Virus record (IMG/VR): IMGVR_UViG_3300044960_000240
Coordinates: 1 to 36,248 of that record
Source of the DNA: a virus
Reading direction: 5' to 3' (one strand)
DNA length: 36,248 nt
Notes under the pieces: model-generated
Databases searched by the model: none
The model's input: the letters and a program-made list of their open reading frames with translations, nothing else
Told to the model about the DNA's origin: nothing
Shown here: positions 1 to 36,248 of the stretch, in pieces
Layout of the letters: each line of letters opens with the position of its first letter
Position numbering within the stretch: the stretch's first letter is position 1
Made by a program: the position numbers and the translations under genes

Positions 1-29
1 GGTGAGCTTCACCAGCCGCCGCTGTAAGC

Positions 30-70
30 CGCCACATGATTTGAGAGTTCGCGCCACATGATTTGAGAGT
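30..70 (+). repeat. Two tandem transposase-binding-type end sites (fibre end)
   Basis: A 19-bp sequence (core CCACATGATTTGAGAGT) occurs at 30-48 and again, identically, at 52-70, a 22-bp period. Mu's right end has its first two MuA-binding sites abutting with a similar 22-bp register, so these are probably the R1/R2-like sites of this phage. A TG dinucleotide at 23-24, 6 bp outside the first site, is a candidate terminus because Mu-type elements begin with TG. Related copies lie at the opposite end (36051-36068 and 36098-36115). Binding by the transposase is inferred. Confidence 0.7.
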
Positions 71-144
71 GGCTGGAGAGGCTATTTAAGGGGTCCAAAC
101 GGCCGGTCACACCCCCACCGTAAGGCCGGGGACCAGTGGCGTGA

Positions 145-603
145 TCAGGAGCTCGCGGACCGACCAGACAGCCACCGGTATAGGTCGCATGGGCTCGGCG
201 GCGGATCGTGGGGCTCCCAGGGCGTCCGCCCACCGCACGCCCAGATGTCGTTGTTCACCATCTCGCTGCAGATCACGCCGCCCGTGTTGCGCGTGCTGCG
301 GCCGACCACGTGATACAGAGGCCGCAGGGCGAAGAGCAGGTAGTCAATCACTCCGTACAACTGCCCATCGTCGGTGAGGCGCGCTTCAAGATACTCACGA
401 GTAACCGGCGCTGGCGCGTCGAAGAGCAGCACCTGAGAGTCGGGATAGTGCGGCCAAGTGCGGCGCCGCCTGATCAGGTGCATGTCGTACATCAGGCCGC
501 GCTCTTCATCCACCCACGCGACGTGATAGGCGTAGCATCCGGTGAAGAATCTTGTCAGCCAGCCGGAGAGCTTGCGGCGGTTGAAGATGATGGCGAGCTT
601 CAT
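145..603 (-). CDS. Permuted papain-fold (NlpC/P60-superfamily) protein, last tail gene
   Basis: A 152-aa protein starting at ATG 603, which overlaps the stop of the upstream gene as ATGA; an in-frame start further upstream would overlap that gene by 40 bases. Near the N-terminus there is a histidine in YHVAWVDE, and late in the chain a cysteine in ICSEMVNND. The order His first, then Cys in a CSE(L/M)V motif is what circularly permuted papain-fold enzymes (YiiX-like, NlpC/P60 superfamily) show. It is the final gene of the tail operon, after the fibre and its assembly factor. It could be a virion peptidase or amidase acting at the cell surface, or a structural derivative of that fold. No signal peptide is seen. 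The fold is inferred from two motifs only. Confidence 0.75.
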   Translation of the reverse strand: MKLAIIFNRRKLSGWLTRFFTGCYAYHVAWVDEERGLMYDMHLIRRRRTWPHYPDSQVLLFDAPAPVTREYLEARLTDDGQLYGVIDYLLFALRPLYHVVGRSTRNTGGVICSEMVNNDIWACGGRTPWEPHDPPPSPCDLYRWLSGRSASS

Positions 604-1064
604 CCTAGCACATCCTTCTTCGCCCAACTCTCGGCCCATATCTCCTGCACTCTTGTCAAGACCGCAGCAGCAAGGTCCTTTAGCTCCTTGTAGCCAAGCT
701 GCTCTACGGTGTTCGCTCTGGTGCGAATGGGCACCGTCGCAGTCGGAGGCAGCACGCCAGTGGCGAACGCAGCAATCAGGCCGGTCAGGTGCATCTGGAA
801 GGTGGCATCAAGGTGCCACTCCTTGCCCTGCCATAGCAGTCCACCGGCCAGCGCCTTGTCGCGCTCTTCCTCAATCTGGCGTACTCTTGCGGATCGCGGA
901 TTGAGCACTTCATCCACTTCTGCTGTTGTCGGCTCACCACCAACAGCGTCCACGATTACGCTGCGTCCGAGGAAGGTAGAGAAGACTGTGTATCTGGCGG
1001 CATCGGGCTGCTGGTCGGTCGCTGGGAAATTAGGCTCGAACTCGTAGATGGCGCAAATCGTCAT
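600..1064 (-). CDS. Tail-fibre assembly-type protein (DUF4376-like C-terminus)
   Basis: 154 aa, ATG start overlapping the fibre gene's stop (ATGA). The second half, roughly residues 70-145, resembles the DUF4376 domain found beside phage tail fibres: a LLWQGKEWHLD stretch, a Gly/Ala-rich helix, then NTVEQLGYKELKDLA and a helical tail. The first half is a short beta-rich segment like those of tail-fibre-associated proteins. Position directly after the fibre gene suggests a role in fibre folding or attachment. Base composition is visibly less GC-rich than in the capsid and tape-measure genes, like the neighbouring fibre C-terminus. The exact role is not known. Confidence 0.75.
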   Translation of the reverse strand: MTICAIYEFEPNFPATDQQPDAARYTVFSTFLGRSVIVDAVGGEPTTAEVDEVLNPRSARVRQIEEERDKALAGGLLWQGKEWHLDATFQMHLTGLIAAFATGVLPPTATVPIRTRANTVEQLGYKELKDLAAAVLTRVQEIWAESWAKKDVLG

Positions 1065-2896
1065 CCCATGATCTCCTCTACTTTCAGGAACGTGCTCGCT
1101 ACACCTCCATAGACCCGAGATCCTGAGTTACCATTTACCGACCACGTACCCCCTCCGGGAGAACTCCCGCGCAGTTTGAGCGTGATCGTTGATGTAGTGG
1201 CTGCCACCATCGCGTGCTCTACAGACGCGAAACAACGTTCGGTTGCGGCCGCCTCTGAGCCAATTGCCGCTGCGAGCGCGTTCGCGTCGCTATCCTTAAA
1301 TAGTCCCAAAGCTGCTGGCCCCGTGCTTGACGAGCCGCCACCTGCCTGAGCAGCGATGTACAGCACATTCGCGCTGGCCCTCGGCGTGATGCTCAGGGTA
1401 GTAATTTGAGTGCCCTGAGTAGATTGAGGAATCGTGTCGTTGAAGGGGAACGCGGCAGTCACTGACACGAGCCCGGTTACTTGCGACATCGCCGCCTGTA
1501 TCTTCTGGCCAGCTACGCATCGTGGGTTGACGACCACGGCGCTCGGCGCAGATGCCCACGTCCCCGCAGTTGCCTGCGTGGACTCGAAGTAGCCGAGAAT
1601 CGTGAACGGCACATTTGTCCTCGCGGTGGCTGAGTACCAAGTCTGCGGGCTGTCTGCGCCCCCAGCACCGCCCTCTGCGGTAGTAGAGATGGGCGTGCCT
1701 TCGTCTATCGCGGCGATGTTGACGCCGTTACGAGCGTTGAACGCGGCAAGCTCTACCGTGCCGCCGTTGTTGATCGCGGCGATCCAGATGCGCGAGGCGA
1801 CTCCGTTTTGAGTCCCCAAGGTGGAGCCGGCAGAGATCGTGAGCGACACCGGAGAGGTAACGGACACCTCGCTCGACGCGCCAGAAGAAGCGGTGCTGCT
1901 GCGAAAGCCGATCCGCGCCCTGTTACTGGTTGATAGAGCACTGCCGTCAGCACCTGTTAGCGTGATTGTTACGGCATTGCTCGCCATCGCTACCGAGAGG
2001 CCCACGTTGTCGAGCAACCTGGAAACTACGTTTCGCGGCCCACGATAGGTGCTATAGAGCGCGCTGCCGTCGCACCACACGGTGAGCGCCGCCGGGCCAC
2101 TCACCGCCAGCGTCGCCGAGCCGTCGATGGTCTCGCTGCCGGCTGGGTCGAGGGTGACGGTCGCACCGCTCTCTACCAGGAAGTGGCAATGCCAGGACGC
2201 GCCGAGCGCTGCCACTGCATCGAACGAGATGGTGCAGCTCGCGGTGACGCGCAGCACGCGCCCGAGCTCGGAGGCCGCCACAGTCGTGTTTGCCGACACC
2301 GACGAGATGATTCCGAACGCCTCGACAGCGCGCCGCACGTTGGTGCCGTCACAGATCGCGCTCACCGCGCGGTTGCGCGGGAGCGCAAAGCCCGTGCCCG
2401 AGCTGGTCTTCAGTGTGCAGTTGAACGCGCCGGTGCTATCGTTCACCACCGTCCACTGCCACGGCGTCGCATCCACGATGACATTGATGTTCGCCGTCAG
2501 CGCGCCAGTGAGGATCAGGATGTCGCAGCGCTGCTCGTCCTGGGTGAGCGTGACGTCGGTGCCGCCCGCGACCGATTTGGTCACCACGCGCGGCGCGGCG
2601 AACTCGGCCGCGAGGATCTGGCGAATCTTGCGCGTGCCGCTGCCCCAGTTCACCGCCGCACCCGCGTTCGAGGAGGAGAGGATCTTCTCGCGCGTCAAGC
2701 GGTTCGGGCCGGTCAGGACCTGCCCGATCCCGATCTCCCAGTTCGTGTCGTCCGTGGCGACGTAAGTGCAGTGGTTGTTCGCGCCGACGCCGGACACGAA
2801 GCTCTGGCGGCCGGTGCTCGCGCCGTCGAGCGTGTAGGTGACCGTGCCGGTCGTCGTGCTCGTTTCCTCGACCCGGTTCGCGTTTTTGAACGTCAT
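1061..2896 (-). CDS. Tail fibre / receptor-binding protein
   Basis: 611 aa. The N-terminal ~90 residues carry a motif common at the start of siphophage fibre proteins: NRVEETSTTTGTVTYTLDGA, then SFVSGVGANNHC, a DTNWEIGIG turn and LTREKILSSSNAG. This part probably docks onto the tail tip. The rest is Thr/Ser/Ala/Gly/Val-rich beta structure with several repeated strands and no recognisable enzyme motif, as expected of a trimeric receptor-binding shaft and tip. The ATG immediately follows the TAG of the upstream gene with no gap. The last two thirds are less GC-rich than the N-terminus, which points to exchange of the tip by recombination. It should determine host range. Confidence 0.85.
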   Translation of the reverse strand: MTFKNANRVEETSTTTGTVTYTLDGASTGRQSFVSGVGANNHCTYVATDDTNWEIGIGQVLTGPNRLTREKILSSSNAGAAVNWGSGTRKIRQILAAEFAAPRVVTKSVAGGTDVTLTQDEQRCDILILTGALTANINVIVDATPWQWTVVNDSTGAFNCTLKTSSGTGFALPRNRAVSAICDGTNVRRAVEAFGIISSVSANTTVAASELGRVLRVTASCTISFDAVAALGASWHCHFLVESGATVTLDPAGSETIDGSATLAVSGPAALTVWCDGSALYSTYRGPRNVVSRLLDNVGLSVAMASNAVTITLTGADGSALSTSNRARIGFRSSTASSGASSEVSVTSPVSLTISAGSTLGTQNGVASRIWIAAINNGGTVELAAFNARNGVNIAAIDEGTPISTTAEGGAGGADSPQTWYSATARTNVPFTILGYFESTQATAGTWASAPSAVVVNPRCVAGQKIQAAMSQVTGLVSVTAAFPFNDTIPQSTQGTQITTLSITPRASANVLYIAAQAGGGSSSTGPAALGLFKDSDANALAAAIGSEAAATERCFASVEHAMVAATTSTITLKLRGSSPGGGTWSVNGNSGSRVYGGVASTFLKVEEIMG

Positions 2897-3667
2897 CTAG
2901 AGGATCTCCTCTATTTCGTACTTCTGCGCCCATTCCTTCGGGGTGCGGTGCGGGATCGGGGCGCTGCGCTCTGTGAGGCGTCCCCACACCGCCTGGTGCG
3001 AGATGTAGCTGCCGTTCTCCATCGGGATCACGAGCACGCCCCGCGTCACGCCGCAGGCGCGCCGCAGCTTGTGCGCGTTCTCCATCGCCTCGGCCTCGCT
3101 CATGTACGAGAGCGTGAAGACGAGCCGGCGCTTCTTCGGCAGCTCTTCGGCGTAGAGCTGGCCGCCGTAGGACTCTTGCACGCGCGATGGATCCTCCACG
3201 TCTGGCGCCCAGTCCCACGATTGCCCGTAGGTCGGGGTCCACTTCGGGCCGAGGAAGATGCGCCCCACCTGGACGTTATCCGGCACCGTGGTATCGGTGA
3301 GGTCGAGCCGCCAGTAGCGGGCGGACGCGGCTGTGAAGCTCTTGTAGATCGCCCGGAACTCGTCATGCACGCCGGCGCTCATCGTGGTGCTGTCGTACAC
3401 CTCGCCAGCGGCGCCCGTCGGGTCGGTGTTCGATGCCCGGAGCCGCATCGTCGCCGCGCTCGTGAGGTTCGTCCCAAGCACGGCAAGCAGCGCGCAGGAT
3501 TGCGAGGAGCCGAGATCGAACGTGATCGCGGCGCTCTTCACGCCGGCCGCCGTGTGCCACTTGCGCGAGAGGTGGGGGTGCTGGACATTCGCGGCGGGAA
3601 GGCTCGCCAGCTCGGAGGTTGCGGATATCACCGCCGCGTCCACCTTGTTGTCCCACGCTATCAGCAT
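2897..3667 (-). CDS. Distal tail protein, discoidin-like N-terminal domain
   Basis: 256 aa from ATG 3667, which overlaps the preceding stop as TGATG; a start five codons upstream would lie inside the neighbour. Residues ~1-145 look like a beta-sandwich of the F5/8-type (discoidin) kind often found in phage tail-tip proteins: LASLPAANVQHPHLSRKW, a segment with FDLGSSQSCALLAV, and RYWRLDLTDTT. The C-terminal half (LPKKRRLVFTLSYMSEAEA, then VLVIPMENGSYI) resembles the strand-rich half of distal tail proteins. Located between the hub and the fibre gene. Probably part of the tail tip; carbohydrate binding is only a possibility. Confidence 0.75.
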   Translation of the reverse strand: MLIAWDNKVDAAVISATSELASLPAANVQHPHLSRKWHTAAGVKSAAITFDLGSSQSCALLAVLGTNLTSAATMRLRASNTDPTGAAGEVYDSTTMSAGVHDEFRAIYKSFTAASARYWRLDLTDTTVPDNVQVGRIFLGPKWTPTYGQSWDWAPDVEDPSRVQESYGGQLYAEELPKKRRLVFTLSYMSEAEAMENAHKLRRACGVTRGVLVIPMENGSYISHQAVWGRLTERSAPIPHRTPKEWAQKYEIEEIL

Positions 3668-5985
3668 CACACAAGCACCCAAAGATCCGCCCAGGCGCCG
3701 GCGATGCGCTGCGCGAGCACGCGCCCGTCGCGGCCCTCGGCGAGCCCGAAGCGCCGGTGTTTGAGCGTGACGATGTCTCCCAGCTCGCGCGCGAGCCCCT
3801 CGGCGCCCACGCGCACGCGGAAATAGCGCCGCTGTCCGCTCCAGAGAGCGAACAGCCGATCGCGCTCTGCATCGGCGTCGGCCTGCTGCGCGTACAGACT
3901 GTCGAGCATCTCGTAGGCACGCGCGAGGAGGTATCGGCTACGGATCGACGCGTCCTCGCGTGCCGACACGCGCACCGCCCGGGCGGCGAAGCTGCGCTGC
4001 GCCGCGCTGACCGAGGCCGCCAGGTCGCTCTGCACGGTCCAGGCGCGCCGCCAGCCGACCGCGACGCGCCACACTGTCGGCTCGAGTCCGGCGGGCAGAG
4101 GCTCTTCCTCGATGTCGAGGATCTGCGATTCGTCGTAGGTCGCAGCCGAGGCGCGATTCGCGGTCGAGACGAGCTGCACGGCGAAAGCGCCGCGCCGATT
4201 GAAGCCGCCGAAGGCGCCCACGCCGGCGAGCAGCTCGTCCACCAGCTCGGCGATCGTCCTCACCTCGGTGCCGGTCCAGATCCCGACCTCCGCAGGTGCG
4301 ACGGAGTTGAGGTTGACGAACGACGTTGGGTCAATCTCGTCGGAGGTGAGCCCAGCGATCCCGAGCAGCCGCAGCACGATGTCGCCGGTCTTGTCCACGT
4401 AGCCCGCGCCGCTCGCGTCGAGCAGCGCGTCGCAGGTCACCGTGCCCGCTGGAGTCGCCCCGAGCTTGAACGTGCCGGCGGCGGTGTCCACCTGATACTG
4501 GCCGGCGGCCGGCGTGCCGGCCACTTTGGTGAGCGGCACACCCCGGTCGTAGACCGCCGGCACGTCCGAGATCGGTCCGTCGTTCACCTGGTAGATGAGA
4601 TTCGCCGCATCCACCAGCGGCGGCGCGATGTTGTACACGTGGCCGAAGCCGCGGGGCTTCGGTGTACCCTGAAGGTCCGCGCCGCCCTCGAGGCCGCCCG
4701 TGCCCGCGTAGGTGCTCGCATGCACCGGGATCTCGAGCCGCGCGATGCTGTCGGACAGATCGAGCTGCAGGGCGCTCAGTCCGACGCGCGCCGCCATGAC
4801 GTAGCCGCCGAACACCGCGCCGAAATCCGAGCGCCGGTCGGTGGGCGCGCCGAGCAGCAGGCGCGCGCGCCGGCCGTCGAGCGCGTAGTCGCGAGGCAGA
4901 GTGTCGAGCCCGCCGTCGGCGTTCGCGAGCGCGACGCTCGCGCTCGAGCGCGCGAGGCCGCCGATGCCGCCGCGGCCGACGATGCGCCGCTCGATGCGGA
5001 TGCTGTCCTGCACGCGGCTCTCGTAGTGCGTGCCAGTATCGTTGGCCACCACCAGCGACGCGCCTGGCGAGCCGGACGAAAAGATCGTCCACACCTCCCC
5101 CGTCTGCGACGAGGTGAATGACGTGTCGCCTGGATCGGCGTCGCCTGCGGGATCGAACCGCGCCACCACCGGCCCGTCGATCCCGTTGCGCAGCTCCGCG
5201 TAGTACACCTTACCCGCCAGCGGGTTGTCTCTATCTCCTAAGCGCAGCGGTGCGGTGCCATCGAACAACGAGATCGTGCCGGCATTGGTCACAGTAGAGC
5301 CGAGCTGCGTCCACGTGCCTGGATTCGCCGGGCCGAAGTCGGTGGAAGTCCAGAATTTGACGACGTGATTGCCAGCCCCGTCATTCACGTCGACCGAGAT
5401 GCGGATGCCGAGCGCAGCGCCATCCGCCACGCTCGGAGCGGCAGTCGCGTTGAGTATGACGAAGTTGACCCCGTCGACCGAGTAGTCGAATCGCGGTCTG
5501 CCATTCGTGCTGATGAACGTCCGAAAGGAGTTATTGTTCGTTGCGCTCTTCATTAAGAGCACCTGCACGCCAGCAGGCGTCCAGTCAGTCATCGCGAGCC
5601 GGATGCGGATGTCAATGTCGCCGGTGATGCTCACCGCAGGGCTGTCCGGCGTCTCCGCGTAGTTGCCGTAGACGCCCGGTAGCGACAGGCTCTCCACGGT
5701 GCCGATCTGTCGGTCGGTATAGCCGTGCGAGGAATATCGCTGCGTCTGCACCCCGCCGCTCACGCCGGCATCCGCATCGCCGAATCCGAGGTCGCCGAAC
5801 GCCGCGTCGCCGAAGGCGCTCGAGCGCGCGGCGCTCGAGGCGAGCGAAAAGGCATCCAGCTCGAGCAGCCAGCAGCGCTCGGCCGCCGGCCGCGCGAGGA
5901 ACGCGAGAAACGCACTCGCGTCGAGCTGGATCGTGGACGCATCGCCGAAGGGGAATACGCCGAAGGATTCGTCGCCGAACATCAT
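3667..5985 (-). CDS. Tail hub/tip protein with inserted LamG-like domain
   Basis: 772 aa following the tape measure with a 4-bp gap. The N-terminus (repeated FGDxxFG elements and an FLAFLARPAAERCWLLELDA stretch) and the C-terminal ~430 residues (from roughly IRIERRIVGRGG on) form a tail-hub-like body with repeated ARLLLGAP, GGYVMAARV and ALQLDLSDS strands. Between them, about residues 85-310, sits a segment resembling a concanavalin/LamG sandwich (DIDIRIRLAMTDW, FRTFISTNGRPRFDYSVDG, LRLGDRDNPLAGKVYYAEL). The DNA for this insert (about 5050-5730) is less GC-rich than its surroundings. The body likely joins tape measure and fibre at the tip; the insert may be an adhesion domain. Confidence 0.75.
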   Translation of the reverse strand: MMFGDESFGVFPFGDASTIQLDASAFLAFLARPAAERCWLLELDAFSLASSAARSSAFGDAAFGDLGFGDADAGVSGGVQTQRYSSHGYTDRQIGTVESLSLPGVYGNYAETPDSPAVSITGDIDIRIRLAMTDWTPAGVQVLLMKSATNNNSFRTFISTNGRPRFDYSVDGVNFVILNATAAPSVADGAALGIRISVDVNDGAGNHVVKFWTSTDFGPANPGTWTQLGSTVTNAGTISLFDGTAPLRLGDRDNPLAGKVYYAELRNGIDGPVVARFDPAGDADPGDTSFTSSQTGEVWTIFSSGSPGASLVVANDTGTHYESRVQDSIRIERRIVGRGGIGGLARSSASVALANADGGLDTLPRDYALDGRRARLLLGAPTDRRSDFGAVFGGYVMAARVGLSALQLDLSDSIARLEIPVHASTYAGTGGLEGGADLQGTPKPRGFGHVYNIAPPLVDAANLIYQVNDGPISDVPAVYDRGVPLTKVAGTPAAGQYQVDTAAGTFKLGATPAGTVTCDALLDASGAGYVDKTGDIVLRLLGIAGLTSDEIDPTSFVNLNSVAPAEVGIWTGTEVRTIAELVDELLAGVGAFGGFNRRGAFAVQLVSTANRASAATYDESQILDIEEEPLPAGLEPTVWRVAVGWRRAWTVQSDLAASVSAAQRSFAARAVRVSAREDASIRSRYLLARAYEMLDSLYAQQADADAERDRLFALWSGQRRYFRVRVGAEGLARELGDIVTLKHRRFGLAEGRDGRVLAQRIAGAWADLWVLV

Positions 5986-5989
5986 GGCT

Positions 5990-8900
5990 CTATGCCGCGA
6001 GCGCCGTCTGGAGCCGCTGGATCTCGGCCTTCACCTGCGCCAGCCCGTCCACCAGCTCGCGCGTCTGGCGGCGGATCTCGGCGATCTGGTCCGAGGCCGC
6101 CTCCCGGATCGTCGCAGGCACGCTCGCGACGATGTCGGCCTCGATCTCGCGCTGGTGCGCGAGCAGCTCATTGAGCATGCGGTTGCCTTCGCGGAAGAGT
6201 TCGGCGAACTGCGGCCCGCTCGCGTAGACGTCGCGGCCGATCGCAAGCGCCTGCTGCACGACGCCCGGGAAGGCGCGCACGGCGTCCAGGTCGCCGCCGA
6301 TCGCGCGCTCGTACTGCGCCTGGAGTTCCGCGCGCGCGGCCGCGAAGCGCTCCAGCGGCGCGACGTATGCGGAAGTGGCGAGCGAGGAGATCGCCGCGCT
6401 CAGCGAATCCACGCCGAGTTGCCCGCCGAGCGCGCGCACGCGAGCGGCGAGCGCATCCTCGAGTTGCGGCACGCGGTCGGTGAGCTGTTGCAGGGCGCGG
6501 GTGTTTTCTTCGGTGGCGCGCATGGCCGCCTGGCGCGCCGGCTCGATCATCTGCAGCAGCCGCGCGACCATGCTCTGCGCGCTCTCGCCCGGTGCGCCGG
6601 TGATCCAGCGCCCGGCGAACTGCTCGAGCACCGCAGGATCGTATTTCTTCGGGTCGTTCAGCTCGCGCCTCACGGCGTCCCACCACCCGGCGGCATACAG
6701 CTCGGCCGAGCCCGGGATGTCGATGTCGCCGGTGGAGAATCCGGTCTTGGCGCTGCCGGTCAATGTGATTTGCGAGGGTTTCGGCCCCCCGCCGCCGCCG
6801 TCGAAAAGCCCAAGCGCGCCACCGAGCAGGAGCGCACCGCCGACCCAGGGCAGAGCCCCTCCAATGCCGCCGAGCGCGGCCGCTTCCAGGCCGGCGCCCG
6901 CGGCGCCGACGGTGCCCGATTCGACGAGCGCGGCGAGTTCCGCGGCCGGCATCGTCAGGCCCGAGCCGTAGCCGCCGAGGAAGCCGAGCCCGCCTCCGTC
7001 GAACCAATTGCCGAGCGAGATCGCATTGCTCGCAAGGTTCCACCCGCCCCCGGCCTGCGCCACGCCCGGAAACATGCTCCCGGTGATGCCGCCGATGACG
7101 CTGGAGACTGCGCCACCGACGAGCTGCGCGACCGGGCGCACGATCGGCTGGATGATCGGCGTGAGCACCGCGGAGAAGAACATTTCCTTCAGGCGCGCGA
7201 GGAAATTCTGCGCCACTGATTCCCCGCGCTCGAAGCCCGCGCGCAGTCCGTCCACGGTCGCCTGGGTGAGCGAGCGCTCAAGATCGTCGGTGATCCGCTT
7301 CGCCTGTTCGCGCGCCTCTTTCTCGCGCTCGACGACGAGGGCGCGCTGCGCGCCCTGGCGCGTCAGATCCAGATACCGCTCGGCCAGGCGCACGCGCTCG
7401 CGGTAGTATTCCAACTCGCCCTCGGCCGCCTCCGGCACGCCCGCCAGCTCCGCCTTTTGCCGCTCCAGCGCGAGCGCCTCCTCGGCGCGCCGGATCTGCA
7501 GCCGCCCGAGCTCCTCGGTGCTCGCGCCGAGCGCCGCGTTGTGCTCCTCGAGTCGGCGGTTCGCCTCGCGCATCTGCTCGAGATCGCGAGCCCTGGCCTG
7601 CCCCGATTGCGCGAGCGCCTCGTTGTAGCGCTCACGGCTGCGCACCGCGTCCTCCCTCCGGCGCGCGTCTATCTCGAGCAGGCGCGCTGTCTCGATCAGC
7701 GCATCGAGCTCGAGGAACTGCTCCTCGTTGAGCTTGGCCGCGCCCGAGATGTACGCCTCGTACAGCTGCACGCGCATCCGATCGGCCTGCGTGACCTTCT
7801 CCGTGCCCTGCGCCTCGAGCTCGAGCAGCTCGATGTGTGTCCGGATCTCGCGCGACAGGCGCGAGTAGTCCGATTCCCGGGACTCGGCGCCGCCGGTCTT
7901 CGGCAGCGGCGGGGCCTGCCGCTTCGGCGGCGCAAGCTGCTGCATCATGCGAGAGACCTGGTCGCCTGTGTCCACGCCCTCGATGAGCGCCAGGGCCTCC
8001 TGACGCTGGAGGAACAGGGCGAACTCCCTGCGGTTTCGCGCAACGCGCAGCTGCCGATCCACGTCGGCGATCGCGGCCTCATAGCCCGGGAGCCGCGCCA
8101 TGATCGCGCGCCCTTCCGTCAGTTCCGCGATCTCCTTCTCCAGCGCGACCACGTTGCCGCGCGGCGACCTGAACGGATTCATCGTCCCGAATTGGAGGAG
8201 CGCCTGACCGAAGCTCCCGGCGATCCTTACGCCGACCCGGAGCTGCTCGAGATAGGCGTTCAGGGCTGGAAGGGCTTCCTGCGCTATCGCGTACTTAGAC
8301 GCCGTGAGTAGCGCGTTCGTGCGCGTCAGGTTGCTGTTGAACTCGTCGGCCCGGCGCGCCATGTCCGGGCCGATGATCCGGCGGAACTCCTCGGCCTCGC
8401 GCGCCGCGGCGCGGAAGCCCTCCGCGCCTTGGTTGAGCATCGGAATCATGCGCTCGCCTGCGCGGCCGAAAAGCGCCATCGCCAGAGCGGCCTTGTTCGG
8501 GCCGTCGGCGAACTCGGCGAATTTGTCCGCCAGCATCGGCAAGAGCTGCTCGAAGCTCGCTCCGCGCCGCGCGGCCTCGTGGAGTTCGTTGCCGAGCAGC
8601 TTGAACAGCTCGGCGCCGTCTCCAAGCCCGGACTGCGCCTCGGAAATGTTCTTCGCCAGCGTCCGCATCGCGAGGTTGAACTCCTCGTTCGAGACGCCGG
8701 CGAGGCTCATCTGGTAGCGGTAGGCCGAAAGCGAGGCAGTGGAAATCCCGAGCGACTGCGAGAGGTTGTGCAGCTCCGCGGCCTCGTCAATGATCGCCTT
8801 GACGGCGAACACGGTCGCGCCCGCGTAGGCGGTCACGGCCGCGGTCGCCGTGACTGCCAGACTGCGCAGTGACGCGAGCGCCTGAGCTTTCCGGTCATGC

Positions 8901-9196
8901 GCGGCGATCGCGGCGATCGAGGCATCCACGGAACGCCGCTGCGCGTCGGTCAACGACAGTTGGCTTGCGCGATACTGCTCGACCTGGGCGCGAGTCCTAC
9001 CGAGGGTGTCGGCCTCCTCCTTGAGCCGGCGCACGAACGCCTCGGCCTCTGCGGCGCTGCGTTTCGCGGCATCGCCCGAGCCCTTGAACTGCTCGGCGAG
9101 GCCCTTTTGCGCCTCGGCAGCCTCCTTCGAGGCGCCGACCAGCCCCGAGGCGTCGCCGTTGAGCCGTATTCCGACCTCGTGCCGGCTCTCAGCCAT
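5990..9196 (-). CDS. Tail length tape-measure protein
   Basis: 1068 aa, the longest gene, in the expected place directly after the G/GT pair. Long Ala/Glu/Arg-rich helical and coiled-coil stretches cover most of the protein (about residues 40-110 and 380-650). Hydrophobic segments lie near residues 110-136, around 670-700 (Gly/Val/Ala/Ile-rich) and around 770-800 (GGALPWVGGALLLGGALG). These are typical of tape measures, which set tail length and may help DNA cross the membrane. The ATG at 9196 overlaps the end of the GT reading frame by 8 bases. By the usual ~1.5 A per residue rule the tail would be about 150-160 nm long, which is an inference. Confidence 0.93.
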   Translation of the reverse strand: MAESRHEVGIRLNGDASGLVGASKEAAEAQKGLAEQFKGSGDAAKRSAAEAEAFVRRLKEEADTLGRTRAQVEQYRASQLSLTDAQRRSVDASIAAIAAHDRKAQALASLRSLAVTATAAVTAYAGATVFAVKAIIDEAAELHNLSQSLGISTASLSAYRYQMSLAGVSNEEFNLAMRTLAKNISEAQSGLGDGAELFKLLGNELHEAARRGASFEQLLPMLADKFAEFADGPNKAALAMALFGRAGERMIPMLNQGAEGFRAAAREAEEFRRIIGPDMARRADEFNSNLTRTNALLTASKYAIAQEALPALNAYLEQLRVGVRIAGSFGQALLQFGTMNPFRSPRGNVVALEKEIAELTEGRAIMARLPGYEAAIADVDRQLRVARNRREFALFLQRQEALALIEGVDTGDQVSRMMQQLAPPKRQAPPLPKTGGAESRESDYSRLSREIRTHIELLELEAQGTEKVTQADRMRVQLYEAYISGAAKLNEEQFLELDALIETARLLEIDARRREDAVRSRERYNEALAQSGQARARDLEQMREANRRLEEHNAALGASTEELGRLQIRRAEEALALERQKAELAGVPEAAEGELEYYRERVRLAERYLDLTRQGAQRALVVEREKEAREQAKRITDDLERSLTQATVDGLRAGFERGESVAQNFLARLKEMFFSAVLTPIIQPIVRPVAQLVGGAVSSVIGGITGSMFPGVAQAGGGWNLASNAISLGNWFDGGGLGFLGGYGSGLTMPAAELAALVESGTVGAAGAGLEAAALGGIGGALPWVGGALLLGGALGLFDGGGGGPKPSQITLTGSAKTGFSTGDIDIPGSAELYAAGWWDAVRRELNDPKKYDPAVLEQFAGRWITGAPGESAQSMVARLLQMIEPARQAAMRATEENTRALQQLTDRVPQLEDALAARVRALGGQLGVDSLSAAISSLATSAYVAPLERFAAARAELQAQYERAIGGDLDAVRAFPGVVQQALAIGRDVYASGPQFAELFREGNRMLNELLAHQREIEADIVASVPATIREAASDQIAEIRRQTRELVDGLAQVKAEIQRLQTALAA

Positions 9197-9563
9197 CGCG
9201 TCCTCTGTTGAGCACCGCCGCTGCCGCCGCTTCCATCACGCGCAGCTGGCCGAACAGCCGCGCGCGATCCTTCGGCCTGACGCCGCGCAGCCGCATGACG
9301 GCCTCCAGCGCCGCGTAGTCGAGCCCGAGGAACATCACGCCCCCGAACCCCACCGCGACGCGCCACTGCGTCGCCAGGGCGCAGAACAGCTCCACGGCCT
9401 CGACATGCTCGGGCCACACCTCGCAGACGTCTTCGGTCGGCTCGGATACCTCGCCCTCGTCGGCCTCGAGCAGCAGCCCGAAGCGTTCCAGATCGTCATC
9501 GGCTTCGTCCTTGCCCTCGTCGCTGCGCCTTGCGCCCGCCCAGTGGCGCGCGGCGTCGGCTAG
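9189..9563 (-). CDS. Tail assembly chaperone T-domain (GT extension, DUF1799-like)
   Basis: This frame has no convincing start of its own; it is open leftward from a slippery site at 9563-9569. A -1 shift there adds 124 residues to the 111-aa G protein, giving a ~235-aa GT product. The first ~50 added residues are acidic (EGKDEADDDLERF, then EADEGEVSEPTED). The last ~75 (WPEHVEAVELFCALATQWRV, then GLDYAALEAVMRLRG) match the DUF1799 phage family, whose members sit just before tape measures. A GTG at 9417-9419 could give a 76-aa product, but the conserved acidic run upstream of it argues for translation through the shift. Family role: GT chaperones bind the tape measure and tube during tail assembly. 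Confidence 0.85.
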   Translation of the reverse strand, partial: LADAARHWAGARRSDEGKDEADDDLERFGLLLEADEGEVSEPTEDVCEVWPEHVEAVELFCALATQWRVAVGFGGVMFLGLDYAALEAVMRLRGVRPKDRARLFGQLRVMEAAAAAVLNRGRDG

Positions 9564-9569
9564 TTTTTT
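9560..9569 (-). promoter_or_regulatory. Programmed -1 ribosomal frameshift site (A AAA AAC, then TAG)
   Basis: Read on the minus strand, A AAA AAC occupies 9569 to 9563 in exact register with the G frame and is followed at once by TAG (9562-9560). Slipping back by one gives AAA AAA CTA and opens the T frame without a stop to 9189. The downstream 30 bases can form a GC-rich stem (GCGCGCC against GGC..GCGC with a 2-base bulge, loop ACTG), which could stimulate slippage. A AAA AAC is a known efficient heptamer for -1 shifts in bacteria. Confidence 0.88.
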
Positions 9570-9895
9570 CGTGCGGCCTCGCCACGGTGCAGCTGCGCGT
9601 GAGCGGCGAGCAAGGCCGTGCGCACATACGTGATGTCGAGCAGCGCGCGCTTGTTCTCCGGGGTAAACGGCAGCTCATTGCCTGTCTCGTCGGTGACGCC
9701 GCGCCAGCCGATGAGCGCCGCATCGAGCAGATCAGACTGCTCCGGGTCGCGCCCGAACACGATGTCGTCGATCCGCGCCTGATCGAGTATCTCGAAGTGC
9801 GCGGTAAACGTCGCCTTCATCACCTTGCCGCCGTCCTGCGGTATGCTCACCGTCACCGGCCACTCGACGGTGCGTTTGGTCGCTATCCTGAACAT
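9560..9895 (-). CDS. Tail assembly chaperone G
   Basis: 111 aa. ATG 9895 is preferred: GGAG lies 7 bases before it, while the longer in-frame start is a TTG inside the probable terminator. The protein is a compact alpha/beta domain with VEWPVTVSIPQDGGK at the N-terminus and a helix ending YVRTALLAAHAQL, like other siphophage G-type chaperones between tube and tape measure. Its last codons read CGA AAA AAC TAG, so the stop falls directly on a slippery heptamer that leads into the T frame. G should be the abundant product and GT the minor one. Confidence 0.85.
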   Translation of the reverse strand: MFRIATKRTVEWPVTVSIPQDGGKVMKATFTAHFEILDQARIDDIVFGRDPEQSDLLDAALIGWRGVTDETGNELPFTPENKRALLDITYVRTALLAAHAQLHRGEAARKN

Positions 9896-9908
9896 CTCGA
9901 CGCTCCAC

Positions 9909-9944
9909 AAAAAAACGCGGACAACCGGTCAGGGTCAGCCCGCG
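9909..9944 (-). terminator. Rho-independent terminator after the tail tube gene
   Basis: On the minus strand the arms CGCGGGC (9944-9938) and GTCCGCG (9922-9916) pair over seven positions with one G-T, enclose a 15-base loop, and are followed by seven T (9915-9909). It lies between the tube gene and chaperone G. Partial termination here would lower chaperone relative to tube expression. The run of T ends just before the Shine-Dalgarno sequence of G. Confidence 0.7.
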
Positions 9945-10043
9945 CGCAAACCCCCTCCGAAACGGCTTTGCTGTTGTTGTTGGTGCCGTGGCCGAGCGCG
10001 GCAGTCGGAGGTCGCGCCGCGCCCGGGATCTTTCAGGGCACGA

Positions 10044-10976
10044 TCACGTCACCGTGATCGAAAACTCGTCGTTGCCCGCCGACGACGGCTGGAGCTCCAT
10101 GTTGAGCCTGATCATCGCGATGCCCTGCTCCTCGCTGATGTCCGGCTCGGTGAGCTGCACCTGGTTCGCCGCGATCGCCACCTTGTTGCCGGCCGCTGTG
10201 CCCTGGGTGACCGCGAGCGCCCCTAGCGTGCCGGCCCTGACGGTCGTCCACCAGTCCTTGGTGGCGACCAGCTCGTCCTCCAGGCGCACCGCACCGCGCG
10301 CGCGCCGCCCGACGAACCGCACCGCCTCCGAGTTCGGCAGGTTCCGGTAGACGATCTCGTTGCCCGTCGAGATCGTGATCTCGCGGAATTTGCCGGCGAA
10401 CCCGAACAGCGTCGCCGGCGTGGTGTTGCTGTTGTTGACCGCGAGCGGCTTCTGGAACGCAGTGAGCGTCGGCGTGGGCAGCGCGACGTCGGAGGGCAGG
10501 ACGTACAGCCCGACGAAGGTGAACGCCCAGACCGGAATGCGGCCCGCGACGATGCGCGCCTCGACGTTGCCGAAGGCGCCCAGCACCTTGTGCAGCCGCC
10601 CGTCCATGTAGAAATAGATCGAGGCGGATTGCTCGCCCGTCGTGATCGGCGCGTACACGACCGACACGCCGGCGTTGATCGTCTCCGACATGCCGCAGCT
10701 CTTGAGCAACGGCCCGTACTTGGGCGCGGTGCCCGCGGCGCCTCCGCCCGCCATCTCGACCTCGAACGAGAGCTCGACGAACGCGCCCGAGACGATCCGG
10801 CCCTTGTTGCCGAAGTAGGGGACGTCGTAGTCGCGATCGTCGTATTCCTGCTGTAGCGGCCGGATCGAGAAGTTGCGCACGAGCATCGCGTCGGTGCCGG
10901 CCGCCGGCGCGGCGTCGGTGCCGTAGGTGCTCTCGTTCTTCGCGAGGATGACCTTGCGTCGGTATTTCAGCGGCAT
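10044..10976 (-). CDS. Major tail tube protein
   Basis: 310 aa, ATG start 3 bases from the stop of the preceding small gene. The order and length fit a siphophage tube protein: N-terminal KYRRKVILAKNESTYGTDAAP (typical of tube proteins, with ESxYGTDAxP), a YDDRDYDVPYFGNKGRIV segment, FVELSFEVEMAGG, and a late segment GNEIVYRNLPNSEAVRF. It polymerises into the non-contractile tail. A strong terminator follows at 9909-9944, consistent with high expression. No sheath gene is found beside it, which supports a siphovirus. The C-terminal ~80 residues may form an outer Ig-like decoration; that is inference. Confidence 0.88.
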   Translation of the reverse strand: MPLKYRRKVILAKNESTYGTDAAPAAGTDAMLVRNFSIRPLQQEYDDRDYDVPYFGNKGRIVSGAFVELSFEVEMAGGGAAGTAPKYGPLLKSCGMSETINAGVSVVYAPITTGEQSASIYFYMDGRLHKVLGAFGNVEARIVAGRIPVWAFTFVGLYVLPSDVALPTPTLTAFQKPLAVNNSNTTPATLFGFAGKFREITISTGNEIVYRNLPNSEAVRFVGRRARGAVRLEDELVATKDWWTTVRAGTLGALAVTQGTAAGNKVAIAANQVQLTEPDISEEQGIAMIRLNMELQPSSAGNDEFSITVT

Positions 10977-10979
10977 CGG

Positions 10980-11225
10980 TTACGCTCCTTTCTTTTTCGG
11001 CGCCGCGGGCGCGGCTGCCGCCGGGTGATCCCACGGCGCGCGGGCCGGCTTGGGCAGCGCCGGTTCGGGCTTGGCGGCCGGATCTGGCTTGGCGAGCGGC
11101 TCGCCCGTTTCATCTCGCGGCCCGCCGCCCGGCGGCTCCGGCTTCGCGGGTCCGTCCTTCGGCCTGCGCTCGCCCGTGACCGGGTCCAGCTCGTAGCTGC
11201 CGCCGACGCCGTGATACCTGTCCAT
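10980..11225 (-). CDS. Small Pro/Ala/Lys-rich protein beside the tube gene
   Basis: 81 aa, low complexity after residue 22: repeated KPEP, KPDP and PxxP motifs ending in KKKGA. The N-terminus reads MDRYHGVGGSYELDPVTGERR. GGAG lies six bases before the ATG at 11225. It is not recognised as a named family. Proteins of this kind occur between tail terminator and tube genes in many siphophages, where they are extended linkers of unknown role. The coding call rests on the ribosome binding site, the tight packing (10 bases from one neighbour, 3 from the other) and the absence of another frame that fits. Confidence 0.7.
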   Translation of the reverse strand: MDRYHGVGGSYELDPVTGERRPKDGPAKPEPPGGGPRDETGEPLAKPDPAAKPEPALPKPARAPWDHPAAAAPAAPKKKGA

Positions 11226-11234
11226 CGCTCGCTC

Positions 11235-11702
11235 CTAGTTGAGGTGCTGGGTCGTCAACCCCAGCTCCGCGAAGTGGCACAACACGCCGCAAAACAGCAC
11301 TGGCCGGTGATCGAGCACCTGGATGCCCGCCTCGCCATTGGCCGGGTTGACGCATGAGAACACCACGCCGCCCAGCGTGTCGTCGGCGCGGAACGCGTCG
11401 CGGATCTGCTCGATCAGGTCGTCGAACAGCCGCTCGGTCGCATCGGCGTCATCCAGCCCCATGTAGCCGCGGATGCGCCAGCCGTGCAGCACGACCCAGC
11501 GCGCGATGTCCTCGAGCGTCTCGCGCGTGGAGACGCGCCGGATGTGCCAGCCGAGCACGCGCTTCGGCGTGCCGCTCGTGTACAGCGCTATGAGCCTCGA
11601 TTGGTCCCTCACGAACCGCTCGTACTCGTGCACCGGGCCGACGCCGGAGACGGTCTCCATCTTCTGCCGGATCGCGGTGCGGATCTGCTGCACCGTCGGC
11701 AT
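11235..11702 (-). CDS. Tail terminator-like protein
   Basis: 155 aa, ATG 11702 overlapping the previous stop as TGATG. It starts with a helix typical of terminators (TVQQIRTAIRQKMETV). It then has beta strands and a helix with TERLFDDLIEQIRDAFRADD, and ends QVLDHRPVLFCGVLCHFAELGLTT. Size, alpha/beta pattern and location between the gp10-like protein and the tube gene match tail terminators (lambda gpU / HK97 gp10-neighbour type), which cap the tube and join tail to head. No sequence motif is diagnostic, so the call leans on gene order. Confidence 0.75.
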   Translation of the reverse strand: MPTVQQIRTAIRQKMETVSGVGPVHEYERFVRDQSRLIALYTSGTPKRVLGWHIRRVSTRETLEDIARWVVLHGWRIRGYMGLDDADATERLFDDLIEQIRDAFRADDTLGGVVFSCVNPANGEAGIQVLDHRPVLFCGVLCHFAELGLTTQHLN

Positions 11703-12202
11703 CAGGCGCCTCCCTCAGCCAGGCGCCCGGCGATGCGTGCCGCCGCCCGATCGAAGATTGCGCGCACCTGCGCCTCCTCGGCCTGGAACGCGAGGCCGAA
11801 GGGTCGCTGCGCCGCGGTGCCTCTCAACGAGATTTTGCGGGCGATCAGGAACGCCACGCCGCGCGCCGTCTTCTCGCTCGTGACACCGAGCTTGACCTTC
11901 ACCCAGTCCACGAGCGCATCCACCGGCGGGAAATGCGGCTTCGTGCCAAGCTCGACCGGGACGGCGTAATTGAGCGGCGTGGAGACCAGTCCGAGGACGC
12001 CCGTGTCGGACACCTCCTCGCGGTTAAAGACGCTCGCGCGCAGCGTCCCGTGCGCGGTGGGCATGCGCTCCTGGACCTCGCGCACAAGCAGCAGGTCGGC
12101 TTCGGTCACCGCCGCCTCCAGCTCCTCGCGCACGAGCTGCGGCGCGCGCGCGAGCGCCGCCTGCACGTCCTTCAGATTCCCGAGATCGATCTCGTAGAGC
12201 AC
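11702..12202 (-). CDS. HK97 gp10-like neck / virion morphogenesis protein
   Basis: 166 aa from GTG 12202, which overlaps the upstream TAG as TAGTG and has GGAGG eight bases before it. Longer versions of this frame run far into the upstream gene and are shadows. The protein is helical at first (AALARAPQLVREELEAAVTEADLLLVREVQERMP), then has HGTLRASVF and a GLVSTPLNYAVPVELGTKPHF segment followed by a helix. The LRxSxx...YAxxVExGTKPH arrangement is the signature of HK97 gp10 family neck proteins. It probably works in head completion or tail joining. Confidence 0.85.
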   Translation of the reverse strand: MLYEIDLGNLKDVQAALARAPQLVREELEAAVTEADLLLVREVQERMPTAHGTLRASVFNREEVSDTGVLGLVSTPLNYAVPVELGTKPHFPPVDALVDWVKVKLGVTSEKTARGVAFLIARKISLRGTAAQRPFGLAFQAEEAQVRAIFDRAAARIAGRLAEGGA

Positions 12203-12879
12203 TAGCGGAACCTCCGCGCGTGCAGGAGCCGGTCCTCGCCGCGGCTGTCGGGGAAATCCAGGTTCACCACGACGCCGGCGGGCGCGGCTTTTTTCTCCTC
12301 GATCCCCAGCTCGTCGTGGTAGCGCTTGCGCAGTGCCCGCGCCCGCGAGGCGTATTCCTGGGCCTTGGATTGCTGCTCGACGCTGTCGGCCTGCATCGAC
12401 GAATCCGTGCCGCCGGAGTAGAACGCGGCCAGCTCGTCGCACAGGAGCGCCGCCGCCCAGCAGGCGACGGGCTCGCGGTCCTGGACCGCGATCGTGTCCT
12501 GCGTCGCGCTGACCACGTGCTGGATCGTGTAGGTCGCGCGCACGTTGTTCGCCGCGACCTGCACCGCATCGAGCACTTGGATCTTGAGCGCCGTCGGACT
12601 GCGGTAGAAGTCGTAGCGCGCCGGATCGAGCAGCGTCGGCGGTACGTTCCCGATCGGGTATTCGAGCGAGCGAAGCTCCGAGAAGTCCGTCTCCCAGCCC
12701 GCCGGCAGCGGCAAGACGTTGGCCGACTCCGGCGTCAGATCCTCCACCTTGAGCCGCGGCCGGTCTTTCGAGTACCGCTTCACTGCCAGATCAATCGCGC
12801 GGTCCTTCTCGGCCGCGGCGATCTTGCCGGCGTCGTCTCGCACGAGCTCGGTGACGAGGGTCTGGTAGTCGGAAAGCAT
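12202..12879 (-). CDS. Head-tail connector / adaptor protein
   Basis: 225 aa. The N-terminal half is helical (LVTELVRDDAGKIAAAEKDRAIDLAVKRYSKD in two runs), followed by short strands and a long helical segment with CWAAALLCDELAAFY and QQSKAQEYASRARALRKRY. Helical proteins of this size located after the major capsid protein are usually connectors that extend the portal (gp6/gp15-like adaptors). The C-terminus is a flexible tail ending RLLHARRFR. Start ATG at 12879. It follows an 89-base non-coding gap with a strong hairpin, so it may begin a new transcription segment. Confidence 0.75.
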   Translation of the reverse strand: MLSDYQTLVTELVRDDAGKIAAAEKDRAIDLAVKRYSKDRPRLKVEDLTPESANVLPLPAGWETDFSELRSLEYPIGNVPPTLLDPARYDFYRSPTALKIQVLDAVQVAANNVRATYTIQHVVSATQDTIAVQDREPVACWAAALLCDELAAFYSGGTDSSMQADSVEQQSKAQEYASRARALRKRYHDELGIEEKKAAPAGVVVNLDFPDSRGEDRLLHARRFR

Positions 12880-12912
12880 GCGCTGGAATCGTCCGCGAGA
12901 GCCCCGAACGCT

Positions 12913-12949
12913 CGAAGGGGCGGGGCGCCTCTATCTCCCCGCCCCTTCG
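12913..12949. other. Perfect 13-bp inverted repeat (strong hairpin) between head genes
   Basis: Arms CGAAGGGGCGGGG and CCCCGCCCCTTCG (12913-12925 and 12937-12949) match perfectly around an 11-base loop. No run of T follows on either strand, so it is not a standard intrinsic terminator. It lies in the gap between the exported small protein and the connector gene and could be an mRNA end-protecting or processing structure, or a Rho-linked terminator. Confidence 0.65.
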
Positions 12950-12968
12950 CGGCTCGGTCAGGTATCGG

Positions 12969-13436
12969 TCACTTTCTCGCGCAGGTGAGCACCACCGTAA
13001 TGTCGTCCCAGGTCGGCGAGGTGCCGCCGATCGTGAGCACTACGGTCATCACCGATTCGTCAGCGATCGCCGCAGTCGCGATCGTGCCCTCGGACCAGGT
13101 CCCGGCGGTGACGGAAAACGGCGCGGAAAGCACCGAAACGCCGCCGCTCTGGAGGTCCACCGTCAGGGTCGGCGAGGTACCACCGGAGGCGCGCGCGCTC
13201 GCGCCCACTCCGAGCAGCTCGCAGGGCTGCGGCATCGCGAATCTGATGGGAGTGACGGTCGCGGTGCGCTGCCCGGCGATGAAGAAGGGCAGCACCATGA
13301 CCTGGCCGGCGCCGACGGCGACGTTCGGCGTCGCGCCGCGCGCGGGCGGCGCAAACGCGGCGATCAGAGCGGCGAGCCCGGCCGCTGCGAGCGCGAGCAG
13401 GGCCGCGTGCGTGTGGCGGGTGAGGTAGGTGATCAT
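12969..13436 (-). CDS. Exported or membrane-anchored small protein in the head module
   Basis: 155 aa from ATG 13436 (AGGAG seven bases upstream); an in-frame start 15 codons earlier would overlap the capsid gene. Residues 1-35 look like a signal peptide: TRHTH, then a hydrophobic run at 11-29, then PPARGA with a possible cleavage after Ala35. The mature part is Thr/Ser/Val-rich and probably beta-stranded, with two cysteines (C72 and one four residues from the C-terminus) that could pair in the periplasm. It is unrecognised. A capsid decoration, a cell-surface protein made late in infection, or a moron product are all possible. Confidence 0.7.
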   Translation of the reverse strand: MITYLTRHTHAALLALAAAGLAALIAAFAPPARGATPNVAVGAGQVMVLPFFIAGQRTATVTPIRFAMPQPCELLGVGASARASGGTSPTLTVDLQSGGVSVLSAPFSVTAGTWSEGTIATAAIADESVMTVVLTIGGTSPTWDDITVVLTCARK

Positions 13437-13456
13437 GATGGGTCTCCTCGTTCCGG

Positions 13457-15745
13457 TTACGGCACGACCGACTTGTCCCACGCGCGGTAGTTGATGACGT
13501 TGCCGCCGTAGATGTGCCGGATCTTGTAGGTCACCTTGTCGTTGGAGAACATCGAGCCGACGGTCGGCGAATCCTGCACGAACATCTCCGGCTCCTCGTT
13601 GCCGTCGAGGAAGCCGATCTCGATGCCGACGAGGTCGTCCACGTCTGCCGAGATCGCCCAGTCGTTCGTGTCCGTCCAGTACGGCACCGGGACCACGGTG
13701 AGCGACATCTGCTGCACGAACGTCTTGTCGAGGTTCGTGTTGCGGTTAAAGAGATCCACCGCGGTCTGCTCGAGGTCGTCGGGCACCCACAGATACCGCG
13801 GCCCGATTCCGAGCCGCTTGTTGCTGCCCGCCTCGGTCTGTTTTTTCATGCGCAGACGGGCAGCGGCGAGCGTCGTCGCATCGAGCGCGCTCGAGCCCAG
13901 ATTGCCGTGCGTCGCGTGAAAGAACGCCACGCCGTCGTAGATCGTCGGGTTGGTGCGCACGAAGTCGAGCACGAATTCGCACAACGTGCGCTTGGCGGCC
14001 CGCGCGAGCGCGATCGGGATGCGCCGGATCGCGCCAACGTCGTCGTTTCGAATCATCTCGAGCGTCAGGTCCTCCGTGCCGCCGCGCTTGCTCGCCGCAT
14101 AGGTGGCTTTCTCGTCGCTGGGCGAGGTGAGCGCGGTGTACGGCGCACCCTGGGCCACCGTCGGAAGGTTCCCGTAGCCGCCGATGCGCGTGCGCTCGTT
14201 GGTGCGGAAATCGGTGACCGGGACCCGGTCGCAGGCGAGACGCCAGGCGTCCCACGCGGTGTTCTCGCGGTATTCCTTGACCATGCGCCGGGTGATCGCG
14301 TTGCCCAGGACGTTCGCCCAGGAGGAGCTGTCCAGCGATTCGCGGAACGCCGCACCCACCGACTCTGCCAGGCGCGCCTTGTCCACGTTCTCCCACTTGC
14401 CGGTGACGCGCCGATCGCCGGTCATCTCGATGTAGCACTCGCGGAACGACTGCACCCGCGCGTGATCCTTGTGCGAGCGATCGAAGAACGCATCGAGCAT
14501 GTCGGCGATCTTCACCGAGCGGTCCTCGACATGGATGTCGAGGCCCTCCATGCGCACGCGGCCGCTCTCGACGAACCGGGCGAGGTAGGCGCGCTCGGCC
14601 TTGATTTCGGCGTCCACGTCGGCCTCGGTGAAACGCTCCATGCCGTCGAAGCGCGCTTGCAGCCTCTCGCGCGCCGGCTCGGGCAGGCCGCAGGAGGCGA
14701 TCTGCGCTCGCGCGTAGGCGCGCGCCTCGATCATGCGCAGCTGCGCGACGGTGACGGGCTTGTCGTCGTCCTTCGACTCCGGCTGCGGCTGCGGCTGCGG
14801 CGCGATCGCGAGCGCCTCGGCATAGCGCGCCTCCAGCTCCTCATCGGTGATCGTGTCGGGATTGATCTTGGCGTACAGCTCGGGCCGCTTCGCCTTGATC
14901 GTGGCGAGCATTCGCTCTTTCATGGGGTCTCGCTCCTTCGGGTCGGCGGCTTCGAGCAGGTTCACGAGCGCGCCGCCGGCGCTCGGCTCCACGATGATGT
15001 CCACGGACGAGACGCGGACGAACTTCTCCGCGATGCGCTTGACACCTTCGCGCACCGACGATTTGGTGAGCGCGTAGGCGTCGATCGAGAGGCCGACCAG
15101 GTCTCGCTTGCCCCGCCGCCAGGCGTCCACCAGCGTTTCGCGCAGCGAGCGCATGCCCGCTGCGATGTTGAGCCGCCCGGCGACGTAGCCGGTGTCGGGC
15201 GCCTGGCCCTCGACGAAGCGCGGCTCGGAGATCCAGCCGGCGATGTTCCGCGGATCCTTGCCCTTGTCCTTGAGATGTTCCTCGTCGGACTTGACGAACA
15301 CTCGCGCTCCGTCGAACAACGGCACCGCCTCGCGCAGCGCGCTGTCGGGGTAGTAGTTGCCGTTCTTCGACCGCCCGGCGCGCACCAGGATCGCGTCCCA
15401 GGCCGTGCCGTCGGCGGCCTTCGCCTCGACCAGCCAGGACTCGGCCGCCGCCTCGCGCACCGCGACCGGCACGTAGGTCTCCAGCACTTCCTCGGGATCC
15501 GAGAGCGTCACCTGGTTGTCCGGGCCGAGCGTGTAGCCGTAACTCCAGTACCGCCCGTCGCGCCGAACGATCACGCGGTCGGCAAAGATCGCCTCGATGC
15601 AGACCATCCACGCCTTGTCGGGCTCGTAGCCGAGCTTCTTGACGAGCGCGGCCTGCACCAGATCGATGATTTGGCGGTATTCGCCGGTCGCGGCTTCACG
15701 CAGCGCCGCCGCGCCGACGATACCCTCGGTCGGAATCGCCCGCAC
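13457..15745 (-). CDS. Fused prohead protease - scaffold - major capsid protein
   Basis: 762 aa, GTG start one base after the upstream TAA. An N-terminal ~95-residue domain is followed by a protease-like domain with a likely catalytic His157 in DEEHLKDKGK and Ser220 in VGLSIDAYA, preceded by the usual LVDAWRRGKRD helix. Residues ~265-400 are charged and helical with a PQPQPQPES linker, as scaffolds are. Residues ~405-762 look like a gpT-type major head protein, with a C-terminal segment containing VGIEIGFLDGNEEPEMFVQD. In Mu these are separate genes (I/Z and T). The reading frame is open throughout, so the capsid must be released by self-cleavage or by internal initiation. Fusions are known in some phages but are uncommon. 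Confidence 0.9.
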   Translation of the reverse strand: MRAIPTEGIVGAAALREAATGEYRQIIDLVQAALVKKLGYEPDKAWMVCIEAIFADRVIVRRDGRYWSYGYTLGPDNQVTLSDPEEVLETYVPVAVREAAAESWLVEAKAADGTAWDAILVRAGRSKNGNYYPDSALREAVPLFDGARVFVKSDEEHLKDKGKDPRNIAGWISEPRFVEGQAPDTGYVAGRLNIAAGMRSLRETLVDAWRRGKRDLVGLSIDAYALTKSSVREGVKRIAEKFVRVSSVDIIVEPSAGGALVNLLEAADPKERDPMKERMLATIKAKRPELYAKINPDTITDEELEARYAEALAIAPQPQPQPESKDDDKPVTVAQLRMIEARAYARAQIASCGLPEPARERLQARFDGMERFTEADVDAEIKAERAYLARFVESGRVRMEGLDIHVEDRSVKIADMLDAFFDRSHKDHARVQSFRECYIEMTGDRRVTGKWENVDKARLAESVGAAFRESLDSSSWANVLGNAITRRMVKEYRENTAWDAWRLACDRVPVTDFRTNERTRIGGYGNLPTVAQGAPYTALTSPSDEKATYAASKRGGTEDLTLEMIRNDDVGAIRRIPIALARAAKRTLCEFVLDFVRTNPTIYDGVAFFHATHGNLGSSALDATTLAAARLRMKKQTEAGSNKRLGIGPRYLWVPDDLEQTAVDLFNRNTNLDKTFVQQMSLTVVPVPYWTDTNDWAISADVDDLVGIEIGFLDGNEEPEMFVQDSPTVGSMFSNDKVTYKIRHIYGGNVINYRAWDKSVVP

Positions 15746-15746
15746 G

Positions 15747-15986
15747 TTACGCGCGCACCTCGTGCCGGCGGCCGTCGAGCGTGACGATCGTCACGCGGCC
15801 GTCGTCATACTGCGCCGCGCCGATGATGTGCCGCTCCGCGAGATCGGCTTCCTCGGCCTTCAGCACCACACGCTCCTTGCCGTCCTCGGCCTTGGCCGTG
15901 ATCGGCTTCGCGATCTGCACCTTGATGGAGCGGCCCTTGAATGCCTTCATCGCCTCTGCCGCGCTGATTTCGGTTCGCTTCGCCAT
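15747..15986 (-). CDS. Small basic protein preceding the capsid gene
   Basis: 79 aa, ATG 15986 with GGAG six bases upstream. Short helix (ISAAEAMKAFKGRSIKVQ) followed by strands, with EEADLAERHIIGAAQYDDGRVTIVTLDGRRHEV at the C-terminus. It is not recognised. It begins the capsid transcription segment, because upstream lie a hairpin repeat and the oppositely oriented nuclease gene. Comparable small proteins just before capsid genes can be head accessory factors, but nothing in the sequence proves that. Confidence 0.75.
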   Translation of the reverse strand: MAKRTEISAAEAMKAFKGRSIKVQIAKPITAKAEDGKERVVLKAEEADLAERHIIGAAQYDDGRVTIVTLDGRRHEVRA

Positions 15987-16047
15987 GCGTTTCTCCGGAG
16001 TCGTCGTCGTAGCGCGGGGCCGAATTTAGGCCTGCGATTCCGGGCGG

Positions 16048-16072
16048 TTAACCCCGAAGGGCTTCGGGGGCG
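16048..16072. repeat. Hairpin repeat copy 1 (CCCCGAAG-GG-CTTCGGGG)
   Basis: A 25-bp sequence, TTAACCCCGAAG, two bases, CTTCGGGGGCG, that recurs at 25824-25848 with only the two loop bases changed. The 8-bp stem is perfect. Read on the minus strand the hairpin is followed by TTAA. It precedes the capsid transcription segment and ends four bases before the nuclease ATG at 16076. It may be a terminator for the minus-strand transcript coming from the MuF gene. Confidence 0.7.
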
Positions 16073-16075
16073 GGT

Positions 16076-16414
16076 ATGATCCGCGCGATGCGCGCACTGC
16101 TGTTACTCGTCGCGCTGGCTCTACCTGCGGCCGAGGCCGGCGCCCAGGCGCCATGCCGCGCGATCGACGGCGACACGATCCGCTGCGGCAAGGAACGGAT
16201 CAGGCTACACGGGGTGTATGCGCCCGAGCTGCGCGAGCCCGGCGGGCGCGAGGCGCGCCAGCGTCTGCAGCAGCGGCTGGAATCTGGCGATCTACGGATC
16301 GAGCGCCGCGGCCGCGATCGCTATGGCCGGACGGTCGGCGATGTGTATGTCGGCGGCGCGAGGATCACGCAGCGCGACGTCGGCCCGGCGGGCGGGCGCG
16401 GCGCGCGGCGCTAG
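16076..16414 (+). CDS. Secreted staphylococcal-nuclease-fold protein (moron)
   Basis: 112 aa, transcribed against the surrounding late operon. Residues 6-25 form a signal peptide (ALLLLVALALP, then AGAQA); ATG 16088 is an alternative start. The rest is an SNase (thermonuclease) core: AIDGDTIRCG, RIRLHGVYAPELREPGG, and RDRYGRTVGDVYV. Of the nuclease active-site residues, the DGDT aspartates, the first arginine (R43), the glutamate (E51) and the second arginine (R85) are present, but the Ca-binding aspartate of the usual (I/V)DAPE motif is Tyr48. The usual C-terminal helix and strand are missing. It may be a weak or inactive periplasmic nuclease, perhaps for lysogen fitness or degradation of incoming DNA. 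Confidence 0.8.
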   Translation: MIRAMRALLLLVALALPAAEAGAQAPCRAIDGDTIRCGKERIRLHGVYAPELREPGGREARQRLQQRLESGDLRIERRGRDRYGRTVGDVYVGGARITQRDVGPAGGRGARR

Positions 16415-16610
16415 AGCGGCCTTGACCGTCTGGCTGCGGCGGGCGGCCGCGCGGCACCTTGCGCACTCGGACCGGCTCCGGGATCAGCCAGTCGCGACCG
16501 TGATTGCGCGCGCCGGCGATGCGGCCCTCCCACAGCAGCTGCCGCACGCGCCCGGCCGCAGGCCGAGCGCCGCTACTCGAATGCGCTGCCGGCCTTTCGG
16601 CCGCGCGCAC
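16365..16610 (-). CDS. Small HTH (excisionase/AlpA-like) protein, possibly truncated
   Basis: An 81-aa frame from GTG 16610 (GGGAGG close upstream), overlapping the end of the MuF gene by 38 bases and the 3' end of the nuclease gene tail to tail by 50 bases. The middle, GRVRQLLWEGRIAGARNHGR followed by DWLIPEPV and PRGRPP, is the recognition half of an excisionase-type winged helix (usually VxRLxxEGRIPGARKxGRDWLIP). The first helix, normally ahead of it, is poorly matched, so this may be a decayed or shortened gene. The last ~25 residues are low-complexity Arg/Ala/Pro. Either a small DNA-binding protein or a remnant. Confidence 0.5.
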   Translation of the reverse strand: MRAAERPAAHSSSGARPAAGRVRQLLWEGRIAGARNHGRDWLIPEPVRVRKVPRGRPPQPDGQGRSSAARRARPPGRRRAA

Positions 16611-17436
16611 TGACCTCCCAGCGCTCCATAACCGGGAGAGACACGCAGCCGCAGTTGATCGTCTCGCTGGGCGGAGCCGCGGGATCGCGCGGATACATCA
16701 GCTCGACGGGGGGCCGGCCAAGGGGGCGGAGGACGAAGGGCTCATCGACCGGGCGGATCTGCCCGTCAGCGAGATCATGGTGGGGGCGCGGATGCACTTT
16801 CCCGGAGCGGCGCCACTGCTTTCGCAGCCCTGGCAGGCGCTCGGCGGCCGCCTGCATGCGCTCTTGCGCGGCGAGCGAGAACACGCGGCCGAGCTCGGTG
16901 CGCACGATCATGGTTGCGCGCGCGCGCGACGTCTCGCCAAGGATGCGCGTCACCGCGCCGACCGCGTCCGAGGGCGAGCGCGCGCCGATCACGACGAGGC
17001 CGAGTTCGGCGGTGATCTTGTTCGCCGCATCGAGCCCGATACCCTTGATCCGATCGACCATGAATGCCCGCATCGCGGAGAGGCTCCGCGCATCGATCGC
17101 CGGTGCGAAGGCCGCAAGGCGCACCCCGCCCGCTTCGAGAGGTGTATCCACCAGCTGCTCGCCCAACTCCCAGGCGCGGCCGGCGGCGCCCGAAATCCTG
17201 GCTGCGCCCTGCTCGCCAAACTGCGCCAGCTCGCGCCGGATTTCGGCCGAGAGCCGAGGCAGCGACCAGCGCTCGTAGTCCGTCGGCTGCCCCGCGATGA
17301 TCTCGACGATCGCCCGCTGGGCATGCTGGAGCAGGCTCACCAGCTCGTCGCGGGTGCCGCGCATGAGCGATACCTGCCCGCGCACGATGCGGTTGCGCGC
17401 GCGCGCGAATGCCCGATCGCGCTCGGAGGGGGTCAT
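16573..17436 (-). CDS. F: MuF-type (SPP1 gp7) head morphogenesis protein
   Basis: 287 aa. N-terminal helices (to about residue 165) are followed by the conserved MuF region: TRARATMIVRTELGR-like helix (170-184), GLRKQWRRSGKVHPRPHH (203-220, typical KxWxxxxDxRxRxxH pattern), LMYPRDPAAPPSE and the terminal NCGC motif at 261-264 followed by VSLP. This family (Mu gpF, SPP1 gp7) binds the portal and is a minor head component that can be ejected with DNA. The ATG overlaps a possible 33-aa upstream frame as ATGA. It is separated from the portal by two or three accessory genes. Confidence 0.9.
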   Translation of the reverse strand: MTPSERDRAFARARNRIVRGQVSLMRGTRDELVSLLQHAQRAIVEIIAGQPTDYERWSLPRLSAEIRRELAQFGEQGAARISGAAGRAWELGEQLVDTPLEAGGVRLAAFAPAIDARSLSAMRAFMVDRIKGIGLDAANKITAELGLVVIGARSPSDAVGAVTRILGETSRARATMIVRTELGRVFSLAAQERMQAAAERLPGLRKQWRRSGKVHPRPHHDLADGQIRPVDEPFVLRPLGRPPVELMYPRDPAAPPSETINCGCVSLPVMERWEVSARGRKAGSAFE

Positions 17437-17758
17437 GGTCCTGCCGTCTGCGCCAGGCAGCCCTGCTCCCGCCCGACCTGCATCATGCTGCGGTGCGGCA
17501 TTTGTCCCTCATCAAGGCTCCCGGCACCCGCCATCCGCGGAATCTGAGATCGCTCTGGATCACGGTGTCGCCAGAACAGGCCCGCCGGCGAGATTTAAGG
17601 GGGGCTTAAAGGGTGGATCTCCGCGCGCGCGTAGGTTACCCCTGCCTTGGGGCCGCGCGCGCGCCAGCGGCGATCTGGCCACATCGGCCGCTCGGCGCGA
17701 TGGTGCGCCGCGAAAGACATGGGAGCCGGTGCCCACGTAGCACGCGGGAGGTGCCGAC
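17437..17758. other. 322-bp gap with two possible mini-genes and a TTAAAT motif
   Basis: No gene longer than 45 codons is convincing here. A 41-aa minus-strand frame at 17595-17720 (starts MSFAAHHRAERPMWPDRRW) and a 33-aa frame at 17433-17534 that ends in an ATGA overlap with the MuF start are possible small genes, but neither has a good ribosome binding site. Around 17588-17604 the minus strand reads CCCCCCTTAAATCTCGC, a motif shared with the gap before the amidase gene, and could be a late-promoter element. The stretch also has palindromic GCGCGC runs. Confidence 0.45.
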
Positions 17759-18106
17759 TCAGGCAGCCAGGAGGAGCGCAATGGCAAGCGTCTCCTCCTC
17801 GCGCCGGCGGGCCTCCTCTGGATCGAGCTGGAGCGGCGCGGTCAGCTCGCCGAAGAGTGCAGTGCGATAGGGCGAACGGTCCGAGATGATCACCTGCAGT
17901 GTGGGGCGCTTGGACGGCACCGCAGGCTCGGGCGGATGCGGGACCATGCCGTGATGGCGCTTGCGGCGGCGCCGCTCGGGGTACTCGCCGGTGAGCTTGC
18001 GCCACAGTCCATCCACCACTGCCGGCGCCGCCGCCACGGCGCTCCCACGTCCTAGCCCGTGCGTCAGCAACGGCCCGCCGATCCCTAAGCCACGCAGCAG
18101 GATCAC
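17759..18106 (-). CDS. Hypothetical phage protein between G8 adhesin and MuF
   Basis: 115 aa, GTG start overlapping the upstream stop as GTGA. It begins with a glycine-rich hydrophobic segment (ILLRGLGIGGPLLTHGLG), a start I associate with small structural proteins located near portal or tail genes. A basic middle (EYPERRRRKRHHG) follows, then a beta segment (PTLQVIISDRSPYRTALFG) and a helix ending EEETLAIALLLAA. The function is unknown. The tight overlap with the adhesin gene suggests that the two are translated together and may interact. Confidence 0.75.
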   Translation of the reverse strand: MILLRGLGIGGPLLTHGLGRGSAVAAAPAVVDGLWRKLTGEYPERRRRKRHHGMVPHPPEPAVPSKRPTLQVIISDRSPYRTALFGELTAPLQLDPEEARRREEETLAIALLLAA

Positions 18107-19356
18107 GTGTACCGCTCCACTCGATGCGGCGGCTGCGTGCCGTTGTACAGCGTCGTGCCGTCCTTGTCGCTGTAGACGGCGCGCGTGAACAACACCGCAC
18201 CGTTGTCGTCGTAGACCGTCTCGATGCCTGTCGCGGTGTCGAGCACGCGCTTGTTCCTCAGCAGCTTGCGTGCCAGCGTGCTCTCCGTCGCCGCCAGCGC
18301 GGAGTAGCTCGCGGCATCCGCGAGCTGCGCGGCCTGCGAGCCGGACAGCCCGGAACCTGTCGCATAGGGCACGACATGGTCTGGTGCGAGGTAGATGTCG
18401 CCACCGCTCGTGTCGATGATGTCCTTCGACGAGCCGCTCGATGCGTCCCGCCCCCAGCCGCCAGTGACGATCAACGGGACTTCGGGCGACGAGATGTTTT
18501 TCAGTTTCATGCTCGTCAACAAATAGTTCGCCGTGTCGGGCGCGTCGATATAGGCGATGTCGCTGCGTATGCCTGCCTCGGTGAAGCGGTAGTACACGAA
18601 GGCGGCGTAAATCTTGGCCCAGGTGTAATTCCCGCCCGTGACGTTGATGTTCACCAAGTCGGTACTGGCGTCGGTGAACGTCACGTCACTCCCGTAGTAC
18701 GTCGCGCCATCCAAGCCGTTATTGATGTAGACGGTGTCGTTCACCTGGTTCACCAAATAGCTCACCGCCGCAGTGGCGGCCGTCGTGCCGGATCCAGGCG
18801 TGATCGTCGCGATCGTGACCACATCCACCCGCGGCACCGCGTTGTACGCCTGGGTGGTCGCGAACACGAGCTTGTCGCCGACCCTCCAGCCCGTCGCGTC
18901 GTCCACCACCACCGAGGTGCTCGAATTGGCGGTCAGCGCCCCCTGCGTATAGGTGTAGGGCGTCTTCGCCGCGCCGCGCAGGATGAAATTGCCTTGGATC
19001 GAGAGCAAGTAGCCTGCACCGCTAGCCGCCCCTACGTTCGCCAATCGCAACTCAGCCTTGATCGCTGGAAACGCCGACAGATCGTAGAGCAGGTTCGACA
19101 CCGGCGAAGCGGTGGCGGCTGTCGTGATGCCCTGCTGTACCGTCAGCTTGGAGTTCGCGCTCGTCGATGGCTGCAGCGTACCGCCGCCGGCCACGGTGAC
19201 GGAGTTGGCCACCGCCGTCGTCACGTCCACGGTCACGGTGTGCCCGTTCGCGATCGTGACGTCGTCCGCTGCGGTCGGCAGCACGCCGCCCGGCCACGGC
19301 GCATTCGGCGCTGTGGAGGACCAGTTGCCAGACCCGCCGGTCGTGATCGCTGCCAT
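18103..19356 (-). CDS. G8-domain-like structural adhesin in the head module
   Basis: 417 aa. The N-terminus (GGSGNWSS, then WPGGVLPTAADDVTIANGHTVTVD in two pieces) matches the G8 domain pattern, W...GG.LP...D.V.I..GHTVTVD, found in extracellular beta-helix proteins. Then follow repeated Val/Thr/Ala strands and a C-terminal region with long insertions and a final helical part (ADAASYSALAATESTLARKLL, split across a turn), ending with RVERYT. It sits between the portal and MuF genes, unusual for an adhesin, and the DNA is less GC-rich than its neighbours. It may decorate the capsid or form neck fibres. No enzyme motif is seen. Confidence 0.8.
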   Translation of the reverse strand: MAAITTGGSGNWSSTAPNAPWPGGVLPTAADDVTIANGHTVTVDVTTAVANSVTVAGGGTLQPSTSANSKLTVQQGITTAATASPVSNLLYDLSAFPAIKAELRLANVGAASGAGYLLSIQGNFILRGAAKTPYTYTQGALTANSSTSVVVDDATGWRVGDKLVFATTQAYNAVPRVDVVTIATITPGSGTTAATAAVSYLVNQVNDTVYINNGLDGATYYGSDVTFTDASTDLVNINVTGGNYTWAKIYAAFVYYRFTEAGIRSDIAYIDAPDTANYLLTSMKLKNISSPEVPLIVTGGWGRDASSGSSKDIIDTSGGDIYLAPDHVVPYATGSGLSGSQAAQLADAASYSALAATESTLARKLLRNKRVLDTATGIETVYDDNGAVLFTRAVYSDKDGTTLYNGTQPPHRVERYT

Positions 19357-19608
19357 CTAGACCACCTTCCACCGCCGGAGCCGCAACGGCCGCCGCGGCT
19401 GCCCCGTCTGCTTCGGCAGCGTGACTTCCCTCGCGGCGGCCGGGAGTGGGATCTCGCGTGCACCGACGTTGATCGCGACGCGGCGCGGCACTTCGAACAC
19501 CCGCAAGTGCGCCGGCAGCGCGACCTCGCCCGCGGCGATCAGCGCCTCGTCGAGCGTCGCTCCCTGGCCCACCAGGCCGTCACGGTCGTTGATGACGAGA
19601 TATGGCAC
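19357..19608 (-). CDS. Small protein between portal and G8 adhesin
   Basis: 83 aa, GTG start, TAG directly followed by the ATG of the adhesin gene. It begins with YLVINDRDGLVGQGATLDEAL, then has LPAHLRVFEVPRRVAINVGA and a basic C-terminus rich in Arg and Pro. It is not recognised. The zero-gap junction with the adhesin gene suggests co-translation. No good ribosome binding site precedes the GTG, so the true start is uncertain. It could be an anchor or assembly partner of the adhesin, which is speculation. Confidence 0.65.
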   Translation of the reverse strand: MPYLVINDRDGLVGQGATLDEALIAAGEVALPAHLRVFEVPRRVAINVGAREIPLPAAAREVTLPKQTGQPRRPLRLRRWKVV

Positions 19609-19632
19609 GGATGTGGCCGAGCGCTGCGGGCG

Positions 19633-21375
19633 CTAGGCATCCTCCTCGGTGAGATGCAGCGCCCGGCCATCGGGCAACGTGATGGTCTTCTTCGTGCGGC
19701 CGTGCTTGAGGGTGAGTTCGACGGCCGTGCGCCCCACGTGTTTGCCGAGCGCCTCGAGCAGCGCATGGATCTCTTTTGCATTTTCCGCGCGCTCGGCGGC
19801 GAGCGCCTCGAGAAAGTTTCCGAGCCCGGCCGCGCCGGCGGCCGGCTCGGGCCGCGCGCGCGCGAGCCGCTCGATCTCGTCGAGACGCGCTGCGGCTGCC
19901 TCGCCCCAAGCACGCACGAGCTCGAGCGCCTCCTGCATCTGTTCGCCCGGCTGCGTATCCGTCCCGGGCGGCGCAGTGAACGCATCCTGCTCGGCCCGCT
20001 TCGCGGCTTCCGCCTCCGCTGCCGCGAGCTCGGTCTCGGGGTCAATGTCCAGCCCGAGCTTCCCTGCCACAATCGCCAGGAGCGCGAGCGCCGTCTTTCG
20101 CGTCATCAGTTTCTCGGTGATCGCGATCGCGACAGCGCTCGCGACTTGCCCGAGCGCCGCCGTCTGCTTCGACAGGTCCTTCTCCGACAATTCGGGGAAG
20201 ATCGCCCGCACCTGCCAGGCCTTATCGCCCCAGTCCACCTTGCGGCGGTGTGCCTCGGCGTGCTTGCGCAGCACGTAGCGTCCGATGGACTGCAGCATGT
20301 GCTTGAGCACTTTTTGCCGCATGGTGTAAATCTTGAGCGTCGGCGTTTCCATCTCGGCCGCAACCGCGCGGTTCACATCTCCGCCGCCGCCGAACCAATG
20401 CTCCGGTATGGTCGCCCCGCCCAGGACATGGTTGCGCAGCAGCCGCGCTCCGTCGGCGGTGTCGGCGGCCTTGAGGTCGGGAGTGATCTCCGTCCAGATC
20501 TCGGAGTCGTTGTGCACGCGCACGCTGCCCGGCCTGGGCACCGTGATCTTCTTGGCGCGTGCCTCGACCTGCTGCTCGGTCGCGTTCTTGAGAGTCACGT
20601 CCCACACGAAGTGACGCAGAAAGCCGTAGCGCTCGGCCTCGTTGAACAGGAACTGATCGTAGGCGTCTAGCCAGTCAGCCTGTGCGAGCAGGTCCGAGCG
20701 GCCGCGCGAGCCAGACGAAAGCTCATTGACCCGGAAGAAAAACGCCTCGCCGTCGGCGAAGGTTTCGCGGATCGCGCGCGTGCGTTCGGTGAATACGTCT
20801 TCCTCGCCGTGCACGATCACGCGGTAGCGGCGGGCGCGACCTTTGCGGTCCTTGACCGTCACGATGCCGATCGGCTGCTCTGGGTTATCCGGGTCCATCA
20901 CCACCGTTTCGATGAGCGCGGGATCGAGATAGCCCAGGCGCACCATGCCGTCGAACTCATTCACGAAGGTGGGGTAGCACTGCTCGCCGAAGAGCGCGAG
21001 TTCGCGCGCCTTTTTCGGGAGCTTGTTGTCCATGTCGTTGATCGGGTCGAACCAGAACCGATCGAGCGCGCGCTGGTTTTCCTCGTCATCGACCACCAGG
21101 CGCACGCCCTCCGCGAGCAGGAACGCGACCGGCAGCTCGATCAGGCGGTTGGCCAGCACGTTCGATTCCCAGAGATAGTGCGCGATCCTCTGCATGCGGC
21201 TCTGGGTGAGCGTCGGCAGGTCGCGCTGCGCGTCTCCGGTCAACTTGCGCCAATTCTGCTCGTCCGGGTCGATCGTCGCGCCGTAGGCTTCGCGCAGCGC
21301 CGCCTGCCGTGCGGGCTCTCCCGGCTCTGGCAGCGCAGCGTCAATGAGGCGTATCAACCACGTTTTCAGGCTCAT
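19633..21375 (-). CDS. Portal protein
   Basis: 580 aa, ATG directly after the terminase stop (TAA then ATG). The order small terminase, large terminase, portal, MuF and the content are typical: N-terminal helices, a wing region with RIAHYLWESNVLANRLIELP, a clip/stem region with NDMDNKLPKKARELALFGE and LGYLDPALIETVVMDPDNP, and a crown with long Ala/Glu-rich helices (about residues 430-540). The C-terminus ends in a small strand module (KTITLPDGRALHLTEEDA). It forms the dodecameric ring through which DNA enters and leaves. I do not see the Mu gp29 (DUF935) motifs, so the portal may belong to another branch. Confidence 0.88.
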   Translation of the reverse strand: MSLKTWLIRLIDAALPEPGEPARQAALREAYGATIDPDEQNWRKLTGDAQRDLPTLTQSRMQRIAHYLWESNVLANRLIELPVAFLLAEGVRLVVDDEENQRALDRFWFDPINDMDNKLPKKARELALFGEQCYPTFVNEFDGMVRLGYLDPALIETVVMDPDNPEQPIGIVTVKDRKGRARRYRVIVHGEEDVFTERTRAIRETFADGEAFFFRVNELSSGSRGRSDLLAQADWLDAYDQFLFNEAERYGFLRHFVWDVTLKNATEQQVEARAKKITVPRPGSVRVHNDSEIWTEITPDLKAADTADGARLLRNHVLGGATIPEHWFGGGGDVNRAVAAEMETPTLKIYTMRQKVLKHMLQSIGRYVLRKHAEAHRRKVDWGDKAWQVRAIFPELSEKDLSKQTAALGQVASAVAIAITEKLMTRKTALALLAIVAGKLGLDIDPETELAAAEAEAAKRAEQDAFTAPPGTDTQPGEQMQEALELVRAWGEAAAARLDEIERLARARPEPAAGAAGLGNFLEALAAERAENAKEIHALLEALGKHVGRTAVELTLKHGRTKKTITLPDGRALHLTEEDA

Positions 21376-22971
21376 TTACGCCGCCCTCCGCAGACCCATC
21401 AATGCACGGCGACGGCGCGTCATCGCCTCGGGCAGCAGCGCCTCGCCATCAGGCTCTATGGACTCGCCCGCCGGCGGCTGGCCCTCGGTCCGCGTCGCCG
21501 CCCAGGCGAGCACGCGCGCGATCGCACCGTCGCCGTGCCGGTACTGGCCGTCCGATCCCTTGTCGCGGCCCGCGTCCATCGTGGGATAGCCGTTCTTCAA
21601 CACCACGCGGCGGTGATCGGCGATCACATCCTCGCCCTTGGCGATGGCGACCGAGCGCCCTTCGAGCGCCGCCCGGTACGGCGGAAAATTCGCCGCGTAC
21701 CAGGCAGGCGTGGCCATCACGCACTCCACGCGCGCCGGCCCGAAGCGCTGCAAGAGCGCCTCGGCGTGCGCCTGTCCGTTGCCGCGCGCATCCAGCTTCG
21801 CGTGATGGAACAGCGGCAGGTGATCCACGAGCCACGAGATGATCCGGTGCTGCACATCGAACGGGATGCGCCGCAACTCGAGCGCGAGCGCCTCGCGCCA
21901 TTGCCCCGCGCCGACTTCCTGGAGCACGGAGCAGTACGACAGGTCTCCGTCGCGGCCGAAGTCCTGGCCGAGCACCGAGCGCAGCCCGAGGGGGAGCGAA
22001 TCCACGACCGGCTTGAGCACATCGGCGATCCAGCGCTCGGTCTCCTCGATCCGCCGGTCATCGAGCTCGTAGCCCTCGGGCTTGGCGAGGCGCAGCACCG
22101 GCACCCCGTCGACCTGGGCGCGCTCGACGAGCGCTCGCGTGAGATAGGGACCGGCGCTTTGGCGCGGGATGCAGTCCAGCTCTTCGGCGGCATTCTCGCC
22201 GTACTGCTCGCGGATCGCCGCTTCCCACTCGGCGCGCGTGCGCTGTTTCAGGCGCTCGCCGAGCATGAGCTTCACGCGCTCGAACAACCCCGCATCGAGC
22301 GCCTGGGCGAAGGTGGTGGAGTGCAGCGAATACGGGAGCTTGCCCGCGCGCACGTCCTTGATGAGCAGGTTGAACGCGTTGTCCTCGCCATTGTGCGTGG
22401 ACAGGACCCGCACCCGCCCGCCCCAGATGAGCATCGCGAGCGCCGCCTTTAGCAGGCCCGGCAAATCGTCGTGGAATGCGGCCTCATCGATCGTGACCTT
22501 GCCCTGCTTGCCGCGGATCGAGCGCGGGCGCGAGCTGAGCGCGAGCACCTTGCGGCCGGAGGCGAAGTCGATGCGGAATGCCTTGATCGAGTTGATCTCG
22601 CCGCGGTCGTCTTTTTCCACCCACAGCGTCTCGGCGGCCTCGCCGGCGGCAAGCGCGAAGGCGCGCGCCCACATCGCGCAGTCCTCGATGTACTCCCTCG
22701 TCATGTCCTCGGAGTAGCCGATGTAGAGCGCATCCATGCCGCCCTGGCTGCCGGCGGTGAGCACGGAGTCCGATGCGTCGCACCAGGATGCGCCGATGCG
22801 CCGCGATTTTTCCCAGATGGCGACATCGGCCCGGTCGCGCACCCAGGCTTGCTGATACGGCAGCAACACCGGCGGAATCGAGGCGCGGGCCGCCGCCGGC
22901 GCGACAGCCGGCGCGCTTTGCCGCCCGGTCGACGCGCCGCGAGCGCGGCCGCCTGCGTCGCGCGCGCTCAT
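21376..22971 (-). CDS. Terminase large subunit
   Basis: 531 aa. ATPase domain: Walker A-like EKSRRIGAS at 54-62 (the variant used by Mu-type terminases), Walker B VTIDEAAF at 159-166 and a coupling STHNGEDNAF at 191-200. Nuclease domain: first acidic residue D337 in GQDFGRDGD, second D394 in LDARGNGQA, and a third acidic region around DGAIAR near residue 490. It packages DNA into proheads; Mu-like phages package by the headful from integrated copies, taking host DNA at the ends. The ATG overlaps the small subunit's stop (ATGA). Confidence 0.95.
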   Translation of the reverse strand: MSARDAGGRARGASTGRQSAPAVAPAAARASIPPVLLPYQQAWVRDRADVAIWEKSRRIGASWCDASDSVLTAGSQGGMDALYIGYSEDMTREYIEDCAMWARAFALAAGEAAETLWVEKDDRGEINSIKAFRIDFASGRKVLALSSRPRSIRGKQGKVTIDEAAFHDDLPGLLKAALAMLIWGGRVRVLSTHNGEDNAFNLLIKDVRAGKLPYSLHSTTFAQALDAGLFERVKLMLGERLKQRTRAEWEAAIREQYGENAAEELDCIPRQSAGPYLTRALVERAQVDGVPVLRLAKPEGYELDDRRIEETERWIADVLKPVVDSLPLGLRSVLGQDFGRDGDLSYCSVLQEVGAGQWREALALELRRIPFDVQHRIISWLVDHLPLFHHAKLDARGNGQAHAEALLQRFGPARVECVMATPAWYAANFPPYRAALEGRSVAIAKGEDVIADHRRVVLKNGYPTMDAGRDKGSDGQYRHGDGAIARVLAWAATRTEGQPPAGESIEPDGEALLPEAMTRRRRALMGLRRAA

Positions 22972-23507
22972 GCCGCGATCCCCAGGATCTCGCGCTTGAT
23001 CGCCTCGACCGTCGGCGCCGACAGTCCGCCTTTTTGCGCCATGCGCGCGATACGATCGGCGGCCGCCTGTGCCTTGGCCCGGATCTCGATTTCGTGCCGC
23101 TTCTGCGCCACGCTCGCGCGAGTGAGCGTGGCGACGTTCTTGGCGACCGCCGAGAGCAGCTTCGCGCGCTGCATCGGATCGGCGTCGGCGACCTCCTGCA
23201 GCCCGACCAGCACGTCGAAAATCTCCGTCTGGATGAGGCTGATGACGGCCGCATCGCGCTGACCCGCGTCATCGGGCGCCTGGCTGGCGATCAGCTTCGC
23301 GGCCTCGGTGGAGGCCTTGATCGCGGCGAGCTTGCGCTCCAGGTTCGCCCCGTACCGGTGGATCGAGGACTTGCTGATCGAGTAGCCGCGCTCCTTGAGC
23401 GCCGCCGCCAGGGCTTCGTAGCCCGAGAAGTTGCCCTCGGCGAGCGCCTGATCGAGCCAGGCGCGCACATCGGGCGGCAGTGCCGAGACCTTGGAGCGCT
23501 GACCCAC
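22968..23507 (-). CDS. Small terminase subunit (DUF3486, Mu gp27-like)
   Basis: 179 aa, GTG start. The first ~55 residues form the DUF3486 DNA-binding domain (LPPDVRAWLDQALAEGNFSG, then YSISKSSIHRYGANLERK) and the rest is helical (EIFDVLVGLQEVADADP, then RASVAQKRHEIEIRAKAQAA). The family is the small terminase of Mu-like phages and recognises the pac site near the phage end. A second protein with the same first domain is encoded next to the transposase (33571-33909), which is unusual. Confidence 0.9.
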   Translation of the reverse strand: MGQRSKVSALPPDVRAWLDQALAEGNFSGYEALAAALKERGYSISKSSIHRYGANLERKLAAIKASTEAAKLIASQAPDDAGQRDAAVISLIQTEIFDVLVGLQEVADADPMQRAKLLSAVAKNVATLTRASVAQKRHEIEIRAKAQAAADRIARMAQKGGLSAPTVEAIKREILGIAA

Positions 23508-23510
23508 GAC

Positions 23511-23813
23511 TCACCAGTATTTCGGCGGCCGCGCGATGCCCGGCTCGGCGCTGATCGTGTACTCGACGAAATCCACGCCGTGGCGCGTGAGCTCGGCGGT
23601 CCAGGGCGCGCCTTCCAGCCGATCGAGTACCACGAGCTTGCGATCCTCGAGATAGGCGAGCTCGCGCCGCAGCTCGCGCGCGGTGCACTCGATCGGGATC
23701 GACTGGATTGCCGACAGAATCAGCGTCTCGGCGACTCGCTCGGGCCGCCCGGCGTTGAGGGCGACCAGGATTTGCCAGCGGATCGTCTCGCGGCGGCTGC
23801 GTTCCAGGTCCAC
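23511..23813 (-). CDS. Mu gp26-like small protein (winged-helix type)
   Basis: 100 aa, GTG start with GAGGAG six bases upstream. Contains a winged-helix-like arrangement: RETIRWQILVALNAGRPERV, then ARELRRELAYLEDRKLVVLDRL, then AELTRHGVDFVEY and the ending ARPPKYW. The pattern LTxxGxDxVEYxxxxxPGIARP is found in phage proteins located directly before DUF3486 small terminases in Mu-like phages (gp26 family). The role is unknown; the position suggests DNA packaging or regulation of the packaging genes. Confidence 0.8.
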   Translation of the reverse strand: MDLERSRRETIRWQILVALNAGRPERVAETLILSAIQSIPIECTARELRRELAYLEDRKLVVLDRLEGAPWTAELTRHGVDFVEYTISAEPGIARPPKYW

Positions 23814-23815
23814 GG

Positions 23816-24169
23816 TTAGCTCCTCGGCATCTGGCGCTCGGCGAGCAGTCGCATCTCGGCGTGCAGCGCATCGAGCTTGGCGTTGATCACGGTTTCGAAG
23901 CGGATGTGGTCCTCGCGGCGCACGTATTCGCGCGGCAGCTCGACCAGCACCTTGCGCAGGTCGCGGTCAAGCTCCTCCTGCTTGCCTTCCATCCGTTTGA
24001 TCCTCTCGTCCCAGACCTTGCGGCCTTCCTCGCGCGCGCGCTCCTGCGCCGCGAAGCGCTCGTCGAGCCGCTTGTCGAGCTGCGCCAGGGCGAGCCGCCC
24101 GAGCGCCCAGAACCCGGCAAGGATCGCGGCGGCGAAGGCGCCGACCGACAGGAACAACTCCAGCGTCAT
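23816..24169 (-). CDS. Membrane-anchored coiled-coil protein (gp25/DUF2730-like)
   Basis: 117 aa from ATG 24169, overlapping the zinc-finger stop as ATGA. One N-terminal transmembrane segment (LFLSVGAFAAAILAGFWALG, residues ~5-24), then a long charged helix and coiled coil (LDKRLDERFAAQERAREEGR, then KRMEGKQEELDRDLRKV) and an EYVRREDHIRFETVINAKLDAL segment. Mu-like phages carry a similar membrane protein (gp25 / DUF2730) between holin and terminase genes. It might act as a spanin-like or antiholin-type factor, but this is not shown by the sequence. Confidence 0.8.
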   Translation of the reverse strand: MTLELFLSVGAFAAAILAGFWALGRLALAQLDKRLDERFAAQERAREEGRKVWDERIKRMEGKQEELDRDLRKVLVELPREYVRREDHIRFETVINAKLDALHAEMRLLAERQMPRS

Positions 24170-24375
24170 CTGCGCACCCTCTCGATGAAGGACTGGCAAT
24201 CGAGGCAGCGGCGCGCGCTCGGCAGCGCGCGCCGGCGTGCCGCCGGGATCGGCTCGCCGCAATCGGTGCAGATCCCCGAGCCGGGCTCGGCGAGAGCCGC
24301 GGCGCGCGCCTGCGCACCGAGGCAGCGCGCGAGGTAGAGCGCCTCGCTTTCCTGGGCGATGTCGGCCTGGTCCAT
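24166..24375 (-). CDS. DksA/TraR-type C4 zinc-finger protein
   Basis: 69 aa. N-terminal helix (MDQADIAQESEALYLARCLG) and a four-cysteine zinc finger, C36 and C39 (CTDCG) with C57 and C60 (RCLDC), followed by QSFIERV. This is the TraR/DksA short form common in phages and plasmids. Family members bind RNA polymerase at the secondary channel and mimic DksA plus ppGpp, so this gene may adjust host transcription late in infection. It sits in the lysis block, where Mu-like phages often have it. Start chosen at MDQ because longer frames enter the holin. Confidence 0.85.
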   Translation of the reverse strand: MDQADIAQESEALYLARCLGAQARAAALAEPGSGICTDCGEPIPAARRRALPSARRCLDCQSFIERVRR

Positions 24376-24377
24376 CG

Positions 24378-24878
24378 TCAGTGGCGGGCCTCGACCCCCT
24401 TCGTTTTCTCGTAGGTGCGATAGGCGCCCAGGCCGAGCAGCCCGAACAGGATCTGCATCGTGATCATCGTGTCGATCGCCGGGAACTCTCCCTCGTAGCC
24501 GAAGACGACCTTGGCGATGAAGCGCAGCAGCGGCTCGAGCACGGCGGCGTATCCGAGCCCGAACGCGCCGATCCAGATGCACGCCGGGCGGCCGCCGGCG
24601 ACGAACCAGTTGATCGAGCGCGCCTCCTCGCGGTTAACCTCGATCTGCGCGAGTTGCAGCCGGATGCCGTGCTCGGCCATGAATTTCTGGAAGTCGAGAT
24701 CCAGCTCGCGCAGCCGCACCGGGTCGGACTGCGCGAGGATCTGCTGGATGCGCTCGAGCGTCGCATCCTGCACGCCCATCTTGTCGGCGACGAAGCTCAC
24801 CACGGCACCCGCGAGCGGCCCGCCGAGGGCGGTGGCGAGGGTGGGCGCGACCGCCTTGACGACGTCTGCCAGGCTCAT
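24378..24878 (-). CDS. Three-TM holin (GTA-holin type)
   Basis: 166 aa from ATG 24878. N-terminal amphipathic helix (SLADVVKAVAPTLATALGGP, continuing into AGAVVSFVADKMG), a soluble helical middle (ILAQSDPVRLRELDLDFQKF), then two hydrophobic segments: PACIWIGAFGLGYAAVLEPLL near 98-118 and TMITMQILFGLLGLGAY near 137-153. This arrangement matches the 3TM holin family (GTA_holin_3TM). It would form the hole that releases the amidase across the inner membrane. A single base separates it from the stop of the upstream gene. Confidence 0.82.
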   Translation of the reverse strand: MSLADVVKAVAPTLATALGGPLAGAVVSFVADKMGVQDATLERIQQILAQSDPVRLRELDLDFQKFMAEHGIRLQLAQIEVNREEARSINWFVAGGRPACIWIGAFGLGYAAVLEPLLRFIAKVVFGYEGEFPAIDTMITMQILFGLLGLGAYRTYEKTKGVEARH

Positions 24879-24879
24879 G

Positions 24880-25221
24880 TCAGAGGCTCGTGCCGAGAAT
24901 CGAGTCCATGTCGCCGCGCGTGCGCACGCACGTGTCGCCGAGCAGCCGCGCGAACGCCTGCGGCGAGCCTGCGACGTCCGGCGTGCGGTAGACGACGTCC
25001 ACGATCGCGCGCGCGACCTGCAGCCCCTGCTCGCTGAAGCCGTAGATCTCCAGCAGCATGGCCTCGAGCCGCTCGCGCTCGACGCCGTGCTTGGCTGCGG
25101 CCGCCGCGACGAGCGCCAGGTCCGCGTAGAGCGCGCACTCCCGCGCGTTCTGCGCCTTCGGCGCCGCGATTGCCGCCGAGATCCCGAGCGAGAGCGCGAG
25201 CGCAAGCAGCACGCGAGTCAT
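24880..25221 (-). CDS. Exported small protein in the lysis cassette
   Basis: 113 aa from ATG 25221, overlapping the amidase stop as ATGA. Residues 1-19 are a clear signal peptide (TRVLLALALSLG, then AAIAA). The mature part is helical, with two cysteines (one in ARECALY, one in LLGDTCVRT) that may form a disulfide, and ends DMDSILGTSL. Located between amidase and holin. I do not recognise it as a spanin, since there is no lipobox and no extended coiled coil. It could be a periplasmic lysis regulator or inhibitor. Confidence 0.75.
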   Translation of the reverse strand: MTRVLLALALSLGISAAIAAPKAQNARECALYADLALVAAAAAKHGVERERLEAMLLEIYGFSEQGLQVARAIVDVVYRTPDVAGSPQAFARLLGDTCVRTRGDMDSILGTSL

Positions 25222-25790
25222 GCCTGGGCCTCCGCGCGGGCTTGCGGCGCGAGCGGCTCGATCACGTGCCGCGGATCCGGCTCCATCTCGCGCTCCAGCC
25301 AGGCCGCGACGTCGAACCCGGGGCAGGTCTTGAGCCACTCCCAAGGCTCGACCAGGCCGTCATTGTTCTGATCGGGCGAGAGGTCCCGGTGGCCGCACAC
25401 GCGGGCGCTCGGGTACTTGAGCTGGAGCAGCTCGACGAGCTGCTTGAGCGAGCGCCACTGGTCGCGCGTGAAGCGCTCGGTGCCGATCATGCAGATGCCG
25501 AGCGAGGTCAGGTTGTTGCCCACCACGTGCGCGCCGACCTCGTCCATGTGCCGGCCGGTCACGGTCGCGCCGTTGGTGTAGAGCACGAAGTGATAGCCGA
25601 TCGAGGCGAGGTCGGGGTTCATGCGCTCGCGCCACTGGAGCGCGCGCCGGAATCCTCGCTTCGCATGCCAGCGGTCGATCACCTCGACCGGCGTCGTGAA
25701 GCCGGGGGCGCCCGGCTCGCCCTCGAAGAGCGAGACGCCGTCCGGCGAGGCTGAGCAGTGGATGACGATCAGGGTGATCTCGCGCGGCAT
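25218..25790 (-). CDS. N-acetylmuramoyl-L-alanine amidase (endolysin, Amidase_2)
   Basis: 190 aa. Amidase_2 (T7 lysozyme) fold: IVIHCSA with zinc ligand H11, GYHFVLY with H67, CGHRDLSPDQ with H134, and K154-T-C156 (KTCPG), where Cys156 is the third zinc ligand and Lys154 the catalytic lysine as in T7 lysozyme. It cleaves the amide bond between MurNAc and L-Ala in peptidoglycan. There is no signal peptide, so it needs the holin. It is the first late gene, after the Mor activator, and a CTTAAT-type motif and a hairpin precede it. Confidence 0.92.
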   Translation of the reverse strand: MPREITLIVIHCSASPDGVSLFEGEPGAPGFTTPVEVIDRWHAKRGFRRALQWRERMNPDLASIGYHFVLYTNGATVTGRHMDEVGAHVVGNNLTSLGICMIGTERFTRDQWRSLKQLVELLQLKYPSARVCGHRDLSPDQNNDGLVEPWEWLKTCPGFDVAAWLEREMEPDPRHVIEPLAPQARAEAQA

Positions 25791-25796
25791 GGCACG

Positions 25797-25810
25797 CGAG
25801 ATTAAGAGGC
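25797..25810 (-). promoter_or_regulatory. Candidate Mor-dependent late promoter motif
   Basis: The minus strand reads CTCTTAATCTCGC immediately before the amidase ATG and after the mor terminator-like hairpin. Similar strings stand before other transcription segments (CCCTTAAATCTCGC at 17588-17600, CCTAAATTCGG at 16019-16032, CCCCTTAAATAGC at 82-95). As the first late unit after mor, this is where Mor-dependent transcription would be expected. The assignment is based only on the shared motif. Confidence 0.35.
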
Positions 25811-25823
25811 GCGCTCGGCGGCC

Positions 25824-25848
25824 TTAACCCCGAAGCCCTTCGGGGGCG
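25824..25848. repeat. Hairpin repeat copy 2 (CCCCGAAG-CC-CTTCGGGG)
   Basis: Second copy of the 25-bp element at 16048-16072, differing only in the loop. It covers the last codons and stop of mor. Read on the minus strand the stem is followed by TTAAGG, so it may end the early/middle transcript. Both copies lie where one transcription segment gives way to the next. Confidence 0.7.
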
Positions 25849-26198
25849 CTCGGGTCCGCCTCGGTCTCGGCCCTGATCTGCTGGATCCTGCGCTCGGTGA
25901 GGCCGTACTTGCGCGCGAGATCGCGCAGCGTCATCGTCGGCGGCTCGGAGCGGATCGCCCGGTCACGCTCGCGGCGCGCGTACTCCAGGCCACGCGGCAC
26001 GCCGATCTCACACTGCGGCCAGGCTGAGGCGAGCCGGCAGGCGGCTTCCATGCCGATCGCCTGGGCGAGCGCGGAGTCGGGCTTGACGCGGCTCGGGTGC
26101 GGCAGATAAATCGAGGTGCCGCCGAACCGCTCGAGCAGCTCGAGCGCCGCCGGCAAGCCGATGACGCGCACGATCTCCTCGATGCGCGCGTGGATCAT
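25824..26198 (-). CDS. mor: Mor-type middle/late transcription activator
   Basis: 124 aa from ATG 26198, which overlaps the gemA stop as ATGA. Contains the two parts of Mor/C proteins: a dimerisation helix block (RIEEIVRVIGLPAALELLER, then FGGTSIYLPHPS) and a C-terminal HTH (TLRDLARKYGLTERRIQQIR). In Mu, Mor activates the middle promoter and its paralogue C the late promoters. Only one such gene is visible here, so it probably covers both jobs. Its last codons (APEGLRG) lie within hairpin repeat copy 2. Confidence 0.9.
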   Translation of the reverse strand: MIHARIEEIVRVIGLPAALELLERFGGTSIYLPHPSRVKPDSALAQAIGMEAACRLASAWPQCEIGVPRGLEYARRERDRAIRSEPPTMTLRDLARKYGLTERRIQQIRAETEADPSAPEGLRG

Positions 26199-26644
26199 CG
26201 CAACTCCCTGCGCGCCGCGCGGCGGCGCCGGTCGTACTCCAGCGCCGCGACCAGGCGCCGCAGCTGGTCGGCGCTCGCCCACTCGAGCCGGTCCACGTGG
26301 AACATCCGCTGCGCCATCGCGCGGGCGTAGTTCCAGGGCCTCGCCGCCTCGGCAAGCAGCGCCTCGATCTTGTTCACGAGCGCCTGGCGATCGGCTGGCA
26401 CTTGCGGCTTGCGCCCATAATCGCGCTCGGTCGGGCTCGTCGGCTTGGGCCGAAAGCCGCGCCGGCGCAGATGCTCGATCACCATCTGGCGCCCAGCGTG
26501 ATCGAGCTCCGCTGCCGAGCGCACGCGCGCAAGCAGCCAGAGCATGTCGCGATACGTGCTGTCATCCAGACCGAGCATCCGCTTGGCGACGTGAATCGCC
26601 GCCAGCTCTCGCCTGCGCGTGTCCGGTCGCTCGGCCATCGCCAT
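26195..26644 (-). CDS. gemA: GemA-like regulator (Mu gp16, DUF1018)
   Basis: 149 aa. Typical GemA features: TRRRELAAIHVAKRMLGLDD near the N-terminus followed by STYRDMLWLLARV, a KPTSPTERDYGRKPQ basic stretch, and a C-terminal KIEALLAEAARPWNYARAMA followed by QRMFHVDRLEWASADQLRRLV. In Mu, GemA affects host gene expression and DNA topology. It starts after a small 58-aa gene and overlaps mor as ATGA, consistent with the Mu order gam ... gemA - mor. Confidence 0.92.
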   Translation of the reverse strand: MAMAERPDTRRRELAAIHVAKRMLGLDDSTYRDMLWLLARVRSAAELDHAGRQMVIEHLRRRGFRPKPTSPTERDYGRKPQVPADRQALVNKIEALLAEAARPWNYARAMAQRMFHVDRLEWASADQLRRLVAALEYDRRRRAARRELR

Positions 26645-26647
26645 GCC

Positions 26648-26824
26648 TCAGGCCGCTCCGCCCGTCATCTTTGCCTCGCGGGCCTCGGGGCTCACGAGGA
26701 ATTGCAGGACCGTCTGCACGTCGTCGGCCGCCTGCTCTGGCGTCGCGCCCTCGCGTACCCGCCGCGCCTCCCACGCCGCGAGCGCCGCGGCGAGCATCTG
26801 CTCGTGAAAGACCCAGTACCGCAT
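26648..26824 (-). CDS. 58-aa conserved-looking protein between Gam and GemA
   Basis: Small gene: ATG 26822-26824 to TGA 26648-26650, one base after the Gam stop and three bases before the GemA start. The protein is helical with an aromatic N-terminus (MRYWVFHEQMLAAALAAWEA), then RRVREGATPEQAADDVQTVL and a C-terminal FLVSPEARE motif. The codon pattern and perfect fit between neighbours support translation. Helical proteins of this size occur at the same position in other Mu-like phages; the function is unknown. Confidence 0.75.
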   Translation of the reverse strand: MRYWVFHEQMLAAALAAWEARRVREGATPEQAADDVQTVLQFLVSPEAREAKMTGGAA

Positions 26825-26825
26825 C

Positions 26826-27347
26826 TCAGGCCTGCACCGTCTCCGGCTCTTCGGCGAGCAGAGCCTCGACCAGGCGCTCGATCTCTCCCGAGGCGTCCTT
26901 GATCACCACCTCGTCGGAATCGGCTACCAGCGTGATGCCGAGGCGCTTGAGATCGGCCGCCTGCAGCTGCGCGAGCGCCTCTTTCACGGGCCGGTAAGAC
27001 GTCTTCACGAGCACATCGAACTGCTCCGGATAGAGCTTGCGCACGAGCGCCACGACCCGCTCGGCGTCGTCGAATTCGATCCTGCCCGGGCGCTTCACGA
27101 TGCCGACACGCACGCCGTGAAAGGTGACGGTGCGCGGCCGCTGGAAAAGCTGCGGGCTCTCGGCGATTGCGCCGGCGAGCGCCGCCCTGGCGTCGCGCGC
27201 GCGCGCGGCCAGGCGCTTGATCGCCGGCAGGTGCTCGCGCTGCAGCCTGCGCTTGGCTTCCTCCAGCGCGGTGACCGCATCGCCGAGCGCGGCCGCGGCC
27301 TCGGCGTAGCGCTTGGTCAGTGATTCGATCTCGATCATGGTAACCAC
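26826..27347 (-). CDS. gam: Gam-like host-nuclease inhibitor
   Basis: 173 aa from GTG 27347, with GAGGAG seven bases upstream. The nearby ATG at 27338 would be too far from it. Coiled coil at residues 5-70 (SLTKRYAEAAAALGDAVTAL, then EEAKRRLQREHLPAIKRL), then strands typical of Gam: TVTFHGVRVGIVKRPGRIEF, and KRLGITLVADSDEVVIKD. Mu Gam is a Ku-like dimer that binds double-stranded DNA ends and shields them from RecBCD. It lies in the early operon. Confidence 0.93.
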   Translation of the reverse strand: MVTMIEIESLTKRYAEAAAALGDAVTALEEAKRRLQREHLPAIKRLAARARDARAALAGAIAESPQLFQRPRTVTFHGVRVGIVKRPGRIEFDDAERVVALVRKLYPEQFDVLVKTSYRPVKEALAQLQAADLKRLGITLVADSDEVVIKDASGEIERLVEALLAEEPETVQA

Positions 27348-27429
27348 GGTGATGCTCCTCTGCTGTCGCCGTCATCCTGGGCGGCGCGCCTCGCGGCGCG
27401 GCCGGGACGGACCCGTGAAGCTGTGCACG
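27348..27429. other. 82-bp gap upstream of gam
   Basis: No reading frame fits here. On the minus strand it holds a GC-rich palindromic stretch (GGCCGCGCC against GGCGCGCC, about 27390-27410) and then the GAGGAG of gam. A hairpin could modulate gam translation; no promoter consensus is visible. Confidence 0.4.
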
Positions 27430-27759
27430 TCATGTGGGTAGCCGCAGCTGGCCGATAAGGTCGGCCAATGGCAGGCGCCGCAGCCGCGCCTCAAGCACGA
27501 GCGAATGCATCGCCCGCTCGCGCAGGAACGCGCACGTGCGCTCGAGCTCGGCCTTGGTCGCCGCGATGAAATATCCCGTCGCCGGGTGTCCGCAGACCGC
27601 GACCCCGTCCATGCGCAGCTCGGTCACCAGCTCGCGCACCTGGCGCTCGGTGCAGCCGAGCGCCTCCGCGATCGCCCTCGCGGTGATGCCGCGGTCCTCG
27701 CCGATGTGCCGCTGCAGCAGCATCTCGAGGTCTGTCCGGGTGACCGCAGCGCTCATCAT
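27430..27759 (-). CDS. Winged-helix early regulatory protein
   Basis: 109 aa; ATG 27759 or the adjacent ATG 27756, overlapping the upstream stop. An HTH is seen at about residues 20-50 (GITARAIAEALGCTERQVRE, then LVTELRMDGVAVCG), followed by a wing-like ATGYFIAATKAELERTCAFL segment and a helical tail (ARLRRLPLADLIGQLRL). This fits a small DNA-binding protein of the wHTH type. It lies in the early operon between the triple-Myb protein and gam. Target and role are unknown. Confidence 0.75.
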   Translation of the reverse strand: MMSAAVTRTDLEMLLQRHIGEDRGITARAIAEALGCTERQVRELVTELRMDGVAVCGHPATGYFIAATKAELERTCAFLRERAMHSLVLEARLRRLPLADLIGQLRLPT

Positions 27760-28538
27760 CCGCCCCCGAACGCAAGATCAATGAACCAGAAGCGGTCAAC
27801 CTTGCGCAGGTCAATCAGCTGCGCGTGCCTCGCAATCCATCCCCGCAGGTCCCGGCGCGAGATCCAGTACATGTCTCCGCCCTGGGCAGCGACACGCTTC
27901 GTGCCGCGCCTGTTGGCCGGGAGGCCTTCGTGCCGGATCCAGCGCCGGACGGTGATCTCGTCCACGCCCATCAGCGCCGCGAGCTGGCGGCCGGTGAAAT
28001 GGTCGGGGTCACGCAGATCGAGCTGGAGGCGCTTGCGCTGCACGACGATCGCACTCGGGCTGCGCCGATAGCCCGCCTTGCGGAACTTGCGCGCGATGAC
28101 CTCTGGCAGATGATGCGCCAGTGCGCGCAGCAGCTCGATTTCTTTCGCGCTCCAGGCCGGCTCCTTGAACCGAGGGACGGTGAGCCCGAGCGCGATCGCG
28201 CGCTTGATCACCCACCAGCGCGGCCGGCATACGCGCGCAGCGAGCGTCCTGATGGCGTCGCGGCTCGGCCGCTCCAGGTACACGCGCCTGATCTCCGCAT
28301 CGATCCAGGGCTCCAGGCGGTAGCGGCGCGCACCCCGCCCGCTCGGCACGTAGTGAACCCCTCGCAGCCCGAGCTTTTGCGCGTGGGCGTATACCGCCAA
28401 GACCGATCGGCCGAGCAGCTCGGCACAGCGCGCCGGCCCGCCTGGCGCGCCGTAGTGCTCGCGCAGCGTGCGCTCCTCGGCGGTGCTCCAGTAATAGCGG
28501 TGCCGGCGCAGCGCGAGGCCGGTCGCGGGGGCGTTCAT
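27756..28538 (-). CDS. Early DNA-binding protein: three Myb-like repeats plus HTH
   Basis: 260 aa from ATG 28538. Three tandem Myb/SANT-like helical repeats are visible: residues ~16-58 (YYWSTAEERTLREHYG, then LLGRSVLAVYAHAQKLGL), ~76-120 (WIDAEIRRVYLERPSRDAIR, then RWWVIKRAIALGL) and ~128-172 (PAWSAKEIELLRALAHHLPE, then SPSAIVVQRKRLQL). A fourth HTH at ~180-205 (TGRQLAALMGVDEITVRRWI) resembles MerR/AlpA-type modules, followed by MYWISRRDLRGWI. The combination suggests recognition of a long or repeated DNA site. It overlaps both neighbours. It could regulate early or middle transcription, or be a replication factor; I know no exact counterpart. Confidence 0.8.
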   Translation of the reverse strand: MNAPATGLALRRHRYYWSTAEERTLREHYGAPGGPARCAELLGRSVLAVYAHAQKLGLRGVHYVPSGRGARRYRLEPWIDAEIRRVYLERPSRDAIRTLAARVCRPRWWVIKRAIALGLTVPRFKEPAWSAKEIELLRALAHHLPEVIARKFRKAGYRRSPSAIVVQRKRLQLDLRDPDHFTGRQLAALMGVDEITVRRWIRHEGLPANRRGTKRVAAQGGDMYWISRRDLRGWIARHAQLIDLRKVDRFWFIDLAFGGG

Positions 28539-28795
28539 TTGATACGCCAGACGCGCGCCCGGCCGTCGGCGAGTGGGGCGGCGCGCACCTTGATGCCGAG
28601 GCGCTTGGCGCGTGCGTAGACGTTGCTCAGGCACTTGCGCGAGATCACGAACGAGTCGCCAGGATCCATCGCGCGCAGCGTGTTGACCACCAGGCCACGG
28701 CTCAGTCCGGCCGGCTGCGGCACGCCTTTCTCGATGGGCAACATGTCAGCGGGGCGAATCGTTCTCGGATCGGTGCCGGTGGGACGAAGCGTCAT
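28535..28795 (-). CDS. Small early protein, hypothetical
   Basis: 86 aa, ATG 28795 in an ATGA overlap with the upstream gene. The C-terminal half has a recognisable pattern, SFVISRKCLSNVYARAKRLG followed by IKVRAAPLADGRARVWRI, which looks like a small alpha/beta domain that I associate with Mu-like early regions (FxxxxxxxxxxxxxARxLGIKVxxR...DGxxRVWR). No known function. Possibly DNA binding, given the basic helix. Confidence 0.72.
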   Translation of the reverse strand: MTLRPTGTDPRTIRPADMLPIEKGVPQPAGLSRGLVVNTLRAMDPGDSFVISRKCLSNVYARAKRLGIKVRAAPLADGRARVWRIK

Positions 28796-29043
28796 GTCAG
28801 CCTCCGCTGCATGATTTGCCTCGATGCGGCGCGCGTGGGTCGCCGATCGCAGGCATACAGGATTCGCGCCGGCGCCGCGAGGAACGTCTCGAAAAGCACG
28901 CCGCCGGCGCGGAGCTGCGGGTTCGAGAGGTACACCCGAGCCCAGAACTCGATGTGCTCATCTGCATAGATCGGCCCCTTGACAGGGCGCTCGCAGTCCT
29001 GCACCGCCACTTGCGCGGCCCGGATCAGCATCGCAGCGTCCAT
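28792..29043 (-). CDS. Small early protein, hypothetical
   Basis: 83 aa, starts MDAAMLIRAAQVAVQDCERP and contains YADEHIEFWARVYLSNPQLR, then FETFLAAPARILYACD and a basic C-terminus. It overlaps the next gene downstream as ATGA and the gene upstream by 19 bases. No family is recognised. The internal pattern is helical, with no HTH motif. It belongs to the cluster of short genes between B and gam, which is variable in Mu-like phages. Confidence 0.68.
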   Translation of the reverse strand: MDAAMLIRAAQVAVQDCERPVKGPIYADEHIEFWARVYLSNPQLRAGGVLFETFLAAPARILYACDRRPTRAASRQIMQRRLT

Positions 29044-29303
29044 CCCGCCCTGGTGTGGTCGAGCACCAGGTGGCAGAATGCCTCCGCCCCGCGCTGCTCG
29101 AACGGGATGCGGATCACGCTGTAGTCGGGCGCCGAGCGCTCGACGACGGGTGAGCCGATTTTCACCGGCGCCGGGTCGCGGGCGGCGTATTGCATAGAGC
29201 CGACCTGCATGGCGGTGGCGCCCGCCGCCAGGCCGACGACGAACCAGCGCACGCCGATCGCGATCAGCCGAGCGACCGGCACGACCCTCATGTGTTCGTA
29301 CAT
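29025..29303 (-). CDS. Small single-TM early protein
   Basis: 92 aa from ATG 29303, with AGGAGG four bases upstream; longer in-frame starts ignore this site. One hydrophobic segment (ARLIAIGVRWFVVGLAAGAT, residues ~11-30) suggests an inner-membrane anchor with a basic N-terminus inside. The C-terminal ~55 residues would be periplasmic: VGSMQYAARDPAPVKIGSPV, then YSVIRIPFEQRGAEAF, ending GWTLRC. Early membrane proteins of phages often act in superinfection exclusion; this is only a suggestion here. Confidence 0.72.
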   Translation of the reverse strand: MYEHMRVVPVARLIAIGVRWFVVGLAAGATAMQVGSMQYAARDPAPVKIGSPVVERSAPDYSVIRIPFEQRGAEAFCHLVLDHTRAGWTLRC

Positions 29304-29659
29304 GGATCCTCCTCGCGGTGGGGACAGGTCTTGCATGCCTGCCACAGCCGCACGCGCATCGGGTTGGTGGCCACGAACTTGCGCACCTGATGATCGAGGC
29401 AGTCGCGCTTCGTGATCTCGCCGAGCACGGGGCAGACGACCGTCTCGCGCATCAGCTCACCGCGCACCCGTGCCTCGACGCGATCGAGCCTGCCCTTGTA
29501 GGCATTGCCGAGGACTTGGTTGACCACGGCCGCCGAAACCCCGAGCCGCTTGGCGACCTGGCCTTGCGAGGCTCGATCGCAGGCACGCGCGAGTACTGCC
29601 ACCCAGTCGGGCAGGCGCGAGGGCCAGCTTTGCTCGGCACGCCGGATGTTCGCGCTCAC
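29288..29659 (-). CDS. XRE-like HTH protein with cysteine-rich tail
   Basis: 123 aa from GTG 29659, overlapping the upstream stop as GTGA, with GGAG seven bases before it. HTH at ~30-55 (RASQGQVAKRLGVSAAVVNQ, then VLGNAYKG), then a helix and a C-terminal region with C76, C87, C109, C112, H114 and C120 (CKTCPHREEDPC), possibly zinc-binding. The coupling to the gene above suggests joint regulation of early transcription. DNA target unknown. Confidence 0.8.
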   Translation of the reverse strand: MSANIRRAEQSWPSRLPDWVAVLARACDRASQGQVAKRLGVSAAVVNQVLGNAYKGRLDRVEARVRGELMRETVVCPVLGEITKRDCLDHQVRKFVATNPMRVRLWQACKTCPHREEDPCTNT

Positions 29660-30309
29660 GTGCGCTCTCCGCGCGGCCAGACGACGCGGCCGAGGTTCGG
29701 ATCGAACACCGCACACGTGCGTTGCACCATCGGCGGCCGCGGCCCGGTGTTCATCGCCGGCACGAAGCGGTAGCGCGCGAGCGTGCGGCCGCACCCGCCA
29801 CGCGCCGGCGCCACGACCTGCAGGTACCCCGCCCGGGCAAGATGCTTGATGTACTGGAGCGCGTCTTGCAGGTCCACTGCGTGCTCATCGGTGCTCGCCG
29901 CGAGCGCGAGCTCCCGGCCGTCGAACTCCCCGATGATTCGCATCGTGCGCCACATCTGCGCGCGCGATCGGCCGCGCGTCGCCGGTGTGCCATCCGGCCG
30001 CAGTCGCGGCGCCTCGACACCGACATCGCGCACGAGCCGATAGCTCTGCCAGGTGTAGCGCCCGTCGTGCTCGCCGCGCGGCCGCTCTGCGAGTGGCCGC
30101 AGGTAGCCGCCCGCGAGCAGCTGCTCGATGTAGCGCCGCGCGGAGTTCTGGTTCTGCTGCGATTCAAATGCGATATCTGCGCTCGTGAAGCTGCGGCCCT
30201 GCAGGTGCCGCGCCCGGATCGCGGCCCAGATCCGCTCCTGGACCGTGATGCAGCCGCCGGAGGCGACCAGGTGCACGGGCTTGCGCGTGGGCTTGCGCGG
30301 CTCAGGCAT
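29656..30309 (-). CDS. Early protein with two winged-helix domains
   Basis: 217 aa. Two similar modules: residues ~22-90 (TVQERIWAAIRARHLQGRSF, then TSADIAFESQQNQNSARRYI and EQLLAGGYLRPL) and ~115-175 (QMWRTMRIIGEFDGRELALA, then LQDALQYIKHLARAGYLQVV). Each ends in a strand-rich wing (YTWQSYRLVRD; RTLARYRFVPAM). Tandem wHTH proteins like this are frequent in Mu-like early operons, just after B. It probably binds DNA; replication or regulatory role unknown. ATG 30309 overlaps the previous stop region by 8 bases. Confidence 0.8.
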   Translation of the reverse strand: MPEPRKPTRKPVHLVASGGCITVQERIWAAIRARHLQGRSFTSADIAFESQQNQNSARRYIEQLLAGGYLRPLAERPRGEHDGRYTWQSYRLVRDVGVEAPRLRPDGTPATRGRSRAQMWRTMRIIGEFDGRELALAASTDEHAVDLQDALQYIKHLARAGYLQVVAPARGGCGRTLARYRFVPAMNTGPRPPMVQRTCAVFDPNLGRVVWPRGERT

Positions 30310-30535
30310 CGCGCGTCCTTTCGGCGTCGTTCGCCTCGGCGAGCAGCCTTTGCGCGAGCAGTCGCGCGCAGGTGGGATCGAGCTCTACGCACACGGACTC
30401 GACGGCATGCCGGCGGCACACGCACAGCCGCACGGCGCCGTGCAGAGTGCCTGTGCGCACGTCGGCGCTGCCCACCGACTCGCCCATGATTCGCACCGGT
30501 GCCGAGATCACAACGTCGGAGACCGGAGCGCTCAC
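30302..30535 (-). CDS. Small early protein after B, hypothetical
   Basis: 77 aa, GTG 30535 overlapping the B stop as GTGA. A beta-rich first part (SAPVRIMGESVGSADVRTGT, then LHGAVRLCVCRRHAVESVCV) and a helical C-terminus (ARLLAQRLLAEANDAERTR). Three cysteines occur in CVCRRHAVESVC. Not recognised. Translational coupling to B suggests a transposition- or replication-linked role, but there is no direct evidence. Confidence 0.68.
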   Translation of the reverse strand: MSAPVSDVVISAPVRIMGESVGSADVRTGTLHGAVRLCVCRRHAVESVCVELDPTCARLLAQRLLAEANDAERTRDA

Positions 30536-31287
30536 ATCGCCCTCCTGACCGGCGCCTCGCCGGTGTAAAAGGGCCTGCTCCCCCAGTCCTTCAGCGTCGC
30601 AGCCTTCGCGGGGCCGCTCCCGCCTCCAGTGGACTTGAAGTGCTGCCGGATGTTCTCGATGTTCACCACCACGCGCCGCGTGACGCCGCGCGTCACCTCG
30701 ATGACCCGCTCGAGGAGGTCATCAGAGATCGTCTGGTCCGGCGAGTAGAGCTTCACCAACTTCCTCGCGTCTTCGAGATCGCAGGGCTCGGCCGGGCACC
30801 AATCGAGGACGCGGTTATGGAACCGCTCCCAGCGCTTGAGCTTCGCGGGAAACCGCTCCTCGCCCACCATCAGCACCGGCGCGTTCGAGACCTCGTAGAT
30901 GTCGCGCACCAGCTCGACCAGGTTGCGGTCCACGATGTGGTCCATCTCGTCGATGATCAGCGGCCGGCGCGACAGCACCAGCTCCTCGCCGATCTGCTTG
31001 ACCATCTCGTAGATCGTCTTGCCTGGCCGGATGCCGATTTCCTCCAGGATCATCAGGAGGAGCGACTTCTTCGTGAGGTAGCTCCGGCATTCGATGTACA
31101 CGGCGCGGTGCTTGTTCGCGACCACCGCCATCGCGGTGGATTTCCCGAAACCCGAGGGGCCGTACATCACGCCCATGCCCGGCATCGAGGGCGCGCGATT
31201 GACCAGGTGGTCCATGACCCGCAACGCGAGGGCGACGTTCTTCAGCGAGGCGAACGTCGTGTTGACGGGGGGCGAGTTTTTGGTCAT
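30532..31287 (-). CDS. B: MuB-type transposition ATPase
   Basis: 251 aa AAA+ ATPase: Walker A GPSGFGKST at 43-51, Walker B PLIIDEMDH at 109-117, and a sensor-like VLMVGEERFPAKL followed by the C-terminal helical lid. MuB binds target DNA, stimulates the transposase and gives target immunity. It is about 60 residues shorter than Mu's 312-aa protein; Walker A is near the N-terminus, so the N-terminal HTH appendage of MuB is absent. A possible 10-codon leader frame (31284-31316) ends in an ATGA overlap with the B start. Follows transposase A after a 71-base gap. Confidence 0.93.
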   Translation of the reverse strand: MTKNSPPVNTTFASLKNVALALRVMDHLVNRAPSMPGMGVMYGPSGFGKSTAMAVVANKHRAVYIECRSYLTKKSLLLMILEEIGIRPGKTIYEMVKQIGEELVLSRRPLIIDEMDHIVDRNLVELVRDIYEVSNAPVLMVGEERFPAKLKRWERFHNRVLDWCPAEPCDLEDARKLVKLYSPDQTISDDLLERVIEVTRGVTRRVVVNIENIRQHFKSTGGGSGPAKAATLKDWGSRPFYTGEAPVRRAM

Positions 31288-31329
31288 CCTTCCATCTCCT
31301 CGTAAGTGGCTCTCATGGGTCGCTTAGCG

Positions 31330-31356
31330 ACGCCCGGTGGCAGCCGGGCGTTGTTT
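31330..31356 (+). terminator. Intrinsic terminator facing against the operon, between A and B
   Basis: On the plus strand the arms ACGCCCGG and CCGGGCGT (31330-31337 and 31344-31351) form a perfect 8-bp stem with a 6-base loop, followed by TGTTTT. It would stop plus-strand transcription entering A from the B side. On the minus strand, the direction of A and B, no run of T follows. There is no plus-strand gene just upstream that would need it, so it may block antisense transcription. Confidence 0.55.
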
Positions 31357-31358
31357 TC

Positions 31359-33587
31359 TCATCCCCTCGCGGCCAGGCGTTGCTCGAACTCCGCGTCCAG
31401 CTCCCGCTGGATGCGGAAGTAATCGCTCGACTGCCACGCCTGCCAGAACTCCTCATCGCGCTCGGCGAGTGCCTCGCCGGCGGATCGGCGTGCATCGAGC
31501 GTCTGCCAATAGGCGTGCTTCTCGGTGTCGGAGCGCAGCTCGTGCACTGTCACCTGCACCGGCGCGCCGCCCTCGGCCTCGAGCTGCGCCATGTAGCGCT
31601 GCGCCTCGGCATCGAGCGGCCGCGGCTGAATGCGCGGACGCTCGAGCGGGTGGCGGAAGTCCGGCCGCACAATGCGAGGCGCCTTGATCGTCGGATCCGC
31701 GCCGGCGGTCCCTTGCGCACCAGCCAGCAGGCGCGCTGTCGCCAGCTCGTCCATGCGCCGCTCGGCATCGAGCTGCGCGCGCGCGGCCTTGAGGAACGCC
31801 CGGCGGTTGCGCGCATGCTCGCGCGCCGCCGCCGCATCATTGAATGCCGCCGGGTCCACGCACTCCGCGAAGCAGATGTAGCGCCCATCGGCCGTATAGA
31901 CGTGCACTCCCTTGTGCAGCTCCTGCGGGTCAAAGCGCGCGACCACCTTGCGCCCGGCCAGGTCCACCAGGTCCGCGGACCAGTAGCGGTTGGCGAGCCG
32001 CTCGCCGACCATGCGCCCCGAGTCGAGCTTGATCGTGCCATCGCGCCCGACTGCGATCTCCTCGGTCGCGAGCAGCCACAGCCGCATCTGCGCCTCTGTC
32101 GGCCGCCGAGGAATCAGCCGCACATAGGATTCTTCGAACACTCGATCGAAGGATCGTCCCTTGGCGATACCGGAACGCCGGCCCTCGCGCGCGTTCCACG
32201 CCGCAACCTCGCGCTCGATCACGCGCTCCAAGTCAGCCAGCGGGACGGCGCGATGCTTGCCGTCGTAGTCGGGCTTGTCCACGGTCGAGGAGCCGGTCCA
32301 GGCGCCGGCGAACTCCGGCGCCTTGTCGATGTATTCGCCGATGCCGCCGACGCCGAAGGCACGCTCGACCGGCTTCGCCTGGCCGTGGCCCGGGGTGGCC
32401 CACATCACGCGCACGCCGAGCAGCTGGAAGACGCCGAGCGGCTCCTCCTCGCGCACGCGGAAGCGGAATCGGTGCCGGACGCCGCCGGACATCGTCTTGT
32501 TCGCGGCTGCGAGCGTGTTGTCTATGAGCACCGCGTCGGGAATGCCGTAGCGCCTGCACAGGTCGCCGAAAGAAAGGCGGATGACCTCGGTGTGCTCGGT
32601 TTTGTCCGTCCTCCAGGCCAAAATCTTCGAGCTGTAGACGTCCTGCCAGTACCAGGTCTGAGCACGCCGGACTTCGCCGTCGGGGAAGCGCACCCAGAGG
32701 TTGTGCTTGTAGCCATCGGCGTTGACGATGGCGAGCGCAGTGAGCGCCGCGCGCACGCGCGCCTGAGCCGGGTAGAGCTGCATGGCGGCCTTACGCCCTT
32801 CCCGGGCCAGCACGCGCACGTGACGCGGTATCGCTTGCAGCCGGCGCAACAGCGTCCGGTTCGAAGGTATGGACCAGTCCGGGCGAGCCTTGGCCGCGCG
32901 GCGCAGCCGGTCGATGCACGCCGCTGCGCTGCGGCGCTCGGGAGCGAGATACTCGGCCTTGAGGAACTCCCACGCCTCGGCGCTCATCGGCGCCGTCGCG
33001 ACGCGACCTCTGTGGCCGGGCGCCAATAAATAGAGCCAGAGGTGCTCGGGCTGGCCCTTGACCAGGCCGAGGTAACGCCACAGCGTCGGCTCGGAGATCC
33101 CCCGCTCGCGCTGCAGAGCAGAGACCACGGCGGTGCCATCGAAGCCGAGCCCGCGCAGCCTGTGGTACTCCTGCACGATCACGAGGCGCCGGCGCGCCTC
33201 GGCCTTCAGGCGCTCGGGCTGCGCCTCGAAGGTCTCTGCGAGTGATTCGGAGCGGGCGTCTGGCGTCGCACCAGAGCCGGGGGAGGAGTTGCCGGCCTCG
33301 CTATCGAGCGCCCGCATGCAAGAAAAAGCCCCGGCGGCGGCGAGGGAGGAGGATTCCGCCGCCGGGGCGCCAGAGAGGAACATCCTCTCCGCAAGAGCTG
33401 CCTGGACGTCGGACGGCAGATCGGCGATTCGATAGACGCGCTTCTTGCCGCCGCGCCCCGGCTGCCGGTACGCCGTCCAGCCTTGCTTCTTCGCGCGCTT
33501 GTGAACATTTTGGCGAGCTATGCCGAGGGCGGCCGCGATCTGGCGCTCGGACACCACTGTCGCGGCTCCGTCAGCCTCTTTTTTCAT
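31359..33587 (-). CDS. A: MuA-type DDE transposase
   Basis: 742 aa. N-terminal Mu-type HTH (SERQIAAALGIARQNVHKRA, then KKQGWTAYRQPGRGGKKRVY), additional end-binding helices (~120-260), and the integrase-fold core with D291 (VNADGYKHNL), D356 (VLIDNTLAAANK) and E408 (HGQAKPVERAFG). The D-D and D-E spacing (65, 52) is close to MuA (67, 56). The C-terminal region has the Mu-type beta barrel (VHVYTADGRYICFAECVD) and a tail for contact with B. It carries out strand transfer for integration and replicative transposition. ATG 33587 overlaps the upstream gene by 17 bases. Confidence 0.96.
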   Translation of the reverse strand: MKKEADGAATVVSERQIAAALGIARQNVHKRAKKQGWTAYRQPGRGGKKRVYRIADLPSDVQAALAERMFLSGAPAAESSSLAAAGAFSCMRALDSEAGNSSPGSGATPDARSESLAETFEAQPERLKAEARRRLVIVQEYHRLRGLGFDGTAVVSALQRERGISEPTLWRYLGLVKGQPEHLWLYLLAPGHRGRVATAPMSAEAWEFLKAEYLAPERRSAAACIDRLRRAAKARPDWSIPSNRTLLRRLQAIPRHVRVLAREGRKAAMQLYPAQARVRAALTALAIVNADGYKHNLWVRFPDGEVRRAQTWYWQDVYSSKILAWRTDKTEHTEVIRLSFGDLCRRYGIPDAVLIDNTLAAANKTMSGGVRHRFRFRVREEEPLGVFQLLGVRVMWATPGHGQAKPVERAFGVGGIGEYIDKAPEFAGAWTGSSTVDKPDYDGKHRAVPLADLERVIEREVAAWNAREGRRSGIAKGRSFDRVFEESYVRLIPRRPTEAQMRLWLLATEEIAVGRDGTIKLDSGRMVGERLANRYWSADLVDLAGRKVVARFDPQELHKGVHVYTADGRYICFAECVDPAAFNDAAAAREHARNRRAFLKAARAQLDAERRMDELATARLLAGAQGTAGADPTIKAPRIVRPDFRHPLERPRIQPRPLDAEAQRYMAQLEAEGGAPVQVTVHELRSDTEKHAYWQTLDARRSAGEALAERDEEFWQAWQSSDYFRIQRELDAEFEQRLAARG

Positions 33588-33909
33588 CTTCGCACTCCAG
33601 TTTTTCTTCTTGCGCTCGCAGCCGCTTGACTAGCCTCGCTGCCGCCTCCGGGTTGCGCCGCGCCCAGCGCACCAGGTACGCGGGCTCATCGCCCATGTGC
33701 GCCATGACTTCGGCTTCGAACTTCGCGCGTTGGTCGCGGTCCTTGAGCTTCACCGCGTACCGATGGAGGGAGGACTTCGAGATCCCCTTGCCGAGGCGCT
33801 TGAAGCGTTCGGCAAGCTCGGCGTAGCCGGAAAAATTGGCCTCGCGGATCGCCCGCTCGATCATCTCGCGCGCGATCGCGGGCAGCAGGTCAATCTTCGA
33901 TGGCTTCAC
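33571..33909 (-). CDS. Second DUF3486-like protein next to transposase A
   Basis: 112 aa from GTG 33909, overlapping the upstream stop as GTGA. The first ~60 residues closely parallel the small terminase at 22968-23507: LPAIAREMIERAIREANFSG against LPPDVRAWLDQALAEGNFSG, and ISKSSLHRYAVKL against ISKSSIHRYGANL. The C-terminus differs: VMAHMGDEPAYLVRWARRNP, then an Arg/Glu-rich helix. The protein lacks the terminase's oligomerisation part, so it is more likely a DNA-binding regulator or end-binding factor acting with A. It is not a typical gene of Mu. Confidence 0.8.
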   Translation of the reverse strand: MKPSKIDLLPAIAREMIERAIREANFSGYAELAERFKRLGKGISKSSLHRYAVKLKDRDQRAKFEAEVMAHMGDEPAYLVRWARRNPEAAARLVKRLRAQEEKLECEDEKRG

Positions 33910-34343
33910 CGCCGCCCCCGGATGCGTTCCTTGAGCAGCCGCTCGCGGACCGCGAGTTCGACCTTCTGCTTCTCGATGCGGCCAAGTTCGGTGAGGATGG
34001 CGTCCTCGCCCGCCAGCACGCGGCTCCCGCGTTTGCGCGCGAGCAGTTCCTGCAGCGCGGTCGTCTCGCACGCTACCTCGAATGCAGCGGCATACTCGAA
34101 CGGGAAACGGTGCCCCTCTCGGGACTCTGCCCTCCAGGCATCGAGCTGGTACTTGCTGATGTCCTGGCCGATCAGTTCCGCCATGCGCGCCGCGATCTCG
34201 TAGCGGCTCTTTGAGGAGCGTTTCAGCGCCGCTGAAAGGACCCCGCACAGTTCCGCCGCGTAATTGAGACTCCCTTCCACGAGCTCGGGCGCCTGCGGCA
34301 AATCGAACAGGTCAATAGTCGATGTGTCCTTGGGGGCGCGCAC
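33906..34343 (-). CDS. Conserved early protein of Mu-like phages
   Basis: 145 aa from a GTG. N-terminal DLFDLPQAPELVEGSLNYAA, then a helical region (LCGVLSAALKRSSKSRYEIA, then ARMAELIGQDISKYQLDAWR) and a segment RFPFEYAAAFEVACETTALQ with ELLARKRGSRVL. A C-terminal coiled helix (LTELGRIEKQKVELAVRERLLK, in two stretches) follows. I recall this arrangement upstream of transposase genes in Mu-like prophages of several proteobacteria. The helix pair RYEIAARM..ISKYQLDAW resembles an HTH. Probably a DNA-binding early factor. Confidence 0.78.
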   Translation of the reverse strand: MRAPKDTSTIDLFDLPQAPELVEGSLNYAAELCGVLSAALKRSSKSRYEIAARMAELIGQDISKYQLDAWRAESREGHRFPFEYAAAFEVACETTALQELLARKRGSRVLAGEDAILTELGRIEKQKVELAVRERLLKERIRGRR

Positions 34344-34345
34344 GG

Positions 34346-34714
34346 CTATTTCTCAGGAGCCTGATTTACATTGACAGCGGCTGCCTCGCTGTTACGCTTC
34401 CCCCCGAAGCGGCCCTTCTGCGGGCGGCCGGCGCCTCGGGAGAAGGGGATGTCCCAGCGCTTGCGCTTGGGACGGCCGTCGCGCTCGTAGCGCGATGGCC
34501 AGATCTGGTGCGGACGCAGGCCGATCGCCTCGGCGAGGATCTGCTCCGCATTCGGCCACTGGCGATTGAGCGCAACGCGCAGAGATCCCTCGGCGAATCC
34601 GTGGGCAAGCGAAAGGCGGCGAATGGATGAACCAGCCTTGCGAATCGCGGCGACCACATCGGCTGGATGCCAGTCCTGCGGGACTGGTTTTTTGGCCGAG
34701 GTATGCGTGCGCAT
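34346..34714 (-). CDS. ner: Ner/Nlp-family early regulator
   Basis: 122 aa. Residues ~13-75 match Ner: QDWHPADVVAAIRKAGSSIR, then RLSLAHGFAEGSLRVALNRQ and PNAEQILAEAIGLRPHQIWP. The C-terminus is basic and Gly-rich (KRKRWDIPFSRGAGRPQKGR). In Mu, Ner binds between the divergent early and repressor promoters and turns both down. It is the first gene of the early operon, directly beside the operator palindrome. The -10 of the best early promoter candidate lies only 8 bases before this ATG, which suggests a leaderless transcript. Confidence 0.92.
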   Translation of the reverse strand: MRTHTSAKKPVPQDWHPADVVAAIRKAGSSIRRLSLAHGFAEGSLRVALNRQWPNAEQILAEAIGLRPHQIWPSRYERDGRPKRKRWDIPFSRGAGRPQKGRFGGKRNSEAAAVNVNQAPEK

Positions 34715-34831
34715 CGGGAATAGACTACTCGCACGAATGCGCGATAGTCAAGCATGAGCGTGCGAGTGTGCCACCGGATGCAGCTTGCGATCAGTCCAGA
34801 ATGTGACGTATCGCGAAGGTAATTGCATTAA
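34715..34831. promoter_or_regulatory. Divergent early / repressor control region
   Basis: The intergenic region holds a 27-bp imperfect palindrome (34723-34749, outer arms GACTA and TAGTC) containing CTCGCACG, plus an inverted CGTGCGAG at 34759-34766. The 12-mer CTCGCACGAATG at 34728-34739 recurs inside the repressor gene (34964-34975). For the early operon the best promoter is TTGACT (about 34751-34746), 18 bases, then TAGTCT (34727-34722), overlapping the palindrome. For the repressor: TTGCGA (34785-34790), 18 bases, TATCGC (34809-34814). Both promoters would be covered by repressor or Ner. The binding roles are inferred. Confidence 0.65.
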
Positions 34832-35710
34832 GTGACTGATAGAACAAAGAAAAAGGCGGAACGTTTATTGGGCGCAAAAGATGCCGAGGCGGGTGCAACT
34901 TTGGAGGTGCAAGTTGCATCCAGAATCGCTGAAGTCGCAGACGCCGTCGGGGGAAACAGCGCGCTCGCACGAATGTGCGGACTATCGGAGTCGGTGATCC
35001 GAAAGTGGCGTCGCGGGGAGTCCGAGCCAACCACTAGCGACCTGGTCGCGATTGCGCGGGCAGGAGACGTGACGGTCGAATGGCTCGCCACGGGCGCGGA
35101 GCCCAAGCGGCGCGGTATGCTTTCCAAGATCAGCAAGGCGCGCGATGCGGTGGTGCTCTTTTGTCAGCGCCGCTCTACGGTTCCACCTGAAGTACTGCCG
35201 CGTCTGATGGAGGAGGCGGTGGAGTATCAGCTCGATGTCGAGGGGTTGGAGCAGCGCCACGGCGCTGAATATCCGAAGCCCTCCGTCGTCGGCGACTTCG
35301 TCCTGGTGCCGCGCTACGACATCGCGGGTTCAGCGGGGCACGGCTCGCTCGTCTCGAGCGAGCAAGTGGTCGATTACCTGGCGTTTCGCGCTGACTGGGT
35401 AAGAAACGTGCTCGGCGTCGCTCAAAAGGATCTGGTGCTGATCAGCGTGAAGGGCGACAGCATGGCGCCGACTCTATCTGATGGCGACCTGATACTGGTT
35501 GATCGCTCAAGGGAACGCATCGAAGATAGTGGCATCTATGTGATTCACCTCGACGACGCGCTCTTGGTCAAGCGCATTCAGCGTCACCTTGATGGCACAT
35601 TAACGGTTCGCAGCGACAACGAGAGGTATAGCGCCGAGCAGGTATCAGCGGAAAGTGCAACGTCGCTCAGGGTAGTCGGTCGTGTGGTATGGGCCTGCCG
35701 ACGAGTCTAG
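34832..35710 (+). CDS. Phage repressor, HTH plus S24/LexA-type peptidase domain
   Basis: 292 aa from GTG 34832. N-terminal HTH at ~42-72 (NSALARMCGLSESVIRKWRR, then GESEPTTSDL); C-terminal S24 peptidase (LexA/CI-like) with Ser210 (VKGDSMAPTLSDGD) and Lys247 (DDALLVKRIQR). Ala-Gly pairs at 165-166 and 168-169 just before the peptidase domain are candidate self-cleavage sites. It should maintain lysogeny by blocking the early promoter and could respond to RecA and DNA damage. This differs from Mu, whose c repressor has no peptidase domain. Start codon and promoter face away from the early operon. Confidence 0.93.
   Translation: MTDRTKKKAERLLGAKDAEAGATLEVQVASRIAEVADAVGGNSALARMCGLSESVIRKWRRGESEPTTSDLVAIARAGDVTVEWLATGAEPKRRGMLSKISKARDAVVLFCQRRSTVPPEVLPRLMEEAVEYQLDVEGLEQRHGAEYPKPSVVGDFVLVPRYDIAGSAGHGSLVSSEQVVDYLAFRADWVRNVLGVAQKDLVLISVKGDSMAPTLSDGDLILVDRSRERIEDSGIYVIHLDDALLVKRIQRHLDGTLTVRSDNERYSAEQVSAESATSLRVVGRVVWACRRV
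34964..34985. promoter_or_regulatory. Candidate intragenic repressor operator
   Basis: Inside the repressor gene the 12-mer CTCGCACGAATG is repeated exactly, followed by TGCGGACTATC. The upstream copy is followed by CGCGATAGTC. The matching 12-mer and the ACTAT element suggest an auxiliary operator that could loop with the intergenic one. A chance repeat is not excluded. Confidence 0.4.
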
Positions 35711-35723
35711 GAAAGGAGGATAG

Positions 35724-36047
35724 ATGGCGCTGATTAAATGCAGTGAATGCGGTAAGGAAGTGTCCGAGAAAGCTGCTGCTTGCCCGAGCTGTGGCAATCC
35801 CATCTCGGCGTCGAATAGCAGCGAGGTCCAGCGAGTGTCAATTGAGAGCGCGCCTGTCTTAACCACGCAGTCCACAGGGAAAGGGCCGAAGGGGGTGCAA
35901 TTGGTTGGCATCCTTCTCATGGCCGCGGGGCCGGTGAGCTGCGTCTTGAGCCCGACCGGAAACATTTTCTCCGTGATTGCGTTCTTCCTTCTTGGTCTAT
36001 GCATCTACTTCGCTGGCTCCATCGCGGCCTGGTGGAGGCACGGATAG
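35724..36047 (+). CDS. Zinc-ribbon protein with two transmembrane segments
   Basis: 107 aa, AGGAGG a few bases before ATG 35724, 13 bases after the repressor stop, so likely co-transcribed with it in lysogens. N-terminal zinc ribbon with C6, C9, C20 and C23 (KCSECG and CPSCG), a Ser/Thr-rich linker (about 28-52), then two hydrophobic segments: GVQLVGILLMAAGPVSCVL (57-75) and FSVIAFFLLGLCIYFAGSIA (about 82-101). Visibly less GC-rich than the rest. It has the features of a moron gene product, possibly superinfection exclusion or membrane sensing. It has no counterpart among the Mu core genes. Confidence 0.85.
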   Translation: MALIKCSECGKEVSEKAAACPSCGNPISASNSSEVQRVSIESAPVLTTQSTGKGPKGVQLVGILLMAAGPVSCVLSPTGNIFSVIAFFLLGLCIYFAGSIAAWWRHG

Positions 36048-36248
36048 CCGACTCTCAAATCAAGTGGCACAACGCCCGTCTGCGAAGCTGCACCCCAGCC
36101 ACTTGATTTGAGACCTCCTCATAAGCGGCTTCTCGTAACCCTATGATTTCTCCCGGGAACGTCCCACGCTCCCGGTGGATCCAACTTAGTCCCGCACCCT
36201 CAAACCATCTGGCAGCGCACACTGCCATTGCGCGCGCTCGTCGTCGCG
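36048..36248. repeat. Repressor-end region with two end-type sites and flank
   Basis: No gene. Two copies related to the sites at 30-70 are present: ACTCTCAAATCAAGTGGC at 36051-36068 (inverse orientation, as expected for the opposite end) and GCCACTTGATTTGAGACC at 36098-36115 (same orientation as the left-hand sites). The true terminus is not resolved. CA dinucleotides at 36070-36071 and 36120-36121 are candidates. The sequence after about 36135 looks like host or unrelated flank. Confidence 0.6.

Follow-up and report, generated by a model that had tools for sequence, protein, structure and literature searches.

In phage lambda (C/Nu3), phage Mu (I/Z) and the herpesviruses (UL26/UL26.5), the scaffold is produced from an internal, in-frame and 3'-coterminal start within the protease gene, and the major capsid protein (MCP) is encoded by a separate gene. 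In phage HK97, the scaffold (delta domain) is fused to an MCP in gp5, which gives a 1:1 ratio of both (PMC10275583), and the protease is encoded by a separate gene. For Salmonella phage Gifsy-2, the title of the original paper speaks of a "tripartite capsid gene" (Effantin et al., 2010, Virology 402:355; title as given in PMC8538268). This Gifsy-2 gene carries a ClpP-type protease, a scaffold and an MCP in one frame, with AGGAG-9-ATG at its protease/scaffold boundary (Met221). Likewise, gp8 of Stenotrophomonas phage S1 (NF045541/PHROG 4523) is a fused prohead protease, scaffold and MCP, with AGGAG-6-ATG at its Met207; its N-terminal part is presumably of the S78 type, judging from its motifs.

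The gene described here lies in a stretch of viral DNA of 36,248 nucleotides (IMG/VR record IMGVR_UViG_3300044960_000240), hereafter the window. Like the genes of Gifsy-2 and S1, it contains the three parts in a single frame, and its MCP is homologous to that of Gifsy-2. Its protease differs from the ClpP-type enzyme of Gifsy-2 in having a predicted gp21/assemblin fold, and only the C-terminal part of S1 gp8 can be aligned to it. The fused gene is therefore of a known kind (Gifsy-2, NCBIfam), but its branch differs by the protease fold and by scores under the curated cut-offs: (i) NF045540 (ClpP-like prohead protease/MCP fusion) reached 158.7 bits against a cut-off of 475, at residues 400-759 only; and (ii) NF045541 (prohead protease/MCP fusion) reached 185.9 bits against 525, at residues 305-758. 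The product of the internal start described below would consist of scaffold plus HK97-fold MCP, as in HK97 gp5, with the protease fused upstream in the same frame instead of standing apart as in HK97; in lambda, Mu and the herpesviruses, by contrast, the internal product does not include the MCP. By analogy, this start would combine the nested scaffolds of lambda and Mu with the kind of scaffold-capsid fusion found in HK97. A literature search by title and abstract returned nothing on internal starts in such fusions, and the Gifsy-2 paper or another one may propose one.

One reading frame for protease, scaffold and capsid

The protease-scaffold-MCP gene (13457..15745, minus strand), delimited by ORF calls and family matches, is an unbroken ORF of 762 codons that begins with GTG and encodes 762 aa (about 84.9 kDa). 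PHROG 29592, whose function is not annotated, matches it at full length (residues 15-761, E 1e-198), and PHROG 4523 ("major head and protease protein") and PHROG 133 match its C-terminal half. The proposal made in a sequence-only reading, that protease, scaffold and capsid share one 762-aa frame, is borne out by the ORF, the family matches and the fold matches: an N-terminal protease, a central scaffold and a C-terminal MCP follow one another without interruption. The mirror ORF on the opposite strand (13514..15784, plus strand) was rejected as a real gene, since Pfam and PHROG gave no meaningful family match for it.

By its gene content, the genome is that of a Mu-like transposable phage. It encodes relatives of MuA (31359-33587) and MuB (30532-31287), a gp27-type small terminase, a large terminase and a portal. 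The ORF is preceded by a small gene, and this in turn by a MuF-like gene. The head module of Mu has protease (gpI) and MCP (gpT) as separate genes; here there is one ORF. A scan of the window for a separate S78 protease found none, and its positive control was detected; a search with PF10123 gave no match, but neither did its positive control. A window-wide search for repeats revealed nothing relevant. Between the portal and MuF-like genes there is also an ORF of 417 aa (18103-19356, minus strand) in which Pfam recognizes a G8 domain (E 2.2e-7), an unusual domain for a cluster of head genes; no relative of this ORF was found in the phage collection.

The AlphaFold2 model of the whole protein (mean pLDDT 77) begins with a domain at residues 1-87 and, after a disordered stretch, continues with a beta-rich domain up to residue 255; one disordered linker (256-273) leads to helices (274-393), and a second one (393-406) to the capsid fold, which reaches the C-terminus. 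In this model, the first 87 residues (15485..15745, minus strand) form a conserved alpha/beta domain, for which whole-protein scans yielded no clear family match.

The protease domain occupies residues 112-255 approximately (14981..15412, minus strand). In a VIA-align comparison with the whole model, residues 91-255 matched T4 gp21 (5jbl) with Z 13.4 and 2.8 A over 145 residues. When modelled alone, the protease reached a pLDDT of 89; its best VIA-align match was again gp21 (Z 10.9), followed by the proteases of varicella-zoster, pseudorabies, Kaposi and cytomegalovirus. VIA-align was run on chains ranked by Foldseek; a Foldseek search by itself, with the protease domain on its own, had no significant match, and a search of the sequences of solved structures with the single protein and a protease profile gave none either. 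Among families, PHROG 15531 ("head maturation protease") weakly matches residues 104-414, and one match to the S77 family lends the protease call weak support. On the basis of VIA-align on Foldseek-ranked chains and these weak family matches, the modelled protease is of the T4 gp21/herpesvirus assemblin fold. In an alignment of 33 sequences, H157 (15275-15277), G170, S220 (15086-15088) and D249 (14999-15001; all on the minus strand) are invariant in the protease part, His157 and Ser220 being among the few invariant columns of the alignment. These two are the likely catalytic residues, in agreement with the pair proposed at the outset, and D249 is a possible third.

The scaffold domain, all helical in the AlphaFold2 model, extends from residue 275 to about 400 (14546..14923, minus strand). 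A charged Pro/Gln linker had been supposed to lead directly into the capsid; such a stretch does exist (about residues 313-330; 14756-14809, minus strand), but it lies inside the scaffold. What precedes the capsid is the linker of residues 393-406 (14528..14569, minus strand), whose low pLDDT marks it as disordered and which is the probable region of maturation cleavage.

An HK97-type MCP makes up the C-terminal half (residues 409-762 approximately; 13460..14521, minus strand), as indicated by Pfam, AlphaFold2 and fold matches. Phage_capsid_4 (PF25209) matches residues 469-755 (E 1.3e-47; 163.8 bits, the cut-off being 27), the Mu-like gpT family gives a weak Pfam match in the same half, and VIA-align pairs residues 419-762 with HK97-fold capsids and encapsulins (Z 12-15).

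Occurrence of the fusion in related sequences

Homologues, most of them full length, were found on 25 viral contigs, on 10 bacterial genome contigs and in Microcystis phage Mae-JY22 (PP438414.1). The homologue of the latter is 51% identical over 99%, is annotated as a hypothetical protein only and has GGAG-9-ATG at its protease/scaffold boundary. Scans with MCP and protease alignments returned 205 sequences in total, 184 of which are ORFs with both domains; overlapping scans fetched some contigs repeatedly and, hence, the set was reduced to 91 non-redundant fused ORFs.

The concern that a sequencing error might hide a stop or a frameshift between the two halves can be set aside: the unbroken frame is genuine, because those 184 ORFs on fetched contigs also have protease and MCP together. 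Judging from these contigs, fusion is the rule within this capsid family, which Mu would not have led one to expect. The initial idea of an exceptional arrangement thus did not hold, since the fusion is usual in the family and has already been named for Gifsy-2, in NCBIfam and in PHROG.

The only genuine split was seen in the archaeal Methanoculleus virus Blf4, which has separate genes for a protease-scaffold, a decoration-like protein and an MCP; despite the separate MCP, its protease-scaffold gene retains AGGAG-8-ATG at the equivalent place. Two other candidate splits were discarded, namely L107, where the scaffold part of a fused gene is interrupted by a frame break, and L138, which is truncated. 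A further sequence (L020) has a lone MCP and no protease on the stretch examined.

The probable start site between protease and scaffold

At the protease/scaffold boundary, the disordered linker that follows the protease contains a Shine-Dalgarno (SD) sequence, AAGGAG (14933..14938, minus strand), and 9 nt after it an in-frame ATG at codon 275 (Met275; 14921..14923, minus strand). All 34 homologues that cover the boundary have an in-frame start preceded by an SD match of 4 nt or more, while the residues and the exact position vary. The scaffold is thus preceded by a conserved in-frame internal ribosome-binding site and start. In the larger set, a start codon preceded by an SD match is found within 45 codons after the protease in 91 of the 91 non-redundant ORFs, compared to 232 of 853 control windows that had the same size, came from the same ORFs and were scanned identically. 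When an ATG behind an SD of 5 nt or more is considered, the figures are 60/91 and 35/853, respectively. The site is sharply located, as one 10-codon bin along the gene contains 51 of the 91 ORFs and every other bin at most 4. The start codons are ATG (Met) in 86 ORFs, GTG (Val) in four and TTG (Leu) in one; that is to say, amid poorly conserved neighbouring residues, this position is only ever Met, Val or Leu by way of start codons.

Synonymous shuffles, in which the protein was kept fixed and codons were drawn from each gene's own usage, gave a summed SD length of 303.6 +/- 15.7 (maximum 349 in 1000) versus 454 observed, a test which is slightly biased upward, as the start is the best candidate in its window, whereas the comparison with control windows treats both sides alike. 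A smaller set agrees. By these counts, the internal SD and start codon are under selection at the nucleotide level.

The profile along the 91 genes displays no comparable peak of SD and start at the scaffold/MCP junction, and a start for free MCP near codon 400 was rejected on that ground. The ribosome-binding site that had been sought near codon 400 is not there; the internal start lies at codon 275 instead.

The site is also found in fused genes with other proteases. Ten fused genes of known phages (Gifsy-2, Fels-1, mEp043, mEp460, JBD68, Pmp14, PSTCR8lys, Chris1, S1 and Pd_22F) have an SD-preceded ATG at the equivalent boundary. Among non-redundant relatives, an ATG with an SD of at least 4 nt lies within 60 codons from the protease in 45 of 47 ClpP-fused genes and in 8 of 15 S78-fused genes, the latter class being defined by similarity to the N-terminal part of S1 gp8. 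Of the seven S78-fused relatives without such an ATG, one (L319) uses a GTG behind AAGGAG. Several S78-fused genes without an SD retain the internal ATG behind an A-rich leader (such leaders occur in L311, L314, L316, L320, L346 and L359), as expected for hosts presumed not to rely on SD initiation.

Two proposed products and the dose of protease

The start codon of the full-length protein, GTG (15743..15745, minus strand), comes 1 nt after the TAA of the upstream gene, which stands directly before it; this small gene (15747..15986, minus strand) encodes 79 aa without a family match. A possible SD for the GTG is GAGGTG (15756..15761, minus strand), at a spacing of 10 nt. The GTG is probably translationally coupled to the upstream gene. 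In the homologues, the main starts, as tentatively assigned, have mostly an SD of 0-4 nt and are located at, or overlap, the preceding stop codon.

Considering the domain order, the fold matches, the invariant residues and the conserved internal SD and start, all of them read from the sequence, the ORF is very likely a nested (3'-coterminal) head gene with a minor product of about 85 kDa (protease-scaffold-MCP) and a major one of about 55 kDa (scaffold-MCP). The predicted masses are 84.9 kDa for the full-length product and 54.9 kDa for the internal one (488 aa). Ribosomes that start at the GTG (15745), in a coupled and weaker manner, would make the full-length protein, while those initiating in vivo at ATG275 (14923) would make the scaffold-MCP as the stronger product. 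The latter would be the bulk building block, equivalent to the delta-domain capsid precursor of HK97. The minority of full-length subunits, whose scaffold and capsid parts are identical to those of the shorter form, would co-assemble with it by means of these parts, so that the procapsid would receive a limited number of proteases. Once assembly is complete, the protease (His157/Ser220) would cut near residues 393-406 and so remove both itself and the scaffold; a mature MCP of about 40 kDa would remain. The predominance of the internal product is suggested by codon and spacing preference and by the homologues; the ratio is the weakest link of the scheme, because the window's own GTG has a fair SD (GAGGTG at 10 nt).

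It had been suggested that every capsid subunit would carry its own protease and scaffold unless an internal start changed the stoichiometry. The second part of this suggestion stands insofar as SD and start are conserved at the boundary in all the homologues tested in this branch; the first is not supported, as the same conservation argues otherwise, and a protease on every subunit appears unlikely. In its strict form, the first part describes a pure polyprotein, i.e. only the 85-kDa protein is made, and the protease and scaffold borne by each subunit are excised after assembly. The unbroken frame of all fused homologues and the presence of a usable upstream start agree with this. Nevertheless, it is improbable, since an SD and a start selected at the nucleotide level at one site in 91/91 ORFs would then serve no purpose, and neither would the A-rich leaders where the SD is absent.

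SD-like sequences within genes have been proposed to slow ribosomes, and the internal motif, placed as it is in a disordered inter-domain linker of the AlphaFold2 model, might accordingly be a pause that helps the protease to fold before the scaffold is synthesized, rather than a start. But a pause does not need a start codon at 4-10 nt, yet Met is found in 86/91 and GTG or TTG in the other five, and in likely non-SD hosts the ATG remains though the SD has been lost, so that a pause is very improbable. Hardly any credence is given to an acidic Glu/Asp linker and a Met selected for protein reasons (e.g., a protease cleavage site), with the SD as a by-product of Glu codons: it is true that Glu is common at 3-4 residues ahead of the Met (45/91 at -4), and that the amino acids alone yield SD matches of 4 nt or more in about 63 of the 91 ORFs per shuffle, but the observed SD strength exceeds that of all synonymous shuffles, the motif changes register and residues between lineages, and the Glu codons there are biased to GAG (26:7 versus 995:452 elsewhere, a small sample).

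The S1-like scaffold-MCP unit stands behind a ClpP protease in two relatives (L325 and L336), as opposed to the S78 protease in phage S1 itself (L038). The similarity of both to S1 begins at residue 203, 4 residues before Met207 of S1, and the ribosome site is retained. Such a beginning just before the internal ribosome site suggests an exchange of protease domains at that point, i.e. a protease swapped upstream of an intact unit of ribosome site, scaffold and MCP. Taken together, with moderate confidence, a host-adapted internal start may be a general and unannotated control element of protease-scaffold-capsid fusions that sets the dose of protease per procapsid, in a unit that recombines intact while unrelated proteases (ClpP, S78, gp21-like) are swapped in front of it.

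Fused protease-capsid genes pose the puzzle of how hundreds of proteases inside the shell are avoided, and a conserved internal start would be a simple and testable answer. It would link the three classes of fusion and the nested scaffold genes of lambda and Mu into one design principle. As regards annotation, the main capsid precursor is probably an unannotated 488-aa product, not the 762-aa ORF.

Finally, in two related contigs (L023:2771-6130 and L025:2867-6145) a 2H phosphoesterase/LigT domain in which both HxT motifs are present (PF13563, E 1e-14) is joined, with no intervening stop, to the N-terminal side of the fused ORF, and these are possibly four-part capsid genes. Because some phage 2H enzymes are anti-defence factors, this domain might, by analogy, be carried in the procapsid.
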